Assembly: GCA_000470535.1 (NCBI GenBank)
Contig: CBRG010000077.1
Location: 1 to 64,000 of the forward strand
Source: Streptomyces sp. AW19M42
GTDB taxonomy: Bacteria; Actinomycetota; Actinomycetes; Streptomycetales; Streptomycetaceae
Reading direction: 5' to 3'
DNA: 64,000 nucleotides
Shown here: one piece after another, positions 1 to 64,000 of the stretch
How the letters are laid out: each line of letters begins with the position of its first letter
Position numbering within the stretch: position 1 is the stretch's first letter
The notes under the pieces: generated by a model
Databases searched by the model: none
Told to the model about the DNA's origin: nothing
What the model saw: the letters and a program-made list of their open reading frames with translations, nothing else
Translations under genes and position numbers: made by a program

Positions 1-281
1 GCTGTGGCGGGCAGGGCGTCCCGCACCTCCGCGGGCAGCCGGCGCAGTGCGGCGGTGCGGGTGGCGAAGTCGGCGCGGGCGGCCGGACCCGGCAGCTCGC
101 CCTCGGTCATCAGGTACCAGACGTCCTCGAAGCTGCGGGTCTGCGCCAGCTCGATCGCCGAGTACTGCCGGTAGTGGTAGAAGCCTTCGCGGCCCCGGAC
201 ATCGCCGAGGGCCGTGTCGGTGACGACGACACCCGCGAGACCTCGGGGGACGTCGAGCGGGGCCGATCCGGTCGTGGTCAT
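1..281 (-). CDS. Citrate synthase family protein (5' part, cut by window edge)
   Basis: Only the first 93 or so codons are present; the gene runs off the left edge. Reading leftward from the ATG at 281, the protein begins MTTTGSAPLDVPRGLAGVV and continues through GREGFYHYRQYSAIELA and FEDVWYLMTEGELP. This is the N-terminal small-domain signature of citrate/2-methylcitrate synthases, which condense acetyl- or propionyl-CoA with oxaloacetate in the cytoplasm. The segment TDTALGDVRGREGFYHYR corresponds to the conserved pattern in which the substrate-binding fold starts. It is divergent from the HTH-citrate synthase at 394 across a 112-bp AT-rich gap. The catalytic His/Asp residues lie outside the window, so citrate and methylcitrate synthase cannot be told apart. 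Confidence 0.85.
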   Translation of the reverse strand, partial: MTTTGSAPLDVPRGLAGVVVTDTALGDVRGREGFYHYRQYSAIELAQTRSFEDVWYLMTEGELPGPAARADFATRTAALRRLPAEVRDALPAT

Positions 282-393
282 CGCTTCCTCCAGGAGCATT
301 GCGGTGCTGCGACTCTTGACATTGATTCTACTTTCCATGCTTGACTTAATATCTGTCAATGTTGATTGAATCAATATGGATACGGTGAGCACC
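282..393. promoter_or_regulatory. Divergent promoter region of the citrate synthase pair with AT-rich palindromes
   Basis: The gap is strikingly AT-rich for this genome. It contains an inverted repeat TTGAC-N9-GTCAA at 341-359 and a perfect palindrome TTGATT-G-AATCAA at 362-374. TTGACA-like hexamers occur at 316-321 on the + strand and at 359-354 on the - strand, suitable as -35 elements. Since the + strand product has an N-terminal DNA-binding domain, one or both palindromes are plausible binding sites for it. That link is inference. Confidence 0.5.
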
Positions 394-1758
394 ATGACAG
401 ATCAAGCGGGCGCGGGCGACGGTTCGGAGCGCACGGCGCATCGGCTCACCACCCGGGAGACGGCCGAGCGCCTCGGAGTGAAGCCCGAGACGGTGTACGC
501 GTACGTGAGCCGGGGCCAGCTGACCAGCAACCGCGCGCCCGGCGGACGGGGGAGTACGTTCGACGCGGCTGAGGTCGACGCCCTGGCCCGGCGTACGGGA
601 CGCAGGGAGCCCGCCTCCCCCGGCGGCGAGCTGTCGTTCCGGACCGGCATCACGCTCATCGAGGGCGACCGCTACTGCTTCCGCGGCGTGGACGCCACGG
701 AGTTGGCCCGGCGTCACACCTACGAGGAGATCGCCGAGTGGCTCTGGACCGGTGAGCTACGGACGGGCGCGCACTTCACGGCGCCCCGCGAGGCGCTGAC
801 CGCGGCGCGCCGGGCGGTCGGCGCGCTGCCGGCGCACTGCGGTTCGACGGACCGGCTGCGGGTCGCGGTCGTCGCCGCGGCCGCGGCCGATCCGCTGCGC
901 TTCGACCTCTCGCGCGAGGCGGTGCTGGAGAGCGCGCGGAGCCTGATTCCGACGCTGGCGGGCGCGCTGCCGAGGGGGGGCGGGGACGGGGCGGGAGTCG
1001 TCGGCACGGCCGTGGGCGACGCCGGGGCGGGGGCCGGGATCGTGGACCGGAAGGAGGGCGGCGGCGCGGTCGCGTCCGCGGATTCCGGCCTGGCACGTCA
1101 ACTGTGGCCGAAACTCACCGCCCGCCCGGCCGACGAGGCGTCGCTCGACGTACTGGACACCGCTCTCGGGCTGCTGATCGACCACGATCTGGCCGCTTCC
1201 ACCCTGGCGGCCCGGGTCGCGGCCTCGGCCCGAGCTCACCCGTACGCGGTGGTCTCGGCGGGGCTCGGGGTCCTGGAAGGGCCGCTGCACGGCGCGGCCA
1301 GCGGACTCGCACACCGGATGCTGGCCGAGGTCCTGGAGCGGGGCGGCGCGGCCCCGGTGGTCGCGGACCACCTCCGCACCGGCCGCCGGGTGCCGGGGCT
1401 GGGCCACCGGCTCTACACCGGCGAAGACCCGCGGGCCACCGCGCTGTTCGCCCTGCTCGCGGACGTCCCGCGAGCGGCGCCGACGCTGGCCGCGGCCCGC
1501 GATGTGGTCACCACGACCGCGCGCCACGCCCCGTTGCACGCGAATGTCGATATGGCGCTCGCGGTGCTGTCCGTCTCCTCCGGCATGGCCGCGGAGGCGG
1601 GCGAGACCGTGTTCGCGATCTCCCGTACGGCGGGGGGGATCGCGCACGCCCTGGAGGAGTACGGGGAGCGCCCGCTGCGGATGCGCCCCATCGGCCAGTA
1701 CACCGGGCCGCGGCCGCCCCGGCCGCTGCCCGATGCCACAGGCTCACCTTCGCAATAG
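394..1758 (+). CDS. Citrate synthase-like protein with N-terminal helix-turn-helix
   Basis: About 454 residues. Residues ~15-70 form a MerR/excisionase-type HTH (LTTRETAERLGVKPETVYAY followed by SRGQLTSNR). The rest is a citrate synthase fold: SFRTGITLIEGDRYCFRGVD, EIAEWLWTGEL in the small domain, HGAASGLAHRM containing the conserved His, GLGHRLYTGEDPRATALF with the second His, and HANVDMALAVLSVSSGM near the catalytic Asp. An Ala/Gly-rich insert around residues 200-240 is a likely linker. The start at 394 is preferred to the upstream ATG at 376 because GGTGAG lies five bases before it. It is divergent from another citrate synthase. The enzyme may act in the TCA or methylcitrate cycle, or be a regulator that senses a CoA ligand; the fold is clear, the role is not. 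Confidence 0.88.
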   Translation: MTDQAGAGDGSERTAHRLTTRETAERLGVKPETVYAYVSRGQLTSNRAPGGRGSTFDAAEVDALARRTGRREPASPGGELSFRTGITLIEGDRYCFRGVDATELARRHTYEEIAEWLWTGELRTGAHFTAPREALTAARRAVGALPAHCGSTDRLRVAVVAAAAADPLRFDLSREAVLESARSLIPTLAGALPRGGGDGAGVVGTAVGDAGAGAGIVDRKEGGGAVASADSGLARQLWPKLTARPADEASLDVLDTALGLLIDHDLAASTLAARVAASARAHPYAVVSAGLGVLEGPLHGAASGLAHRMLAEVLERGGAAPVVADHLRTGRRVPGLGHRLYTGEDPRATALFALLADVPRAAPTLAAARDVVTTTARHAPLHANVDMALAVLSVSSGMAAEAGETVFAISRTAGGIAHALEEYGERPLRMRPIGQYTGPRPPRPLPDATGSPSQ

Positions 1759-1787
1759 ACTGTTCGCGAACCGCAAATATGCGACGG

Positions 1788-2807
1788 TTAGCGGGAAGTG
1801 TTGCGCGGGGGCTGGGCCGTGGAGCCACGCACCACTAGTTCGGGCTCGAAGAGCAGCTCGTCGGACGGCACGGCACGCCCTCCGATCTGCACGGAGAGCA
1901 GCTCGACGGCGGCCCGCCCCATGGCCTCGATCGGCTGGCGGACCGTGGTCAGCGGCGGCTCCGTGCAGTTCATGAACGCCGAGTCGTCGTACCCGACGAC
2001 GGAGACGTCGGCGGGCACCGAGAGGCCGCGACGGCGTGCCGCGCGCACCGCCCCCAGGGCCAGCACGTCACTGGCGCAGATGAACCCGGTGACCCCTTCG
2101 TCCAGCAGCCGCATGGCGGCCGCCTGCCCGCCCTCCAGGGAGTACATCGCCCTGGCGACCCACTTGTCCGGCATGGCCGTGCCGGCCTCCTCCGCGAGCA
2201 CCCGGGCGGCGGCCAGCTTGCGCTGCGAGGGCACGTGGTCCGAGGGGCCGAGCACCAGGCCGATGCGCTCGTGGCCGAGCGAGACGAGGTGCCGCCACGC
2301 CTGTTCGACGGCCACGGTGTCGTCGCAGGAGATGCCGGGGAAGTCGAGGTGGTCGATGGCCGCGTTGATGAGGACGACGGGGATCTTCCGGTCGGCCAGC
2401 ACCTTGTAGTGGTCGTGCGGGGCGTCGGTCTGGGCATAGAGGCCACCGGCGAAGACGACGCCGGAGACCTGCTGCTGGAGGAGCAGTTCGACGTACTCCG
2501 CCTCGGAGACACCCCCCTTGGTCTGGGTGCACAGGACGGGCGTGAGGCCCTGCTGGGCGAGCGCGCTCCCGACCACCTCGGCGAAAGCGGGGAAGATCGG
2601 ATTCTGCAGCTCGGGCAGGACCAGGCCGACCAGCCGGGCCCGCTCGCCGCGCAGCTGCGTAGGCCGCTCATAACCGAGCACGTCGAGCGCGGACAGGACG
2701 GCCTGTCGCGTGGCGTCGGAGACTCCTGGCTTGCCGTTGAGCACCCGGCTGACCGTGGCCTCGCTGACTCCAACCTTTTGTGCCACCTGAGCAAGTCGTC
2801 GCGTCAT
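1788..2807 (-). CDS. LacI-family transcriptional regulator, MalR/Reg1-like
   Basis: 339 residues. The N-terminus MTRRLAQVAQKVGVSEATVS is a LacI HTH, followed by the hinge ALDVLGYERP and a periplasmic-binding-protein type sensor domain (LVGLVLPELQNPIFPAFAEV, FDVSVVGYDDSAF-like core seen as ADVSVVGYDDSAFM). The sequence is very close to the Reg1/MalR repressor of maltose and amylase genes as I remember it from S. lividans/coelicolor, but no maltose genes are next to it, so it may be a paralogue. The start at 2807 is set by the canonical HTH. Repeats of CTTGC/TTGCGC lie immediately upstream and probably form its own operator. It is convergent with the citrate synthase gene, with only 29 bases between them. 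Confidence 0.88.
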   Translation of the reverse strand: MTRRLAQVAQKVGVSEATVSRVLNGKPGVSDATRQAVLSALDVLGYERPTQLRGERARLVGLVLPELQNPIFPAFAEVVGSALAQQGLTPVLCTQTKGGVSEAEYVELLLQQQVSGVVFAGGLYAQTDAPHDHYKVLADRKIPVVLINAAIDHLDFPGISCDDTVAVEQAWRHLVSLGHERIGLVLGPSDHVPSQRKLAAARVLAEEAGTAMPDKWVARAMYSLEGGQAAAMRLLDEGVTGFICASDVLALGAVRAARRRGLSVPADVSVVGYDDSAFMNCTEPPLTTVRQPIEAMGRAAVELLSVQIGGRAVPSDELLFEPELVVRGSTAQPPRNTSR

Positions 2808-2810
2808 GCG

Positions 2811-2845
2811 TGCAAGATTAGCGCAAAAAGCGCAAGCGGATTGCG
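2811..2845 (-). promoter_or_regulatory. Candidate operator of the LacI regulator (CTTGC/TTGCGC repeats)
   Basis: Read on the - strand, the 35 bases before the start codon contain TTGCGC-like repeats: GCGCAA at 2821-2826 and GCGCAAG at 2830-2836 on the + strand, with further GCAAG (2812-2816) and TTGCG (2841-2845) copies. Reg1/MalR-type regulators are known to bind CTTGCAG-like repeats, so autoregulation is likely. The binding claim is inference. Confidence 0.5.
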
Positions 2846-3180
2846 TGGAGCTGGAAAAGAGACAATCTCGGAAAGCCCCGGGGTGCCCGCACCGTCTCAA
2901 CAGTGAGCGCGCCATCCGTCGACCGCCGGAACACCGCGCCGGCCCGGCGGTCCCAGCGGGGGTTCTCGCAGGTACAGCTCATGCGAGCCCGGCCATCGCC
3001 AACAGCGTCACCGTACTCGCCGCCAGTCTCTTCCCGGCACCCCTCACCGCACAACTCGTCCACCGGGAGGCGCCCCTCCGCCGGCCATCTCACGGCCCGC
3101 CGCCGCCCAGCCGGATTGGCCGGATCGCCGATCCCCACGGGCCACTCCCGGACGGGCGGAACTCCGGTAGGACCGCCAGG

Positions 3181-3392
3181 GCATGTTTCGAAAGTCCCGC
3201 CTGCCCTGCGACGCCTGACACTTCCCCCAAGCTCTCGACTTCGCTCAAGCGGGGGGAAGACCCATCGCTCGCCGCGTTGTCGGGATCACCCCGATACACC
3301 CAGTATCGGGGCGACCCTCCGCCGTGCGATCGCACGCACCAGACGCCGCCGAACCCGCCCTCGGATCGGACGGCGCTATTTCCGAAACACGC
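3181..3392. repeat. 212-bp hairpin-rich intergenic repeat with imperfect terminal inverted repeats (MITE-like)
   Basis: The left end GCATGTTTCGAAA (3181-3193) matches the reverse complement of the right end TTTCCGAAACACGC (3379-3392) apart from one substitution and one inserted base. Inside are three more inverted repeats: CTTCCCCC/GGGGGAAG (3221-3228 with 3252-3259), CCCCGATAC/GTATCGGGG (3289-3297 with 3303-3311) and the perfect palindrome CGTGCGATCGCACG (3323-3336). From memory, near-identical sequences recur between genes in many Streptomyces genomes. The right end abuts the stop codon of the symporter gene. The rest of the 2808-3393 gap shows no gene. Confidence 0.65.
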
Positions 3393-3393
3393 T

Positions 3394-4985
3394 TTAGACG
3401 GCCCCGGCTCCGGTCAGCGCGCGGACCTCGGTCTCCGCGTGCTTGGCCTCGTCCGGCGGTTCCTGCGAGGTGACCGTACCGATCCAGCCGGCCAGGAATC
3501 CCAGCGGGATCGAGACCAGGCCGGGGTTCTCCAGCGGGAAGAGCTGGAAGTCCACGCCGGGGAAGAGCGAGGTGGCGCCGCCCGAGACGACCGGGGAGAA
3601 GACGACGAGCAGCACGGCGGGGATCAGGCCACCGTAGACCGACCAGACCGCGCCGCGCGTGGTGAAGTTCCGCCAGAACAGCGAGTAGAGGAGCACGGGC
3701 AGATTCGCGGACGCGGCGACCGCGAAGGCGAGGCCCACCAGGAAGGCCACGTTCAGGTCCCGGGCGAGCAGGCCGAGTCCGATGGCGGCCACCCCGATCC
3801 CCGCCGCTGCGACCCTGGCCACGGCGACCTCGCTGCGCTGCTTGGAACCCGCGCGACGGAGCGAGGCGTAGAGGTCGTGGGCGACGGAGGCCGAGGAGGC
3901 CAGCGTGATCCCGGCGACGACGGCCAGGATGGTCGCGAAGGCCACGGCGGCGACGACAGCGAACAGGATCGTTCCCCCGGTGGATCCCTCACCGCCGCCG
4001 AGCACCAGGGCCAGCAGGGGAACAGCCGTGTTCCCGGCGGGATTCGAGGCTCGTACGTCCGCCGTACCGACCAGCGCCGCCGCCCCGAACCGAGCACGAT
4101 CGTCATCAGGTAGAAGCTGCCGATGAGACCGATGGACCAGACGACCGACCGGCGGGCCGCACGAGCGGTCGGCACGGTGTAGAACCGCGACAGGATGTGT
4201 GGCAGCCCGGCCGTGCCGAGCACCAGGGCCAGACCGAGACTGATGAAGTCGACGCGCGCCGTCCAGGTACCGCCGTACCGGAGGCCGGGCGAGAGGAACT
4301 TCTTGCCGTTGCCGCTGTGGTCGGCGGCGGCGTTGAGCAACTCGTTGACATTGCCGTGGAAGTGCACCAGGACGAGCACGGTGAGCACGATGGTGCCCGC
4401 CATCAGCAGGACGGCCTTCACGATCTGGATCCAGGTGGTGGCGCGCATACCGCCGAGCGACACATAGATCACCATGAGCGCCCCGACACCGATGACGGTC
4501 CAGGACCGGGCGGCACCGCTCGTACCGCCGAGCAGCAGCGCCACCAGGCTGCCCGCGCCCACCATCTGCGCCACGAGGTAGAGCACGGAGACCGCGACGG
4601 AGGACGTCCCTGCCGCGATCCGGACCGGCCGCTCGGCCATCCGCGCCGCCACCACATCGGCCAGGGTGAACCGGCCGCAGTTGCGGACGAGTTCCGCGAC
4701 GAGCAGCAGGACGACGAGCCAGGCGACCAGGAAGCCGACCGAGTAGAGCATGCCGTCGTAGCCGAAGAGGGCGATCAGACCGGAGATGCCGAGGAAGGAC
4801 GCGGCCGACATGTAGTCGCCCGCGATGGCGAAACCGTTCTCCATCGGCGAGAACAGCCGGCCGCCTGCGTAGAACTCCTCGGCCGAACCGTGCCGGTTGC
4901 GGCTCACCCAGGTGGTGATGCCGAGTGTCACGGCGATGAAGACGCTGAACAGCAGGAGCGCCAGGGTCTGGTGATTCCCGCTCAA
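3394..4985 (-). pseudogene. actP: Sodium:solute (acetate-type) symporter, broken by a one-base frameshift
   Basis: The first ~300 codons from 4985 encode a sodium:solute symporter of the ActP/acetate permease type: many membrane helices, SRNRHGSAEEFYAGGR, GDYMSAASFLGISGLIALFG, LVLGTAGLPHILSRFYTVP. After YLMTIVLGSG the frame is lost. The second reading frame resumes with LGGGEGSTGGTILFAVVAAV and runs to a stop at 3394. On the - strand the sequence reads GGTTCGGGGCGG where GGTTTCGGGGCGG would restore LGFGAAALVGTADVRASNPA and a normal 530-residue protein. One base is therefore missing near 4088-4089. It may be a real null allele or a sequencing error. The gene overlaps the upstream DUF485 gene by ATGA, the usual symporter operon layout. 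Confidence 0.88.
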
Positions 4986-5458
4986 CGTCCGGCCCCTCGC
5001 GTCATCTCCTGTGTCTCCCAGCGCAGATCGAGCGCTGCCCGGTCCCTGCGCAGTCGCGCGTGCCGTGCGTACGCGCCGGTGAGCAGGAACGTCGTGAGGA
5101 ACTGCCCGAGCCCCGCCACCATGGCGACGTTGACGGCACCGGCCACGGGTCTCGCCATCAGGCCGGGCGCGGTGACCGCCATGACCACGTAGGCGAGGTA
5201 CCAGACGAAGAACGCGAGGGTGGCGGGGAGGACGAAGCGCCGGTACCGGCGCCGCACCTCCTGGAAGGCTTCGCTGCGCTGCACCTCCAGATAGATGTCC
5301 GCCGCACTGCGACCGCGCTGCGGCACCACGGAATCAGCCGTCCGGGCGGGCGCGAAGCCTCCCGTACCGTCCAGTTCTCCCCAGCCGGAGGCGAGCGCGT
5401 CGTACCACGGGTCGTCGAATCGCACCGCTGCGGACTCGCGCCCTGCTTCCTTCTCCAC
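4982..5458 (-). CDS. DUF485 membrane protein, symporter partner
   Basis: 158 residues from a GTG at 5458, chosen because GGGGAG precedes it; a longer frame upstream has no supporting signal. The C-terminal ~95 residues hold two membrane helices (RRFVLPATLAFFVWYLAYVV and GAVNVAMVAGLGQFLTTFLL) flanking a short loop, typical of DUF485 proteins, which in many bacteria are encoded just before acetate-type sodium:solute symporters. The N-terminal half is polar. Its TGA overlaps the ATG of the symporter gene (4982-4985), implying translational coupling. Its role is unknown; association with or regulation of the carrier is inferred from constant linkage. Confidence 0.85.
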   Translation of the reverse strand: MEKEAGRESAAVRFDDPWYDALASGWGELDGTGGFAPARTADSVVPQRGRSAADIYLEVQRSEAFQEVRRRYRRFVLPATLAFFVWYLAYVVMAVTAPGLMARPVAGAVNVAMVAGLGQFLTTFLLTGAYARHARLRRDRAALDLRWETQEMTRGAGR

Positions 5459-5556
5459 CGAACAACTCCCCTTGTCCACGGACCACTTCGGCCGTGTACC
5501 CAAGAATGGGCAGATCGGGAAGATCCCGGGCACTTCATTCGCGAGACTTCACCTCT

Positions 5557-6234
5557 TCAGGTGAAGGATGTGCCGGGCGGCTGTGCGAGCCCTCGAACGT
5601 ACGCATAGCGGACCGCCTGGGCCCGGTCACGGAGCCCCGCCTTGGCGAACAGGTTGTTGATGTGGCTCTTCACGGTGGCCTGCGAAATGTGCAGGCTGCG
5701 GGCGATCTCCGCGTTGGACAACCCCTCGGCGATCAGGACGAGCACCTCTGCCTCGCGGGGCGTCATCCCGTCGGGCAGCTCCGTTCCAGTGCCGGTGGCC
5801 AGCGGCAACGGCCCCGTGGTGACCTGCTCCAGCAGCCGGCGCTGCACGGCGGGCGAGAACCCGACCTCGCCCGAGAGCACCGCCTCGATGGCCCGCACGA
5901 TCTCGTCGCCCCCGGCGTCCTTGGTGAGATAACCGCGGGCCCCCGCCCGGAGTGCCGGGAAGAGCGAATCGTCCTCCGCGAAGGTCGTGAGCACGACGAC
6001 CTGGGTGGCGGGATGGTCCTTGCGGATCCGGCGCGTCGCCTCCACGCCGTCGCAGCGGGGCATCCGCAGGTCCATCAGGACCACGTCCGGGGAATGCTCG
6101 GCCACCAGGGCGACGGCCTCCTCCCCGTCCTTCGCCGATCCGACCACCTCGATCCCGGGCAGCAGGCCCAGCAGCATGACGATTCCCTCGCGCACCACCG
6201 ACTGGTCGTCCGCCACCACCACCCGCGCGGTCAC
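5557..6234 (-). CDS. NarL/FixJ-family response regulator
   Basis: 225 residues. The receiver domain (1-120) starts MTARVVVADDQSVVREG, with the phospho-acceptor Asp in VVLMDLRMPRCDG, a Thr switch in VVVLTTFAEDD and the conserved Lys in GYLTKDAG. A LuxR-type HTH occupies ~155-215 (MTPREAEVLVLIAEGLSNAE, ISQATVKSHINNLFAK). The GTG start at 6234 overlaps the kinase stop codon (GTGA), so the pair is translationally coupled and the kinase at 6231-7394 is its cognate sensor. It should act as a cytoplasmic DNA-binding output; its targets are not evident. Only 98 bases separate its stop from the DUF485 gene upstream region. Confidence 0.94.
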   Translation of the reverse strand: MTARVVVADDQSVVREGIVMLLGLLPGIEVVGSAKDGEEAVALVAEHSPDVVLMDLRMPRCDGVEATRRIRKDHPATQVVVLTTFAEDDSLFPALRAGARGYLTKDAGGDEIVRAIEAVLSGEVGFSPAVQRRLLEQVTTGPLPLATGTGTELPDGMTPREAEVLVLIAEGLSNAEIARSLHISQATVKSHINNLFAKAGLRDRAQAVRYAYVRGLAQPPGTSFT

Positions 6235-7394
6235 GCGGGCACCCGCAGATTCACCACGAACCCCTCCTCGCCGGGACCGGCCTCCAGCGTGCCGCCGAGC
6301 AGTTCGGCGCGCTCCCGCATTCCCAGCAGACCGTATCCGGAGCCACTGACAGCGAGGTCGCCGTCAGGACTTCTGCCGCCCGAATCGCTGACCTCCAGGG
6401 CGATCCCGTCCGGCAGGTACTCCAGCCGGATGAGCACCCTGGCGCCCGGCGCGTGCTTGCGCACATTGGTCAGCGCCTCCTGCGCGACGCGCCGGACCGT
6501 CTGCGAGGCCTCGGCGGTCAGCACCCGGCACTCCCCCTCGACCCTGACCTCGGCCGGCTCGGCCGCCACCAGCTGCCGCAGGAAGTCCTCCACCGGCGAC
6601 ACCTCGCCGCGCAGGGCGGAGAGCGCCTGGCGGGTCTCCGCAAGCCCCTCCCGGGCCATGGAGCGGGCCGCGACCACCCGCTGCAGGACCTGGTCCCGGA
6701 ACTCCCCCGCAGGCTCCCTCTCGATCAGCAGCCGCGCCGCCTCCAGATGCACCAGCTGCGCGGAGAGGCTGTGGGCGAGCACGTCGTGGATCTCCCGGGC
6801 GATCCTGGACCGCTCGTCCAGAGCAGCCGTCTCGGCCTCCGCGGCCCTCGCGGCCCGCTCCTGCGCGAGAAGCCGCCGCGCGCTTCCCCTGGCCTCGGCG
6901 TCCAGACGCAGTACGTAGCCCGCGAGACAGAGCCCGGCCGTGGTCACAGCCGTGGACGGCCAGTTGTCGGTGTCCACCACCGCGTACGCACCGAGCGCCA
7001 CCGCCGTGGACGGGATCCCGGCGACTAGCGGCAGCCGCTCCAGAGCCGTGACCGCACAACCGCACCAGAGCACCACCGCCACGACCGTGGCCCCGGCCTC
7101 CTGCGCCCCGAAGGCCGCCAGCATCAGCAGGGCGAGCGTGCCCAGCGACAGCCACAGGCGGTTCTCCAGGCTGACCCGGAAGAAGGCCACCGCGAGCACC
7201 GCGCAGCCGAACACCCCGATCAGGCCGACCGCGATCTCCCAGGGCTCGAACAGCCCGCCCGTGAACGTCCCCCAGAGCATCAGGGTGAGCAGCCCGGCCC
7301 GTACGGACCACGCGATGGCGACCCGCGAGCGGCTGCGCCTCTCCCGCGAGAGAGCCTCCCGTGAAGGCCAGCTCGTCCATGAAGCGGGAGTCAC
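6231..7394 (-). CDS. Sensor histidine kinase (HisKA_3 type)
   Basis: 387 residues from a GTG at 7394 that overlaps the stop of the preceding gene as GTGA and has GGAAGGA six bases upstream. The N-terminal ~150 residues contain about five or six hydrophobic segments. The dimerisation/phospho-acceptor helix reads RSRIAREIHDVLAHSLSAQL, with His in EIHDVLAHSL. The ATPase domain carries EALTNVRKHAPGA (N box) and GLLGMRERAELLGGTLEAGP (G2-like). It is the cognate sensor of the NarL-type regulator immediately downstream. The membrane-embedded sensory part without a large extracellular loop suggests sensing within or at the membrane; the signal is unknown. Confidence 0.93.
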   Translation of the reverse strand: MTPASWTSWPSREALSRERRSRSRVAIAWSVRAGLLTLMLWGTFTGGLFEPWEIAVGLIGVFGCAVLAVAFFRVSLENRLWLSLGTLALLMLAAFGAQEAGATVVAVVLWCGCAVTALERLPLVAGIPSTAVALGAYAVVDTDNWPSTAVTTAGLCLAGYVLRLDAEARGSARRLLAQERAARAAEAETAALDERSRIAREIHDVLAHSLSAQLVHLEAARLLIEREPAGEFRDQVLQRVVAARSMAREGLAETRQALSALRGEVSPVEDFLRQLVAAEPAEVRVEGECRVLTAEASQTVRRVAQEALTNVRKHAPGARVLIRLEYLPDGIALEVSDSGGRSPDGDLAVSGSGYGLLGMRERAELLGGTLEAGPGEEGFVVNLRVPA

Positions 7395-7909
7395 ACACGA
7401 TCCTTCCATGCCTGCCGGAACGGCAAGCGGTCAGCGGCATCACCGTACGACGCCGATATCCCCGCGGCCCGCCGGGCCAGCACCCCGCCGCGCACCAGCA
7501 GCGTCACCGCGAGAGCCATCATCAGGGCGGAGCTGCCCTGATGTATGCCCAGCGCCGCGGCCGCTCCGTAGAGGGCCACCCTCAGGACCAGACCCCCGGT
7601 CCAGACGTAGACGGTGGCCTTGGTCCCCTTGCTCCAGAGGGCGCCGTCCTCCGCGCGCCACAGCCGGGCCGTCCACCCCCAGGCCGCGCCCGTGACCAGC
7701 CCGACGACCAGCTCGGTTCCCAGGACGACGACGGAGAGCGTCTCGTGGTGCCGGTCGACGAGTCCGGGGTCGCGCAGCGCCATGACGAGCAGGATGCCGG
7801 GCAGAACCCACCAGCGCTGATCGCCGGAGATCCGCCGGGCCGAGCACTGGCGCACCACGACGAGAGCGATGACCGCGACGATCACCACGACATTGACGAG
7901 CCCGGACAT
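7391..7909 (-). CDS. Membrane protein, DUF1453/CcdC-like
   Basis: 172 residues with roughly four or five hydrophobic segments: LVNVVVIVAVIALVVVRQ, WVLPGILLVMAL, VLGTELVVGLVTGAAWGW, ALYGAAAALGI and ALMMALAVTLLV. The motif RISGDQRWWVLPGI is typical of the DUF1453/CcdC-like group in actinobacteria. It is the first gene of a three-gene operon; its stop overlaps the kinase start by four bases, so it may be an accessory sensor component. This functional link rests on coupling only. No catalytic residues are recognisable. Confidence 0.75.
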   Translation of the reverse strand: MSGLVNVVVIVAVIALVVVRQCSARRISGDQRWWVLPGILLVMALRDPGLVDRHHETLSVVVLGTELVVGLVTGAAWGWTARLWRAEDGALWSKGTKATVYVWTGGLVLRVALYGAAAALGIHQGSSALMMALAVTLLVRGGVLARRAAGISASYGDAADRLPFRQAWKDRV

Positions 7910-7997
7910 GGAAGCCTCCGAATAGCGGGAAGTTCTGTGACTCCGACGCTACGGAAACGGCCAGGTCAGGGGATCGGCTCAGGGGTTGAACGTGGGT

Positions 7998-8037
7998 GGA
8001 GCCGTCGTCTCCACCCAGGGGTGGAGACGACGGCTCC
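7998..8037. terminator. Perfect 19-bp hairpin terminator
   Basis: A perfect inverted repeat has arms 7998-8016 and 8019-8037 (GGAGCCGTCGTCTCCACCC and its complement) with a two-base loop. It lies 47 bases beyond the topoisomerase stop codon and before the three-gene sensor operon, so it most likely ends topoisomerase transcription. There is no U-tract, as is common in Streptomyces. Confidence 0.8.
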
Positions 8038-8084
8038 GGTGTCGTGCGGGCCGGCCGTGCGGGCCGATCCTTCGGACCGCTGGC

Positions 8085-10205
8085 TCAGACGTCGATGCGC
8101 GAGCGGTCCAGCGTGGCGGCCGAGCTGGTGATGAACTCCTTGCGGGGTGCCACCTCGTTGCCCATCAGCAGATCGAAGACCTGCTCGGACGATTCCAGAT
8201 CACCGATGTTGATCCGCCGCAGGGTGCGGAAGCGCGGGTCCATCGTGGTCTCGGCCAGCTGGTCGGCGTCCATCTCGCCCAGACCCTTGTAGCGCTGGAT
8301 CGAGTCCTTGTACCGGACGTTCTTGCGCTGGAGCTCCAGCAGCCGCGTGCGCAGCTCGTTGTCCGAGTACGTGTAGATGTACTTGTCCTGGCCCTTCTTC
8401 GGCTGGACGAGCTCGATCCGGTGCAGCGGGGGCACCGCGGCGAAGACCCGCCCCGCCTCGACCATCGGCCGCATGTACCGCTGGAAGAGCGTCAGCAGCA
8501 GGATCCGGATATGGGCCCCGTCCACATCGGCGTCGACCAGCAGCACGATCTTGCCGTAGCGCGCGGCGTCGATGTCGAAGGTCCGCCCGGACCCTGCCCC
8601 TATGACCTGGATGATCGCGCCGCACTCGGCGTTCTTCAGCATGTCCGAGACGGATGCCTTCTGAACGTTGAGGATCTTGCCGCGGATCGGCAGAAGGGCC
8701 TGGAACTCGCTGTTCCGGGCCAGTTTGGCGGTGCCGAGCGCGGAGTCGCCCTCCACGATGAACAGCTCGCTGCGCTCGACGTCGTCACTGCGGCAGTCGG
8801 CGAGCTTCGCGGGCAGCGAGGAGGACTCCAGAGCCGTCTTCCGGCGCTGCGCGTCCTTGTGCTGGCGAGCCGCGATCCGGGTGCGGGCGGCGGCCACCGC
8901 CTTGTCCAGGACGGCCCTGGCCTGGGCCTTCGCGTCGCGCTTGGTGGACGTCAGGAACGCCTTGAGCTCCTTGGCGACGACATTGGCGACGATCCGGTTG
9001 GCCGCGGAAGTGCCGAGCACCTCCTTGGTCTGGCCCTCGAACTGGGGCTCCGCCAGCCGCACGGTCACGACCGCGGTGAGGCCCTCCAGGGCGTCATCCT
9101 TGACGATGTCGTCCTCGGCGACGCGAAGGATCTTCGCGGAGCGGAGCACTTCGTTGATCGTCTTCGTCACCGAGCGTTCGAACCCGCTCACATGGGTGCC
9201 GCCCTTGGGGGTGGCGATGATGTTGACGAAGGACTTGAGAGTGGTGTCGTAGCCGGTGCCCCAGCGCATCGCGATGTCGACGACCAGTTCCCGGGTGACC
9301 TCGGTCGCCGTCATGTGGCCGCGGTCGTCGAGCACGGGCACGGTCTCCTTGAACGTGCCCTGACCCGTCAGGCGCAGGACATCGCAGACCGCCTTGTCCT
9401 GGGCGAGGTACTCGCAGAACTCGCTGATCCCGCCGTCGAAGCGGAACGTCTCCTCCGTCTTGCCCTCTCCGTCCAGACCCCGCTCGTCGCGCACGACGAT
9501 GGTGAGGCCGGGAACGAGGAAGGCCGTCTGGCGGGCCCGCTGGTAGAGCGTGTCCAGATTGAGCTTGGCATCCTTGAGGAAGATCTGCCGGTCGGCCCAG
9601 AACCGCACCCTCGTACCGGTACGTGTCTTCGGGACCCGCTTGCCCTTGAGCAGCCCGTTTGCCGGGTCGAAGGGGCTGTCCGGCCCCTGCTCGGTGAACA
9701 TGCCGGGGACCCCGCGGCGGAAACTGATCGAGTGGGTCGCGCCGTGGAGGTCGACCTCCACGTCGAGCCGGGCGGAGAGGGCGTTCACCACGGAGGCGCC
9801 CACGCCATGGAGACCGCCGGAGGCTGCGTACGCGCCGCCTCCGAACTTGCCTCCGGCATGCAGCTTGGTCATCACGACCTCGACGCCCGACAGGCCGGTC
9901 TTGGGCTCCGCGTCGACGGGGATACCTCGGCCGTTGTCACGGACCTCGACGGAGTTGTCGTCGTGGAGGATGACCTCGATGTGGTCGCAGTAGCCGCCGA
10001 GGGCCTCATCGACCGAGTTGTCGATGATTTCCCAGAGGCAGTGCATGAGGCCGCGGCTGTCGGTGGACCCGATGTACATCCCGGGGCGCTTGCGAACCGC
10101 TTCGAGCCCCTCGAGTACGAGCAGATGCCGCGCGGTGTAGTTGGAACCGTCTTGGTCTGCTCCGGTCAGCAGCGCAGTGGACGGCACGGACGTATCGGCG
10201 GTCAC
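8085..10205 (-). CDS. parE: Type IIA DNA topoisomerase subunit B (ParE/GyrB-like)
   Basis: 706 residues. The GHKL ATPase domain shows the N box EIIDNSVDEALGGYCD, the motif VRDNGRGIPVD and GLHGVGASVVNALSARLDVE. A central transducer domain follows. The Toprim domain has IVEGDSALGTAKLARN then PIRGKILNVQKAS, and DADVDGAHIRILLLTLF with the metal-binding DxD. The length fits subunit B of the second actinobacterial type II enzyme, usually called topoisomerase IV (ParE), rather than GyrB next to gyrA. The start is a GTG at 10205 with GAGGAG eight bases before. It acts with subunit A to decatenate or relax chromosomal DNA. No subunit A gene is in the window. Confidence 0.92.
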   Translation of the reverse strand: MTADTSVPSTALLTGADQDGSNYTARHLLVLEGLEAVRKRPGMYIGSTDSRGLMHCLWEIIDNSVDEALGGYCDHIEVILHDDNSVEVRDNGRGIPVDAEPKTGLSGVEVVMTKLHAGGKFGGGAYAASGGLHGVGASVVNALSARLDVEVDLHGATHSISFRRGVPGMFTEQGPDSPFDPANGLLKGKRVPKTRTGTRVRFWADRQIFLKDAKLNLDTLYQRARQTAFLVPGLTIVVRDERGLDGEGKTEETFRFDGGISEFCEYLAQDKAVCDVLRLTGQGTFKETVPVLDDRGHMTATEVTRELVVDIAMRWGTGYDTTLKSFVNIIATPKGGTHVSGFERSVTKTINEVLRSAKILRVAEDDIVKDDALEGLTAVVTVRLAEPQFEGQTKEVLGTSAANRIVANVVAKELKAFLTSTKRDAKAQARAVLDKAVAAARTRIAARQHKDAQRRKTALESSSLPAKLADCRSDDVERSELFIVEGDSALGTAKLARNSEFQALLPIRGKILNVQKASVSDMLKNAECGAIIQVIGAGSGRTFDIDAARYGKIVLLVDADVDGAHIRILLLTLFQRYMRPMVEAGRVFAAVPPLHRIELVQPKKGQDKYIYTYSDNELRTRLLELQRKNVRYKDSIQRYKGLGEMDADQLAETTMDPRFRTLRRINIGDLESSEQVFDLLMGNEVAPRKEFITSSAATLDRSRIDV

Positions 10206-10643
10206 GCGGTTCGCTCCTCGCTGAATTTCATTTGGGGCCCAGTGGGTAACGGGCTCGGCTTCGGTTGCCGCTGAGAGGGTACCGAGGCCTGGTAGAGCGG
10301 GTGTACCGCCACCCTAGGAGAACCCTCACACTAGTCCAGCCTCGCATGTACGTTCGATCCCTCGTCGGAGTGACGTGCACATCACGTTCCCTTCCAGGCA
10401 TGAACCATTTAGGCTCCGGGCACGTCCTCATCAACAAGCCGGCAAGCCAGCCGGTCGGACGGACCGACCAAGACAAGCAATGCGAAACCGTAGCGCCACG
10501 CAATACGGCACATTCGCCGCGAACCGGCAACAGACAGCCTTCCTGAGAAGAAGTTTCGAAGAAAAGCCACGAGCGGGAACGTTTTCGGCCTGGTTGGATG
10601 TTGACCCTGGTACGACAGCTCGTCGAGCTAGAGAAGAGGCGAC
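10206..10643. promoter_or_regulatory. Long divergent intergenic region with a 16-bp palindrome
   Basis: This 438-base gap separates the topoisomerase gene from the divergent DUF7455 gene; I see no coding sequence in it. A near-perfect palindrome GTGACGTGCACATCAC (10370-10385, one mismatched pair) is a candidate regulator site. A TTGACC hexamer occurs about 35 bases before the DUF7455 start codon. No regulator can be assigned. Confidence 0.4.
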
Positions 10644-10877
10644 GTGACTACTGTTCTGACCCCCGCGAGCCCGCTGACCGCAGCAGACCGCTGTGACCGT
10701 TGCGGCGCCCAGGCATACCTGCGCGTCGTCCTGATCAGTGGCGGTGAACTGCTCTTCTGCGCCCACCACGGTCGCAAGTTCGAGCCGGAACTCAAGAAGA
10801 TCGCCGCGGAAATACAGGATGAGACGGACCGACTGACGGCTGTGCAGGCCCAAGCCGCCGAAGAGGAACAACACTGA
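10644..10877 (+). CDS. DUF7455 small zinc-binding protein
   Basis: 77 residues starting from GTG with AGAAGAGG upstream. Two metal-ligand pairs are visible: CDRCGAQAYLRVVL (Cys-x2-Cys) and LLFCAHHGRKFEP (Cys-x2-His), separated by a short beta-like stretch, a treble-clef or zinc-ribbon arrangement. A charged helical tail (LKKIAAEIQDETDRLTAVQ) follows. This small protein is conserved in actinobacteria beside housekeeping genes, and its function is unknown. A strong terminator follows at 10923-10957. Confidence 0.85.
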   Translation: MTTVLTPASPLTAADRCDRCGAQAYLRVVLISGGELLFCAHHGRKFEPELKKIAAEIQDETDRLTAVQAQAAEEEQH

Positions 10878-10922
10878 CACCTCGCATCCACGACGAGCCA
10901 GGGGCCGGTCCTGTACCGACCG

Positions 10923-10957
10923 ACGGGCGGTTCCCTCCACTGGAGGGAACCGCCCGT
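10923..10957. terminator. Terminator hairpin between convergent DUF7455 and protease genes
   Basis: A perfect inverted repeat (ACGGGCGGTTCCCTCCA and its complement around a single C) lies 46 bases after the DUF7455 stop and 24 bases beyond the protease stop. The symmetry and convergent flanks suggest bidirectional termination. Confidence 0.85.
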
Positions 10958-10980
10958 TCTCGTACCTGGAGCCGGTGACG

Positions 10981-11811
10981 TCAGTCGGCGTCCGCCATCC
11001 ACTCGACAGCGGCGGAAATCCGCGTATAGACCCCGGGGCTCCCGGCCCGGCCACAGCCGTTCCCCCAGGACACCAGCCCCACAAGCCGCCCACGGGCCAC
11101 CAGAGGCCCTCCGCTGTCGCCCTGGCATGCGTCGTACCCGCCCTGCGGTTCGCCCGCACAGAGCATCGCGGAGGCCTCGTACATGCCGTTCCCGCCGCCC
11201 GGGTAGGCCTCCTCGCACGAGCTGTCCGGCAGAATGCTCACATTCGCGGACCGGAGTGACGAGGCGTAGTCACCGTTGCCCGTGGTGTCACCCCACCCGT
11301 AGACGACCGCGGCGGTACCCGCCCGGTACCCGGCGTCACCGGCTTCGGCCATCGGGATCACGTCCTGCTCGGGCAGCGCTTCGGCGAGGGTCAGCACCGC
11401 GACGTCCCCACTGTTGGTGGTGGCGTCGAACCCGGGGTTGACCCACGTCCCGCTCACCGCGATCTCCTTGCCACCGGAACCGTTCAGCTCGTTTCGGCCG
11501 GAGATGATCCGCAGATCGCGCACCTGGCCGACATCGGTGCCGAGCGCCTCGCGACTGAGGCAGTGCGCGGCCGTCAGCACCTTCTTCGGCCCCACCGCCA
11601 CGGCGCCGCAGAACTGCCCGGCGCGGGCATCCCCGAACCGGCTGCGGCTGGAGAGCGCCACCACCCACGGACTGTCCTCGACCTGGGCGGGCTGCCCTCC
11701 GATGACGATGCTGTCCGCGACCGCCGAGGCGGGGGACGCGAGCGGTATCACGGCCGCGGCGGCAGTGAGGGCGAGCGACCCGGTCATGGTGCGGACGATG
11801 GTGCGGGACAT
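10981..11811 (-). CDS. Secreted trypsin-like serine protease
   Basis: 276 residues. A Sec-type signal peptide (MSRTIVRTMTGSLALTAAAA with cleavage after ASPASAVA) is followed by the mature start IVIGGQPAQVEDSPWVVAL, typical of S1 peptidases. The catalytic triad is visible: His in VLTAAHCLSRE, Asp in NSGDVAVLTLAEAL, Ser in ACQGDSGGPLVARGRLVGLV. Cysteine pairs for disulfides are present. An Asp seven residues before the GDSGGP motif suggests trypsin-like specificity for Lys/Arg. AGGAG lies five bases before the ATG. It is convergent with the DUF7455 gene and lies just downstream of hrdB in the same orientation, 126 bases apart. Confidence 0.93.
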   Translation of the reverse strand: MSRTIVRTMTGSLALTAAAAVIPLASPASAVADSIVIGGQPAQVEDSPWVVALSSRSRFGDARAGQFCGAVAVGPKKVLTAAHCLSREALGTDVGQVRDLRIISGRNELNGSGGKEIAVSGTWVNPGFDATTNSGDVAVLTLAEALPEQDVIPMAEAGDAGYRAGTAAVVYGWGDTTGNGDYASSLRSANVSILPDSSCEEAYPGGGNGMYEASAMLCAGEPQGGYDACQGDSGGPLVARGRLVGLVSWGNGCGRAGSPGVYTRISAAVEWMADAD

Positions 11812-11937
11812 ACGTACTCCTGACTCCGTGATGGTCCATGCCTACCCAGAGTCATCGCGCCGACGCCGATCCGCACCCCCACATACGCCGAGCGCATCCC
11901 ATGGGATGCGAGCCCTCGTTCCGGATACTCCCCCGGC

Positions 11938-13485
11938 CTAGTCGAGGTAGTCGCGCAGCACCTGCGAACGCGACGGGTGACGCAGCTTCGACATGGTCTT
12001 GGACTCGATCTGGCGGATGCGCTCACGCGTCACGCCGTAGACCTTGCCGATCTCGTCCAGCGTCTTCGGCTGTCCGTCGGTCAGACCGAAGCGCATGGAG
12101 ACCACACCGGCCTCACGCTCGGAAAGCGTGTCGAGCACCGAGTGCAGCTGCTCCTGGAGGAGCGTGAAGCTGACCGCGTCGGCCGGGACGACCGCCTCGG
12201 AGTCCTCGATCAGGTCACCGAACTCGCTGTCCCCGTCCTCACCCAGCGGGGTGTGGAGGGAGATCGGCTCACGGCCGTACTTCTGGACCTCGATGACCTT
12301 CTCGGGGGTCATGTCGAGTTCCTTAGCCAGCTCCTCCGGCGTGGGCTCGCGGCCCAGGTCCTGGAGCATCTGGCGCTGCACGCGCGCGAGCTTGTTGATG
12401 ACCTCGACCATGTGCACCGGGATACGGATGGTGCGGGCCTGGTCCGCCATGGCGCGGGTGATCGCCTGCCGGATCCACCAGGTGGCGTACGTGGAGAACT
12501 TGTAGCCCTTGGTGTAGTCGAACTTCTCGACCGCACGGATCAGACCGAGGTTGCCCTCCTGGATCAGGTCCAGGAAGAGCATGCCGCGGCCGGTGTACCG
12601 CTTGGCCAGCGAGACCACGAGACGGAGGTTGGCCTCCAGCAGGTGGTTCTTGGCGCGGCGGCCGTCCTCGGCGATGATCTCCAGCTCGCGCTTGAGCTTC
12701 GGCGCGAGCTTGTCGGAGTTCGCCAGCTTGTCCTCGGCGAACAGGCCCGCCTCGATGCGCTTGGCGAGCTCGACCTCCTGCTCGGCGTTGAGGAGCGGGA
12801 CCTTGCCGATCTGCTTCAGGTAGTCCTTGACCGGGTCGGCCGTGGCGCCGGCGACGGCGACCTGCTGCGCAGGTGCGTCGTCCTCGTCGTCGTCGGAGAG
12901 GACGAAGCCCTTGTTCTCGCCCTCGCCCTCCTCTTCCTCAGCCTTGCCGGCCTTGACTTCCTCAGCCGCGTCGTCGCCGTCGAGGGCTTCGTCGTCCTGC
13001 TTGCCGGCCTTCTTCGACGCGGTCTTCTTCGCCGCCGTCTTCTTCACGGCGGTCTTCTTGGCAGCCGTCTTCTTGGCTGCCGCCTTCTTCGCAGGGGCGG
13101 CCGCGGTGGCGTCATCGGCCACCACGTCCACGGTCTCGGCGGACGGTGCGGCGGTGGCCGCGACGGTACGCGTCACGGTCGTCTTGGCCGCGACAGTCTT
13201 GGTGGCGGTGCGCTTGACCGGGCTCTTGGCTGCGACGCTCTTGCGGGCGCGCTTCGACGGCTCCGCGGCACTGACCATCAGCGTCACACCCTCTTCCTCG
13301 AGGATCTGGTTGAGGCTGCGCAGAACGTTCTTCCACTGGGTTGGCGGAATCTGGTCAGCCTCGAAGGCCCGACGCACGTCATCGCCGGCGATCTGCCCAT
13401 CAGCCTTTCCCCGCTCGATGAGCGCCATCACAGATTCGGACTCGGCGATCTCCGGCGGGAGCGTACGGGATGTGCTGGCCGACAC
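11938..13485 (-). CDS. hrdB: Principal RNA polymerase sigma factor HrdB
   Basis: 515 residues from a GTG at 13485 (protein [16 protein letters not shown]), chosen because GAGAGG lies seven bases upstream; an in-frame TTG at 13491 is too close to it. Region 1.1-like residues 1-80 are followed by a long Lys/Ala-rich linker with repeated AAKKTA units and then an acidic stretch ([20 protein letters not shown]). Region 1.2 begins [20 protein letters not shown]. Region 2 contains [20 protein letters not shown] and [18 protein letters not shown]; region 4 has [20 protein letters not shown]. It recognises vegetative promoters and is essential. whiH lies immediately upstream in the same orientation, the known Streptomyces arrangement. 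Transcription probably starts about 160 bases upstream. Confidence 0.97.
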
Positions 13486-13649
13486 GAACAACCTCTCGGA
13501 ACGATGGAAACGGCTTCCGGTCCGGCCCCGGGAGAGGGCTGAACCGACGACCGTCGGCCGGGAATGTGCCGACGGCGCGGGCTATGCCTCAGAACTGCAC
13601 AGCGCACTGAATGGCTGCTGTATTCCTTCCGCGGCGGTCACCTCTTAAG

Positions 13650-13677
13650 TCATCGCGCTGTTTCGAGGAGTGTTACG
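13650..13677 (-). promoter_or_regulatory. Candidate ECF-type promoter of hrdB
   Basis: On the - strand, CGTAAC (13677-13672) and CGATGA (13655-13650) are separated by 16 bases, about 165 bases before the hrdB start codon. This resembles the promoter class used by the ECF sigma factor ShbA, reported to drive hrdB in Streptomyces griseus; I rely on memory for that consensus. It leaves a 5' leader of roughly 150-160 bases. Confidence 0.5.
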
Positions 13678-13747
13678 CCCAATCCGCGTGGCCCGAGTCA
13701 CACCCCATTTCCGACGAACGCGACCAGGGGCGACATCCCCCCACAAT

Positions 13748-13780
13748 TGTGCCGCCGGGCCGCGGGGGCCCGGCGGCACA
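13748..13780. terminator. Terminator hairpin after whiH
   Basis: Perfect 14-bp arms (TGTGCCGCCGGGCC at 13748-13761 and its complement at 13767-13780) surround a five-base loop, 28 bases beyond the whiH stop codon. It separates whiH transcription from the hrdB promoter. Confidence 0.8.
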
Positions 13781-13808
13781 CGGCCGGTACACCCGCCAAG
13801 CGCCGCGC

Positions 13809-14708
13809 TCAGTGCTGCTCGCGCGGCGCCGGCACCACCGGTTCGGCCGACTCCGTCTCCAGCGGGACCGCGAGCAGCTGGCGCATGGCCGCTTCGGCGC
13901 CGGCGGAGTCGCCGGACGCGAGGGCGTCGACGATCCGCGCGTGATGGCCGAGCGATCCCTCGTTCGGGCGGTCACAACCGGTCACCGGCCCACCCGAGAC
14001 ATGCAGGGCGGCGGAAACGATCCCGGAGAGGTGCTCCAGCATGCGGTTGCCCGCGGCCTGGATCAGCAGGGCGTGGAACTCCGCGTCGGCGCGGGCGCAG
14101 GTGATGGCGTCGCCCTGCCCGAGCGCGTGCCCCATGATCTCGACCATGTCGGCGAGGCGCTGCTGAAGATCATCCCGGCCGTGGCCCGCGGCGAGGCTGG
14201 CGGCCAGGGGCTCGATCGTCCACCGGAGCTCGTTCAGCTCACGACGCTGGTCGTCGCGCTGCGGGCCGAAGGCGCGCCATTCGATGATGTCGGGGTCGAG
14301 CAGATTCCAGTCACTGACAGGCCTGACCCGGGTACCCACATTGGGCCGGGCGCTCACCAGCCCCTTCGCCTCCAGCACACGCAGCGACTCCCGCACGACG
14401 GTGCGGGAGACCTCGAATCGCTGCCCGATCTCCTCCGGCACCAGGGGGCGGTCCGCGCCCAGGTCTCCGGAGACGATCATCTGTCCGAGCTGCTGGACAA
14501 GTTGGCCGTGCAGACCTCGGCCACGGCTGGCCGATCCCCGTCGGCCCACCCTGCCGAGCTCATTGTCGGTACCGCTCCAGGAACGAGCGGCGGCACGCTC
14601 GCCGGCCGGCGCGTCCGCGTAGGGGTAACGGTCGAGTTCGCCCGAGCCGGCGAGGCCGGAGTCGGCAGTGCGGGCGGCGGTCATCATGGTGTGCGCAAGG
14701 GTACTCAC
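13809..14708 (-). CDS. whiH: Sporulation regulator WhiH (GntR/FadR family)
   Basis: 299 residues from the GTG at 14708 (VSTLAHTMMTAARTADSGLA), with AAAGGA just upstream. The N-terminal ~70 residues are a poorly conserved polar tail. The winged HTH follows: LHGQLVQQLGQMIVSGDLG, RFEVSRTVVRESLRVLEAKG and GLVSARPNVGTRVRP. The FadR-type C-terminal helical ligand domain includes ELRWTIEPLAASLAAG, DAEFHALLIQAAGNRML and ASGDSAGAEAAMRQLL. Position directly upstream of hrdB and near-identity to remembered WhiH identify it as the aerial-hypha sporulation-septation regulator, which represses its own gene. The conserved His and Asp residues suggest a metal/carboxylate ligand, as in other FadR-type sensors. 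Confidence 0.93.
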   Translation of the reverse strand: MSTLAHTMMTAARTADSGLAGSGELDRYPYADAPAGERAAARSWSGTDNELGRVGRRGSASRGRGLHGQLVQQLGQMIVSGDLGADRPLVPEEIGQRFEVSRTVVRESLRVLEAKGLVSARPNVGTRVRPVSDWNLLDPDIIEWRAFGPQRDDQRRELNELRWTIEPLAASLAAGHGRDDLQQRLADMVEIMGHALGQGDAITCARADAEFHALLIQAAGNRMLEHLSGIVSAALHVSGGPVTGCDRPNEGSLGHHARIVDALASGDSAGAEAAMRQLLAVPLETESAEPVVPAPREQH

Positions 14709-14786
14709 GCATCCTTTGTCGGCGCGGCTCAGCCACCCCTTGAGGTCTTTGGTGAAAAGCACACGAAAGGGTGATCGGTACCCGCT

Positions 14787-14813
14787 TACCAATTGACGCC
14801 TTAATGGTATTAA
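14787..14813. promoter_or_regulatory. Candidate WhiH autoregulatory site
   Basis: About 80-100 bases upstream of the whiH start lie a perfect palindrome TTAAT-GGT-ATTAA (14801-14813) and an overlapping inverted repeat TACCA-N13-TGGTA (14787-14791 with 14805-14809). Such AT-rich, dyad-symmetric sequence is unusual here and fits a GntR-family operator. Autoregulation of whiH is established; this exact site is inferred. Confidence 0.5.
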
Positions 14814-14868
14814 CCGGGCATTTCAAATGGAGTTGTGGGACTTTATGCGCTCCGGCGCCGCCGCGTGA

Positions 14869-16722
14869 TCACCAACGCACCCTGCCGCGAACACTGGTGA
14901 GCAGATATGCGCAGATGAGGACCGACAACGACAGGGTCAACGCGGTCCCCACCGGATGGGCCACGACCCGCATCGCGGCCAACACCCACCGGTCCGTCTC
15001 GTGCGGCCAGTGCGGCCAGGCCAGTTCCCGCAGCCGTCCCGGAAGTCCGGTCATCGAACGGGCGGTCGGCGTTTTCGGCATCCGCTGGACGAGCGGAACC
15101 ATCAACACCGGAACAGCGAGCACCGCGGCCACACCCGCCGCCGTCACCCGGAAGACTCCGGCAGCCAGCAGTCCGGCCCAGGCACAGCCGACGGTCAGAC
15201 CCGACCAACTCACGCCCAGCGAAACCACATGCGACGGAATCCGAACCAAATCGCCGCCGTACACGAGGCGAAGACAAGTCGCGGAGACCAGTGCGACAAC
15301 TAGGGCGAGCAGCAGGGCCACCCCCGCGGACACCACCAGTTTGGCGAGGAGCAGCCCGAGGCGGCGGGGCACGGTGCCGCGACCGGCGGCGAGCGCGGGA
15401 TACCGGAACTCGTCACCGAAGGAGAGCGCCCCGAGCAGTCCGGCGCAGATCGCGGCGGGCGGCAGCGGGAGCAGGGACGGCCAAGCGGCAAGCACGTTGG
15501 GCAGCGGCGTACGGCCGTCGCGGGCGAGCAGCACGGAGATCCCGGCCGACGCGACCAGGGCGACGGCCATGATCAGCGTCGTGGTCCTGACGCCGAAGAG
15601 GCGACGCAGTTCGTAGCGCACCGGGCGCAGCGGGCCGCGGGCGGGACGACGTCTGATCGACGGCGGAAGATCCGGCCCGGCGGCATTGGGAGCCGGCGAG
15701 CCCTCCGTTCTGCCGGATCGGGTGGGCCCGGTCCGGGCGGCCGCCGCCCCGCTGGACCCGGTCACGCCCGCCCCGGTCTCGTCGGCCCCGGTCGCGAGGG
15801 CGGGGCCTCCGGGAGCCACGTGGCTGACCACCGGGCCCGTGTCTCCGACCTCGTCCGCGAGCTGGTGAACGGGAAGCCCGTGCCGGAACGCCGTGTCTCC
15901 GATCTCCGCGCAGCTGCTGCCGTAGACGGAGAGCCGGCTGCTGCTCGCCTCGGTGACGACCTCGACGGAGCGCCGGGCCACCCTTGCCTCGCGGCTGACG
16001 ACCGCGGCAAGCCGGGCGGCGTGCGGCGAACGGACCGCGACGCGCGGGCGGAGCCGGGTGCGCGCGAAATCTACGACGTCCTGATCCGCGACGAGCCGAC
16101 CGCCGTCGATGGACACCACCCTCCCCGCCACCTGCCCCGCCGCCCTCGCGGCCTCCTTGGCGTCGCTGGTGGTGTACAGCACGGTGCCGCCCCTGGCCGC
16201 ATGGGATCGCAGCACCCCATGCAGCCAGTCGGCCTCTCGCGCGTGGAGTCCCTCCGCAGGTTCGTCGAGGATGAGCGTGTGCGGGTCACCGAGCAGCGCG
16301 GATGCGAGGGCCAGCCTGCGGTCCATGCCCGGGGAGAGCGAGGCGATGCGCTGGTCACCCAGCCCGGCGAGGCCAACGGTGTCGAGGAGCTCGTCGGCCC
16401 TGGACGCCGGGACGCCCGCCGCGGCGCAGAGCATGCGGAGCTGTCCCCTGGCGGTGCGGACGGGGTGGCCCGGTACGTCCCCGAGGACCACTCCCACCTC
16501 ACGGGCGGGCTGTGCGACGCGGTGCAGCGCTCTGCCCCGGAAGTAGGTGATCCCCCGGCCCGGATCCAGTTCGAGCATCAGCCGCAGGGCCGCGGTCTTG
16601 CCGGAGCCTCGCGGGCCCAGCAGGGCGGCGACGCAGCCGGAGCCGGCCTCGAACGTGAGGTCGTCCACGGCGGGCGGAAGTCCGCGGTGGCGGGCGCTGG
16701 TGAGTCCGATGGCCTGGAGCAT
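14869..16722 (-). CDS. ABC transporter, ATPase fused to permease
   Basis: 617 residues. The ATPase domain (1-~205) has Walker A GPRGSGKTAA, a degenerate signature LSPGMDRRLALA in place of LSGGQ, and Walker B LILDEPAEGLHARE. A second soluble section and an Ala/Gly/Thr-rich linker (~310-365) lead to a membrane part with about six helices, for example TTLIMAVALVASAGISVLLA, LLLAKLVVSAGVALLLALVV and SVLICAYLLTS. This is an export-type (ABC-2-like) half transporter in one chain. The substrate is unknown. It sits just upstream of whiH in the same orientation, so it could be developmentally relevant; that is inference. An ATG at 16722 with a purine-rich leader is the start. Confidence 0.85.
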   Translation of the reverse strand: MLQAIGLTSARHRGLPPAVDDLTFEAGSGCVAALLGPRGSGKTAALRLMLELDPGRGITYFRGRALHRVAQPAREVGVVLGDVPGHPVRTARGQLRMLCAAAGVPASRADELLDTVGLAGLGDQRIASLSPGMDRRLALASALLGDPHTLILDEPAEGLHAREADWLHGVLRSHAARGGTVLYTTSDAKEAARAAGQVAGRVVSIDGGRLVADQDVVDFARTRLRPRVAVRSPHAARLAAVVSREARVARRSVEVVTEASSSRLSVYGSSCAEIGDTAFRHGLPVHQLADEVGDTGPVVSHVAPGGPALATGADETGAGVTGSSGAAAARTGPTRSGRTEGSPAPNAAGPDLPPSIRRRPARGPLRPVRYELRRLFGVRTTTLIMAVALVASAGISVLLARDGRTPLPNVLAAWPSLLPLPPAAICAGLLGALSFGDEFRYPALAAGRGTVPRRLGLLLAKLVVSAGVALLLALVVALVSATCLRLVYGGDLVRIPSHVVSLGVSWSGLTVGCAWAGLLAAGVFRVTAAGVAAVLAVPVLMVPLVQRMPKTPTARSMTGLPGRLRELAWPHWPHETDRWVLAAMRVVAHPVGTALTLSLSVLICAYLLTSVRGRVRW

Positions 16723-16937
16723 CGCTTCTCTCGCACGAGGTGAGACCGCTCGACGGCAGTGGGTACCACAGAAAGATAACCCGACATATCTGACTTTTTA
16801 CGCAACGCCGCATCTACGGCGTTCCGGCTTTGCCCCCGCGCACATTCGGGGCCCCCATCCGGCATGCGGACACATCGGCCGCACGGGCACATATCGGTGG
16901 GCTGGGCATGCACTGGTTGTACGGACAGGCACAGGCT

Positions 16938-16968
16938 GCATTCCCGTACACCGCGTGTACGGGAATGC
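16938..16968. terminator. Perfect 14-bp inverted repeat between Nudix and ABC genes
   Basis: GCATTCCCGTACAC (16938-16951) and its exact complement (16955-16968) flank a three-base loop. It lies about 65-95 bases after the Nudix stop codon, which fits a terminator. Further TGTACGG copies at 16918, 16957 and 16976 surround it, so a regulator-binding role for the ABC gene is also possible. The remaining 310-base gap has no gene. Confidence 0.6.
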
Positions 16969-17032
16969 CTCGCGTGTACGGGCACGGCAGCGGCCGTACG
17001 GTGTCGGCGGGGGTTCGCCCGCCGCAGCGGGA

Positions 17033-17797
17033 TCAGACCTCGGGTCGGAGCATCGGTGGGTTGAGTACGGTGGCCGCGCCCGACCGGAACAGCTGCGCGG
17101 GACGGCCGCCCTGCCTGGTGGTCGTGCCACCGGAGGGCACCAGGAAGCCGGGGGTGCCCGTCACCTTGCGGTGGAAGTTCCTCGGGTCGAGCACGACACC
17201 CCAGACCGCTTCGTACACCCTGCGCAGTTCCCCGACCGTGAACTCCGGCGGGCAGAAGGCGGTGGCCAGCGAGGAGTACTCGATCTTGGAGCGGGCCCGC
17301 TCCACACCGTCGGCCAGGATCCCCGCGTGGTCGAAGGCCAACGGCGCCGGGTGTTCGCCGTCGCGACCGTATCCGCCCGCGGGTCCGAGCAGGTCACCGA
17401 CAGGTGCCCAGCGGGCACTGTTCGCGTCCCCGCCCGCCCGGGGTGCCGGCAGGTCGGGGGCCAGCGCGAGATGGGCGACGCTGACGACCCTCATCCGCGG
17501 ATCGCGCCCCGGGTCCCCGTAGGTGGCGAGCTGTTCGAGGTGAGCACCGTTCCCGACGGCAGGAACCGCCGGGTCGTGCGCGGAGAGCCCGGTCTCCTCG
17601 ACGAGCTCACGCGCCGCGGCGGCACCGAGGTCTTCATCGGCTTTGACGAAGCCGCCGGGCAACGCCCACCTGCCCTGGAACGGCGATTCGCCTCGGCGCA
17701 CCACCAGCGCGCAGAGCGCGTGACGGCGGACCGTGAGCACGACCAGGTCGACGGTGACGGCGAAGGGCGGGAAGGTCGACGGGTCGTAGGGCGGCAT
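17033..17797 (-). CDS. Nudix-domain regulator with C-terminal winged helix (NrtR-like)
   Basis: 254 residues. The N-terminal Nudix-like domain (VDLVVLTVRRHALCALVVRR, GRWALPGGFVKADEDLGAAA then ARELVEETGL) keeps the Nudix box GX5EX7REUXEEXGU almost intact. The C-terminal ~90 residues (IEYSSLATAFCPPEFTVGEL, RRVYEAVWGVVLDPRNFHRK, LVPSGGTTTRQGGRPAQLFR) match the winged-HTH extension of NrtR-type proteins that regulate NAD or ADP-ribose metabolism. The ATG at 17797 has no ribosome-binding site; a TATGAT hexamer ends six bases before it, implying a leaderless transcript. It may be an ADP-ribose-sensing repressor or an active pyrophosphohydrolase. Confidence 0.85.
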   Translation of the reverse strand: MPPYDPSTFPPFAVTVDLVVLTVRRHALCALVVRRGESPFQGRWALPGGFVKADEDLGAAAARELVEETGLSAHDPAVPAVGNGAHLEQLATYGDPGRDPRMRVVSVAHLALAPDLPAPRAGGDANSARWAPVGDLLGPAGGYGRDGEHPAPLAFDHAGILADGVERARSKIEYSSLATAFCPPEFTVGELRRVYEAVWGVVLDPRNFHRKVTGTPGFLVPSGGTTTRQGGRPAQLFRSGAATVLNPPMLRPEV

Positions 17798-17803
17798 GCC
17801 GTG

Positions 17804-17825
17804 ATCATAGTCGTCTGCCTGACGA
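17804..17825 (-). promoter_or_regulatory. Leaderless promoter with embedded operator of the Nudix regulator
   Basis: On the - strand the -10 hexamer TATGAT (17809-17804) lies six bases before the ATG, so the start codon would be the first transcribed codon. The inverted repeat TCGTC-N5-GACGA (17811-17825) sits directly in the -35/-10 spacer, where a bound repressor would block transcription. Binding by the encoded regulator is inferred. Confidence 0.5.
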
Positions 17826-17951
17826 TAAACACTCCCTTCGTCGCGCTCGTCATCCGTCCTGGCACTGGCCGGGCCGCTCCGGCGACGCTCCGCCCCGCGC
17901 TCCCCCGCGCCTCGGGGTCCAGGAGCCGGGCGGCCCGTTCCGCGCCCGCCG

Positions 17952-19253
17952 TCACCGACGGGTCCTGGCCCCCCGGCGGCCCTGCGTCCGGCACTGTCCG
18001 GCGCGGCGCCGGTCGGTCGCCACGCCGGGCCTGGCAGGACCCTGCCGCGTTCGCCGCCGCCCGGCCGCCTGCGCCCGTACGGAACGGGCACCCGCGACCC
18101 GTGCCGTACCGCGGCCACGCCGCACTGTCCGTGTGGCCCGTTCGCCGCGCAGGCAGCGTCGGAGCGTCTCCGGGTCGAGGCCCTGGTTGCAGGCCTCGTG
18201 CAGGAGTTGGGCGAAGGTGTACCCAGGATCCAGCCGCAGAGCGAGGCTCAGCGCGACCCGCGCGGCCGGCTCGTCCCCGGTCGACCAGGCGACCCAGCCC
18301 GCCAGGGTGAGCGGAGCCGCCGCGTGCTCCACGTACGGCGCGACACAGCGGCGTGCAAGCGCCCGCCACAGCCTCAGCGCGGACTCGGCCTCGGGCCCTT
18401 CCATCCACTCGGCGGCCCTGTCGCGGGTCTCCCGGTCCTGAAGGCCGAGAATCAACGCGGCGGCCTCCTCGTGGCTGATCAGCCGGTCGTCGTTGAGGTC
18501 GGACAGCGAGGGCATCGCAGTCCGTACCTCCCCCAGGCGTTTCATGAGCTGCCGGGCGAGCCTCAGCGTCGATCCGCCGACCTCCTTGCGGCCCTCCTCG
18601 TCGAGAAGCTTCGGCAGCAGCGCGGACCCCGCCCTGTCGAGCGCCTGCTGCTGCTCACTGTTCGCCGTAGCCGCCAGGGGCGTCAGCCTCGCCTCCATCT
18701 CGCGCAGCGATCCCCGCACTTGAACGCCCGCGTAGGTAGCTGCCGCCGCCATGACCGAGCTGCCTGGCACGGCCAGCGGAGTACCGTCGGCCGGGCAGCA
18801 CCGGGTATCGGGGCAGCAGTAGGACCAGTAGCGGTCGCCGGAGATGCAGAGTGCTTCGAGCACCGGCACATCCAGCGCGCCACAGGCGGTGCGCAGTCGT
18901 TGGGCGAAGGGCCGAAGCCGCTCCATGATCTGGTTGCCGGTCTCTCCGTCGGCCGGATCCTGACAGAGGAAGACGACGATCGCGTCGGGCCGGTCGCCAC
19001 GCCGCTCGCTCCCCTTGATGAGGCACTCCGCGAGCTGCTCCGCAACCGACGGCCACTCCTGCGCGGACTGCGGAATGCCGAGCCTGAGCCGCCCGCCGAA
19101 ACGGCCCCGGCCACCGTGCAGGGCGACCATGACCACGCTGTCGTTCGGATGGAATCCCATGAGATACGGAAGGGCGTCGGCCAGCTCGGCCGGGCCTCGC
19201 AGGGTGATCTGCTGCTCGTCGGACGGACCCGTGGATTCGTGGTGCTTGTTCAT
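17952..19253 (-). CDS. DUF4192 family protein
   Basis: 433 residues from an ATG at 19253 (MNKHHESTGPSDEQQITLRG). The N-terminal half has LADALPYLMGFHPNDSVVMV and ALHGGRGRFGGRLRLGIP, the hallmark of actinobacterial DUF4192 proteins. A Cys-rich stretch YWSYCCPDTRCCPADGTPL follows, then a helical region with WMEGPEAESALRLWRALARR and LALRLDPGYTFAQLLHEACN. The C-terminal 50 residues are Arg/Gly-rich and low complexity. Its function is unknown. It is normally divergent from a recQ-like helicase gene, and here the remnant of such a gene begins 112 bases away on the opposite strand, across a palindrome of DnaA boxes. Confidence 0.88.
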   Translation of the reverse strand: MNKHHESTGPSDEQQITLRGPAELADALPYLMGFHPNDSVVMVALHGGRGRFGGRLRLGIPQSAQEWPSVAEQLAECLIKGSERRGDRPDAIVVFLCQDPADGETGNQIMERLRPFAQRLRTACGALDVPVLEALCISGDRYWSYCCPDTRCCPADGTPLAVPGSSVMAAAATYAGVQVRGSLREMEARLTPLAATANSEQQQALDRAGSALLPKLLDEEGRKEVGGSTLRLARQLMKRLGEVRTAMPSLSDLNDDRLISHEEAAALILGLQDRETRDRAAEWMEGPEAESALRLWRALARRCVAPYVEHAAAPLTLAGWVAWSTGDEPAARVALSLALRLDPGYTFAQLLHEACNQGLDPETLRRCLRGERATRTVRRGRGTARVAGARSVRAQAAGRRRTRQGPARPGVATDRRRAGQCRTQGRRGARTRR

Positions 19254-19290
19254 GGGATGACGGTCTCGTGCCGGGCAGGAATCCGCGACC

Positions 19291-19315
19291 CCCTGTGGAT
19301 AACTTATCCACAGGG
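19291..19315. promoter_or_regulatory. Palindromic pair of consensus DnaA boxes
   Basis: The perfect 25-bp palindrome has arms CCCTGTGGATAA and TTATCCACAGGG around one C. It contains two exact TTATCCACA boxes in opposite orientation (19294-19302 and 19304-19312). Both match the E. coli DnaA consensus exactly and the Streptomyces preference TTGTCCACA at all but one position. It lies between the DUF4192 gene and the recQ stub. A second reading is a simple promoter operator. Confidence 0.75.
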
Positions 19316-19364
19316 CCAGTGCGGGCGTTCGCGGTTTGTCGTACCCATCGGGTTGCATGGGGGC

Positions 19365-19440
19365 ATGACCAACTCAGATCGCGCAGAGCTCAGGGCTTCG
19401 GCCGGCTCGGTACCGGCCCGACTCGTCGGGGATGCCTTGC
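19365..19440 (+). pseudogene. recQ-like helicase, 5' stub
   Basis: From the ATG at 19365 the frame encodes MTNSDRAELRASAGSV then ARLVGDA, which parallels the start of the intact helicase at 25302 (MDTLELRTEADTVLAELVGA). The 17 bases before the start (19347-19363) are identical to those upstream of the intact gene (25304-25320, other strand). Homology stops near 19440, where fragments of an unrelated epimerase gene begin. This is the expected position of the chromosomal recQ-like gene, divergent from DUF4192. The missing remainder appears, decayed, at 25499-26163 on the same strand. Confidence 0.65.
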
Positions 19441-19444
19441 TCAG

Positions 19445-19850
19445 GCTGCGCTTGATCGTGGTGGTCGGTGACTGCCTTCAACAGAGGTAGGTCCGGTGCC
19501 GCACCGGAGGGGACGCACGAGGTCCGCGGAGACCGTACCGTTCACGCGGACCTGCTCCGTCTGGGAGAGCAGGGCCTGCGGGACGCAGTGATCGACACGT
19601 CGGCCGCCGAGCTGCCCCCGCGCGATGTGCTGGCCGGGGCCCAGGTGCTGGAGTCCCTAGCCGGTAGATACGTCTGCATCTCGACCGTGAACGCCTACCG
19701 GCGTGGCCAGACGAGCCGCTGACCGAGTCCTCCGGGTTGCCGGACGCACCGCCCGACGCCGATGTGGATCACGGACGGCTGCCAGCGAACTGGGACGGGC
19801 CCGACTGGTACTACGGTCGGCAGAACGCGGCGCGGAGCGCGCCGCTACCG
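19445..19850 (+). pseudogene. NAD-dependent epimerase/reductase fragment with frameshifts
   Basis: Pieces in different frames join into a short-chain epimerase N-terminal segment. One frame gives VTAFNRGRSGAAPEG, GDRTVHADLLRLGEQGLRDA and VIDTSAAELPPRDVLAGAQV then YVCISTVNAYRR. A one-base loss near 19703 (CGGCGTGG where CGGCGGTGG is expected) shifts the continuation WPDEPLTESSGLPDAPPDAD and NWDGPDWYYGRQNA into another frame. The cofactor-binding Gly-rich start and the whole C-terminal half are missing. It is a dead insert fragment inside the recQ scar. Confidence 0.6.
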
Positions 19851-20497
19851 CGGCGTTCGGAACTCAACGCGTCTCGATTGGCGGCACGGAAATCAGCGTG
19901 GCAGAGTCCGGCGCGGACTGCCGCCACGCGTTCGAGTGTCCCGGCCCCTCGCCGCTCGGTCGGCACGCCGAAGGCCGACTCAAGAGCTGCCTGAAAGCCG
20001 TCAAGTTCACCTCGCAGAAGTCGAGCGCGGGCAGGTAAGTAGTCGCGTTGCTCATGGCCACGCGGTCACTCGCGAACCCGAACTCGCCACCGACGTCACC
20101 GTGAAGGTCAACGCGCGATCCGGCGCTCTGTTCAAGTCCGTTCCGGCCCCGTCGGACGCCGGACGACCGCCCCAGAACGACAGGAACGCAGAGCACCGTG
20201 CGCGTACGTCTACTGCGGACCGTGTTCGATCACCTGGCCGTACAACGCCGCCGTACGGGACAGAGAAACGGCCGCCGGGAGCGACCCCAGGTCAAAACAG
20301 ATCGCGGATACAGCCTTCGCGCTCGAATCTTTGTCGAGTCAGTCCTGCGACGCCGAACGACGCTCGGCTCTTGCGGCCCTGACCGGGGCATCTCACATGG
20401 CCTGGCCATCATCGCGGCCCCCACGCAGCTCACATCCGTCGTCGCCAGCCGACGATGAGCGCCAAGGTGCACTCGGTTGAAGCGACACCCCACCAAA
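19851..20497. other. No recognisable gene
   Basis: About 650 bases follow the epimerase fragment. Open frames on both strands are short, unlike any family I recognise, and probably degenerate. This fits a decayed insertion scar. The only clear structure is the ArsR operator pair that begins at 20498. Confidence 0.5.
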
Positions 20498-20550
20498 GTG
20501 CAACCCTTAAGTTGCACCTTAGAGGCTCGATGTGCAACTCTGGGGTTGCA
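20498..20550. promoter_or_regulatory. Tandem palindromic operators of the ArsR/AHSA1 operon
   Basis: Two inverted repeats with the same half-site and spacing occur in tandem: GTGCAAC-N6-GTTGCAC (20498-20517) and TGCAAC-N6-GTTGCA (20533-20550), with centres 34 bases apart. They lie 29-80 bases before the AHSA1 start codon. The TGCAAC-N6-GTTGCA form is a typical winged-helix repressor site, and the ArsR gene two positions downstream is the obvious ligand. Confidence 0.75.
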
Positions 20551-20578
20551 TCCGATCGTGACGATGAAGGAGTCCCTT

Positions 20579-21025
20579 ATGAACGAGGACCGGATCGAAC
20601 GCGAGACCCTGATCGCGGCACCCCTGGAGCGGGTCTGGTCGCTGGTGGCTCAACCCGGTTTCTGGGTGGCCGACAAAGCTAGCCTGCCCGGCACCATGGC
20701 CAGGGAGGGTGAGTCGATGGTGGCGAAGAACGCCGAGCACGGCGACTTCCCAGTGCGCGTGGAGAAGGTCGAGCCGCCGACGTACCTGGCATACCGCTGG
20801 ACCAGCGCGTTCCCCGGAGAAGAGCTGCGCGAGAACAACAGCACCCTCGTGGAGTTCACGTTGACCCAGGAAGGCGACCAAACGCGGCTCCGCGTCGTCG
20901 AGAGCGGGTTCGAGGCGCTGGCCGGGTCCGAGGAACTGCGCAGTCAGAACCTGAAGGACCACAGCGAAGGCTGGCCCCTGGAGCTCGACGCGCTCAAGAC
21001 ACGCGCCGAACAGCCCTCCACGTGA
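20579..21025 (+). CDS. SRPBCC/AHSA1-domain protein
   Basis: 148 residues from the ATG at 20579, with AAGGAG six bases before. The sequence RETLIAAPLERVWSLVAQPG, FWVADKASLPGTMAREGE and YLAYRWTSAFPGEELRENNS then TLVEFTLTQEGDQTRLRVVE is a Bet v1-like AHSA1 fold that usually forms a small hydrophobic ligand cavity. Genes of this kind are often coupled to an ArsR repressor, as here: the stop overlaps the next start (GTGA). The substrate or client is unknown. It is the first gene of a three-gene operon preceded by two operators. Confidence 0.88.
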   Translation: MNEDRIERETLIAAPLERVWSLVAQPGFWVADKASLPGTMAREGESMVAKNAEHGDFPVRVEKVEPPTYLAYRWTSAFPGEELRENNSTLVEFTLTQEGDQTRLRVVESGFEALAGSEELRSQNLKDHSEGWPLELDALKTRAEQPST

Positions 21026-21390
21026 CGGAGGAACATCCCGGCGCCGCCGAGGTCGTCGACAGCGTCCTCGGTGCGCTGGCCGACCCGACACGACGTCAGC
21101 TGCTTGATCTGCTCGCCGCGCAGGGTGAGGCCACTGCCACAACGCTCGCCGAACGACTTCCCGTCTCGCGGCAGGCAGTGGTCAAGCACCTCGCCGTCCT
21201 GGACGCCGCCGGGCTGGTTTCCGGCGGCCGGGTCGGACGCGAGGTGCGGTACGCGGTGCGGCCCGCGGCGCTGGACGCGACGGCACGGTGGATGGCCTCG
21301 CTCGCGGCCGACTGGGACCGGCGGCTGGCGAACATCAAACGCGTCGCTGAGGCAGCGGAGCGGGATTCGAGTTCGACACGCCCCAACTGA
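21022..21390 (+). CDS. ArsR-family transcriptional repressor
   Basis: 122 residues. A winged HTH covers ~10-95: VVDSVLGALADPTRRQLLDL, TTLAERLPVSRQAVVKHLAV and LVSGGRVGREVRYAVRPAAL. No ELCVCDL-type metal site or obvious Cys cluster is present, so it is not a classical metal sensor; this AHSA1-linked subgroup may sense an organic ligand. The GTG start overlaps the preceding stop. It should bind the tandem TGCAAC-N6-GTTGCA sites upstream of the operon and repress it. Confidence 0.9.
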   Translation: MTEEHPGAAEVVDSVLGALADPTRRQLLDLLAAQGEATATTLAERLPVSRQAVVKHLAVLDAAGLVSGGRVGREVRYAVRPAALDATARWMASLAADWDRRLANIKRVAEAAERDSSSTRPN

Positions 21391-21403
21391 AGGGAAGCAC
21401 GCT

Positions 21404-21886
21404 ATGGACACGTCAGTACTTCGCAGCGCCTACGACAGGCTCCTCGACGCGGCGGCCATCCCCGACCTCGCCGAGGCGGACGACGGAGGTTGGAGCGCCG
21501 ACCAGATATTGGCTCATCTCCTCAGCGTCGACGCCTCGATCGCAGCGGTTGCTCTGGGCGTTGTCGCCGGCTCGCGGCCCACATTCGACAATCGGCTCTG
21601 CCTCGACAGCTGGAATCTTGACCGGATCATCGCTGAGCACTCGGGCCGGGCGGACTTGATTGATCATGTCCGGAGTCAGGCCGACGTCCTGTGTGACATC
21701 GCCGACCAGCTCAACGAGGAAGCCGCCTCGGTTCTGGTGCCGTCGCTCCTCCTGTCCAACGATGCACTCGTGCTGGACCAGCCGATTCCGCTGGCGAGCC
21801 TGATCAATGGCCTCGGCGAAGACCACGTGCCCGTGCATACGCAACAGCTCCTCGGTCTTCGCGTCGCCGTCCCTGGACACGCCTGA
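21404..21886 (+). CDS. DinB-like (mycothiol-dependent maleylpyruvate isomerase-type) protein
   Basis: 160 residues from the ATG at 21404, with AAGGGAAG before it and only 13 bases after the ArsR stop. The pattern LRSAYDRLLDAAAIPDLAEA, WSADQILAHLLSVDASIAAV and DNRLCLDSWNLDRIIAEHSG suggests the four-helix DinB/MDMPI bundle. The first metal His is probably in ILAHLL and a late His in HVPVHTQQLLGLR. In this family the bundle binds a metal and often a low-molecular-weight thiol. It completes the ArsR operon. Its assignment is moderate because the sequence is short and divergent. Confidence 0.65.
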   Translation: MDTSVLRSAYDRLLDAAAIPDLAEADDGGWSADQILAHLLSVDASIAAVALGVVAGSRPTFDNRLCLDSWNLDRIIAEHSGRADLIDHVRSQADVLCDIADQLNEEAASVLVPSLLLSNDALVLDQPIPLASLINGLGEDHVPVHTQQLLGLRVAVPGHA

Positions 21887-22031
21887 AAGGCGGCGGCGAA
21901 CGACTTGGCCTCTTCCCAGACCTTGAGGACGTCGGTGGCCATGGCCCGTCGAGCCTTGAGGCCTACGTCCGGTCTGGATGACGCGCCCAGGGTCCGGGAA
22001 CCGCATGGCCAATGTGCAGTCCTTTGTCAGC

Positions 22032-22087
22032 TTCGGGGAACAACGGAGCAGCCATCTGGACCGATGGCTGCTCCGTTGTTCCCCGAA
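22032..22087. terminator. Perfect 25-bp hairpin
   Basis: Arms 22032-22056 and 22063-22087 are exactly complementary (beginning TTCGGGGAACAACGGAGCAG) and enclose the loop TGGACC. It lies 145 bases beyond the DinB-like stop codon and may terminate the ArsR operon. The arm length is exceptional, so a folded mobile-element relic is another reading. Confidence 0.6.
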
Positions 22088-22445
22088 ACCATGTTCAGGG
22101 GCTACGGCCCGACCCACGCACCGGCCCCGCGCAGCACCCGTCGAACCGGTGAGAAAAGGAACCTCCGCTCGGCTCAGGCGGATCGGCCGACAAGCCCAGC
22201 AGGGCCAGCCGCTCAGCACTGGCACTAGCACCGGCACCGGCCGGCCTCGACCCCGACGATGCGAGGACCCGGCGGCACGCCACCGACAAGGCCTGGCGGC
22301 CCCTCGACTCCCTGGTTTCTGTCCTCCGGTCACAGCCAACGCGGCCGAGGACGACCCGACCAGCGGCGACCACGAGCTCACGGAATGGCTGCGCCACTAC
22401 CCGGCCCTACCTCCTGACTGGGCCTGCCCCCACTTGTGGCTTTGA

Positions 22446-22610
22446 GCGGTAGGTGGCCGACAGCCCGCCAAACGCCTCGCCCGCCTGTACGCCGCGTTCG
22501 CCCACGACAAGGCTGATGGCGCCACCGACGCCACCACGTTCGCCGGCGCCGTCGACCGGCACCGCCTCATCGACCACATCCAGCAGTCATTCCAGGGATT
22601 TCCCGGCTGA
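22446..22610 (+). pseudogene. Gene 3' fragment, possibly Gfo/Idh/MocA oxidoreductase
   Basis: A short frame ends RLARLYAAFAHDKADGATDA then TTFAGAVDRHRLIDHIQQSF and a TGA at 22608. The pattern 'AFxxDxxxGxxxxxxFxxAVxxHRLIDxI' resembles the C-terminal helix of Gfo/Idh/MocA oxidoreductases. No upstream portion in the same frame is recognisable. This is a remnant in the recQ scar; the family call is tentative. The surrounding 22.1-22.7 kb contains no complete gene. Confidence 0.35.
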
Positions 22611-22742
22611 CCAGGTCTGCCGAAGCCGCGCCGACGATGCTGCGCCCAGTGCCCCCGAACGCGGCGACGCGTCGGCGCGGGCAGCGCGGCAGCGCCGCCC
22701 GGGGGCCGCTCAGTTGCACCCGCGTCCTCGGGTGAAAGGCGC

Positions 22743-22998
22743 TCACTCACGGAGCGTGAAGCGGCCCGCCGTTGCGAGCAGGGGCTCCACATAGCCCAGT
22801 TCACCGCGGTGGTGGAATTCGGAGACTGGAGCGGAACTCCACGACGTCGCAGTCCTGCATGACGCTCCACTGGCCGTCGCCGTGCACCCCGTCTACTGCG
22901 CGGCCTCCCCAAACGAACCGGCTTCGGCACCACCGGCGAAGGAGACAGCTTCCACCTCGACAAAGCTCCTTCGGAGTAAACCCGGAAGGATGCCCCAT
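22743..22998 (-). pseudogene. Frameshifted fragment of an unrecognised gene
   Basis: On the - strand one frame gives VHGDGQWSVMQDCDVVEFRS. A neighbouring frame resumes with EFHHRGELGYVEPLLATAGR and FTLRE before a stop at 22743. Together they look like the C-terminal part of a protein interrupted by a frameshift around 22820. I do not recognise the family. Confidence 0.3.
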
Positions 22999-23142
22999 GC
23001 GGCGCCGCCCAAGCTCAGCCGGCCCGGCAGACGCGGGAAAGGCTCAACGCCCCGATTTCATGAGACCGGTTCCTCGCAAGTGTGGAGGCCAAAGCCGCAG
23101 CCCTGCCCACCGCAGCAGCAATCTTCGAAAAAACCATAACGG

Positions 23143-25302
23143 CTATCCGGCGAGCGCCAAGACGAGCGGGAGCACTTGGTCGGCGCCGGCTTTGCGCAAG
23201 AGACGTGCGCCCACCGCAAGGGTCCAGCCGGAATCGGTGTAGTCATCGACGAACAGGACCGGGCCCGGAGTGGCGGCCAAGGCGGCGGCGAGTTCGTCGG
23301 GCACGGTGAACGAGTCCGCCAGGGCGCGCAGCCGCTGGGCCGAATTGCTGCGGTGCGCGGTGTGCTCGTCGGCGTGTGGGGTGTAGGCCAGGCTGCCCAG
23401 GAACGGGAGCCGGCCGACCCTTGCCACTCCCTCGGCCAGGGAGCCGACCAGCTGAGGACGTGTGCGGGAGGGCATGGCAACGACGCCGACGGGCCGGGTC
23501 ACCGCGTCAGGAGTACCGCTGGCCCAGCCGCCCGGTGAACGGGCCCAGTCCGCCAGCACCGTCACAACAGCGTTCAACACGTCGTCCGGGACCGGCCCGT
23601 CCGCCGCTTGCGCGGAAAGGAGCGGCCTCAGCCGGTTGCCCCACCCGATGTCCGACAGCCTCCCCAGCGCACGCCCAGTCACCGCCTGCTCACCTGCCGG
23701 GATGCGGCCCTTGAGGTCCATACCGACTGCGGCGAGGCCGGTCGGCCACATCTTGCGGGGCTCGACCTCGACGCCCGGCCGGTCCAGCTCGCCCGTCGCC
23801 GCCGCGAGAGCCGCGGACGAGACGGCGGGATCGAGCCAGGGGCCGGCGCAGTTGTCACAGCGACCGCACGGGACCGCTTTCTCGTCATCGAGCTGCCGTT
23901 GCAGGAATTCCATGCGGCAGCCGGCGGTCGCCACATAGTCCCGCATGGCCTGCTGCTCCGCGGCCCGCTGCTTCGCGACCCAGGCGTACCGCTCCGCGTC
24001 ATACGCCCACGACTGCCCTGTGGCAGTCCAGCCGCCCTTCACGCGCTTGACCGCCCCGTCCACGTCCAGGACCTTCAGCATCGTCTCCAGACGCGAACGC
24101 CGAAGATCGACCAAAGGCTCCAGCGCCGGCAGCGACAACGGACGACCTGCCTGTTCCAGCACATCCAAAGTGCGCCGCACCTGCTCCTCGGGCGGGAAGC
24201 CCACCGAAGCGAAATACGCCCAGATCGCCTCGTCCTCCCGCCCCGGCAGCAGCAAAACATCCGCATGATCCACGCCGCGCCCCGCGCGCCCCACCTGCTG
24301 GTAGTAGGCGATGGGAGACGAAGGGGACCCCAGGTGCACCACGAAGCCGAGGTCGGGCTTGTCGAAGCCCATTCCCAGCGCGGACGTGGCAACCAGGGCC
24401 TTGACCCGGTTCGCCAGCAGATCCTCCTCCGCCTGCAACCGGTCGGCGTTCTCCGTCTTCCCCGTGTAGGAAGCCACCGGATATCCGCGCTGCCGCAGGA
24501 ATGCCGCGACCTCTTCCGCTGCTGCGACCGTCAGCGTGTAAATGATCCCCGAACCCTGCAAATCCCCAAGTCGCTCCCCCAGCCACGCAAGCCGGTGCGC
24601 CGCATTCGGCAGCTCCAGCACCCCCAGGCGAAGACTTTCCCGGTCCAGCGGCCCCCGCAACACCAAGGCGTCCTTGCCGCCGGTGCCCAATTGCTCCGCC
24701 ACATCCGCAGTCACCCGAGCGTTCGCCGTGGCCGTCGTGGCGAGCACGGGCACCCCCGTCGGAAGCTCGGCCAGCATGGTGCGCAGCCGCCGGTAGTCAG
24801 GCCGGAAGTCATGGCCCCAGTCGGAAATGCAGTGCGCCTCATCGACCACCAGAAGTCCGGTCGTCGCCGCGAGCTTCGGCAGCACCTGATCACGAAAGTC
24901 CACGGAATTGAGACGCTCCGGGCTCACGAGGAGAACGTCGGTCTCGCCGCGCTCCACCTCCCCGTAGATCGTCTCCCACTCCTCCGGATTAGCCGAGTTG
25001 ATCGTGCGCGCCTGAATTCCTGCCCGCGCCGCCGCCTCGACCTGGTTACGCATCAACGCCAACAGCGGCGAAATGATCACCGTCGGGCCGGCGCCACGTC
25101 GCCGCAGCAGAGCAGTGGCCACGAAATAGACTGCCGACTTCCCCCACCCGGTGCGCTGCACCACCAGCGCCCGACGACGCTCCTCGACCAGGGCCGCCAC
25201 GGCCTGCCACTGGTCCTCCCGTAGCCGCGCCGACCCCGCAGGGGCACCGACCAGCTCAGCGAGGACGGTGTCGGCTTCAGTGCGCAGTTCCAGGGTGTCC
25301 AT
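23143..25302 (-). CDS. recQ: RecQ-like DEAH helicase fused to a phosphoribosyltransferase-like domain
   Basis: About 719 residues (MDTLELRTEADTVLAELVGA; a GTG at 25344 is an alternative start). The helicase core shows REDQWQAVAALVEERRRAL, Walker A QRTGWGKSAVYF, DEAH box LLVVDEAHCISDWGHDFRPD, motif V/VI VKALVATSALGMGFDKPDLG and YYQQVGRAGRGVDHADVLLL. A RecQ-type zinc-binding segment (CRMEFLQRQ, then CGRCDNCAG) follows. The C-terminal ~150 residues are an extra domain ending PGPVLFVDDYTDSGWTLAVG then ARLLRKAGADQVLPLVLA, with the PRPP-loop-like VDDYTDSG. The gene should unwind DNA in recombination or repair. It is reversed relative to the decayed recQ copy that flanks it on both sides. Confidence 0.9.
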   Translation of the reverse strand: MDTLELRTEADTVLAELVGAPAGSARLREDQWQAVAALVEERRRALVVQRTGWGKSAVYFVATALLRRRGAGPTVIISPLLALMRNQVEAAARAGIQARTINSANPEEWETIYGEVERGETDVLLVSPERLNSVDFRDQVLPKLAATTGLLVVDEAHCISDWGHDFRPDYRRLRTMLAELPTGVPVLATTATANARVTADVAEQLGTGGKDALVLRGPLDRESLRLGVLELPNAAHRLAWLGERLGDLQGSGIIYTLTVAAAEEVAAFLRQRGYPVASYTGKTENADRLQAEEDLLANRVKALVATSALGMGFDKPDLGFVVHLGSPSSPIAYYQQVGRAGRGVDHADVLLLPGREDEAIWAYFASVGFPPEEQVRRTLDVLEQAGRPLSLPALEPLVDLRRSRLETMLKVLDVDGAVKRVKGGWTATGQSWAYDAERYAWVAKQRAAEQQAMRDYVATAGCRMEFLQRQLDDEKAVPCGRCDNCAGPWLDPAVSSAALAAATGELDRPGVEVEPRKMWPTGLAAVGMDLKGRIPAGEQAVTGRALGRLSDIGWGNRLRPLLSAQAADGPVPDDVLNAVVTVLADWARSPGGWASGTPDAVTRPVGVVAMPSRTRPQLVGSLAEGVARVGRLPFLGSLAYTPHADEHTAHRSNSAQRLRALADSFTVPDELAAALAATPGPVLFVDDYTDSGWTLAVGARLLRKAGADQVLPLVLALAG

Positions 25303-25498
25303 ACCCCCATGCAACCCGATAGCGCCGACAATCGACGACTTCACCCTGTGTCACCACTCGCTCATAAGTGGTGCGCAGGTGCACGCCGATCGGGGGTGGA
25401 CGAGACCGATCCTCCCGCCTTGACCACCCCCGAGCAGCACGTTTACACAGGTCAGGGCTCCACATTGGCCCGGAATCTGAATGCCTTCCCAGTGCCGT

Positions 25499-26163
25499 AG
25501 CCCCGAGCGGCTCAACAATTGCGCCTTCCGGGACCAGGTCCTGCCCAGGCTCGCCACCGCGACCGGGCTGCCCGTGGTCGACAAGGCGCACTGCGTCTCC
25601 GACCGGGGCCATGACCTCCGCCCCGACCACCGGCGCCTTCGGACCATGCTCGCCGATCTGCCCTCGGGCGTACCGGTGCTCGTGACCACCGCCACCGCCA
25701 CCGCCACCGCCCGCTTGACGGCGGACGTCGGGGAGCAGTTGGGCACCGGAGCGGGTACGGACGCCCTCGTGCTACGCGGTCCGCTGGACCGCGAGAGCCT
25801 CAGCGTCAGCGTGCTGCAACTTCCCAACGCCGCACATTGGCTGGCCTGGCTCGGTGAGCACCTCAAGGAGCTGCCCGGATCGGGGATCGTCTATTACCAG
25901 CAGGTGGGCCGTGCGGGCCGAGGCGTCGAATCTCGCAGACCAACAGCGTGCACGGTGCAGCGCACACGGTGTCCGGGCGCTGCACGAGACGCTCGTCGTG
26001 GGGTCCTAGGTGGCGGAGGCCCTGGCGCAGGCACACGGCCCCGTGCTTCTTGTGGACGATCTCTCGGACACATGGTGGACGGGGGTGGACGCTCGCCGTG
26101 ACGGCCCGGCTGCTGCGACGGGCCGGCGCTGACGCGGTGTTTCCGCTGGTCCTCGCTGTTCAG
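25499..26163 (+). pseudogene. recQ-like helicase, decayed 3' half
   Basis: The frame beginning SPERLNNCAFRDQVLPRLAT parallels the intact helicase from its middle. It runs through the Walker B region, where DEAH has become DKAH (VVDKAHCVSDRGHDLRPDHR), and LRTMLADLPSGVPVLVTTAT to LPNAAHWLAWLGEHLKELPG. It then jumps from SGIV directly to YYQQVGRAGRGV, deleting about 80 codons. After 26000 the C-terminal domain reappears as GPVLLVDDLSDTWWTG, and an extra G in GGGGG shifts the rest (WTLAVTARLLRRAGADAVFP) to another frame. It is on the same strand as the 5' stub at 19365 and is inactive. Confidence 0.8.
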
Positions 26164-26386
26164 GCGTGGCAGGTGGCGTCAGCCGGGGCCCAATTGGGCA
26201 GGGATATCCGTGTCATTCCAGCTGATTACCATCAGCTGCGCCAATTGCTCGTTGCCGCCTGCCGATACGCCAGGGAGACTTGGACTCGCTCCCCGCACAG
26301 TTCTTTCGCGGCCCGGAAGGGCTGTGCCGCGGCGCGCCCTCACCCGACCCTGCCCGCATCGTGGGCGCGTATGCGAAGGGAGGATC

Positions 26387-27016
26387 GTGACCTTCGGATT
26401 CGCTCCGTCCGCAGCCACTTCTGTGTCGGCAGCCGCCGACTCCGCCAACCGTCTTGCCCGGATACTCGAACCGGCCGAGTGGGCCGCGGCGGGCATACCG
26501 CTGCTGCGCAGCCCGCGCGAGGTCGTCAGCGGCCTGCACGCCAGGCACCGGCCGACTCCGGCGACCGCCGTCGTAGCCGTGCTCGATCACGAGGAACGCC
26601 TGACGGCCAGTGCCTCGTTCGCCCGCCGCTCGGTGACGGCGGACGGCTGGGAATTCCGTAACTCACTGCTGGCGCATCTGCGCCGGGTCATCCCGCACGA
26701 TCTCCGCCGCCGTACCCCCGTCCGTACCGCAGTGCTTCTCTACTGCCGCGAAGGGGACGAGCGCTGGACGGAGGAGGACGGGGCGTGGATGTGGGGGCTG
26801 CGGGATGCCTGCACGCTGCACGGCCTGAGGTGCGGCGCGTACATCACGCTGACCACCGGCGGATGGCAGGTGCTGGGCGAGGGCCGGGGCGGACGTCGCC
26901 CCAGCTCCACCTCGCACCCGGCCGCTCTCGCGGACACCGCGCTGGGCCAGGATCCGGGCCCGTCGCGCACCGGCGGCGGGGCGGCCCAGGCACTGCACCG
27001 CAGCGCGGCCCGTTGA
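26387..27016 (+). CDS. Conserved actinobacterial hypothetical protein
   Basis: 209 residues from a GTG with GAAGGGAGG six bases before. The body MTFGFAPSAATSVSAAADSA, RILEPAEWAAAGIPLLRSPR, LLAHLRRVIPHDLRRRTPVR and LLYCREGDERWTEEDGAWMW is well formed and soluble. The last ~45 residues are low complexity. I do not recognise a functional domain or active-site motif. It follows the decayed recQ in the same orientation and is probably its ancient downstream neighbour. A strong hairpin closes the gene. Confidence 0.7.
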   Translation: MTFGFAPSAATSVSAAADSANRLARILEPAEWAAAGIPLLRSPREVVSGLHARHRPTPATAVVAVLDHEERLTASASFARRSVTADGWEFRNSLLAHLRRVIPHDLRRRTPVRTAVLLYCREGDERWTEEDGAWMWGLRDACTLHGLRCGAYITLTTGGWQVLGEGRGGRRPSSTSHPAALADTALGQDPGPSRTGGGAAQALHRSAAR

Positions 27017-27018
27017 CC

Positions 27019-27066
27019 CTGTTGGTGAACCCGGCCGCCTGCGAGGACGGACGGGTTCACCAACAG
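27019..27066. terminator. Bidirectional terminator hairpin
   Basis: Perfect 15-bp arms CTGTTGGTGAACCCG (27019-27033) and its complement (27052-27066) enclose an 18-base loop between two convergent genes. Confidence 0.75.
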
Positions 27067-27161
27067 ACCGGGGCGCCACGGGCGAGGTCCCCGCAGAACG
27101 GGCTCATCCCAGGCCGGTGCGCCGCCGGGCCCAGTCACCACCGGGCTCGTTCGTGCTGCGG

Positions 27162-27782
27162 TCAGACGCCCGCACCGAGCGCCGCGTTGACCGGCTGCGG
27201 GTCACCGCAGACGATCAGCAGGGCTCCGGCGCTCCGCCGCGCGGTGGCCAGCGCACGGGTGGCGGCGTCATCGACGGCAGAGTTCACCGCGATGATCACC
27301 ACCGGCCGGGGCTTCACCCGGTCCGCGGCTGCGGCTCCAGCGAAGAACACGTCGTCGCCGGCTTCGTGCTGGGCCCAGTAGGCGGCCTCGCCGAAGGACA
27401 GCTCGTGCGTTGCCCACGGGTGTTGCTCGCCCGTGGAGAGCACCAGGATGTCGCCGGGAGCCCGACCGGAGTCGAGCAGCAGGTCCACCGCCTCGTCGGC
27501 GGCGGCGAGCGCGCCGTCGGCCGGGGCGGGGATCAGCTGGAGCTGCGGCGCAGAACGGTTCTCCGGCGCGGCGGCCTGGGGCCGGACGGGGGCAGGGTGC
27601 GGGCGCTGCGCCGGGGGCGCTGGCCTCGCGGGGCCGGGGCCCGGACGACCGGGGCGCGGCATGGCCGCTGTACGCGGACCGGGTACGGGACGAGGGGTCG
27701 ACGCGGTGCGGCCGGTGGCCGGTGTGGCGCGGGGACCCTGGGCGCTCTCGTGAATCTGAGGCTCCTCGGGGATGGGAGGCAT
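27162..27782 (-). CDS. Pro/Ala-rich conserved hypothetical protein
   Basis: 206 residues from the ATG at 27782 (MPPIPEEPQIHESAQGPRAT). Another start at 27836 lies just six bases after the rnhB stop and would add 18 residues. The N-terminal ~90 residues are Pro/Arg/Ala-rich and disordered. The C-terminal ~115 residues form a compact alpha/beta domain: ADEAVDLLLDSGRAPGDILV, LSTGEQHPWATHELSFGEAA, KPRPVVIIAVNSAVDDAATR and GALLIVCGDPQPVNAALG. This resembles a domain found at the ends of some superfamily-1 helicases, but the ATPase core is absent. It is likely co-transcribed with rnhB. The function is unknown. Confidence 0.65.
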   Translation of the reverse strand: MPPIPEEPQIHESAQGPRATPATGRTASTPRPVPGPRTAAMPRPGRPGPGPARPAPPAQRPHPAPVRPQAAAPENRSAPQLQLIPAPADGALAAADEAVDLLLDSGRAPGDILVLSTGEQHPWATHELSFGEAAYWAQHEAGDDVFFAGAAAADRVKPRPVVIIAVNSAVDDAATRALATARRSAGALLIVCGDPQPVNAALGAGV

Positions 27783-27842
27783 GGGTGGTTGTCTATCAAA
27801 CGCTGACGCACACGGCATCAGCGGGTGGGTACGCATGTGCGA

Positions 27843-28553
27843 TCAGAAGTCGAAGCCGAGCTGGCCCCCGCTTTCCAGTGCGGCCGCCTCGGCAGAGAAG
27901 CGGACCTTCTTGAGGTGCTGCCACCTGGGCAGCGCGTCGAGGTAGGACCACGAAAGGCGGTGGTGGGCCGTCGGGCCCCGCTCCTCCAGTGTGGCCCTGT
28001 GCACGGGGGACGGATAACCGGCGTTGGCGCCGAACGCGAAGTCCTCGTACTCACCGGATTCCGCGCCGAGTTCGGCCATCGCCGTGTCCCTGCGGACCTT
28101 CGCGATCACCGAGGCCGCCGCAACCGCCACACAGGACTGGTCGCCCTTGATGACGGTACGGACCTGCCAGGGCGAGCCCAGGTAGTCGTGCTTGCCGTCG
28201 AGGATCACCGCGTCCGGGCGTACCGGCAGCGCCTCCAGGGCGCGGACGGCCGCGAGCCGCAGAGCGGCGGTCATCCCGAGTTCGTCGATCTCCTGCGGTG
28301 AGGCGTCACCGAGTCCGAACGCGGTGACCCATCGCTCCAGCAGCGGCGCGAGCTCCGCGCGGCGCTTGGGGCTGATCAGCTTGGAGTCGGTGAGTCCGGC
28401 GGGCGGCCTGCGGAGACCGGTCACGGCGGCACACACGGTGACCGGACCCGCCCACGCTCCGCGCCCGACCTCGTCGACACCGGCGACGGTTCTGGCACCG
28501 GTGGTGGCGCGCAGCGAGCGCTCGACGGTGTGCGTGGGTGGTTCGTACGGCAT
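27843..28553 (-). CDS. rnhB: Ribonuclease HII
   Basis: 236 residues. The RNase HII signatures are all visible: [20 protein letters not shown] with the first Asp-Glu pair, [29 protein letters not shown] with the third acidic residue and [20 protein letters not shown] before the fourth. It removes ribonucleotides and RNA primers from DNA in the cytoplasm using divalent metal. The C-terminal tail ([20 protein letters not shown]) extends past the core. The next gene on the same strand starts within a few bases of the stop or 60 bases downstream, so an operon is likely. Confidence 0.95.
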
Positions 28554-28693
28554 GGCGCCAGCAAGCGTACGCCGATGCGGCGGCCGGGAACACCCCGGGG
28601 CGCATGCCGGCAGCCGCCGTCCGGCGCCACGTAGCCCGACCGGTCACGACACCGTCGCCGGGAGGGGCGAGGAACCGCGTCCGGCGAGGGCCG

Positions 28694-29320
28694 TCAGCGG
28701 GCGCCGGAGCGGAAGAACGGCATCGCGACCTGATCGATCAGCTCAGCGATGTCGCCGTCACTCCATTCGCTGCCGCACACCTTGCTGCGATACATCATCA
28801 TCGCGGGGATCACGTCGAAGGCCAGCCCGCGCAACGCGTCGGGGCGAACCTCTCCCCGGTCGACGCCACGGCTCACCACTTCCCGGATGAGGTCGGTCGA
28901 CGGCGCGATCACGCTCTGGAGGATCACCGACTGGAACCGTTCGGCCGTACTCGCGTCACATTCGTGAAGGACCGAGCGCAGTGCGGTGCCGGACTTGGAG
29001 AGCATGCCGTCCCGCAGCGTCCGGCACAGCTGATAGAGGTCGTCACGGATGTTGCCGGAGTCGGGCGCGTCCCCCATCTGCGGCAGCGCGCGGCGCAACG
29101 CATCGGCGACCAGATCCTCCTTGGAGGGCCATCGCCGATAGATCGCCGCCTTCCCGGTCTGGGCACCCGCGGCGACGCCCTCCATCGTGAGCCCGTTCCA
29201 GCCGACCGTGCTCAGCCGCTCCAGCACGGCTTCGAGGATCGCACGCTCCAGCACGGAGCCCCGGCGGCGAAGGGACACCACCGGCGGCCGGGCGGCGGCT
29301 GCCGATCGCGAAGAATCCAT
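28694..29320 (-). CDS. TetR-family repressor of the divergent MFS pump
   Basis: 208 residues from the ATG at 29320, with GGAGAG seven bases before it. The HTH is ERAILEAVLERLSTVGWNGL, MEGVAAGAQTGKAAIYRRWP and SKEDLVADALRRALPQ. The C-terminal ligand domain is helical (LYQLCRTLRDGMLSKSG, VVSRGVDRGEVRPDALRGLA, AELIDQVAMPFFRSGAR) and of the TetR_C type. It is divergent from an EmrB/QacA-type exporter across a region with two matching AGTGAACG palindromes, the classic layout of a drug- or metabolite-responsive repressor controlling its pump and itself. Confidence 0.93.
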   Translation of the reverse strand: MDSSRSAAAARPPVVSLRRRGSVLERAILEAVLERLSTVGWNGLTMEGVAAGAQTGKAAIYRRWPSKEDLVADALRRALPQMGDAPDSGNIRDDLYQLCRTLRDGMLSKSGTALRSVLHECDASTAERFQSVILQSVIAPSTDLIREVVSRGVDRGEVRPDALRGLAFDVIPAMMMYRSKVCGSEWSDGDIAELIDQVAMPFFRSGAR

Positions 29321-29463
29321 GAGCTTCTCTCCATCGAAACGGGTTCGCCGCACCCCCGCCGGCCGGGCAGGCTCAGCGGAACGGGGCGGCACAGGGGGCC
29401 GGACGGGACCGAGCAGTCTCCGGCCGGACGGCAGTACCGGACATGACCGGGTAGCAGCGGATT

Positions 29464-29532
29464 CAGTGAACGCTTGCGTTCACTGAAGGGGATTCACTAC
29501 CGTTACCGGAACAGTGAACGGGTCCGTTCACT
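29464..29532. promoter_or_regulatory. Twin TetR operators between regulator and exporter
   Basis: Two palindromes share the core AGTGAACG-N4-CGTTCACT: one at 29464-29485 (CAGTGAACGC and GCGTTCACTG around TT) and one at 29513-29532 (AGTGAACGG and CCGTTCACT around GT). Their centres lie 48 bases apart. TTGCGT (29475-29480) and TACCGT (29498-29503), 17 bases apart, could form the exporter promoter inside the operator zone. Confidence 0.8.
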
Positions 29533-29555
29533 AATTCACTTGTGGGGGATCCATA

Positions 29556-31109
29556 GTGACAACCTCTCAGTTAGAAGCACGGGACGCACCGAGCCCGGCA
29601 CGCCGACAGGGCCGCCCTGGCATCGCCCTGACCGTCATCGCCGCCTGTCAGTTGATGGTTGTGCTCGACGCCACGATCGTCAACATCGCACTCCCGCACA
29701 TCCAGAACGCCCTGAGCTTCTCGACCACCGACCTTTCCTGGGTTCTCAGCGCCTACACACTCACCTTCGGCGGACTGCTGCTGCTCGGCGGCCGCGCCGG
29801 GGACATCCTCGGCCGGCGCCGGGTCTTCATGGCCGGAATCCTGATCTTCACCCTGGCCTCACTGCTAGGCGGATTCGCCCAGGAGCCCTGGCAGTTGCTC
29901 GCGGCCCGCGCGCTCCAGGGCGTCGGCGGCGCGATTGCCTCACCGACCTCACTCGCCCTCATCACGACCACCTTCCCGGAGGGTCCGGAGCGCAACCGCG
30001 CCTTCGGTGTCTTCGCCGCCGTCTCGGCGGGTGGCGGCGCGGTCGGCCTGCTGGCGGGCGGAATGCTCACCGAGTGGCTGGACTGGCGCTGGGTCTTCTT
30101 CGTCAACGTGCCGATCGGCGTTCTGATCGCCGTACTCGCTCCGCTGTACATCAACGAGTCGCAGAGGCATCCGGGCCGCTTCGACATATCCGGAGCCCTG
30201 ACCTCGACCCTCGGCATGGCCTCGCTCGTGTACGGGTTCATCCGCGCGTCGGAGGAGGGCTGGAGCGACTCCCTCACGCTGAGTTCGTTCGGCGCCGCTG
30301 TCGTGCTGCTCGCCGCGTTCGTCCTCATCGAGATGCGCGCCAGGGAGCCGATCACCCCGCTGCGGATGTTCGCCGACCGCAACCGCTCCGGAACGTACGT
30401 CATCATGCTCAGCCTGTCCGCGGCCATGCTCGGCATGTTCTTCTTCATCGTGTTGTTCGTGCAGAACGTACTGGCCTACACACCGATCGAATCGGGTCTG
30501 GCGTTCCTGCCCGTGGCCGTCGCGATCGCCGCCGGGGCCGGGCTCTCGCAGCGGTTGCTCCCGGTCCTCGGACCGAAACCCTTCATGGTCACCGGCTCGG
30601 CACTCACCGGTGTGGGTCTCGGCTGGCTCACGTTCATATCCTCCGACAGCGGCTATCTGTCCGGGGTGCTGGGACCAATGCTGCTCTTCGGCGTCGGCAT
30701 GGGGCTGAACTTCGTGACGCTGACCCTCACCGCGGTCTCCGGCGTCGCCCAGCACGAAGCGGGGGCGGCGTCCAGTCTGCTCAACGCGAGCCAGCAGGTG
30801 GGCGGTTCGCTGGGGCTGTCGATCCTGGTCACCGTCTTCGGCACGGCAAGCCGCAACGAGGCGGAGAAGCAGGTGCCGCAGTTCATGGCGAAGGCTTCGC
30901 CGGAACAGAAGGCGGAGTTCGCCAGGACTCATGAGCTGCCGGGGAGCTGGGGGCACCAGGTGCTCGCCCAGGGCATCTCCACCGCGTTCATCGCGGCGGT
31001 GGCCATGGCAGCCCTCGCCCTGCTCACCGCGGCTCTGGTGATCCGGGTGCGCAAGAGCGATCTGGACGCGCTGAGCGGCAAGGCGTCGGCGGGGGGAACG
31101 GCCGTGTAA
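29556..31109 (+). CDS. MFS drug exporter, EmrB/QacA (DHA2, 14-helix) type
   Basis: 517 residues from GTG with GGGGGAT upstream. Motif C-like and motif D1 elements are clear: TVIAACQLMVVLDATIVNIA, LSWVLSAYTLTFGGLLLLGG, RAGDILGRRRVFMAG (motif A) and LLAARALQGVGGAIASPTSL. About 14 membrane helices can be traced to a C-terminal charged tail. The Asp in VLDATIVNIALP is the membrane-embedded acidic residue typical of DHA2 multidrug/H+ antiporters. Export of a xenobiotic or endogenous product by proton antiport is expected, induced when the divergent TetR protein releases its operators. Confidence 0.93.
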   Translation: MTTSQLEARDAPSPARRQGRPGIALTVIAACQLMVVLDATIVNIALPHIQNALSFSTTDLSWVLSAYTLTFGGLLLLGGRAGDILGRRRVFMAGILIFTLASLLGGFAQEPWQLLAARALQGVGGAIASPTSLALITTTFPEGPERNRAFGVFAAVSAGGGAVGLLAGGMLTEWLDWRWVFFVNVPIGVLIAVLAPLYINESQRHPGRFDISGALTSTLGMASLVYGFIRASEEGWSDSLTLSSFGAAVVLLAAFVLIEMRAREPITPLRMFADRNRSGTYVIMLSLSAAMLGMFFFIVLFVQNVLAYTPIESGLAFLPVAVAIAAGAGLSQRLLPVLGPKPFMVTGSALTGVGLGWLTFISSDSGYLSGVLGPMLLFGVGMGLNFVTLTLTAVSGVAQHEAGAASSLLNASQQVGGSLGLSILVTVFGTASRNEAEKQVPQFMAKASPEQKAEFARTHELPGSWGHQVLAQGISTAFIAAVAMAALALLTAALVIRVRKSDLDALSGKASAGGTAV

Positions 31110-31120
31110 CGCCCAGCCAC

Positions 31121-31196
31121 CGTACGGACGGATGCCGTCCCGTACACCTCCGTCGCCGTACGGACGGATGCGTCACGCACACGTCCGTACGGACGA
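31121..31196. repeat. Short direct repeats and palindrome after the MFS gene
   Basis: CGTACGGACGGATGC occurs at 31121-31135 and again at 31157-31171, and the palindrome CGTCCGTACGGACG lies at about 31183-31196. The 171-base convergent gap otherwise holds no gene; these repeats may act in termination. Confidence 0.5.
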
Positions 31197-31280
31197 GGCC
31201 GGTCCGGCTCCGGCCGGTCGGACAGGCCCGACCGGATCAGCAGAGACGCACGGGGCCTACGGGTGTACGGGCCCCGTGGG

Positions 31281-33095
31281 TCAGTAGGGGTCGTATGGAT
31301 CGTACGAGTCGCCCCCGCCGTCCCCGTCGCCGCCTCGTTCGTCCCCCATGTCGCCCGACCCCGGACCCTGGCAGTTGCGCACCCGCGCACCGGGATCCCA
31401 GTCACCGAGAATGTCCCGGGCCCGGGCCTCGCCCCAACTCGTCGCGTACCAGGGCTCGTCCGATCCCCGCAGTGTCCGCTGGATCTCTTCGAGGGCGCAC
31501 GAGCGCAGCGGCTCCGGCAACGTGTCCAGGGCCGGCACGGCATCGGCGGAGAGGCCGCGGAGGTACTGAATGTCGATCGAGTGATGGTCGCCGTACCGCT
31601 GGACGTTCTGTTCGGCGATCAGTCCGTCCGGTGAGACCAGCCCGAAGGCCAGTACGCCGACGGCGGCACTCGCGGCGACGGCGCGCGGAAGCATCTTCGC
31701 GCCGAACACCCCGGCCGCCATGATCAGCAGGAGGACCACGCCCAGCCAGAGCTCGACCGCGGCCACGGAGATGCGCAGCCGGGTCAGACCGTAGGCATCG
31801 ACGTACAGATCCATGCGCCGCAGTGCGGAGGCGACGACGACGAGGGTGAGCAGACACAGCGTGCCGAGCACGGACCGCACGAGCGTACGGTCACGTGCTC
31901 CGCCGCGCGGTGCCCAGCGGAGCGCGAGGGCGATGACCAGCAGCGTGAGAACGGTGGCCCAGAGCAGCTGCCAGAAGCCCTCACGGGCGTACTGGGCGTA
32001 GCTGAGATGGGTCTCGGCCATCACCTTGTCGTAGCCACCGAGCAGCACCGTGAGCTGGATGGCGAGGAAGCCGGCGAAGAGCAGGTTCAGGACGATCAGC
32101 GGAAGCGCCCACTCCAGCCGACCACGTGCCGGGCCGGAAGGTACGGCCAGCGCGTCCCAGCGCACCGGTGCGGCGGCGGTGTACGCGGCCGCGAGCGCGC
32201 CCACGAGCCCGACCGCGGCGAGGAACAGCCGCCACGGGCCCTCGCCCACCGACACATCGGGCATCAGACTGCCCAGTACGTCGGCGAACGCGGCATCGGC
32301 GCTCGCGAAGAGCGCCCCGAACACGATGAGCAGCACGACCGCGGCGGCCGTGGAGCGGAACGCGACGCCCCAGCGCCCGCGGGAGCCGGCCATCCGGTCG
32401 CGTACCCCGTGGACTCCCCAGCCCAGCGATCCGGCGACGGAGGTGAGGAGTCCCAGCGAACCGAGGAAGATCCCGAGCCAGCCCCGGCTGCCGTGCAGTG
32501 CGAGCGAACCCACCGCCACGGCGGACACGACGGCTAGGAGGACCGGCCAGCCCGCGTCGCGGAGTGCCGGTACGGAGAGGAGCGCGAGGCCGCCGACGGC
32601 CCAGACGGCGGTCCACGGCCGGAGCCGACGGCCGGCCGCCCGTGCGGCGAAGTACGCCGCGAGCGCCGCCGGTACCGCCACGACGAGCAGGTTCAGGCCG
32701 ATCCCGTCACCGAGCAGCAGGGCGCTGAGCAGCGCGGTCGCCAGGACGGACCAGAGAGTGGCCGCGGGGATGAGCCCGGGTGCGGCGGGACGGATCCGGG
32801 TGAGTTCCGAGGGCGTCTGCCTGCCGGCATGCGCCCAGGGCGAGGACGGCTGCCGCGGGTGCGGCTGTCGCGCGTAGGCCGGCACCTTCGGCGGCTCCGG
32901 TACGGCGGCGCGCTCGTCCGGTACGGCGGAGTCCGGCGTATGGGACCGCGCGGGCGCCGGTACGGGTTTGGACATCTGCACCCCGGCCGGCACCGCCTCG
33001 GGCGTTCGCGCCTCGGCCGGTCCGGGCTGATCCGCCGGCTCGGGCGGACCCGGCGCGCGCTCAGGCCGGGGTGATTCTGCTCTGTGATCGGACAT
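31281..33095 (-). CDS. DUF4173 integral membrane protein
   Basis: 604 residues from an ATG preceded by GGAGGGG. The N-terminal ~115 residues are Pro/Glu-rich and disordered. The rest contains about eleven membrane helices, e.g. LIPAATLWSVLATALLSALL, LLVVAVPAALAAYFAARAAG and AAAVVLLIVFGALFASADAA, and the DUF4173 landmark FGALFASADAAFADVLGSLM. A C-terminal cytoplasmic or extracellular segment (LPEPLRSCALEEIQRTLRGS) ends in an acidic Gly/Asp/Tyr tail. The family's role is unknown. It is convergent with the MFS gene and not obviously in an operon with the upstream ADP-ribosylglycohydrolase (227-base gap). Confidence 0.85.
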   Translation of the reverse strand: MSDHRAESPRPERAPGPPEPADQPGPAEARTPEAVPAGVQMSKPVPAPARSHTPDSAVPDERAAVPEPPKVPAYARQPHPRQPSSPWAHAGRQTPSELTRIRPAAPGLIPAATLWSVLATALLSALLLGDGIGLNLLVVAVPAALAAYFAARAAGRRLRPWTAVWAVGGLALLSVPALRDAGWPVLLAVVSAVAVGSLALHGSRGWLGIFLGSLGLLTSVAGSLGWGVHGVRDRMAGSRGRWGVAFRSTAAAVVLLIVFGALFASADAAFADVLGSLMPDVSVGEGPWRLFLAAVGLVGALAAAYTAAAPVRWDALAVPSGPARGRLEWALPLIVLNLLFAGFLAIQLTVLLGGYDKVMAETHLSYAQYAREGFWQLLWATVLTLLVIALALRWAPRGGARDRTLVRSVLGTLCLLTLVVVASALRRMDLYVDAYGLTRLRISVAAVELWLGVVLLLIMAAGVFGAKMLPRAVAASAAVGVLAFGLVSPDGLIAEQNVQRYGDHHSIDIQYLRGLSADAVPALDTLPEPLRSCALEEIQRTLRGSDEPWYATSWGEARARDILGDWDPGARVRNCQGPGSGDMGDERGGDGDGGGDSYDPYDPY

Positions 33096-33322
33096 GGGAC
33101 CCCTCCCCACCGAGGTCCGCCCACGCGAGCCCTGGGCAGCGCGCGGCCCCCCGGCGTCTCTTTCGGTGCGCACCCGTCGTAATGATCACCGAGGGCGGCG
33201 TGGCCGAAAGAGTAACCCCCCGTTACCGTCGTCGGCCGAACGGGGAAGCGCTGTGGCAGTACCGTGACAGTCGGGTATGGTGCGCCGCCTCTGCCGCGCC
33301 GCTCAGTCGGCCAGGCGCTCCG

Positions 33323-34219
33323 TTACCGCGCCATCCAGTCGGGCAGCCGCTCCGTCTTCGCGGTCCAGTCCGCCGGTGGCGCACCGGCCGCGCCCGCCGC
33401 GACCACCCCGCCGACGATCGCGCAGGTCGTGTCGACGTCTCCGCCCGCCTGAGCGGTCACCCAGAAGGCCTCCTCGAAATCGCCGAGGCTGCGGGCCGCG
33501 GACCAGAGTGCGAAGGGGACGGTGTCGTGCGCGCTGGTGCGACGGCCGTTGCCGAGGACCGCGGCGACCGTTCCGGCGTCGCGGTAGTCGAGCATGTCGC
33601 GGGCCCTGCGCAGTCCCGCACCGACCGCGCTGCGCGGTACGAGCGCGATGACGCCGTCGAGGAGGTCGGTCGGCTTCGGCGGGCCGGTGGGCGACGCGGC
33701 GAGCGAAGCGGCCGCTGCCACCGCCATCGCGCCCACGACCGCTTCCCGGTGCTGGTGGGTCGGGTACGAGGAGATCTCGGCCTGGTGCGTGGCCTGCTCG
33801 GGGTCGTCCGCGTACCAGGCACCGAGCGGGGCGATGCGCATCGACGAGCCGTTGCCCCACGAGCCCTGGCCCTTGAACAGCGCGGAGGCCAGCTCCCGCC
33901 AGTCCCCGCCCTCCCGGACCAGCCTGAGCAGGCGGTTCACGGCGGGACCGTAGCCGCGGTCGAAATCGTGGTGCACCGCGAAGGAACGGGCGAGCGCGTC
34001 CTGATCGATACGGTCGTGCTCGCGGAGTACGGACAGGACCGAACAGGCCATTTCCGTGTCGTCGGTCCACTGCCAGGGCCCCGGGGGCAGGAAGCGGTCC
34101 TTCAGGAGTGGATAGTTGGCGGGCACAAAGAACTGTGAGCCCAGGGCGTCTCCCACGGAGAGGCCGCGCAGGCTGGCAAGGGCGCGTTCGAAGCGCTGGT
34201 CGGAAGCCGATTCGGTCAT
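33323..34219 (-). CDS. ADP-ribosylglycohydrolase family protein
   Basis: 298 residues from the ATG at 34219 (MTESASDQRFERALASLRGL). The dimagnesium motifs of the DraG/ARH family are present: LSVGDALGSQFFVPANYP, PWQWTDDTEMACSVL (TDDT metal ligands), WGNGSSMRIAPLGAWY, and the C-terminal QAGGDVDTTCAIVGGVVAAG (DxDT). It should remove ADP-ribose from proteins or small molecules in the cytoplasm. The stop of the upstream histidine phosphatase gene is only ten bases before its start, so the two are co-transcribed. A neighbouring Nudix-HTH regulator of the NrtR type (17.0 kb) also suggests ADP-ribose chemistry, though it is distant. Confidence 0.93.
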   Translation of the reverse strand: MTESASDQRFERALASLRGLSVGDALGSQFFVPANYPLLKDRFLPPGPWQWTDDTEMACSVLSVLREHDRIDQDALARSFAVHHDFDRGYGPAVNRLLRLVREGGDWRELASALFKGQGSWGNGSSMRIAPLGAWYADDPEQATHQAEISSYPTHQHREAVVGAMAVAAAASLAASPTGPPKPTDLLDGVIALVPRSAVGAGLRRARDMLDYRDAGTVAAVLGNGRRTSAHDTVPFALWSAARSLGDFEEAFWVTAQAGGDVDTTCAIVGGVVAAGAAGAPPADWTAKTERLPDWMAR

Positions 34220-34229
34220 CGGTTCCACT

Positions 34230-34889
34230 CTATCCGGTGATGCCGTACGGCTCAGGAGTGCGCCAGCGCTCGAACGGCCGGTCAAGTGTGTAGCGCCCGT
34301 CCTTGCCGAGCACCAGCGTCCGCAACTCGCCGTTGCCCGGATTCGAGAGGGATTCGAATTCGGCCACGGACCAGTGGAACCAGCGCATACAGAACAGCCG
34401 CATGGTCAGACCGTGCGTGACCAGCAGGACGTTCGGCGGGTGGTCCGGGGCCTCGAAACTCCGGTGCAGGCTTTCCAGGAAGGCTCCCACCCGGTCGTAC
34501 ACATCCGCCCCTGACTCGCCCTGCGCGAAACGGTAGAAGAAGTGCCCGTAGGCGTCCCGGTACGCCTTCTGCAGCCTGACGTCGCCCCGTTCCTGCCAGT
34601 TGCCCCAGTCCTGCTCGCGCAGCCGGGGCTCCTCCCGCACCCGCACGCGTTCGAGGTCGAGGCCGAAGGACCTGAACGTCTCGTGCGTGCGGCGGTAGGG
34701 CGAGACGTACACGCTGACCTGCTCGCCGTCGAAGAGCTCGCGCAGCCGCACCCCGGTCTCCCGGGCCTGCCGCAGCCCTGTCGAGGTGAGCCTCAGCGCA
34801 TGATCGGGCTCACGTTCGTACACCGTGTCGTCGGCATTGCCCTCGGACTCGCCGTGGCGGACGAGGACAATGCGTTGCGGTCTTGCCAT
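34230..34889 (-). CDS. Histidine phosphatase superfamily (phosphoglycerate mutase-like)
   Basis: 219 residues. The catalytic RHG motif is near the N-terminus (RIVLVRHGESEGNADDTVYE). The conserved Arg/Glu (VSPYRRTHETFRSFGLD, LREQDWGNWQERGDVRLQKA) and the second His (NVLLVTHGLTMRLFCMRWFH) complete the active site. The size fits small phosphatases of the GpmB/CobC group rather than true phosphoglycerate mutase. The substrate cannot be read from the sequence. It is the first gene of a pair with the ADP-ribosylglycohydrolase, which may hint at a phosphoribosyl metabolite; that is inference. Confidence 0.92.
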   Translation of the reverse strand: MARPQRIVLVRHGESEGNADDTVYEREPDHALRLTSTGLRQARETGVRLRELFDGEQVSVYVSPYRRTHETFRSFGLDLERVRVREEPRLREQDWGNWQERGDVRLQKAYRDAYGHFFYRFAQGESGADVYDRVGAFLESLHRSFEAPDHPPNVLLVTHGLTMRLFCMRWFHWSVAEFESLSNPGNGELRTLVLGKDGRYTLDRPFERWRTPEPYGITG

Positions 34890-34983
34890 GTACCGACCCT
34901 AAGCGTTGTCCCCCGGTCACCGCGTTCGAGCGATTGGCCGGATCTCGGCTGTCGGGCGGAACGGGTGGGACGCGAGTGTCCGC

Positions 34984-35589
34984 TCACACCGTCCACGACG
35001 GTTCGAGCTGCACGACGTCACCGGAGAGCGCCGCCACGTCGTCCTCGGTCTGCGCCCGCTGCGCGAGCCGATCGACACTCCCCGCCCGGTATTTGCCGCG
35101 TTCCGCGCTCGACTGCCACATGGAGAGGACCAGGAACTCATGGCCCGGCGCTTCTCCGAAGACCCCTCGCAGCATTCCGGGCGATCCGGCCATCGCCGGA
35201 TTCCACACCCGCTGCTGCATCAGCGCGAAGTGCTCGACCCGGTCCTCGTGCACCCTGCTGTGCGCCACCCTGAGCACGTCCGCGTCGGTGAACCCGGGTT
35301 CGAAGCCGGTCTTCACGTCGAAGCGGTACTCGAACAGCTTGACCTGTATGTCGTTGCACGTACCCGACTGCGCGGCGGCCAGGGCATCGTGCCCGCGTGC
35401 CATGAACGAGTCGTAGAAGACCCGGTTCTCCCAGAACGCGAAGACGTGCGCCACCTCCGGCCTGCCACGGCTCCAGCCACCGCCCTGTCCTCTGAACCCC
35501 GGCTCCCCCAGCAGCCCCGCCCATTTGCGCTGCCCCCGCTCAAAACCGCGACGGTCGACCACATTGCAGCGAATCCACTTGACCAGCAC
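34984..35589 (-). CDS. DUF4937 (YdbC-like) protein
   Basis: 201 residues from the GTG at 35589 (VLVKWIRCNVVDRRGFERGQ). The ORF upstream of this start lacks conserved sequence. The domain shows two repeats of a ferredoxin-like alpha-beta fold: RKWAGLLGEPGFRGQGGGWS with HVFAFWENRVFYDSFMARGH, and a second half HEFLVLSMWQSSAERGKYRA. This matches the DUF4937/YdbC family of monooxygenase-like dimeric alpha-beta barrels. Trp and His residues line the expected cleft. The function is unknown. It is separated by 94 bases from the histidine phosphatase gene on the same strand. Confidence 0.8.
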   Translation of the reverse strand: MLVKWIRCNVVDRRGFERGQRKWAGLLGEPGFRGQGGGWSRGRPEVAHVFAFWENRVFYDSFMARGHDALAAAQSGTCNDIQVKLFEYRFDVKTGFEPGFTDADVLRVAHSRVHEDRVEHFALMQQRVWNPAMAGSPGMLRGVFGEAPGHEFLVLSMWQSSAERGKYRAGSVDRLAQRAQTEDDVAALSGDVVQLEPSWTV

Positions 35590-35818
35590 GGCCCCATCGT
35601 ACGGGTGACGGACATGGCGTGGGTCACGCTCTCGTGGAGTGCACCGGAACCGGCCGCGCAACGGTCCGCCGCGGCGGATTCCGTACCGGGCCGGCCGGTC
35701 CGGGCGGTGGCCCGATTCCGACGTCCATGGCCAAGCCGGTTGGTTTCACCGACAGTTACGGAGATGATCTGGGGATAGAGCCGGGGCGACGGCCCCACGG
35801 GCGAAGGAGGAAAGTCCG

Positions 35819-36355
35819 ATGAGCACGCCCAACAAGGACATCGAGAAGGTTGAGGTGAGGGTCAAGTGGGACCCCAGCCCTCACGGCGATCCCCCCAATG
35901 ACCTCGACATCATCGCGGCGACCTACTCGACCGAGGAGCCGTACGGCAGCCCCGCCTACCTCGTCCATTTCGACAGCCGTGCGCCCGACGGCACGATCAC
36001 GCTCGACCGGGACAGCCGGACCGGTCAGGGGCTGGGGTACGACGAGGTGATGACGCTGGAGCTGGACCGGCTGTCGGAGTCGTACACCCGGGTCATCGTC
36101 GGTGTGGCCATACAGCAGCGCGACGGCCACAAGACCTTCGACACCGTGGAGAACACCGCCGTACAGGTCCGCGAGGGCTACGACATCCTGGCCGAGAGCG
36201 ACTTCTCCGGGGTCAGCGACGCGACAGCGGCCGTCGTCGCCGAGTTCGTCCGCGACACCACGGGAGCCTGGCAGTTCCACGCCACGGTACGGGGCTTCGA
36301 CGGGGACCCCGACTCGTTCGCCGCGACGATGGGGAACCGCCCGACCGGAGTGTGA
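35819..36355 (+). CDS. TerD-family stress protein
   Basis: 178 residues from an ATG with GAAGGAGG ahead of it. The sequence VEVRVKWDPSPHGDPPNDLD, YLVHFDSRAPDGTITLDRDS and ITLDRDSRTGQGLGYDEVMT then ELDRLSESYTRVIVGVAIQQ belongs to the TerD/CABP domain, whose Asp-rich loops bind calcium in the family. The domain is associated with tellurite and envelope stress and with differentiation in Streptomyces. Here it is a solitary gene without terZABCE neighbours, followed by a clear terminator. Confidence 0.9.
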   Translation: MSTPNKDIEKVEVRVKWDPSPHGDPPNDLDIIAATYSTEEPYGSPAYLVHFDSRAPDGTITLDRDSRTGQGLGYDEVMTLELDRLSESYTRVIVGVAIQQRDGHKTFDTVENTAVQVREGYDILAESDFSGVSDATAAVVAEFVRDTTGAWQFHATVRGFDGDPDSFAATMGNRPTGV

Positions 36356-36397
36356 GGCTTCGGTTGCCCGGCCGGCGGGTGAGGCTTCGGATACGGG

Positions 36398-36436
36398 ACG
36401 GGGCGGGAAGGTCTCCGAGGAGGTCTTCCCGCCCCG
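36398..36436. terminator. Terminator hairpin after the TerD gene
   Basis: Perfect 13-bp arms ACGGGGCGGGAAG (36398-36410) and its complement (36424-36436) lie about 45 bases after the stop codon. Confidence 0.8.
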
Positions 36437-36529
36437 TGCCTGCCGCGGTGCGCGGCTCAGCCGTCGCGCCTCAAGGCGCTCTGTTTGGTCACCCGGGTCG
36501 TCTCCGGAGACCGGAAGAGTCATCTTGAA

Positions 36530-37223
36530 CTGAAGCCAGGGACGGTCTTCTCTGATCGCGGAGCGGCCGGACGAACTGCGGTGTCGGGGTGTAGGCCGAG
36601 GACGCTCGCGAGAACCGGTGCGGCCAGGTCACCGGAGAGCGCGACCAGGGCCGTGTTTCGGGCTGGCCTCGTGTCGATGCCGTGCGCCAGGAGTTTCGAG
36701 CCAAGGCCGGTCTGTGAGGTGGGACGGCCCGGGACGAGGCCAGGGAAGAGCCATGGCTCGCCTCGGTCGGTGCGGGTGAGGGCGGCCCGGGTGTGGGGCG
36801 CTTCCGCCAGCCGGTGCAGGAGTCTGGCGAGCCGGGGCGGCAGCAGGATCGGGTGCCGACCGATGGTGAGGTAGCTGTTGCCATCGCGGCGGGTGCTGGA
36901 CGGGCCGTTCGACTTGGCCTGTCCAACGGTGCCGCAGCTCACGCAGGTGTGCTGAGAGCTTCCCAGCAGGACACGCAGAGCGGAGAGTTGTCCGGTCGGC
37001 GGGTGACCGGCATGCGGGGTTGGCCGCAGGAGGCGCATTCCTCGACGACGTCCGCGTCGACGCGGTAGCAGGAGTAAAACAGCGGTCCAGTACGGCTTTT
37101 GTCGCTGTTCGGCTCGCCGACGGTCGCGAGCCTTGCTCATAGTCCCACGGGGCGACGGATCGTGGTCCGGCGGGCAGCCGGCAACGGCCGGAGAAGTGTT
37201 TCGCCTGCGGTCTTGCGGATCAT
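36530..37223 (-). pseudogene. Zinc-ribbon protein of an integrase module, degenerate
   Basis: On the - strand an ATG at 37223 overlaps the HTH stop codon (ATGA) and begins MIRKTAGETLLRPLPAARRT then TIRRPVGL, ending at an early stop. Later pieces in other frames read CYRVDADVVEECASCGQPRM and RRPDNSPLCVSCWEA (Cys-x2-Cys pairs), then HTCVSCGTVGQAKSNGPS. They continue with YLTIGRHPILLPPRLARLLH and LLAHGIDTRPARNTALVALS. This order matches a Streptomyces family that accompanies tyrosine recombinases: repeated zinc ribbons and a C-terminal helical domain. Multiple stops and frame changes show it is dead. Confidence 0.6.
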
Positions 37224-37462
37224 CTCGTGACGACGCGGACTTCGATGAGGTCGCCGGGTTGGCAGCCGAGGATCTCGCAGAGCGCCGCGAGGGTGTCCGT
37301 CGAAAGCCGTTGTGGGGGCTGGGTGACCAGGCGGAATACCTGTTCCCGGGACAGGGTGGCGCCTCGCTCAGCGAGCGGGCCGACCAGGTCGGTCGTCTGG
37401 AACATCTGCCGGGTGGCCATGATCTGCCGCAGGTGCCACTGGTAGCCCATCTTCTTGATCAC
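37220..37462 (-). CDS. HTH (Cro/C1-type, HTH_26-like) regulator of the integrase module
   Basis: 80 residues from a GTG at 37462. The XRE-type HTH is ATRQMFQTTDLVGPLAERGA, TLSREQVFRLVTQPPQRLST and DTLAALCEILGCQPGDLIEV. This small protein commonly lies between a tyrosine recombinase gene and the zinc-ribbon gene in Streptomyces, sharing an ATGA overlap with the latter, as here. It is the only intact reading frame of the three. Both flanking partners are broken, so it may persist without a function. Confidence 0.78.
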   Translation of the reverse strand: MIKKMGYQWHLRQIMATRQMFQTTDLVGPLAERGATLSREQVFRLVTQPPQRLSTDTLAALCEILGCQPGDLIEVRVVTR

Positions 37463-37468
37463 GTCTCG

Positions 37469-37621
37469 TCATCCCCAGAGTCCGGCGGGCCTTTCCTTCA
37501 ACATCCGCTGGAGCCGCCGGTTGCGGTACTCGTCCGAGACGCCGGTGCAGATCGCGGTGGTGCTGGCGTAGGCGTGGCCGACCTGCTGCTGGATTATCTT
37601 GAGCTGGCTCGCCCCATCGTG
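37469..37621 (-). pseudogene. Tyrosine recombinase (integrase) C-terminal remnant, Tyr replaced by Cys
   Basis: On the - strand the frame ending at 37469 reads ASQLKIIQQQVGHAYASTTA then ICTGVSDEYRNRRLQRMLKE and RPAGLWG before the stop. Intact relatives have AIYTGVSDEYRN, in which Tyr is the nucleophile. Here the codon TGC (37547-37549 on the complement) replaces TAC. The conserved GHAYASTT segment precedes it. The rest of the gene is missing upstream. It belongs to the same module as the following HTH and zinc-ribbon genes. Confidence 0.7.
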
Positions 37622-37730
37622 TGCTGACCTGCGTGTTCGCATCGCAGTGCTTGCACATGACGTAGCGGATGAGATAACGGGTGCTTCCTCCGCCGAAGGC
37701 GGATCGTTACCGACCTCGGACTGTCTCCAT

Positions 37731-37782
37731 GTGCTAGCGGCATGCCGTCTCTCTATGCGCTAGCGGCATGCCGTCTCTCTAT
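37731..37782. repeat. 26-bp tandem repeat, two copies
   Basis: A 26-base unit, G(T/C)GCTAGCGGCATGCCGTCT followed by CTCTAT, is repeated head-to-tail at 37731-37756 and 37757-37782 with one mismatch. It lies upstream of the integrase remnant in a stretch (37.63-38.1 kb) without a recognisable gene, and may mark a former attachment or control site. Confidence 0.75.
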
Positions 37783-38078
37783 AGCCGCAGGGCGCTCCCG
37801 CAGATCAGAATCTTTGATCATTACTCTCGAGGGTCCACCTCTGGGCAGAGCCCAAAGCCCTCGTCGCGCACGTCCAGTGGAACGCCAGATATCCACTCAA
37901 ATGGATGACGTCATCTTTTCCCATTTCTGATGGGCCGCCTCCAGAATCCTGATGAGGAGGTCACCGTTTCGGATCGGACGCGCATAGACCCCATGGGGCG
38001 CGAACTGAAATCGGACAGGACGGCCTCGAATCTGGTTAGGGGCTCATTTGAGCAAAGCAGGCAGTTACGGTTTCGTCT

Positions 38079-38109
38079 GTCTGGCACATCTCGTCGGGGT
38101 GTGCCAGAC
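38079..38109. repeat. Perfect 10-bp inverted repeat upstream of a small ORF
   Basis: GTCTGGCACA (38079-38088) and its complement TGTGCCAGAC (38100-38109) flank an 11-base loop and end 15 bases before the TTG of the small membrane ORF. This could be an operator or an RNA hairpin controlling that ORF. Confidence 0.6.
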
Positions 38110-38124
38110 CGGAAGGGAATTGCC

Positions 38125-38244
38125 TTGACCTCCATTCACGTTGCTCTTGTAGCAGGGGTGTTCGTCCTGGCCGCGGCCATCATCGGCCCGGTCACGGCGT
38201 ACTTCCTGACCCTCCGCGCCGATCGAAAGCGCCTGGACCCCTGA
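38125..38244 (+). CDS. Putative small single-span membrane protein
   Basis: A 39-codon frame begins with TTG at 38125, with GGAAGGGA seven bases before it. The peptide, beginning MTSIHVALVAGVFVLAAAII and ending TAYFLTLRADRKRLDP, is one long hydrophobic helix followed by a basic tail, which would orient the C-terminus to the cytoplasm. An inverted repeat precedes it. It may be a phage- or element-encoded small protein or a non-functional frame; there is no second piece of evidence. It lies between the integrase module and the IS remnant. Confidence 0.4.
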   Translation: MTSIHVALVAGVFVLAAAIIGPVTAYFLTLRADRKRLDP

Positions 38245-38365
38245 CCTCGGGCTTTCGCGTGGCTGGCTGTCCGATGCGTGATCGGAAACGCGAAGAACGC
38301 TCCTGACCTGCAACGATGGGACTTATCTAAGGTCCGGGTCGTCGCATGAAAGAAGCACTCCTCGG

Positions 38366-39744
38366 GTGAAGAGGCGTATCGGGTCCTATCCGCGTGTCCG
38401 CATCGAAGGCGGCGGGAGCGGGGTGGTCTCGCAGGCCGGCGGAGTGCTGCTGGTCGAGACCGCCCGTAAGCCCGGCCTGGACAGGGCGATATCGGCGGCA
38501 CTGACGCCGTGGCGGCGGCCTCGGGCTGTGCCTGATCCGGGCAAGATCCTGCTGGACGTGGCTCTCGCGGTCGCGCTGGGCGGAGACTGCCTGGCCGATG
38601 CGGGGATGGTGCGGGCCGAGCCGACGGTGTTCGGGCCGGTGGCCTGCGGCCCCACGGTCTCCCGGCTGATCGACACCCTCGCCGCGGCCGGGGGGCAAGG
38701 CCCTGACCGCGATCCGCTCGGCCCGGGCCGAAGTACGCGAGCACGTCTGGACGTTGGCCAAGGGCACGGTACCGGATGCGGCAGGTCAGGTGATCGTGGA
38801 CCTGGACGGAGCGCTGGTGTTGGCCCACTCCGACAAGCAGGACGCGGCCGCGACCTGGAAAAAATGGTTCGGACATCACCCCCCCCTGATGGGCTTCGTC
38901 GAACCACGGAAGCGGCGGCACCGGAGGGCCGGTAGCAGCCCTGCTGCGGCCTGGGAACGCGGGATCCAACACCGCCGCCGACCACATCACCGCCACCCGG
39001 CTCGCCCTGGCCCAGCTCCCCAAGCGCCACCGCCGCGGACGGTCCGCACTGATCCGTACCGACTCCGCGGGCGGCACCCACGAGTTCTTCGCCTGGCTCA
39101 CGAAGCGGGGCAAGGTGGCTGTCGTACTCGGTCGGAACGACCATCACCGAGCAGATCCATCAGGCCGTGCTGAGGGTCCCGGCCTCCGCCTGGGCCCCGG
39201 CGGTCGAGCCGGGCGGCGAGATCCGCGAGGGCGCCTGGACCGCCGAACTCGACGGCGACGCCCTCAAGGGCTGGCCGAAAGGGATGCGGCTGATCGTCCG
39301 CAAGGAACGGCCCCACCCCTGAGCCCAGTTGCGGTTCACCGACGCCGACGGACTGCGGCTCACCTGCTTCGCCACCAACACGACAGGATCGAAGATCACC
39401 GATCTCGAACTGTGGCCCTGCCCCCGGGCCAGGGCAGAGGACGGTATGCGCAACGCACGGGCCACCGGCCTGCGGAACCTTCCCCCGCACCAGACCGCGC
39501 AGAACCGGGTCCGGCTGGAGATCGTCCAGCTCGCCCTCGACCTGCTCGCCTGGACGCCGATGCTCACCTTGACCGGCAAACCCCGCCCCCGGGAGCCCGC
39601 CGCGCGGCTGCGGCTGTTCTCCGCCACTGCCAACTCATCACCGCCGCTCGCCGACGGCACCGGCGATTCGCCCGCCACTGGCCGTGGACCGACGTGGTAA
39701 CAGAAGCGATCAGCCGGCTCGACGCCCTCCCGAACCCAGGCTGA
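38366..39744 (+). mobile_element. IS1380-family transposase, degenerate
   Basis: The frame starts SYPRVRIEGGGSGVVSQAGG and VLLVETARKPGLDRAISAAL, characteristic of Streptomyces IS1380 transposases. It then shifts: a G-run of six near 38697 moves ALTAIRSARAEVREHVWTLA out of frame, and a further change near 38908 shifts SNTAADHITATRLALAQLPK. RTDSAGGTHEFFAWLTKRGK keeps one catalytic Asp. An in-frame TGA at 39320-39322 interrupts before AQLRFTDADGLRLTCFATNT. The C-terminal LPNPG end is kept. The element cannot encode an active enzyme. Its exact ends are not clear; the sequence GAAAGGTCGAGGCTA at about 39895 may be near the 3' terminal repeat. Confidence 0.8.
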
Positions 39745-40337
39745 CCAGCAACAACCCGACCCGACGAGCAGAAGAGCCACCGACCGGGACCGTGGAACCC
39801 GGCGTCCACCCGATACGACGATCGGGCCACCTACATGCCCACCCCCGCGACAGAACGATGAATCGGCCGCCAGCCGACGCTGACGACCGATCACGAAAGG
39901 TCGAGGCTAACCTTTTCGCAACGAGATTCGAGGATCGAGCGTGCAGTCAAGCCGACGCGCGGAAAGCCTCACGAGCAGTCCTCCGGACCCGAGCGGCCCC
40001 GTCGTGAGGTAACGGTCCGCTGGTCAGGCAGGGTTTCAAGGGGCACTCGGGGTAATCTGCCCGGCTCGGAGGACTTGCTCGTCTGATCGAATGCGACCGA
40101 GTCGGACCACTCCTGCGCTGTTAAGTGCGCGGATCTTTCGGCGAAGTACCCATCCGTAGGCACGCCTACAGCATAGGATCGTGCCGCGCCACCGGGGTCC
40201 CGCCCGCCCCTTCTGCCCCATCCGTTACGGCGCAGATGATGTGCCGACGTCCCCCAACCAAGCCCCCCACACAATCCGTTAACAGGTATCTGCGTGTCAC
40301 CGATACTCAGCACCGGTTCCGGCGATGGAGCCGCGCA
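39745..40337. other. No recognisable gene
   Basis: About 590 bases separate the IS1380 remnant from the sensor kinase start. The first part probably includes the 3' end of the IS. No protein or RNA gene is recognisable; the promoter of the kinase operon must lie in the right half. Confidence 0.5.
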
Positions 40338-42719
40338 GTGAAGATCAATCGTCGCCTCGTACTTCTCGTCACCGCGCCGCTCACCGTGGCCGTCACCTTC
40401 TCGGCGCTGGCCCTCGCACCGGCGGCCAACCACGCGCTCCAGGCCGACCGGCTGGCCGCGATGGTCGATGCCGCTTCCAGCGCGGGCGAGTTGGCCCACC
40501 AGCTACAGCGTGAGCGGGCGGCAGCCACCGCACTGGTCTCCAAACAGGGAGATGCGAACGCGTTTCGCTCGACCTCCGATTCGACCGATGAAAGCATCGC
40601 CGGGTTCAAGGGCCGGATCGGGCATCTGTCCGAGGTGCCCGACAGCGCACAGGGCGCGCTGGACCGTATCGAGCGCTTCATCGAAGAGATGCCCGCCCTG
40701 CGCGCCCAGGTGCGCTCGGGCAGCAGCACCATCTCCGCGCTCGCCTTCGGCTACCGGATCGTGATCGCCGACCTCAACAGCTACCGCGACGGCATCGCAC
40801 AGGCGGACGGGGTCGACGCCGGTATCGCCGACCGGATCCGCGCCGCCGCCGCCCTTTCCGAGGCAGCCGAGCACACGGCCCAGCAGCAGGTCACCGTAAT
40901 GAGGGCGCAGGCCGCGGGCGGCTTCACGACCGCCTCGCAGCGGACGTTCGACGCCAGCCGGCTGGGCTACACCGAGTCGGTCGGCGTCCTGTTCGACCTC
41001 GGCCCCGGCCAGTGGCGGACCTGGCTGGAGCGCACCCTCTCCGGCCCGAAAGCTCTGGCGGCCCGACGGCTCGAGGACGAGATCGGTCGCGCCGGAACGG
41101 GCAAGGACATCGCCGTCCCGGCGAAGGAGTGGCAGCAGGCGTTCAACGACCGCCAGATGCTGATGCGCTCGGTGGAGAAACGGATCGACGAATCCGTCCT
41201 CGCCACGGTCAGGGACGCGCGCACCACGCTCATGTGGACAGCCGGGGCCGAGGTCGCCCTGGTGGTGCTGACCCTGGTCGGTGCCTTCGTCGTCGCCATC
41301 CGCCTGGGCCGCGTCATGATCCGGCGGCTGCGCGATCTGCGCAACGCCGCGCACGAGGTCGCCCACACCGGGCTGCCCGCCGTGATGACTGAGCTCTCCC
41401 AGCCCGGCGCGCTCAGTGGCGCGACGCCCGAGGAGGTGGCCCGGCGAACGGGCAACCCGGTCGGGACGACAGGCAAGGACGAGATCGGCGAGGTGGGCGA
41501 GGCGTTCAACGCCGTTCACCACCAAGCCGTCCGACTGGCTGCACAACAGGCCTATATCCATGAGCAGTTCGCTGAGACACTGGTTGGCGTCGCACGCAGG
41601 GGCGCGCAGTTGACCGCTGTCATGGTGTCCGAGATGGACACGGTCCAGCGCGACGAGGCCGACCCCGTGCGGATGCGGACCTTCTTCGCTCTCGACCACC
41701 TCGCCATCCGTATGGAGCGCAACACCAACAGCCTGTTGGTACTGGGTGGTTACGGGCACGCCCGGGTCCGCACGTCCGACGCCGCCTGTTCCACCGTCAT
41801 CGTGGCCGCCGCCCAGCAGATCGAGCGTTTCGACCGCGTCTCGCTCGGTGTCGTCGAAGCGGGTATCGGCATCGCTGCCCGCGCCGTGCACGACGTGGCC
41901 CACATCCTGGCGGAACTCCTGGACAACGCGACCAGGTTCTCGCCTCCCGACAAGCAGGTCGGCGTCGCCGTGTGGCGGCTGGCGGACCGGGCCGTGGTGC
42001 AGGTCGTCGACGAGGGCGTGGGTATCCCCGCGGATCGCCGCGCCGTCCACAACGCCGCCCTGCGCGAACCGAAGGCGGGCATCGGAGACGTACGGGCCAT
42101 GGGTCTGCGCGTGGTGGCACGACTCGCCGCGCGTCATGGCATCGTTGTCGAACTGCGCGACTCCTCCGGTCCCGGCACCATCGCCGAGGTCACCCTGCCC
42201 GCAAAGGTGCTGGCCACGGCCCCCGATGAGGCCACACCACCCCCGAACGCGGTCGGCGCGGATCGGGGCCACGACCGCGGTGTGCGCTACGAAACGCCTC
42301 GTCCGGTCACTGCGTCGGGACCGCCCCGCCGCAATCGGCCGGACGGAGCGGGCCCGCGGCCCGACCGCAACGGCACCCCGATCGGTGCGGTGGCCGGCGG
42401 CGCCACGCGTGAGCGGGAAGACAGGACCACGCCCGTCCCACATCCCGTGCGCGACGAATCGGTTTCGCGCAACGCCGCGGTCAGCTCCTCGGGGCTGCCC
42501 CTGCGCCAGCGCGGCACGCCCCAGCAGTGGCCCAGCCTGGGCAAACGGGACAACACCGAACAGCGTGCCGGCAGCACCTCGCCGAGGCCGTCGCCCCGCC
42601 GCCGCGACTCCCGGCAGGTCTCCGATGTCCTGGCGGCCTACGCCCAGGGAATCAACAGGAGTACGAACCACCGCGGGCGCTCCGCCACCGACGACGACAC
42701 CGAACGGACCAAGAAATGA
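40338..42719 (+). CDS. Conservon-type sensor histidine kinase with NIT domain
   Basis: 793 residues from the GTG at 40338 (VKINRRLVLLVTAPLTVAVT), chosen because GGAG precedes it; the upstream frame is not conserved. A signal-anchor helix is followed by a ~280-residue extracellular nitrate/nitrite-sensing (NIT) type helical domain (AGELAHQLQRERAAATALVS). A second helix follows (LMWTAGAEVALVVLTLVGAF), then a HAMP-like linker. The phospho-acceptor region is FFALDHLAIRMERNTNSLLV, and the ATPase contains LAELLDNATRFSPP and VVDEGVGIPADRRAV. A disordered Pro/Arg-rich C-tail follows. It overlaps the Roadblock gene by ATGA. This matches CvnA of Streptomyces conservons, but the typical CvnC and CvnD partners are missing. 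Confidence 0.9.
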   Translation: MKINRRLVLLVTAPLTVAVTFSALALAPAANHALQADRLAAMVDAASSAGELAHQLQRERAAATALVSKQGDANAFRSTSDSTDESIAGFKGRIGHLSEVPDSAQGALDRIERFIEEMPALRAQVRSGSSTISALAFGYRIVIADLNSYRDGIAQADGVDAGIADRIRAAAALSEAAEHTAQQQVTVMRAQAAGGFTTASQRTFDASRLGYTESVGVLFDLGPGQWRTWLERTLSGPKALAARRLEDEIGRAGTGKDIAVPAKEWQQAFNDRQMLMRSVEKRIDESVLATVRDARTTLMWTAGAEVALVVLTLVGAFVVAIRLGRVMIRRLRDLRNAAHEVAHTGLPAVMTELSQPGALSGATPEEVARRTGNPVGTTGKDEIGEVGEAFNAVHHQAVRLAAQQAYIHEQFAETLVGVARRGAQLTAVMVSEMDTVQRDEADPVRMRTFFALDHLAIRMERNTNSLLVLGGYGHARVRTSDAACSTVIVAAAQQIERFDRVSLGVVEAGIGIAARAVHDVAHILAELLDNATRFSPPDKQVGVAVWRLADRAVVQVVDEGVGIPADRRAVHNAALREPKAGIGDVRAMGLRVVARLAARHGIVVELRDSSGPGTIAEVTLPAKVLATAPDEATPPPNAVGADRGHDRGVRYETPRPVTASGPPRRNRPDGAGPRPDRNGTPIGAVAGGATREREDRTTPVPHPVRDESVSRNAAVSSSGLPLRQRGTPQQWPSLGKRDNTEQRAGSTSPRPSPRRRDSRQVSDVLAAYAQGINRSTNHRGRSATDDDTERTKK

Positions 42720-43120
42720 CCTCTCCCACCGACCTGAGCTGGATCCTGAGCGGTTTCGCCGGGCGCATCCCGGAAGTCACCCAGGCGATAGCCGTGTCCG
42801 TGGACGGCCTCGCGCTGGCTTACACCGGTGTGGAACGTGACGACGCCGAGCGGCTGGCCGCCATCGCCTCGGGCGTCGTCAACCTGCTTTCCGCCGCGGC
42901 CCAGTTGACGAACACCGATCCCGTCGAGCACAGCCTCACCGCCATGGAGGGCGGCTACATGTTCTCGATGGCCGTCTCCAGCGGCGCGTCCCTGCTGGTG
43001 ACCACCACCAGGGACGCGGACATCGGTGAGGTCAGTTACATGATGTCCGAGCTGATCAACCAGGTCGGTGACTCGCTGTCCCCCCAGGTCCGCGACGCGA
43101 GTATGCCCCCTTCGCGCTGA
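42716..43120 (+). CDS. Roadblock/LC7-domain protein (CvnB-like)
   Basis: 134 residues. The sequence LSWILSGFAGRIPEVTQAIA, VSVDGLALAYTGVERDDAER and LAAIASGVVNLLSAAAQLTN then MEGGYMFSMAVSSGASLLVT is a Roadblock/LC7 fold, the small GTPase-associated dimer of conservons (CvnB). Its ATG overlaps the kinase stop codon. No DUF742 (CvnC) or Ras-like GTPase (CvnD) gene follows. Instead, an ABC importer operon starts within 57 bases. It may have its own partner elsewhere or directly link the kinase to transport; this is inference. Confidence 0.92.
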   Translation: MTSPTDLSWILSGFAGRIPEVTQAIAVSVDGLALAYTGVERDDAERLAAIASGVVNLLSAAAQLTNTDPVEHSLTAMEGGYMFSMAVSSGASLLVTTTRDADIGEVSYMMSELINQVGDSLSPQVRDASMPPSR

Positions 43121-43176
43121 TCCGCGTCGTCGTGTACGTCGATCCCCCTCCGAACCGGTCCCGCCCGATACTCCCG

Positions 43177-44388
43177 ATGAGAGCCCTCATGTTCTTCGAC
43201 ATATCCAGTCCCCGCCGCCGCAGACTCCGGCCGGCCGTGGCCGCCACCCTCGCCCTCGGTCTGGCAGCCGCCACCGGATGCACGAGCGACAGCGGGGACG
43301 ACGACACGGTGAAGGTCGGCCTGGTGGCCTCCCTGTCCGGCACCTACGAGCCGGTCGGCACCGAGCTGCGAGCCGGTTTCGAGCTGTACCTGAGTACCCA
43401 CGACCACAAGCTGGGTGGGCGCAAGGCCGAACTCGTCGTGGCGGACGAGGGCGACGGTCCGCCGACCGCCGTTCCCGCGGCGACCAAACTGGTCAAGAAG
43501 GACAAGGTCGACGTGCTGACGGGTCTCGTCAGCGGTGGCTCGGTCAACGCGGTGCTGCCCCTGGTCAACCAGGCCAAGATCCCCTTCCTGGGGTCGAACG
43601 GCCGGCCGCCCGTCAAGGACCTCGAGTACGTGTGGACGACGAGCTTCCTGTCCGACGAGCCGGGCAAGGCCATCGCCCCGTACGTCAAGAAGAACGTCGA
43701 CGGACCGGTCTACGCGATCGGCCCGGACTACCAGGGCGGGTACGACGAGCTGCGCGGCTTCACCAAGGAGTTCAAGCGGATCAACGGGAAGCTCGCCAAC
43801 CCCGGCGGCAAAACCACCTGGACGCCGTTCCCGAAGACCACCAACTTCATGCCGTACTTCGCCGATATCGCGAAGACGGACGCCAAGGCGGTGTACTGCT
43901 TCTACGCCGGCAAGGCCGCGATCGACTTCGCCAAGCAGTACGCCCAGTCCGACATCGCTGATCTGCCGCTGTACACGGCCTTCGTGACCGAGGGCAGTGT
44001 GCTCCAGGCGCAGGGCGCCGCGGCGAAGAACATCTACTCGGTCTTGAACTACGCGGCCGACCTCGACAACGAGGCCAACCGCAAGTTCGCCGCCGACTGG
44101 ACGGCCGAGCACGACACGCAGCCCACCACGTACGCCATGGCGTCGTACGACGCGGCCGCCGTGCTGGACAAGGCGATCGCCAACGCGGTGAAGAACGGTG
44201 ACGTGACGCCGAAGACCATCAACAAGGCCATCGCCGACCTGGGCCAGATCGACAGCCCGCGCGGGGCCTGGGAGTTCGGCGACAAGGCCCACTCGCCGGT
44301 GCAGACCTGGTACCTGCGTCAGGTGCGGCCGGACGGCGCCCAGCTGGCCAACGTCATGGTCCAGGACCTGGCGACGCTCGGCAGCTGA
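43177..44388 (+). CDS. Branched-chain amino acid/amide-type ABC substrate-binding lipoprotein
   Basis: 403 residues from the ATG at 43177; an internal ATG at 43189 is an alternative. The signal peptide ends in a lipobox (LAAATGC), so the mature protein is membrane-anchored by a diacylglyceryl-Cys. The domain VKVGLVASLSGTYEPVGTEL, LVVADEGDGPPTAVPAATKL, and VDVLTGLVSGGSVNAVLPLV belongs to the LivJ/LivK/UrtA type-I binding proteins. Ligand class may be a branched-chain or other amino acid, urea or an amide. The downstream permease and ATPase genes form the complete importer, in one operon with the kinase and Roadblock genes. Confidence 0.92.
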   Translation: MRALMFFDISSPRRRRLRPAVAATLALGLAAATGCTSDSGDDDTVKVGLVASLSGTYEPVGTELRAGFELYLSTHDHKLGGRKAELVVADEGDGPPTAVPAATKLVKKDKVDVLTGLVSGGSVNAVLPLVNQAKIPFLGSNGRPPVKDLEYVWTTSFLSDEPGKAIAPYVKKNVDGPVYAIGPDYQGGYDELRGFTKEFKRINGKLANPGGKTTWTPFPKTTNFMPYFADIAKTDAKAVYCFYAGKAAIDFAKQYAQSDIADLPLYTAFVTEGSVLQAQGAAAKNIYSVLNYAADLDNEANRKFAADWTAEHDTQPTTYAMASYDAAAVLDKAIANAVKNGDVTPKTINKAIADLGQIDSPRGAWEFGDKAHSPVQTWYLRQVRPDGAQLANVMVQDLATLGS

Positions 44389-44389
44389 T

Positions 44390-46443
44390 ATGGGACTCCT
44401 TGATGCCCACCTCATCCCGGCGGTGGACGGCGTGGCCTACGGGCTGCTGCTGTTCGTGGTCGCCGCCGGTCTGAGCCTCGCCTTCGGCACCGCCGGCGTG
44501 CTGAACCTCTCGCACGGCACGCTGTACGCCATCGGCGCCTACACGGGGGCGGAACTGAGCGACGGCACCTGGGGCGGCCTCGCCCTGGGGCTGGCCGCCG
44601 GAACCGCGGCTGCGTGTGCCGCCGGGGCGGGGCTGTCGGCCGCGACGGCACCGCTCGCCGGGCGTGGGCATCTCGCTCAAGCACTGCTGACATTCGGACT
44701 CGCTCTGATCGGCGGTGATCTGCTCATCCAGCTCTTCGGGGCGGACGAGCTCCCGGTACGTGTACCCGAGGCGCTCGACACCTCGGTGAAGCTACTGGGC
44801 CACCGGTACCCCGCCTACCGGCTCGGCTTCATCGTGATGGCCGTGCTGCTCGCGGCGTTCGGCACCTGGGTGCTGACCCGGACCCGCATGGGCACGGCGG
44901 TACGGGCGGCCGCCGACGATCCGCAGATGCTCGCGACCACTGGGCACAGCCCCCGGGCCGTGCACACCGGCGTGCTCGCGGCGGCCGGTGCGCTGGCCGG
45001 TGCGGCGGGCGTGCTCGGGGCCCCGATCATCGGTCCCGGACCCGGAACGTCCGAGAACGTGCTGATGCTGTCCCTCGTGGTGGTCGTGCTCGGCGGACTG
45101 CGCTCGCTGTGGGCGACGCTCGCAGCGGCGGTCGCCGTGGGCGAGGTGCAGACGCTGGGAGTCTCGGTGGCGCCGGACCTGGCGCCGTACCTGCTCTTCG
45201 CCGCGATGGCGGCGGTGTTGGCGGCCCGCTCCCGCTTCGCCGAGCCGGCGACCGGGCAGGGACCGCAAGGCCCGTCACCGGACCCGGTCGCCCGGCTCCG
45301 CCGCCACCTCTCCGCACGGCTGCGGCCCGGCGGGGCGACAGGTGCGGGCGGTGCGCCGGAGGCGTCCTCCGGTGCGAAGTCCGCGGCGGGAGGCAGGAGC
45401 GCGCTCGCGGGTCTCGGACGGCTTCCGCGCGGCAAGGCGTGGCGGCAGGCCTCCCCACTGCTCGTGCTGCTCGTGGTGCTGATCGCGTTGCCGGGGGTGC
45501 TCGACCCGTACAGCATCTCGCTGGCCGGGTCCGCCCTGGCTCTGGGGCTGCTCGCGGTCAGTGTCACCGTCCTCACCGGGTACGCGGGACTGCCCACCCT
45601 CGGACAGACCGCGCCGTTCGCCGTCGGCGCGTACGCCACCGCGAATCTCGCGGACGCCGGGTGGACCATGGGCCCGGTCCAGATCATCCTCTCGGCACTC
45701 GCTGCCGCGGCCTTCTCCGTCCTCACCGGCCCTGCCGTGATCCGGGCCCGCGGCACGACCGTCCTGATGATCACGCTCGCCATCGGTGAGCTGACCGGCG
45801 CGGTCATCAACCAGTTCAAGTCCGTCACCGGCGGCGCCGACGGTCTCGTCGGCTTCCCGGCCACGCAGGCGCTGTGGAGTGGGGAGGGGATGTCCGAGGA
45901 GAGCGACCTCTACACGTACGCGCTCGTCGTCGCCGCCATCGCCGTCGCCGTCACCCTGCTCGTGCTGCGCTCCCCGGCCGGGAAGCTGCTGACCGGCACC
46001 CGCGGCGCCGAGGCCCGGATGCGCGCCTCGGGGCACCCGGTGGGGCGCTACCTGCTGGTGGCGCACGTCTGCGCCGGCGCGCTGGCCGGCGTCGGCGGCT
46101 CGCTGATGGTCACCGTCCAGCAGTACCTCTCCCCCGCCGACGTCGGCTTCGAAATCGCGGCGTTCGCGCTGCTGGCGGCAGTCATCGGCGGTACGACGTC
46201 CGTGATCGGCGCCCTGCTGGGCGCCGGGCTCATCGTCACCACCCGGGACTGGGTGGCCAGTTCGTGGCCCGGTCACGGCCCGTTGCTGCTCGGCGGACTG
46301 TTCGTCGCCGCCGTGTACCTGCTCCCCCGCGGGCTGGCCGGACTGCGCCGATCCGGCCGGACCGGGCCGGAATCCGGCGGGCCTCGGCCGGACGAGCGGC
46401 CCCCGTCCCCGCCCACCCCGAGCCACGCCGGGAAGGTCTCCCC

Positions 46444-46447
<4 letters not shown>
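44390..46447 (+). CDS. Fused ABC permease (LivH-LivM)
   Basis: 685 residues, with the start one base after the previous stop. The N-terminal half (~1-280) is a LivH-type permease: GLLLFVVAAGLSLAFGTAGV, LNLSHGTLYAIGAYTGAELS. A linker rich in Ala/Gly/Ser (~285-345) leads to a LivM-type half: LGLLAVSVTVLTGYAGLPTL, GQTAPFAVGAYATANLADAG and VIGGTTSVIGALLGAGLIVT. Normally these are two genes; here one chain carries both. The predicted total is about 16-18 membrane helices. It ends in a Pro/Gly-rich tail overlapping the next start (ATGA). It provides the transmembrane channel of the importer. Confidence 0.92.
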
Positions 46448-47310
<863 letters not shown>

Positions 47311-47320
47311 CCGGCCCCCC

Positions 47321-48079
47321 ATGCTCGAACTCACCGGCCTGACCGCGGGCTACCACGGTGGCACCGTCCTCCACGGGCTCGACCTGTCGGTGCCCGCCGG
47401 CACGGTCCACGCCGTCGTCGGCCACAACGGCGCGGGCAAGACCACCCTCGTCCACACCGTCGCCGGACTCATGCGTCCCGACGCCGGCACCGTACGCCTC
47501 GACGGGCGGGACGTGACGGGGCAGCCCGCACACCGGATCGCCCGTGCCGGGATCGGCATCGTGCCGCAGGGCCGCCGCGTGTTCGCCGGGCTGACCGTCG
47601 CCGAGCACCTGCGCCTGTCCTACCGCCCGCCGCGACGCGGTGACACCTCGCGCCCCAGCGTGTGGACTCCCGCGCGTGTCCTGGAGCTGCTGCCCCGGCT
47701 GGGCGAGCGCCGCGGCAACCGGGGTTCGGCTCTGTCCGGTGGCGAGCAGCAGATGCTGGCCCTGGCCCGAGCGCTGCTGGGATCGCCGAGCGTGCTACTG
47801 CTCGACGAGCCGACCGAGGGCCTCGCTCCCATGCTCGTCCAGCAGGTTCACGAGCTGGTCACCACGCTGGCGGGCGAGGGCATCGCCGTACTGCTGGTGT
47901 CCCCCAGCCCGGCCCGGGCGGCCGAGTGCGCCCGTACGCTCACGGTCCTCACCTCGGGGCGGCTGACGCTGCGCATGGACGGCGCGGACGCCCGCGCCGA
48001 TGCGACCGCCCTGCACGCCGCACTCGAACTCTCGTCGGCCGCCGTCCGGGACGGGGGCGGTACGGACGCGGGGCGGTGA
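47321..48079 (+). CDS. ABC transporter ATP-binding protein (LivF-like)
   Basis: 252 residues from the ATG at 47321. Walker A is GHNGAGKTTLVHTVAG, the Q-loop region GIGIVPQGRRVFAGLTVAEH, the signature GSALSGGEQQMLALARALLG, and Walker B SVLLLDEPTEGLAPM. After it the switch region reads AVLLVSPSPARAAECART, in which the usual switch His ('VEQ/EHN' type in LivF) is not evident. It ends the importer operon, with a hairpin overlapping its stop codon. Together with LivG it energises uptake of the unknown ligand. Confidence 0.92.
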   Translation: MLELTGLTAGYHGGTVLHGLDLSVPAGTVHAVVGHNGAGKTTLVHTVAGLMRPDAGTVRLDGRDVTGQPAHRIARAGIGIVPQGRRVFAGLTVAEHLRLSYRPPRRGDTSRPSVWTPARVLELLPRLGERRGNRGSALSGGEQQMLALARALLGSPSVLLLDEPTEGLAPMLVQQVHELVTTLAGEGIAVLLVSPSPARAAECARTLTVLTSGRLTLRMDGADARADATALHAALELSSAAVRDGGGTDAGR

Positions 48080-48100
48080 CCGAAACGCGGTCACCGCCCC
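48070..48100. terminator. Terminator hairpin overlapping the LivF stop codon
   Basis: Perfect 12-bp arms GGGGCGGTGACC (48070-48081) and its complement (48089-48100) include the TGA of the livF-like gene and lie 16 bases past the monooxygenase stop on the other strand, suiting bidirectional termination. Confidence 0.8.
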
Positions 48101-48115
48101 CGTCTCCTTCCGCGC

Positions 48116-49333
48116 CTACCGGGCCTTGATGCTGTGGCCGCCGAAGCCGCTGCGCCGGTCGGAGCCGCTGTTCTGGTCCTGCCACCACACATCGAACTCC
48201 GGCTGGCCCATGGCCGACCAGTCGGGGGTGTTCTCGACCTGCGCACTGCCCATCCTGCGCGCGAGCGCGACCATGGCCGCCCCGACTCCGCCCCGCCCGG
48301 CGTCGTAGGTGTCCAGGACCTCCTTCCAGCTGGTCCCAGCCACCCACGCGGCCTCCAGGGCAGTGGCGTCCTGGAGCGCCTTCACGCTCCCGCCGCCGAT
48401 GTGCGGCCGGGCGACACTGGCGGCATCACCGACGAGCACCATCCGACCCGAGGTGTAGTGCGGAACCTCCAGGTCGTAGATGGGCTGGATGAAGGTGGTC
48501 TCGGCGGGCGTACGGAGCACCCTGGCCGCCCAGTACGGCGGGAAGTTGTCCGCGACCAGGGCGCGCAGGTACGCAGTGAGCTCCGAGTTGAGCCGGCCCG
48601 GCGGCAGGGAGGTCGGGGTCCGCAGGTCGGGGTGGAGCCCGTCCGTCTGCGGAGGCGTCGTGTAGAGCACCCAGTTGAGCAGGTGCCCGCCGGCGCCGTC
48701 CGGGATGCGGTAGATCATGCAGTGCCCGCCGGGGAACACGATGTTGTGCGCGTCGTATCCGTCCGAGGGGAGGCCCTCGACGTCCGACGACGTCCCGCGC
48801 CAGCCGATGTAACCGGCGTACGCCGCGTCCGCACCGGGAAACATGGCCTCCCGGACGACGGAGCGGTACCCGTCCGCCCCGATCACCACGTCGAAGTGCT
48901 CCTGGTGCCCGTCCTCCAGCCGCAGCGTCACCCCGTCAGCATCCGGCTCCACACCGGTCACCACCGCACCGGACCGGTAGGAGACCTTCTCGGGCACCCG
49001 GCGGCGCAGTTCGCTCCACAAGGAGCCCCAGCTGTACGCACGGAAGGGGAACGGCTGCTCACCGACAACGCGTCCGTGCTCCGCATCGCCGTCGCGCTCG
49101 CTCCACACCCGTCGGCTCAGTGGCGCCCAGGGCATCTCCGGGGCCACGTACCCGGCGTCCCTCAGTTCGTCGAACCGGTCGCTGTGCAGGGCGATCCCCA
49201 CTCCCCTGTCACGGAGCCGGGAGTCGGCGCGCTCAAGGACGGTGATCTTCTCGGCTCCGCCGCGCGACACGGCCAGCGCCGCGGCACACCCCGCTATGCT
49301 GCCGCCGACCACGGCGATGCTGCCTCCACGCAT
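48116..49333 (-). CDS. FAD-dependent monooxygenase (class A, PHBH-like)
   Basis: 405 residues from the ATG at 49333, with GAGGAG eight bases before; a GTG at 49351 in the same frame is less well placed. Rossmann motif GxGxxG-like GGSIAVVGGSIAGCAAALAV is followed by KITVLERADSRLRDRGVGIA. The DG motif appears as HFDVVIGADGYRSVVREAMF, and the GD motif as SGRMVLVGDAASVARPHIGG. This is a group A flavoprotein hydroxylase that uses NAD(P)H and O2 on a small aromatic or polyketide-like molecule. It is convergent with the ABC operon; a functional link is not shown. Confidence 0.92.
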   Translation of the reverse strand: MRGGSIAVVGGSIAGCAAALAVSRGGAEKITVLERADSRLRDRGVGIALHSDRFDELRDAGYVAPEMPWAPLSRRVWSERDGDAEHGRVVGEQPFPFRAYSWGSLWSELRRRVPEKVSYRSGAVVTGVEPDADGVTLRLEDGHQEHFDVVIGADGYRSVVREAMFPGADAAYAGYIGWRGTSSDVEGLPSDGYDAHNIVFPGGHCMIYRIPDGAGGHLLNWVLYTTPPQTDGLHPDLRTPTSLPPGRLNSELTAYLRALVADNFPPYWAARVLRTPAETTFIQPIYDLEVPHYTSGRMVLVGDAASVARPHIGGGSVKALQDATALEAAWVAGTSWKEVLDTYDAGRGGVGAAMVALARRMGSAQVENTPDWSAMGQPEFDVWWQDQNSGSDRRSGFGGHSIKAR

Positions 49334-49513
49334 GACTGGCGCTCCTCTCACTCAGTTGTCCGGTCGCCGTTCCGGTTACTGCCACGCCGGCGTGACCGGT
49401 CGCAACCCCGCGTGAATCGACGCTCGTTGTCCCGATCCGTACGACCGGGACCCGGATGGAACCCTATCGAGGAGAAGGGGGCCCGGGGGCGCTGGAGTTG
49501 ATCACGGGCGGGG

Positions 49514-49850
49514 ATGGAGGTGTCCATGACCGTGCTGATGTTCTGCATCGCCTTCGGGCTCCCGATGGACGACGAGGTCTTCGTCACCAGCCGCATCAAG
49601 GAACTTCACGACCTGGGCGAGGACAACGAGTCGGCCGTGACGAACGGCCTCGGGCACACCGGACGCATCGTCGGCGCGGCGGCCTGTCTCCTCGCGGTGA
49701 GCTTCCTCGCCTTCGGAACGGCCGAGCTCAGCTTCAGGCAGATGTCCGGCCTGGGCAGCGGCCGCGCCATCCTCATCGACGCCGTCGCCGTCCGCGGCGT
49801 CCTCGTACCCGCCGCGATGCGTGGTCGTGAAGCACCAACCGTCGAAGGGA
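49514..49850 (+). pseudogene. MMPL/RND-type transporter, C-terminal fragment
   Basis: The frame LMFCIAFGLPMDDEVFVTSR, IKELHDLGEDNESAVTNGLG and HTGRIVGAAACLLAVSFLAF then RAILIDAVAVRGVLVPAAMR matches the last third of actinobacterial MMPL lipid transporters. In these the motif is normally GLSMDYEVF; here Tyr is replaced by Asp. Everything upstream is missing, and the C-terminal cytoplasmic tail is cut. It is flanked by the nrdJ terminator. This is a decayed remnant and not a gene for a functional carrier. Confidence 0.75.
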
Positions 49851-49883
49851 GGGGCGTCAGCCAAGAGCTGACGCCCCTCCCTT
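49845..49883. terminator. Terminator hairpin downstream of nrdJ
   Basis: Perfect 17-bp arms AAGGGAGGGGCGTCAGC (49845-49861) and its complement (49867-49883) with loop CAAGA lie about 70 bases beyond the nrdJ stop codon. Confidence 0.85.
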
Positions 49884-49948
49884 TCACAGATCACGGCTTC
49901 TAGGTGCGGTTACGTCGGGTGTTGCATCCGACGCGGTTCCGCCCGGTA

Positions 49949-52855
49949 TCAGCTGCAACCGCTGGTCGAGCCGCAGCCCTCGCAGATGTAGCAGGATCCT
50001 GCGCGCTGCATCTTCGTACCGCAGGAGAAGCAGAGCGGGGCGTCGGCGCTGATGCCCAGCTGCATCTCGACGAGCTCGGCCGAGGTGTGCGCCGTCTTCG
50101 GGGCCGGCGTACCGGCCTCCTCCTGCACGGGGGCGACCGCCTTCAGCGGCTCCGTCCGCACGGGGGCCGACTGGCTCAGGCTGTCGATGCCCAGCTCGTC
50201 GTCCTCCAGCGAGGCCTCGTACGAACCGGTGTCGAGATGACGCTGACGCTCGTCGGCCGAGTGGATGCCGAGCGCAGAGCGGGTCTCGAACGGCAGGAAG
50301 TCGAGCGCCAGCCGACGGAAGATGTAGTCGACGATCGACTGCGCCATCCGCACGTCCGGGTCGTCCGTCATGCCGGCCGGCTCGAAGCGCATGTTGGTGA
50401 ACTTCGAGACGTACGTCTCCAGCGGGACGCCGTACTGCAGACCGACCGAGACGGCGATGGAGAAGGCGTCCATCATACCCGCGAGGGTCGAACCCTGCTT
50501 GGACATCTTCAGGAAGACCTCGCCCAGACCGTCGTCCGGGTAGGAGTTGGCGGTCATGTAACCCTCGGCGCCGCCGACCGTGAAGGAGGTCGTGATTCCG
50601 GGACGGCCCTTGGGCAGACGCTTGCGGACCGGGCGGTACTCGATGACCTTCTCGACCGCGGTGCGGATCGTGTCCTCGGCCTTGGCCGTAACCTCGTCCT
50701 TCTTCTCCTCCCACTTCTTGGTGGAGAGGGGCTGGCCGACCTTGCAGTTGTCGCGGTAGATCGCGAGCGCCTTCACGCCCAGCTTCCACGCCTCGAAGTA
50801 GACCTCTTCGACGTCCTCGACGGTGGCCGTCTCCGGCAGGTTCACCGTCTTGGAGAGCGCGCCGGAGATCCACGGCTGGATGGCCGCCATCATGCGCACG
50901 TGGCCCATCGCCGAGATGGAACGTTCGCCCATCGCGCAGTCGAAGACCTCGTAGTGCTCGGGCTTCAGGCCGGGCGCGTCGATCACATTGCCGTTCTCGG
51001 CGATGTGGGCGACGACCGCCTCGATCTGCTCCTCCTGGTACCCCATGCGGCGCAGCGCCTGCGGAACGGTGCCGTTGACGATCTGCATCGAGCCGCCGCC
51101 GACCAGCTTCTTGAACTTCACCAGGGCGAGGTCGGGCTCGAGACCGGTGGTGTCGCAGGACATCGCGAGACCGATGGTGCCGGTGGGTGCGATGACCGAG
51201 GCCTGCGCGTTACGGAAACCGTTCTTCGCTCCGAGCCGGATCACGTCCTGCCAGGCCTCCGTGGCGGCGGCCCAGATCGGGTTGTCCAGGTCGTCGCCGT
51301 GCACGGCCACCGCGTTGGCGTCGGCGTGCTGCTTCATGACCCGCTGGTGCGGCTCGGCGTTGCGGGCGTAGCCGTCGTACGGACCGACGACCGCCGCCAG
51401 CTCCGCGGAGCGACGGTAGGACGTGCCGGTCATCAGCGAGCTGATGGCGCTGGCGAGTGCGCGGCCGCCGTCGCTGTCGTACGCGTGGCCGGTCGCCATC
51501 AGCAGGGCGCCGAGGTTGGCGTAACCGATGCCGAGCTGGCGGAAGGCGCGGGTGTTCTCACCGATCTTCTCGGTCGGGAAGTCGGCGAAGCAGATGGAGA
51601 TGTCCATCGCCGTGATGACCAGCTCGACGACCTTGGCGAAGCGCTCGGACTCGAAGGACTGGTTGCCCAGGCCGTCGTCCTTGAGGAACTTCATCAGGTT
51701 CAGCGAGGCCAGGTTGCACGAGGTGTTGTCCAGGTGCATGTACTCGCTGCACGGGTTCGAGCCGTTGATCCGGCCGGACTCGGGGCAGGTGTGCCACTGG
51801 TTGATCGTGTCGTCGTACTGGATGCCGGGGTCGGCACAGGCCCAGGCCGCTTCGGCCATCTTGCGGAAGAGGGACTTGGCCTCGACCTCTTCGATGACGT
51901 CTCCGGTCATCCGGGCGCGCAGCCCGAACTTCCCGCCGGACTCGACGGCCTTCATGAACTCGTCGTTCACCCGGACCGAGTTGTTCGCGTTCTGGTACTG
52001 GACGGACGTGATGTCGTCGCCGCCCAGGTCCATGTCGAAGCCCGCGTCACGCAGGGCGCGGATCTTCTCCTCCTCCTTCACCTTGGTCTCGATGAAGTTC
52101 TCGATGTCGGGATGATCGACGTCAAGAATGACCATCTTGGCCGCACGGCGGGTGGCGCCACCGGACTTGATCGTTCCGGCGGACGCGTCGGCGCCGCGCA
52201 TGAAGGAGACCGGACCGGAGGCGTTGCCACCGGAGGAGAGAAGCTCCTTGGAGGAGCGGATACGGGAGAGGTTCAGGCCGGCGCCCGAGCCACCCTTGAA
52301 GATCATCCCCTCTTCCTTGTACCAGTCGAGGATCGACTCCATGGAGTCGTCGACGGCCAGGATGAAGCAGGCGGAGACCTGCTGCGGCTGGGGCGTGCCC
52401 ACGTTGAACCAGACCGGCGAGTTGAAGCTGAAGACCTGGTGCAGGAGGGCGTACGCCAGCTCGTGCTCGAAGATCTCCGCGTCCGCGGGAGAGGTGAAGT
52501 AGTTGAAGTCCTCGCCGGCCTTCCGGTAGGTCTTCACGATCCGGTCGATGAGCTGTCGCAGACCGGTCTCGCGCTGCGGGGTGCCTACGGCCCCGCGGAA
52601 GTACTTGCTGGTGACGATGTTGACCGCGTTCACCGACCAGAAGTCGGGGAACTCGACGCCACGCTGCTCGAAGTTGATCGAGCCGTCGCGCCAATTGGTC
52701 ATGACGACGTCACGGCGCTCCCACGACACCTCGTCGTACGGATGCACGCCGGGGGTGGTGTGGATGCGCTCGATACGCAGGCCCTGCTTGGTCGCAGTCG
52801 ACTTGGCTCCCTTGTTGCGGGAACCTCGTGCCGGGCCGCTCGCCGTCTCTGTCAT
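49949..52855 (-). CDS. nrdJ: Vitamin B12-dependent (class II) ribonucleotide reductase
   Basis: 968 residues from an ATG at 52855 (MTETASGPARGSRNKGAKST) with GGGAGG before it. The long, class II-specific layout includes VSWERRDVVMTNWRDGSINF, a region of finger-loop and catalytic sites: SAGTIKSGGATRRAAKM, NGSNPCSEYMHLDNTSCNLA, and ASVIAPTGTIGLAMSCDTTG. The C-terminus holds redox-active Cys pairs LCFSCGTKMQRAGSCYICEG followed by CGSTSGCS. It reduces ribonucleotides using adenosylcobalamin, supplying dNTPs with or without oxygen. It is downstream of nrdR on the same strand, 159 bases apart. In Streptomyces it is the principal reductase, beside the class Ia enzyme. Confidence 0.96.
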   Translation of the reverse strand: MTETASGPARGSRNKGAKSTATKQGLRIERIHTTPGVHPYDEVSWERRDVVMTNWRDGSINFEQRGVEFPDFWSVNAVNIVTSKYFRGAVGTPQRETGLRQLIDRIVKTYRKAGEDFNYFTSPADAEIFEHELAYALLHQVFSFNSPVWFNVGTPQPQQVSACFILAVDDSMESILDWYKEEGMIFKGGSGAGLNLSRIRSSKELLSSGGNASGPVSFMRGADASAGTIKSGGATRRAAKMVILDVDHPDIENFIETKVKEEEKIRALRDAGFDMDLGGDDITSVQYQNANNSVRVNDEFMKAVESGGKFGLRARMTGDVIEEVEAKSLFRKMAEAAWACADPGIQYDDTINQWHTCPESGRINGSNPCSEYMHLDNTSCNLASLNLMKFLKDDGLGNQSFESERFAKVVELVITAMDISICFADFPTEKIGENTRAFRQLGIGYANLGALLMATGHAYDSDGGRALASAISSLMTGTSYRRSAELAAVVGPYDGYARNAEPHQRVMKQHADANAVAVHGDDLDNPIWAAATEAWQDVIRLGAKNGFRNAQASVIAPTGTIGLAMSCDTTGLEPDLALVKFKKLVGGGSMQIVNGTVPQALRRMGYQEEQIEAVVAHIAENGNVIDAPGLKPEHYEVFDCAMGERSISAMGHVRMMAAIQPWISGALSKTVNLPETATVEDVEEVYFEAWKLGVKALAIYRDNCKVGQPLSTKKWEEKKDEVTAKAEDTIRTAVEKVIEYRPVRKRLPKGRPGITTSFTVGGAEGYMTANSYPDDGLGEVFLKMSKQGSTLAGMMDAFSIAVSVGLQYGVPLETYVSKFTNMRFEPAGMTDDPDVRMAQSIVDYIFRRLALDFLPFETRSALGIHSADERQRHLDTGSYEASLEDDELGIDSLSQSAPVRTEPLKAVAPVQEEAGTPAPKTAHTSAELVEMQLGISADAPLCFSCGTKMQRAGSCYICEGCGSTSGCS

Positions 52856-52862
52856 GCCGCCT

Positions 52863-52874
52863 CCCATATATGGG
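52863..52874. promoter_or_regulatory. AT-rich palindrome just upstream of nrdJ
   Basis: CCCATATATGGG is a perfect 12-bp palindrome that overlaps the GGGAGG ribosome-binding site of nrdJ. The core ATATAT resembles the NrdR-box centre, but its flanks do not match. It may be a weak operator or a control of translation; low confidence. Confidence 0.3.
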
Positions 52875-53014
52875 CAAAAACGCCCTGAAGTGCCGAGAAC
52901 TTCCCCGGGCACAGTGTGTGTCTGGTACTTCGGACGCCACGCGGGGCATCCGAAGCAGGTCTTTGTGCCACCCGGCCGCCGGTCCGGGGACCGGCGGCGG
53001 CCGACGTGCGCCGC

Positions 53015-53527
53015 TCAGTCGGCGGCGACGGTGGGAACGGGGACCTCAAGGGTCTCGCCGGTCCCGCGTCCTTCTACGGCAGGCCGCTGTTCGCGGAGTT
53101 CCACGATGGCGGCCTCGAAGTCTTCGAGGCTGTTGAACGCCCGGTACACGGATGCGAACCGCAGGTACGCGACCAGGTCGAGTTCCTGCAAGGGGCCGAG
53201 AATGGCCAGGCCCACGTCATGAGTGGTCAGCTCGGCGCTGCCGGTCGCACGCACCGCCTCCTCGACCCGCTGGCCGAGCTTGGCGAGGGCGTCCTCGGTG
53301 ACCGGCCGTCCCTGGCACGCCTTGCGCACGCCGGAGATGACCTTGGTACGACTGAAAGGCTCGGTCACACCGCTGCGCTTCACCACCATGAGCGAGCAGG
53401 TCTCCACCGTCGTGAAACGGCGGGAGCAGTCGGGGCACTGGCGGCGCCGGCGGATCGAGGTCCCGTCGTCGGTGGTGCGACTGTCGACGACCCGGCTGTC
53501 GGGGTGCCTGCAGAAGGGGCAGTGCAT
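53015..53527 (-). CDS. nrdR: Transcriptional repressor NrdR
   Basis: 170 residues from the ATG at 53527. The N-terminal zinc ribbon [20 protein letters not shown] and [15 protein letters not shown] gives two Cys-x2-Cys pairs. An ATP-cone domain follows ([60 protein letters not shown]). The protein binds ATP or dATP and represses ribonucleotide reductase genes when dATP is high. It lies immediately upstream of nrdJ in the same orientation. Two putative NrdR boxes lie 140-185 bases before its start, consistent with autoregulation of the operon. Confidence 0.96.
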
Positions 53528-53665
53528 GGCTCCCAACCCTCCTTCACAGCACGACTGAATGGCCTCATCAGGCCCCGCCAGGGGCCTTCGAAGCAGTCTC
53601 AAGCATAGGCGATGACCGCACCCCCGAAACACGGGGACCACAACCTCTGGGCGATCGAGGCAATC

Positions 53666-53711
53666 CAACCACTAGATCTTGGGTTTGGCCGCGCATGTGG
53701 CCCTAGCGCGT
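53666..53711. promoter_or_regulatory. Tandem NrdR boxes upstream of nrdR
   Basis: Box 1 contains ACCACTAGATCTTGGG (53668-53683), a good match to the NrdR consensus built around CACTATATNTWGTG. Box 2 around 53700-53711 (CCCTAGCGCGTGTC) is weaker but aligns on CTAG. The two CTAG cores (53672 and 53703) are 31 bases apart, three helical turns, as is usual for paired NrdR boxes. Confidence 0.6.
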
Positions 53712-53985
53712 GTCGCGCATCACGGGCGGCCGAAAGGGAGCGTACGACCGAGCAAGAGAGTACGGGAAGCACGTGGCCCCACCGATTGCGGGGCGGCACC
53801 TTCCGGGGTGCGCGGAGGACCGGGCAGCAACCTCGCACGGCGACCCCGCGCGATGCCTTCACAGCCGCGGAGGCTACCGTCATGGTCCGAATCGCCGTTC
53901 GACCCGGCGACAGGCAGCGCGCATCGCGGCTTCGCTCATACACCCAGCAATGAACACCCGACAGACTTTTATTTGTTTTTCACTC

Positions 53986-54025
53986 GAACGTGTGTTTGGC
54001 GCAACCTTTCGAAAGCTACTACCGT
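53986..54025 (+). promoter_or_regulatory. LexA-binding site and promoter of lexA
   Basis: TCGAAC-GTGT-GTTTG near 53984-53998 is close to the actinobacterial SOS box TCGAAC-N4-GTTCGA. It overlaps a -35 hexamer TTGGCG (53996-54001); the -10 TACCGT (54020-54025) is 18 bases further on. This places LexA on its own promoter. Confidence 0.75.
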
Positions 54026-54060
54026 TGTGCAGCTAGGGAGACCATTCGAGAGGGGCCGAC

Positions 54061-54855
54061 GTGACCACCACCGCAGACAGTGCCATCATCACTGCCCAGG
54101 ACCGCTCCCAGAGCCGACGCGAGCCGGTGCATGCCATGAATGACTCAGCCACGAACACGGAGGGGCCCGAGCCCGCGCGCCCAGCGCGCTCGCTTCCCGG
54201 GCGACCTCCTGGAATCCGGGCGGACAGCTCGGGGCTCACGGACCGGCAGCGGCGAGTGATCGAGGTCATCCGGGACTCCGTGCAGCGGCGGGGATACCCC
54301 CCGTCCATGCGGGAGATCGGTCAGGCGGTGGGCCTTTCCAGTACGTCCTCCGTCGCGCATCAGCTCATGGCTCTGGAACGCAAGGGGTTCCTGCGCCGCG
54401 ACCCCCACCGCCCCCGGGCGTACGAGGTTCGCGGTTCGGACCAGCCCAGCACGCAGCCCACGGACACCACCGGGAAGCCCGCAGCTTCCTACGTACCGCT
54501 GGTCGGCCGGATCGCGGCCGGTGGTCCGATCCTCGCCGAGGAGTCCGTGGAGGACGTCTTTCCGCTCCCCCGGCAGCTGGTCGGCGACGGCGAGCTCTTC
54601 GTCCTCAAGGTCGTCGGTGACTCGATGATCGAAGCGGCGATCTGTGACGGGGACTGGGTCACTGTCCGGCGCCAGCCCGTGGCGGAGAACGGCGACATCG
54701 TGGCGGCGATGCTGGAGGGCGAGGCCACGGTCAAGCGCTTCAAACGGGAGGACGGCCATGTCTGGCTGCTCCCCCACAACTCCGCCTACCAGCCGATTCC
54801 CGGCGACGAGGCGACCATCCTCGGCAAGGTCGTGGCGGTCCTGCGGCGGGTGTGA
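54061..54855 (+). CDS. lexA: SOS repressor LexA
   Basis: 264 residues from GTG with AGAGGGG before it. The N-terminal ~50 residues form the actinobacterial extension. The winged HTH includes [40 protein letters not shown] and [20 protein letters not shown]. The self-cleavage site is within [19 protein letters not shown] (Ala-Gly bond), and the Ser/Lys dyad lies in [20 protein letters not shown] and [20 protein letters not shown]. It represses DNA-damage genes and is inactivated by RecA-promoted autocleavage. It is divergent from nrdR-nrdJ, a constant arrangement in Streptomyces, linking nucleotide supply and the SOS response. Confidence 0.97.
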
Positions 54856-54864
54856 CGTCTCCAC

Positions 54865-54919
54865 CGCACGGCTGGGGCCCGGAAACCGGTAGTGCCGGTT
54901 TCCGGGCCCCAGCCGTGCG
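54865..54919. terminator. Perfect 25-bp bidirectional terminator between lexA and dinG
   Basis: Arms 54865-54889 and 54895-54919 (beginning CGCACGGCTGGGGCCC) are exactly complementary around the loop TAGTG, between the convergent lexA and helicase genes. Confidence 0.9.
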
Positions 54920-54937
54920 AGCGGGACCCGTACGGGC

Positions 54938-56908
54938 CTACTTGCCCTCGGCCTTCGCGGTGGCGTCGATCGCCGCCAGCGAGCGACGCGTCTGATTGCG
55001 GTCGGTCGTGTACCAGAAGTCGGGGAGCGAGGCACGCAGATAACTCCCGTACCGGGCATTGGCGAGACGCGGATCGAGCACCGCGACAACACCCTTGTCA
55101 CCCATGGCACGGACGAGCCGGCCGGCGCCCTGTGCCATCAACAGCGCGGCGTGGGTCGCCGCGACCGCCATGAAGCCGTTGCCGCCCGCTTCCTCGACCG
55201 CCTTCTGGCGCGCGCTCATCAGCGGGTCATCGGGGCGGGGGAACGGAATCCGGTCCATGACCACCAGCTGACAGCTCGCGCCGGGGACGTCCACCCCCTG
55301 CCAGAGCGAGAGCGTGCCGAAGAGGCAGGTCTCGGGGGAAGCCGCGAAGTTCTTGATCAGCTCCCCCAGCGTCTCCTCGCCCTGGAGCAGGATCGGCCTG
55401 TCCAGCCGGCCCCGCAGGTCCTCGGCGGCCGCCTGGGCGGCCCGCATGGAGGAGAACAGCCCGAGCGTACGGCCGCCCGCGGCCTCCACCAGATCGGCCA
55501 GCTCGTCCAGCATGTCGGTGCGGGAGCCCTCCCGGCCGGGCGTCGCCAGATGCCGGGCGACGTACAGGATCCCCTGCTTCGGGTAGTCGAAGGGCGAGCC
55601 GACGTCGAGCCCCTTCCACTGCGGGATGTCCTCACCTGCGGTGCCTTCGGGGGCGAGCCCGAGTGACGCGCCGACCCCGTTGAAATCGCCGCCGAGCTTC
55701 AGCGTGGCCGAGGTGAGCACGACGGAGCGGTCCGTGAAGAGCTTCTCGCGCAGCAGTCCCGAGACGGAGAGCGGGGCGACCCGTACGGAGGCACCGAAGC
55801 GGTCATGGCGTTCGTACCAGACGACGTCGTACTCGGAGCCCTGAGTGATGCGCTCGGCGACGCCGTGGATGGTCTCCACCGAGGCCAGTGCCTGCTTGCG
55901 CACGGCGTCCTCGTCCTGGACGGACTTGTCCCGGGTGGAGCCCAGGGCGGAGATCACCGTACGCGCGGCGTCACGCAGGGCCATCAACGCGTAGCCCAGA
56001 TCCTCCGGCACCTCCTCCAGACGGCCGGGAAGTGCCAACTCCATCACCCGCTCGAAACCCTCCGACGCACTCTGCAGCGCGTCCGCGGCCTTCTCGTTGA
56101 CCAGCTTCGCGGCGCGCCGCACCGCGCGGCCGACCTGCCCGGGGGTGAGCTCGCCGGTGGCCACGCCGGTGACCCGGGAGACCAGCTCATGGGCCTCGTC
56201 GACGATCAGCACCTCGTGCTGCGGGAGCACCGGAGCGCCCTCGATGGCGTCAATGGCCAGGAGCGCGTGGTTGGTGACCACCACATCCGCGAGCTTCGCC
56301 CGCTCACGCGCCTGCTCCGCGAAGCACTCCGCCCCGTACGCGCACTTGGTGGCGCCCAGGCACTCGCGCGAGGAGACGGAGATCTGCGCCCAGGCGCGGT
56401 CGGAGACCCCCGGAGTCAGATCGTCGCGGTCACCGGTCTCCGTCTCGTCCGACCAGTCGCGCATCCGCAGGAGGTCCTGACCGAGCTTGCTCGACGGGGC
56501 CGCGGCCTCGAACTGGTCGAAGAGGCCCTCCTCCTCGTCCTGCGGCACTCCTTCGTGGAGGCGGTGCAGACAGAGGTAGTTCGACCGGCCCTTGAGCATC
56601 GCGAACTGGGGGCGGCGGCGCAGCAGCGGATGCAGGGCGTCGACCGTACGCGGCAGGTCCCGCTCCACCAGCTGGCGCTGGAGGGCCAGGGTCGCCGTGG
56701 CCACCACGACACGCTCGCCGTGCGCCAGGGCGGGCACCAGGTAGCCCAGGGACTTGCCGGTGCCGGTGCCGGCCTGGACGAGCAGGTGGGAATGGTCGTC
56801 TACGGCCACGGCGACGGCGTCGGCCATGGCCGCCTGACCAGGCCGCTCCGTACCGCCGACGGCGGTCACGGCGGCGTTCAGGAGCTCGGGGAGGGGTGGC
56901 TTCGTCAT
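54938..56908 (-). CDS. dinG: DinG-family ATP-dependent DNA helicase (XPD-like)
   Basis: 656 residues. Walker A is QAGTGTGKSLGYLVPAL and the DEAH box is EVLIVDEAHELVSRV. Between them lie four Cys in the right places for an iron-sulfur cluster: SNYLCLHRL, SSRECLGATKCAYGAECFAE. Motif VI is GAGRLVRAMGDKGVVAVLDP. This is the YoaA/DinG branch of superfamily-2 helicases that unwind R-loops and damaged forks, often controlled by LexA in bacteria. It is convergent with lexA and separated by a bidirectional terminator. I see no LexA box just upstream of its start. Confidence 0.93.
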   Translation of the reverse strand: MTKPPLPELLNAAVTAVGGTERPGQAAMADAVAVAVDDHSHLLVQAGTGTGKSLGYLVPALAHGERVVVATATLALQRQLVERDLPRTVDALHPLLRRRPQFAMLKGRSNYLCLHRLHEGVPQDEEEGLFDQFEAAAPSSKLGQDLLRMRDWSDETETGDRDDLTPGVSDRAWAQISVSSRECLGATKCAYGAECFAEQARERAKLADVVVTNHALLAIDAIEGAPVLPQHEVLIVDEAHELVSRVTGVATGELTPGQVGRAVRRAAKLVNEKAADALQSASEGFERVMELALPGRLEEVPEDLGYALMALRDAARTVISALGSTRDKSVQDEDAVRKQALASVETIHGVAERITQGSEYDVVWYERHDRFGASVRVAPLSVSGLLREKLFTDRSVVLTSATLKLGGDFNGVGASLGLAPEGTAGEDIPQWKGLDVGSPFDYPKQGILYVARHLATPGREGSRTDMLDELADLVEAAGGRTLGLFSSMRAAQAAAEDLRGRLDRPILLQGEETLGELIKNFAASPETCLFGTLSLWQGVDVPGASCQLVVMDRIPFPRPDDPLMSARQKAVEEAGGNGFMAVAATHAALLMAQGAGRLVRAMGDKGVVAVLDPRLANARYGSYLRASLPDFWYTTDRNQTRRSLAAIDATAKAEGK

Positions 56909-56958
56909 AGCCCGACCAGCCTACGGGGCGCCACTGACAACGGCGATCACTCCCGGCC

Positions 56959-58902
56959 TCACGCGGAGGGGTGGAGCGGGTTGGCCACGGTGCCGTGGAC
57001 CGCCGCGTGCGGTCGCTCGGGCCGGTCCCGGTAGCCGTCCAGATGCAGGCGGTTGCGGTTCAGGCAGAGGCGTTCGATGCGCGGCGTCAGCATGTCGAAC
57101 ATCTCGAACCTCTCCTTCAGCTCGGGGAAGCGGGCGTGGTGGCGCAGGATCTCCGCCCGGACGAGTGACCAGAATTCGGCCTCCGGTACGCCCAGCTGTT
57201 CCTCGCAGAGCGGGGAGAGGAAGCGGAAGACTCCGGTGAAAAGACCGGAGTGGATGAACTGGGTGAGGAAGCCGGGCTCCTCTGTGAGCAGCACGCGGCG
57301 CACGTCGTCCGGCATGCTGTCGTGCTCCGGCAGTGGCCGGGCGCTGATGTTCACGTCGTCGACGAAGTCCTTGATCGCCAGGCGGACGGGGACGTCCTGA
57401 CCGTCGAAGACGACGATGGCGTTCTCGCCGTGCGGCGAGAAGACGGTGCCGTAGCGGTAGAGGAAGTGCAGCAGCGGCGGGAGCAGGGCCGCGAAGAGGC
57501 GGCTCAGCCACGCGGTGGGGGGCAGTCCCGAGCGGGCGACCAGCTCGGCGGTGAAGGCGCGGCCCTGCGGGTCGGTGAGCAGCAGGGAGGCGAGGGTGCG
57601 GGCCCGCTCGCCGGGCGCCAGGCGAGGGAGGAGGGGTTCGCGCCAGATCGCGCCGAGGATCTCCTTGAACTGGTACGGCGTCTCGGGGAGGTGGTCGTAC
57701 AGCGGGTGCTCGACGGTGACCGACGCCACCTCTCCCAGCAGGATGACGCCGCAGGTGTCCCGCAGGAAGGGGTCGTTGTCGCGCAGTCCCTGGACCCAGC
57801 CGGTGACTGCGGGGGCGGCGAGGGTGCGTTCGGTCGGGAGTCCGCGCCAGACCAGTGTGTTGAGGATCGACAACGGCAGCTTGACGGTGTGCCGGTCGGG
57901 CCGTTCCAGGTTGGCGAAGGTACGGATGGACTGCTGCGGCAGCCGCAGATCCGGGTCGGCGTGCAGGGGGACGATGTCGTCCGCGGCGATGGCCGGAGCG
58001 AACAGCGGAACGATCCATTCGTCCCACTGCCAGGGGTGCACGGGCAGACAGTAGTAGTCGTCGGGGGCCAGGCCCCGGGTACGCAGGACCGCGGCGAAGG
58101 ACTCGCGGACCGTCGGGTCGAGCTCGGTGGCGTAGAGCTGCTCGGCGGTGGCGAGCGAGCTCACGCCCCGGTAGGCGGCGATCCGGGAGGAGACCGCGAT
58201 CCACGGCAGCCTGACCGGCCTGCGGGCCTCGGGGGTGAAGAGGGACGCGTCGGTGGCGGAGAACCCGAGCCGCCCTTTGTTGGCGACGATCCAGGGGTGG
58301 CCGGTCTGGTGCCCTTCGAGTTCCGCGTAGTCGAGGCCGGCCAGTTCGGAAACCGTGAGCGCGCTGTGGTCGAGGCGGGCGTCGGCGGTGAGCGTGGTGG
58401 TGAGATCGCGCACCAGGTGGCCGAGGGTGGCGCCGTCGATCCCGAGCAGGCGGCGGGCGCGGGCGAGGAAGAACAGCGGGTCGCGGAAAGGGACGCCCAC
58501 GGGCGTTTCGGGTGCGGGGGACGCGTCGGATGCCCCTGGAGCTTCTGGGACGGTCGCTTCCGCGGCGGTCGCTTCCGGGGCGGCTGGGGGTGCGCCGAGG
58601 GCGTAGGCCTCGGTCTCGGCCGTGGTCGCCTCGCGGATCGATTCGGGGGCGACCCGCCAGCTGCCGTAGACCCCGCGGCCGGCGGTGAAGATCAGGCTTC
58701 CGCCGTCGTCCAGCACGAGGGTGTACGTATCGCTCCCAGCGGATCGCGCGACCGGCTGGATGACTTCCTCGTAGGCGAATTCGCCGAGCATCTTGGCAAG
58801 CATCCGGGCGGCGGCTCGGTCCCACACCGCCCGGTTCAGTTCTGGAGTGCTGAGCAGCGCGGGCGACTCCGCTGAATCACGGCTCACAGGATATTGGGGC
58901 AC
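56959..58902 (-). CDS. NIS siderophore synthetase (IucA/IucC family), second of two
   Basis: 647 residues from GTG with GAGGAG five bases before. The NIS synthetase hallmarks are visible: LEGHQTGHPWIVANKGRLGF, CLPVHPWQWDEWIVPLFAPA, and SIRTFANLERPDRHTVKLPL with ILNTLVWRGL. The C-terminal FhuF-like segment contains SPHGENAIVVFDGQDVPVRL, AIKDFVDDVNISARPLPEHD. It adenylates a carboxylate (probably citrate or its monoamide) and couples it to an amine. It is the last gene of the four-gene operon. Two different synthetases usually act in succession on the two carboxylates of a citrate siderophore. Confidence 0.92.
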   Translation of the reverse strand: MPQYPVSRDSAESPALLSTPELNRAVWDRAAARMLAKMLGEFAYEEVIQPVARSAGSDTYTLVLDDGGSLIFTAGRGVYGSWRVAPESIREATTAETEAYALGAPPAAPEATAAEATVPEAPGASDASPAPETPVGVPFRDPLFFLARARRLLGIDGATLGHLVRDLTTTLTADARLDHSALTVSELAGLDYAELEGHQTGHPWIVANKGRLGFSATDASLFTPEARRPVRLPWIAVSSRIAAYRGVSSLATAEQLYATELDPTVRESFAAVLRTRGLAPDDYYCLPVHPWQWDEWIVPLFAPAIAADDIVPLHADPDLRLPQQSIRTFANLERPDRHTVKLPLSILNTLVWRGLPTERTLAAPAVTGWVQGLRDNDPFLRDTCGVILLGEVASVTVEHPLYDHLPETPYQFKEILGAIWREPLLPRLAPGERARTLASLLLTDPQGRAFTAELVARSGLPPTAWLSRLFAALLPPLLHFLYRYGTVFSPHGENAIVVFDGQDVPVRLAIKDFVDDVNISARPLPEHDSMPDDVRRVLLTEEPGFLTQFIHSGLFTGVFRFLSPLCEEQLGVPEAEFWSLVRAEILRHHARFPELKERFEMFDMLTPRIERLCLNRNRLHLDGYRDRPERPHAAVHGTVANPLHPSA

Positions 58903-58962
58903 GGGGACTCCTCGGGATGGAACCGATGGGCTTCGAGCGGTGTAGATAAGGCAGCGGTTGGA

Positions 58963-59784
58963 TCACAGGTGGGCACGATGGGCGCGGTCGCGGATCATCA
59001 GCGCGGCCCGCTTGTCGGGGAGTTCGACCTCTGCGGAGAAACGGAACCCGGCGCTGAGAAAGGCGGAGACGGAAGGAGTGTTACGAAGATCGGGTTCGGC
59101 GACGACCCGAGTACACAGGGGGCGGTTGTCCAGTACGAGGTCGGAGGCGGCCCGGAGCAGCGTGGCGCCGACTCCACGGCCGCGGTTGTTGACTTCACCG
59201 ATGAGGAGGTGGATTCCGGTGTCATGCGAGCGGGCGGGATAGTGGCGGGCCAACGGGTCCAGATCGGCGCGGTAGATCTCCCAATAGCTCATGGGAATGC
59301 CTGACAGCACCCCCAGGCAGGGGAGGCTGCGTCCGTCACCGAGTTGGGACCTCAGATGGTCCGCTGTGACGGTTTCGGCTCCGGCGAGTTCCCAGAATGC
59401 CGCGACGGCAGGGTCGTTCATCCAGCGGCTGATCACCGCGAGATCGCGCTCCAGCCTTACGGGGACAAGCTGGAACACTCCGGCCGGCGTGGTGGCGGGC
59501 TCCCACGCGGCCGGCCGGTCGAGCAGCTCGGAGACGCCGGCGGCGTTCTCGGTGACGGGTAAGCCCGGTGCACCGGACGTGCTGGGCCTGCCAGGTGCCC
59601 CGGGTATGTCCTGCGACTGGGACGCGAGGAGTTCATCGGCACCCGGTGGATCCAGTGCGTCCTCGGCGCCCGTTCCAGCTGCCCTGGGGGCATGGCCGGT
59701 TACGGGGTCGGCGTGCGCGTCGGTGGGAGGCACGGTGGTGCTCTCCTCTCTCAGCAATTCGGACGACGAGGTTCCTTCGGGCAC
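58963..59784 (-). CDS. GNAT acetyltransferase of the siderophore operon (IucB/RhbD-like)
   Basis: 273 residues from GTG at 59784, with AAGGA upstream of it. The N-terminal ~100 residues are disordered and Pro/Ala-rich. The C-terminal ~170 residues match the siderophore acyltransferase type: LVPVRLERDLAVISRWMNDP, AVAAFWELAGAE, MSYWEIYRADLDPLARHYPA, SHDTGIHLLIGEVNNRGRGV and GATLLRAASDLVLDNRP. The motif HxxIG with GRGVGATLLRA binds acyl-CoA. It would acetylate (or otherwise acylate) an N-hydroxylated diamine to form a hydroxamate. It lies 14 bases after the first synthetase. Confidence 0.9.
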   Translation of the reverse strand: MPEGTSSSELLREESTTVPPTDAHADPVTGHAPRAAGTGAEDALDPPGADELLASQSQDIPGAPGRPSTSGAPGLPVTENAAGVSELLDRPAAWEPATTPAGVFQLVPVRLERDLAVISRWMNDPAVAAFWELAGAETVTADHLRSQLGDGRSLPCLGVLSGIPMSYWEIYRADLDPLARHYPARSHDTGIHLLIGEVNNRGRGVGATLLRAASDLVLDNRPLCTRVVAEPDLRNTPSVSAFLSAGFRFSAEVELPDKRAALMIRDRAHRAHL

Positions 59785-59798
59785 CCAGCGGGATTCCT

Positions 59799-61691
59799 TC
59801 AGCCGCAGAGGGGGTTGGTGATGGTGACGTAGACGGACTGGGTGTCGACGGGGCCCACGAGTTCATCGAGGCCGTGCAGCCGGGTCAGCATGTTGGCCTT
59901 GCAGCGCAGGCGCGGGGTTTCCAGCAGATGTGCGGGGAGCGGGGAGCCCAGCCCGCTCGCCGCTCGGAGGAACCGGCGGAAGGCGGCGAGGAGCATTTGT
60001 TCGTCAGCGAGCTGCTGGGCACCGAACGCTCCGATCAGTCCGAACACGTTGTTGATACCGAGGTAGTACGCGAAGCGTTCGTCGGTGACGGGGTCGGAGA
60101 CGAAGGTGTCGCTGACCGATCCGATGCCGGGAAGCCTGCGCTCAAGTGCCGATCGGTGTGACTCACGGAAGTAGTAGCCCTGATTGTCGCGGTAGCGGCC
60201 ACCGACCGGCCAGCCTTCGGCGTCCAGCACCACCAGGGTGTTCTGCTGATGCGCTTCGAGTGCGACACCTGCGTGCCCGTCGAGCCAGAGCACCGGCCGG
60301 ACAACCCGGTCGAGGTAGCGCAGGAACCACTCGGCGGCGACGGCGGTCGTGGTCCGTCCGGTGGCGGCGGCGAGATGGCGGACGATGCCAGCGAGGCGCG
60401 AGTGCATACCTGCCCGCTCCGGCCAGGGGCGCGGCGCGGTGAGCCCGGCGATGCAGACCGCGTCGTCGTGCCGGTCGAACGGGTTGTGACGCAGCATGAC
60501 GTCGAAGCCGTGTACCGGCTCGCCGTCCGGGGTGTCGACCGCCAGCCATGCGGGGTCCCGGACGATGTCGAAGCCGGGCTGGGCCAGGTACATCTGCGTG
60601 GCGAGCCCGCTGCGCAGCAGACGGTGGACCTCCACCCCCCGGTGGAGCTCCTTACGGAGGTTCTCACGACGGGAGTTGGTGATACGCAGGCCGAGGGAGA
60701 GCTTCAGCATGGTGTCGACGCCGGGCCGGTGCACGGTGCGCACCGACGAGGTGGGGTGCCAGCGCGCGCCGTACGGGCCGAGGTCGTGCACGAGTCCGGC
60801 GTCGAGGAGGGCAGCGACCTCGGGGCGGTTCGCCAGTTCCCGGGCCTGCCAGGGGTGCAGGGGGATGGGCGCGGTGTGCTCGGGGATTGACAGGCCCTTG
60901 GCGTGCCGGGCCACGAGTTCGGTCGCCGGCACCGGGCGGCCCTGGTCGGTCCATGCGGAGTCGGCTGCCAGTACGGATCGGTCGACAGCCATCCAGTGGA
61001 GGGGGAAGGAACCATGCAACTCGGGTGAGTAGAGGCGGGATTCGGAGTCGGAGAGGCCTTCGCGGCTCTTGGGAGAGGGGTGGAGCGGATGTCCCAGGAG
61101 CAGTGACTGCTCGGCGCGGAGGAAGAGGTCGGCCTCGGCGGGCGCGGTCGGACGGCGGCGTTGCCCGTCGATGAATACGGCGGTCCGCCGCACCGAGTCG
61201 GCCACCCTGCCCACCATGTCCGCGCCCTCGTTGTGGTCGGCCTCGCGGCCCAGGAGTGCGGCGACGGTGACGGCGTCCGCGGTGGGCGCTCCGTCGGGTG
61301 CCTGTGCCAGGACGGGGGCGCCGAAGCGGTGCCAGCCCGTGGCGGACCAGTGGCGGACGGGGACGAGGAGAGCGGTGCCGCTCGCGGGCAGCGGGATGCG
61401 CAGGGTCTCCCCCTCCGGGCGGGGGAGGTCGCATTCGCGGACCCAGCAGCGCAGCAGGTTCTCGATGCCGGCGGCATCCGCGGCCCGGAGCGGGTCCGGG
61501 TGGTCTAGGGGGTCGGCGGCCGGTGCCGGGCAGGCGGGCGTCGTCCTGGCGGCGTGCCAGTGACTGTGCGGCATCTCTTTCTGGCGCGGCACGGTCGGCG
61601 GCTCGACGGCGAGGTGGCCGGATGTTCCGGCCTCTCCTCGGTGGTGGGCGGAGGGAGGGCCGTCGGCCTCGGGCGCGGGGGTGGGGTTCAC
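59799..61691 (-). CDS. NIS siderophore synthetase (IucA/IucC family), first of two
   Basis: 630 residues from the GTG at 61691 (VNPTPAPEADGPPSAHHRGE), chosen because AGGAAAG lies seven bases before; the open frame continues upstream into the preceding gene. Signature elements include LLLGHPLHPSPKSREGLSDS, IPEHTAPIPLHPWQARELAN, TSSVRTVHRPGVDTMLKLSL and GVALEAHQQNTLVVLDAEGW. An FhuF-type end ELVGPVDTQSVYVTITNPLC follows. It should activate citrate or a citrate-amide. The gene starts 29 bases after the aminotransferase. Its substrate order relative to the other synthetase is unknown. Confidence 0.92.
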   Translation of the reverse strand: MNPTPAPEADGPPSAHHRGEAGTSGHLAVEPPTVPRQKEMPHSHWHAARTTPACPAPAADPLDHPDPLRAADAAGIENLLRCWVRECDLPRPEGETLRIPLPASGTALLVPVRHWSATGWHRFGAPVLAQAPDGAPTADAVTVAALLGREADHNEGADMVGRVADSVRRTAVFIDGQRRRPTAPAEADLFLRAEQSLLLGHPLHPSPKSREGLSDSESRLYSPELHGSFPLHWMAVDRSVLAADSAWTDQGRPVPATELVARHAKGLSIPEHTAPIPLHPWQARELANRPEVAALLDAGLVHDLGPYGARWHPTSSVRTVHRPGVDTMLKLSLGLRITNSRRENLRKELHRGVEVHRLLRSGLATQMYLAQPGFDIVRDPAWLAVDTPDGEPVHGFDVMLRHNPFDRHDDAVCIAGLTAPRPWPERAGMHSRLAGIVRHLAAATGRTTTAVAAEWFLRYLDRVVRPVLWLDGHAGVALEAHQQNTLVVLDAEGWPVGGRYRDNQGYYFRESHRSALERRLPGIGSVSDTFVSDPVTDERFAYYLGINNVFGLIGAFGAQQLADEQMLLAAFRRFLRAASGLGSPLPAHLLETPRLRCKANMLTRLHGLDELVGPVDTQSVYVTITNPLCG

Positions 61692-61720
61692 GGCGGTCTT
61701 TCCTGTGATGGTGTCCGGGG

Positions 61721-63100
61721 TCAGCGGATCGACCCGGTCGCGGTCCGTCGGTGCGGTGAGCGCTCCGCGGCTGCCATGGCATCGGCGAGGCGGTCGATGA
61801 CCGCTGTTGCCTGTTCGTCGGTGAGCGTGAGGGGAGGTAGCAGACGTACGACCGTGGAATGACGGCCGCCGAGTTCGACGATGAGCCCTCGGCGCAGGCA
61901 CTCCTGCTGGACGGCGACAGCGAGGACGGGGTCGGGCGGGGCCGCGCCCCCTGCGTCCACCGGAGCCGCCTCGGGGTCGACGAGCTCCACACCGATCATC
62001 AGGCCCCGGCCGCGGACGTCACCGATGCACGGGTGGTCCGCGGCGAGCGCTCGCAGCCTCGCCAGCATCCGGGCGCCGAGGATCCCCGCGTGCTCGGCCA
62101 GCCGGTTCTCGCGGACATGGGCGAGGGTGGCCGTGCCCGCCGCCATGGCGAGCTGGTTGCCCCGGAAGGTGCCCGCGTGGGCGCCGGGCTGCCAGGTGTC
62201 CAGTTCTGAGCGGTAGACGATGACGGCGAGCGGAAGGGAGCCGCCGATGGCCTTGGAGAGCACCATCACATCGGGAACGACCCCGCTGTGCTCGACGGCC
62301 CAGAAGGCACCGGTCCTGCCGACGCCGGTCTGGACCTCGTCAGCGATCAGCGGGATGGACCGGGACGCGGTGATGTCCCGCATCCGGCGCAGCCAGCCGT
62401 CCGGGGCGGGGTTGACGCCGCCTTCGCCCTGCACCGGTTCCAGGATCATCCCGGCCGGCGCGGGTGTTCCGCTCTTGGGGTCGTCCAGCACGGTCTCGGT
62501 CCACCGCGCGGCGATCCGAGCTCCGCGCTCGCCGCCGATTCCGAAGGGGCAGCGGTAGTCCTGCGGGAACGGGAGACGGGTCACCCGTACGTCCTCGGCG
62601 CCGCCGGACGCCGCGAGGGCGCCGGCCGTCATGCCGTGATACGCGCCGGTGAAGGCGAGCAGTCCGCTGCGCCCGGTGGCGGCGCGGACGAGTTTGAAGG
62701 CCGCCTCGACGGCGTCCGTACCGGCCGGTCCGCAGAACTGGATCCGCGCGTCGTCCGCGAACTCACGCGGCAGCGTGGCGAACAGCTCGGTGGTGAAGGC
62801 GTCCTTGACCGGGGTGGCCAGGTCGAGGACATGCAGGGGCGCACCCGAATCGAGGACCTTCTTGATCGCTTCGAGCACGACCGGGTGGTTGTGTCCGAGG
62901 GCCAACGTCCCCGCGCCGGAGAGGCAGTCGAGGTAGCGCCGGCCGTCCGCACCCTCGATGGTCAGCCCACGGGCGCGTACCGGGACGATCGGCAGCGACC
63001 TGGCGTAGGTACGGGCGGCCGACTCGCGCATCGCCTGGCGGCGCAGGATTCCCTCGTACGCCGCGGGCGGCGCCGCCGGAGCTGGTTCGGTCACGGCCAC
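61721..63100 (-). CDS. Diaminobutyrate-2-oxoglutarate aminotransferase
   Basis: 459 residues from a GTG at 63100, with GGGAGGAT about ten bases before; an internal GTG is at 63094. Class-III aminotransferase features: YLDCLSGAGTLALGHNHPVV, FTGAYHGMTAGALAASGGAE, SIPLIADEVQTGVGRTGAFW and VLSKAIGGSLPLAVIVYRSE with the PLP Lys, FRGNQLAMAAGTATL. It is like DAB aminotransferases such as RhbA and EctB that make 2,4-diaminobutyrate from aspartate semialdehyde and glutamate. Its diamine product would be decarboxylated to 1,3-diaminopropane, but the decarboxylase gene is not next to it. It is the first gene of the siderophore operon. Confidence 0.93.
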   Translation of the reverse strand: MAVTEPAPAAPPAAYEGILRRQAMRESAARTYARSLPIVPVRARGLTIEGADGRRYLDCLSGAGTLALGHNHPVVLEAIKKVLDSGAPLHVLDLATPVKDAFTTELFATLPREFADDARIQFCGPAGTDAVEAAFKLVRAATGRSGLLAFTGAYHGMTAGALAASGGAEDVRVTRLPFPQDYRCPFGIGGERGARIAARWTETVLDDPKSGTPAPAGMILEPVQGEGGVNPAPDGWLRRMRDITASRSIPLIADEVQTGVGRTGAFWAVEHSGVVPDVMVLSKAIGGSLPLAVIVYRSELDTWQPGAHAGTFRGNQLAMAAGTATLAHVRENRLAEHAGILGARMLARLRALAADHPCIGDVRGRGLMIGVELVDPEAAPVDAGGAAPPDPVLAVAVQQECLRRGLIVELGGRHSTVVRLLPPLTLTDEQATAVIDRLADAMAAAERSPHRRTATGSIR

Positions 63101-63472
63101 GGCTCTTGATCCTCCCGCTGTAACAGTTGCGTTGCACGTCAGCACGATTGCGCAGGGACGGGCGGCGGGGGTGAACTCTGTCCCTGTGTCCCCCGTTCGT
63201 ACCAACGACGCCGGACGCGGAGGATCACGGGTAAATCCGAAGATCCTTGCGGTCCGGAACCATGCCCCTGCCGTACACCGTCAACACCGGCACCGGCATA
63301 GTGGGGGACCGCGCCGAGCACCGGGGACAGCTCCCCGGTGGCCCTAGCACCACCGGAGCAGACCCGGAACGCGAACCGGGACGGGGCCGGTGTGCTGTGA
63401 GGAAGTGCGGTGCGCCGTACAGAGGTAGCAGTACAGAAGTGTTGAGTTACGAAGTCCCAGGGGGATCACCAG
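63101..63472. promoter_or_regulatory. Divergent control region of the siderophore operon, with a hairpin
   Basis: I see no iron box like TTAGGTTAGGCTAACCTAA in this 372-base gap. It contains an inverted repeat CACCGGGGA/TCCCCGGTG at 63319-63340 and the promoter of the divergent lipoprotein gene. There is no coding sequence in it. Confidence 0.4.
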
Positions 63473-64000
63473 ATGCGACTCATTCGACCAGCAGCCACCG
63501 CACGCCGCGGGGGGAGCGCCCGCCGCCCCTCTCCCGTGCTCGCCACCGCGGCGTTCGCCGCCGTCCTCGCACTGACCGCGACCGCCTGCGGGCCGGACGA
63601 CGACAGTGCGAATGCCGAGCCGAGCGCCAGCTCCGCGGGCCAGACGTCAGACAACAAGATCACCGTTCCCGACGATCTGAAGGACCGGCTCAAGGAGCAC
63701 GGGATCGACCTCAGCCAGTGGAAGAACGGCGAGTGGAAGAACTGGGACAGGGACAAGTGGCTGCGTGAGGCCAAGGACTTCATCAATCCGATCATCGCGG
63801 GCCTCTGGGACCCGGACCGGATGCGGGACGCCGACAAGACACCCGAGAAGCCCGTCGACAACGACATCTCGGGTGACGAGGGGGTGACCGACCCGACCCC
63901 GGCGCCGGTCCGGGCCGTGGGCGTGAAGACGCCGTTCCACGCCAACGCCGCCGAGTCCGGGAAGCTGTTCTTCGACGGCCCCGAGGGTTCCATGGTCTGT
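63473..64000 (+). CDS. Secreted lipoprotein, probable trypsin-like peptidase (3' end beyond window)
   Basis: The first 176 codons are present. A signal sequence with a lipobox (VLALTATACGPDDD) predicts lipid anchoring. A hydrophilic, acidic linker (SANAEPSASSAGQTSDNKIT) precedes a folded region with repeated Trp/Lys: HGIDLSQWKNGEWKNWDRDK and WLREAKDFINPIIAGLWDPD. The last visible part (VKTPFHANAAESGKLFFDGP then EGSMVC) resembles the start of actinobacterial trypsin-like S1 domains in which Cys precedes the His-bearing TAGHC motif, but the catalytic residues lie outside the window. The peptidase call is inference. It is divergent from the siderophore operon. Confidence 0.7.
   Translation, partial: MRLIRPAATARRGGSARRPSPVLATAAFAAVLALTATACGPDDDSANAEPSASSAGQTSDNKITVPDDLKDRLKEHGIDLSQWKNGEWKNWDRDKWLREAKDFINPIIAGLWDPDRMRDADKTPEKPVDNDISGDEGVTDPTPAPVRAVGVKTPFHANAAESGKLFFDGPEGSMVC

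What the first reader, a model, noticed from the sequence alone, without database searches (positions are those of the whole stretch)
40338..48079. Half a conservon wired into an ABC importer operon
CvnA-like kinase and CvnB-like Roadblock genes overlap and are followed directly by a branched-chain-type binding protein, a fused LivH-LivM permease and two ATPases. The usual CvnC and CvnD (GTPase) are absent. The NIT sensor domain outside the cell and an amino acid/amide-type importer suggest an integrated nitrogen-compound sensing and uptake system, apparently undescribed.
Basis: partly seen in the sequence, partly recalled or inferred. Interest (0 to 1): 0.6.

Follow-up and report, generated by a model that had tools for sequence, protein, structure and literature searches.

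The report
Sensor kinase operon with nutrient importer
In many soil actinobacteria the front half of a G-protein-like signalling operon has been kept next to a small-molecule importer, probably one for aromatic acids, and has apparently lost its GTPase twice, which suggests that the importer's binding protein is the sensor's antenna.

Summary
Window 40338-48079 encodes a NIT-HAMP-ATPase kinase (CvnA type), an overlapping Roadblock protein (CvnB type), a binding protein, a fused LivH-LivM permease and two ATPases; CvnC and CvnD are absent. The linkage is old: 68 of 68 named relatives with at least 3.5 kb upstream carry kinase and Roadblock directly before the binding protein (64 without GTPase, 4 with it, none with CvnC). 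Binding-protein relatives without a conservon fall outside that clade. The Roadblock tree rejects one GTPase-less clade, so the GTPase was probably lost twice (Streptomyces, Micromonospora); the binding-protein tree does not decide. ATP-site and LPxR residues are invariant in 78 of 78 kinases, but the presumed phosphoacceptor His is Asn in 24 of 24 of the Micromonospora group. Two lineages keep kinase, Roadblock, GTPase and binding protein but no importer. A separate GTPase-less pair sits in a TRAP-TAXI operon. I read the binding protein as sensory partner of the kinase. The nitrogen reading is not supported: the binding protein best matches 4-hydroxybenzoate-binding proteins. No description was found in the held library. 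New variant of conservon.

The parts
40279..40307 (+). weak sigma-70-like promoter match before the kinase
   Evidence: 1 found in the region, 0.3 expected in shuffles; not evidence of function
40338..42719 (+). CvnA-type kinase: N-terminal TM (by eye), extracytoplasmic NIT (40488-41198), TM, HAMP-like, DHp with LDHLA, HATPase, C-terminal tail
   Evidence: NIT AF2 model pLDDT 91, only NasR 4AKK at E<=0.001 in the PDB; ATP-site residues invariant
42495..42506 (+). LPxR motif (LPLR) of the CvnA tail
   Evidence: motif described in PMC4316618 section 18; Arg in 78 of 78 kinases
42603..42653 (+). conserved C-terminal segment of the kinase, RDSRQVSDVLAAYAQGI
   Evidence: pattern found in 77 of 79 kinases; one miss (L084) is cut by N, the other is L139
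42716..43120 (+). CvnB-type Roadblock/LC7 protein; overlaps the kinase stop
   Evidence: best solved relative CvnB5, 3LEQ, 1.6e-21; median 93% identity to 33 close Streptomyces, kinase 75%
43189..44388 (+). substrate-binding protein (Peripla_BP_6), lipobox by eye, benzoate-type by homology
   Evidence: start at ATG 43189 is inferred (43177 and 43132 also possible)
44390..46447 (+). fused LivH-LivM-type permease
46444..47310 (+). LivG/UrtD-type ATPase
47321..48079 (+). LivF/UrtE-type ATPase
48116..49351 (-). convergent FAD monooxygenase (PRK07236-like; nearest solved relative 2,6-dihydroxypyridine hydroxylase), conserved neighbour
   Evidence: in 45 of 45 Streptomyces loci with at least 5.5 kb downstream; with the importer-less paralogue in family f3

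Best explanation
A conservon-derived sensory module whose antenna is a solute-binding protein. Shown: kinase and Roadblock have been inherited with one family of binding protein, in most loci with its ABC importer; a GTPase lies between Roadblock and binding protein in several relatives and is missing in Streptomyces and Micromonospora; the binding protein stays with kinase, Roadblock and GTPase in two lineages where the importer is absent. Inferred: the lipoprotein captures a small aromatic acid; the liganded binding protein, or its engagement by the importer, is sensed by the NIT ectodomain; the kinase answers by ATP-dependent conformational change rather than phosphotransfer and passes this through its LPxR/C-terminal tail to the Roadblock dimer; the Roadblock then controls a GTPase where one is encoded, and in Streptomyces and Micromonospora either a GTPase from another conservon or a new partner. 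In Streptomyces a convergent FAD monooxygenase probably hydroxylates the imported compound.
For: Linkage: 68 of 68; one change of 'conservon present' on the binding-protein tree, SH-aLRT 97 and 98. GTPase variants; a single GTPase-less clade is rejected on the CvnB tree, p-AU 0.008. Antenna: in family f3, 8 of 8 paralogous loci seen whole read kinase-Roadblock-GTPase-binding protein with no match to the importer permeases; 6 of 8 have the FAD enzyme within 1.4 kb, one about 7 kb away, one not; named locus L092 (Allorhizocola) likewise has no importer gene in 9 kb downstream. Parallel case: TRAP permease - TAXI protein - kinase - Roadblock - second TAXI protein, no GTPase. Signalling without phosphotransfer: His to Asn in 24 of 24 of the Micromonospora group while N-box, G1 and LPxR residues are invariant in 78 of 78. 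Ligand class.
Against: No interaction, expression or ligand data. In 76 of 77 linked loci of the main set with at least 5 kb downstream all four importer functions follow, so the importer is also a near-constant partner; the sister group of the linked binding proteins is five stand-alone ones without kinase or importer. Genomes with GTPase-less loci carry other conservons, so a GTPase in trans cannot be excluded. On the binding-protein tree one GTPase-less clade is not rejected, p-AU 0.36, and the GTPase tree is unresolved. In Streptomyces the phosphoacceptor His is kept in 44 of 44. The FAD enzyme is missing from 24 of 24 non-Streptomyces named loci checked. The TAXI case was seen in two genomes of one genus only, and not in 29 other TAXI loci.
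Confidence: 0.48

Rival explanations
1. The Roadblock protein acts directly on the importer: it binds the LivG/LivF ATPases or the permease and gates uptake according to the kinase state.
For: The Roadblock superfamily is predicted to regulate NTPases (PMC4316618 passages); all four importer functions follow in 76 of 77 linked loci with at least 5 kb downstream; GTPase loss could reflect a switch of partner.
Against: GTPase-bearing relatives have the same importer; the f3 paralogues and L092 keep kinase, Roadblock, GTPase and binding protein without any importer.
Confidence: 0.18
2. The pair is a GTPase-less conservon that uses a GTPase encoded by another conservon; the importer is only a co-regulated target or neighbour.
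For: 12 Roadblock proteins in this genome and GTPase matches at 7 of its other conservon loci; a second conservon kinase lies 0.7 to 1 kb beyond the FAD gene in 8 Streptomyces loci; most CvnB columns conserved in GTPase-bearing systems are kept.
Against: Does not explain why binding protein and pair stay adjacent in every lineage seen, nor the importer-less loci, nor the TRAP-TAXI parallel.
Confidence: 0.22
3. Decaying conservon remnant that happens to lie beside an importer.
For: CvnC and CvnD are missing; orphan CvnB genes by GTPase loss are known (PMC4316618 section 14).
Against: Roadblock has the highest median identity in close Streptomyces, 93%, with LivH 92%; catalytic residues invariant; adjacency in 68 of 68.
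Confidence: 0.03
4. Uptake of a nitrogen compound (amino acid, amide, urea) sensed by a nitrate-type NIT domain.
For: Second-ranked structural matches include LivK, urea-binding proteins and AmiC; NIT fold supported.
Against: Best matches by sequence and fold are benzoate-type; Urt and Liv cut-offs missed.
Confidence: 0.12

Closest known systems
Conservon / actinobacterial G protein system (Cvn1-13 of S. coelicolor)
   Same: NIT kinase and Roadblock in the same order; LPxR tail; Roadblock nearest solved relative is CvnB5
   Different: No CvnC (DUF742) match just upstream of the binding protein in the 80 named loci; GTPase absent here; followed by a binding protein and ABC importer instead of CvnE/CvnF
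Orphan MglB/CvnB genes of Actinobacteria (PMC4316618, section 14)
   Same: Roadblock flanked by conservon genes but without the GTPase
   Different: That survey reads them as gene loss; the section names no transporter; here the pair is conserved with an importer
R. palustris HbaE aromatic ABC importer binding protein (RPA0668, 4EVQ)
   Same: Fold and sequence (Z 48.7, rmsd 1.5 over 346 residues)
   Different: 31-33% identity; ligand not tested here; no kinase mentioned in the passages seen
Binding-protein-sensing receptors (LuxP-LuxQ, ChvE-VirA; recalled, not looked up)
   Same: Proposed logic: an extracytoplasmic binding protein presents a ligand to a sensor kinase
   Different: No homology claimed; here the kinase has a NIT domain and a Roadblock partner, and no response regulator lies in the operon

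Membership tests
Conservon / AGPS | CvnA: kinase-like protein with HATPase (often NIT) domain | tested here: met
Conservon / AGPS | CvnB Roadblock directly after CvnA | tested here: met
Conservon / AGPS | CvnC (DUF742) | tested here: not met
   about 70 bp between Roadblock stop and binding-protein start; no CvnC match just upstream of the binding protein in the 80 named loci, one CvnC used as query
Conservon / AGPS | CvnD small GTPase | tested here: not met
   absent here; present between Roadblock and binding protein in 4 of 68 named loci and in the family f3 loci
Conservon / AGPS | LPxR motif in the CvnA C-terminal extension | tested here: met
Classical two-component system | cognate response regulator in the operon | tested here: not met
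   none of the six operon products is one; elsewhere in the genome not tested
Urea or branched-chain amino acid importer (Urt, Liv) | NCBIfam cut-offs | tested here: not met
   e.g. UrtA 66.5 against 492.75, UrtD 204.7 against 304.1, LivG 157.9 against 362
Benzoate-type aromatic importer | binding protein closest to benzoate/4-hydroxybenzoate binders among solved structures | tested here: met
Benzoate-type aromatic importer | binds an aromatic carboxylate | not testable with these tools
   no assay; pocket residues not inspected
NIT nitrate sensor | NIT fold | tested here: met
NIT nitrate sensor | nitrate-binding arginines | not tested
   sequence profile did not reach NasR; no residue mapping made

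The most novel reading that the evidence does not exclude
Kinase-Roadblock pairs are a free-standing signalling module that listens to solute-binding proteins of unrelated transporters (ABC here, TRAP-TAXI in Micromonospora-type genomes), signals by an ATPase cycle without phosphotransfer, and needs neither CvnC nor the GTPase; the conservon GTPase is an optional output.
Probability: 0.35. Interest if true: 0.8.

Novelty: new variant of a known kind. Interest (0 to 1): 0.62.

Why it matters
How conservons sense and what they control is an open question. This locus gives a natural experiment: the same kinase-Roadblock pair with and without its GTPase, with and without an importer, and with a lost phosphoacceptor. 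It offers a concrete candidate input (a binding protein and a likely ligand class) and argues that the LPxR arginine is not merely an arginine finger for the operon's own GTPase, since it persists where the GTPase is gone.

Tried and rejected
Chance adjacency and decay: rejected by the survey and by conservation. Urea/BCAA identity: under the curated cut-offs. Loss of a GTPase-contact residue in the Roadblock: position 76 is Glu in most GTPase-bearing Roadblocks, Ala in 50 of 50 Streptomyces and Gln in 26 of 26 of the Micromonospora group without GTPase, but the two Dactylosporangium loci that keep the GTPase also have Gln, so it is not a clean marker. GTPase tree: unresolved, one clade not rejected (p-AU 0.24); the GTPases of L091 and L139 are divergent and lack a stretch before the TTxAMDFG region. 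L139 (G445) may be a separate conservon-importer association: inside the binding-protein clade but on a long branch, outside the Roadblock clade. A first one-clade test on the Roadblock tree (p-AU 0.001) had the linked paralogue L160 labelled generic and L139 labelled linked; with L160 in and L139 out the clade stands at 98/94. NIT versus PDB by sequence found nothing relevant. Viral contigs: no relative of the Roadblock. Paper search was badly framed (the five papers listed hold no conservon) and is not used. Rows dropped: duplicates L026, L119, L120, L122 (same loci as L078, L040, L044, L079) from trees and counts; kinases under 600 residues (cut by contig ends; L107 looks frameshifted) and, L084 (run of N); three very divergent Roadblocks from the column count; trees use a hand-picked 54 or 64 binding proteins of those held. 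The 80 named loci are the best 80 of 139 found; the other 59 were not seen. CvnC and CvnD were sought by tblastn with one CvnC and two CvnD queries, so very divergent ones could be missed.
Full report
What is there. The reported genes are real: a CvnA-type kinase (40338-42719), a Roadblock protein overlapping its stop (42716-43120), a Peripla_BP_6 binding protein with a lipobox by eye (43189-44388), a fused LivH-LivM permease (44390-46447) and two ATPases (46444-47310, 47321-48079). The fold of the ectodomain was predicted from 16 sequences (pLDDT 91); the only PDB match at E<=0.001 is the NIT protein NasR. Nothing resembling CvnC or CvnD fits between Roadblock and binding protein.

Is it conserved. 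A scan of named bacterial and archaeal genomes with a binding-protein alignment gave 139 relatives, of which the best 80 were kept (Streptomyces, Micromonospora, Dactylosporangium, Actinorhabdospora, Allorhizocola). Of the 68 loci with at least 3.5 kb upstream, 68 have kinase and Roadblock directly before the binding protein: 64 without and 4 with a GTPase in between, none with a CvnC match. Of the other 12, six show both genes, one shows the Roadblock, and five start within about 120 bases of the binding protein. All four importer functions follow in 67 of 68 named loci with at least 5 kb downstream (76 of 77 with the unnamed ones); the exception is L092, Allorhizocola. Within the genus the close form is uncommon: 7 of 61 genomes, this one included, have a binding protein at least 70% identical, and 4 of 61 have a 49-51% identical one; those four lack the conservon. 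In all, 15 more distant binding-protein loci (49% identity or less) have no conservon; 10 of them have the importer, 5 are stand-alone. Control: in 22 other Roadblock-bearing loci of three genomes, 0 match this binding protein or its permease halves. Of the 26 control loci scanned, three gave no Roadblock match and one a kinase only, and some are short.

History. On the binding-protein tree the presence of the conservon needs one change (SH-aLRT 97 and 98). GTPase-bearing versions sit in another family of the same order (f3), in Dactylosporangium, in Actinorhabdospora and Allorhizocola, and in one divergent locus of G445. Streptomyces and Micromonospora lack it. The Roadblock tree joins the Micromonospora group to Dactylosporangium (100/99) and holds Streptomyces apart (100/99). 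It rejects a single GTPase-less clade (p-AU 0.008), whereas the binding-protein tree does not (p-AU 0.36). Two losses are the simplest reading; the GTPase tree itself is unresolved.

What stays and what goes. In the 78 full-length kinases examined, the N-box Asn, G1 Asp and Gly and the LPxR Arg are invariant. The C-terminal segment after LPxR is found in 77 of 79 kinases. So ATP binding and the tail are under constraint, phosphotransfer is not needed everywhere, and the LPxR motif does not depend on a GTPase in the operon. PMC4316618 (sections 14 and 18 read) describes the motif, is cautious about its role, and reports orphan Roadblock genes. The Roadblock is 93% identical (median) to the window's in 33 close Streptomyces loci, against 75% for the kinase, 88% for the binding protein and 92% for the LivH half.

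The binding protein is a constant partner. In family f3, 10 of 14 genomes searched (10 of 10 of genus g3) have a second, paralogous binding protein. Eight such loci seen whole (L171, L174-L180) read kinase - Roadblock - GTPase - binding protein with no match to the importer permeases; six have the FAD monooxygenase within 1.4 kb (L171, L174, L176-L179), L175 has one about 7 kb away on the other strand, L180 has none; L181 is cut but has it. The paralogues are sister to the f3 importer-type binding proteins (SH-aLRT 92), so the importer was probably lost there. L092 is a second, named case without importer. In G014 the only FAD homologue at E<=1e-20 is the one in this locus, and in G017 the only one is the one 7 kb away. 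The same enzyme is in 45 of 45 Streptomyces loci with enough sequence, mostly convergent after the last ATPase, and in 0 of 24 non-Streptomyces named loci checked. Named Micromonospora loci instead have a cytochrome P450 upstream and a methyltransferase downstream in 23 of 24 each.

A parallel case. Among the control loci one GTPase-less pair in G371, a genome of the Micromonospora group, is part of a head-to-tail set: TRAP fused permease (TIGR02123, over cut-off) - TAXI binding protein - NIT kinase - Roadblock - second TAXI binding protein (TIGR02122, over cut-off). Kinase, Roadblock and TAXI protein are also together in G445; the permease there was not looked at. This Roadblock is outside the importer clade. 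Of 30 TAXI loci fetched in a class-wide search, only this one had the pair within the 1.5 kb held on each side, so the association is rare. A transporter that already has a binding protein, plus a further one directly after the Roadblock, fits a sensory role of the latter.

Likely ligand. The best solved relatives by sequence are 4EVQ/4EVR (1.6e-62), 4EY3, 4EVS, 4ZPJ and 4F06; the next is at 1.7e-22. By predicted fold (pLDDT 87) the first five entries are 4EVQ, 4EYG, 4EY3, 4EVS and 4F06 (Z 48.7 to 44.6), four of them titled as complexes with 4-hydroxybenzoate or vanillate (the ligand of 4F06 is cut off in the listing); then 4ZPJ 43.0, LivK 42.8, a urea binder 41.4, AmiC 40.6. RPA0668 and RPA0985 bind benzoate and 4-hydroxybenzoate (PMC3223731 and PMC6079105, passages). 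The FAD enzyme's nearest solved relatives are 2,6-dihydroxypyridine hydroxylase (1e-29), tropone monooxygenase and salicylate hydroxylase. This points to an aromatic acid, not a simple nitrogen compound. It is homology, not an assay.

Literature. Searches for conservon with ABC transporter, with Streptomyces, with substrate-binding protein, and for roadblock with related terms listed no paper that, by title, abstract or the passages seen, describes a conservon-importer operon. The 2026 census of these systems (PMC13343842; abstract, section 5 and passages) has no 'transporter' or 'ABC' in its main text and reports that accessory proteins accompany kinases lacking sensor domains. PMC8510531 and PMC9739842 were seen as passages only. 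The held library lacks most subscription journals, and supplements were not searched.

Verdict. A real, conserved and apparently undescribed variant of the conservon, best read as a kinase-Roadblock module listening to a binding protein, with the GTPase optional. Shown: anatomy, linkage, absence of parts in some lineages, invariant residues. Inferred: sensing through the binding protein, ATP-driven signalling, aromatic ligand, output.

Noticed in passing
L199 6007-13149 (G371) and L162 (G445): NIT kinase - Roadblock - TAXI binding protein without GTPase, in G371 directly after a TRAP permease and another TAXI protein: a second kind of uptake-linked half conservon.
   Followed up: partly
L171, L174-L181 (family f3); L092 (Allorhizocola): Conservon A-B-D followed by a binding protein but no importer genes; in most f3 loci an FAD monooxygenase follows. 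L181 is cut and shows only binding protein and FAD enzyme.
   Followed up: partly
Micromonospora loci among L093-L118, plus L127 and L140: 24 of 24 kinases examined have Asn in place of the presumed phosphoacceptor His; in the 24 named Micromonospora loci a P450 lies upstream and a methyltransferase downstream in 23 each.
   Followed up: partly
L042, L055, L066, L068, L069, L071, L072, L074: A second conservon kinase match begins 0.7 to 1 kb beyond the FAD monooxygenase in these Streptomyces loci; a possible source of a GTPase in trans.
   Followed up: no
L091 8411-8905 and L139 9179-9913: GTPases of these linked loci are divergent and lack a stretch before the TTxAMDFG region; possible intermediates of GTPase loss.
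   Followed up: partly
L130, L131, L136-L138: Stand-alone binding proteins (no importer, no conservon) that form the sister group of the conservon-linked binding proteins.
   Followed up: no
window 49514-49903: 129-residue ORF matching only positions 201-299 of the 333-position MMPL family model: probably a fragment of a membrane transporter gene.
   Followed up: partly
window 36500-40100: Stretch before the kinase with few convincing coding ORFs by third-position GC; may hold remnants of mobile elements.
   Followed up: no
L189, L198, L202: Further Roadblock genes without a CvnC or CvnD match and without a binding protein seen nearby.
   Followed up: no
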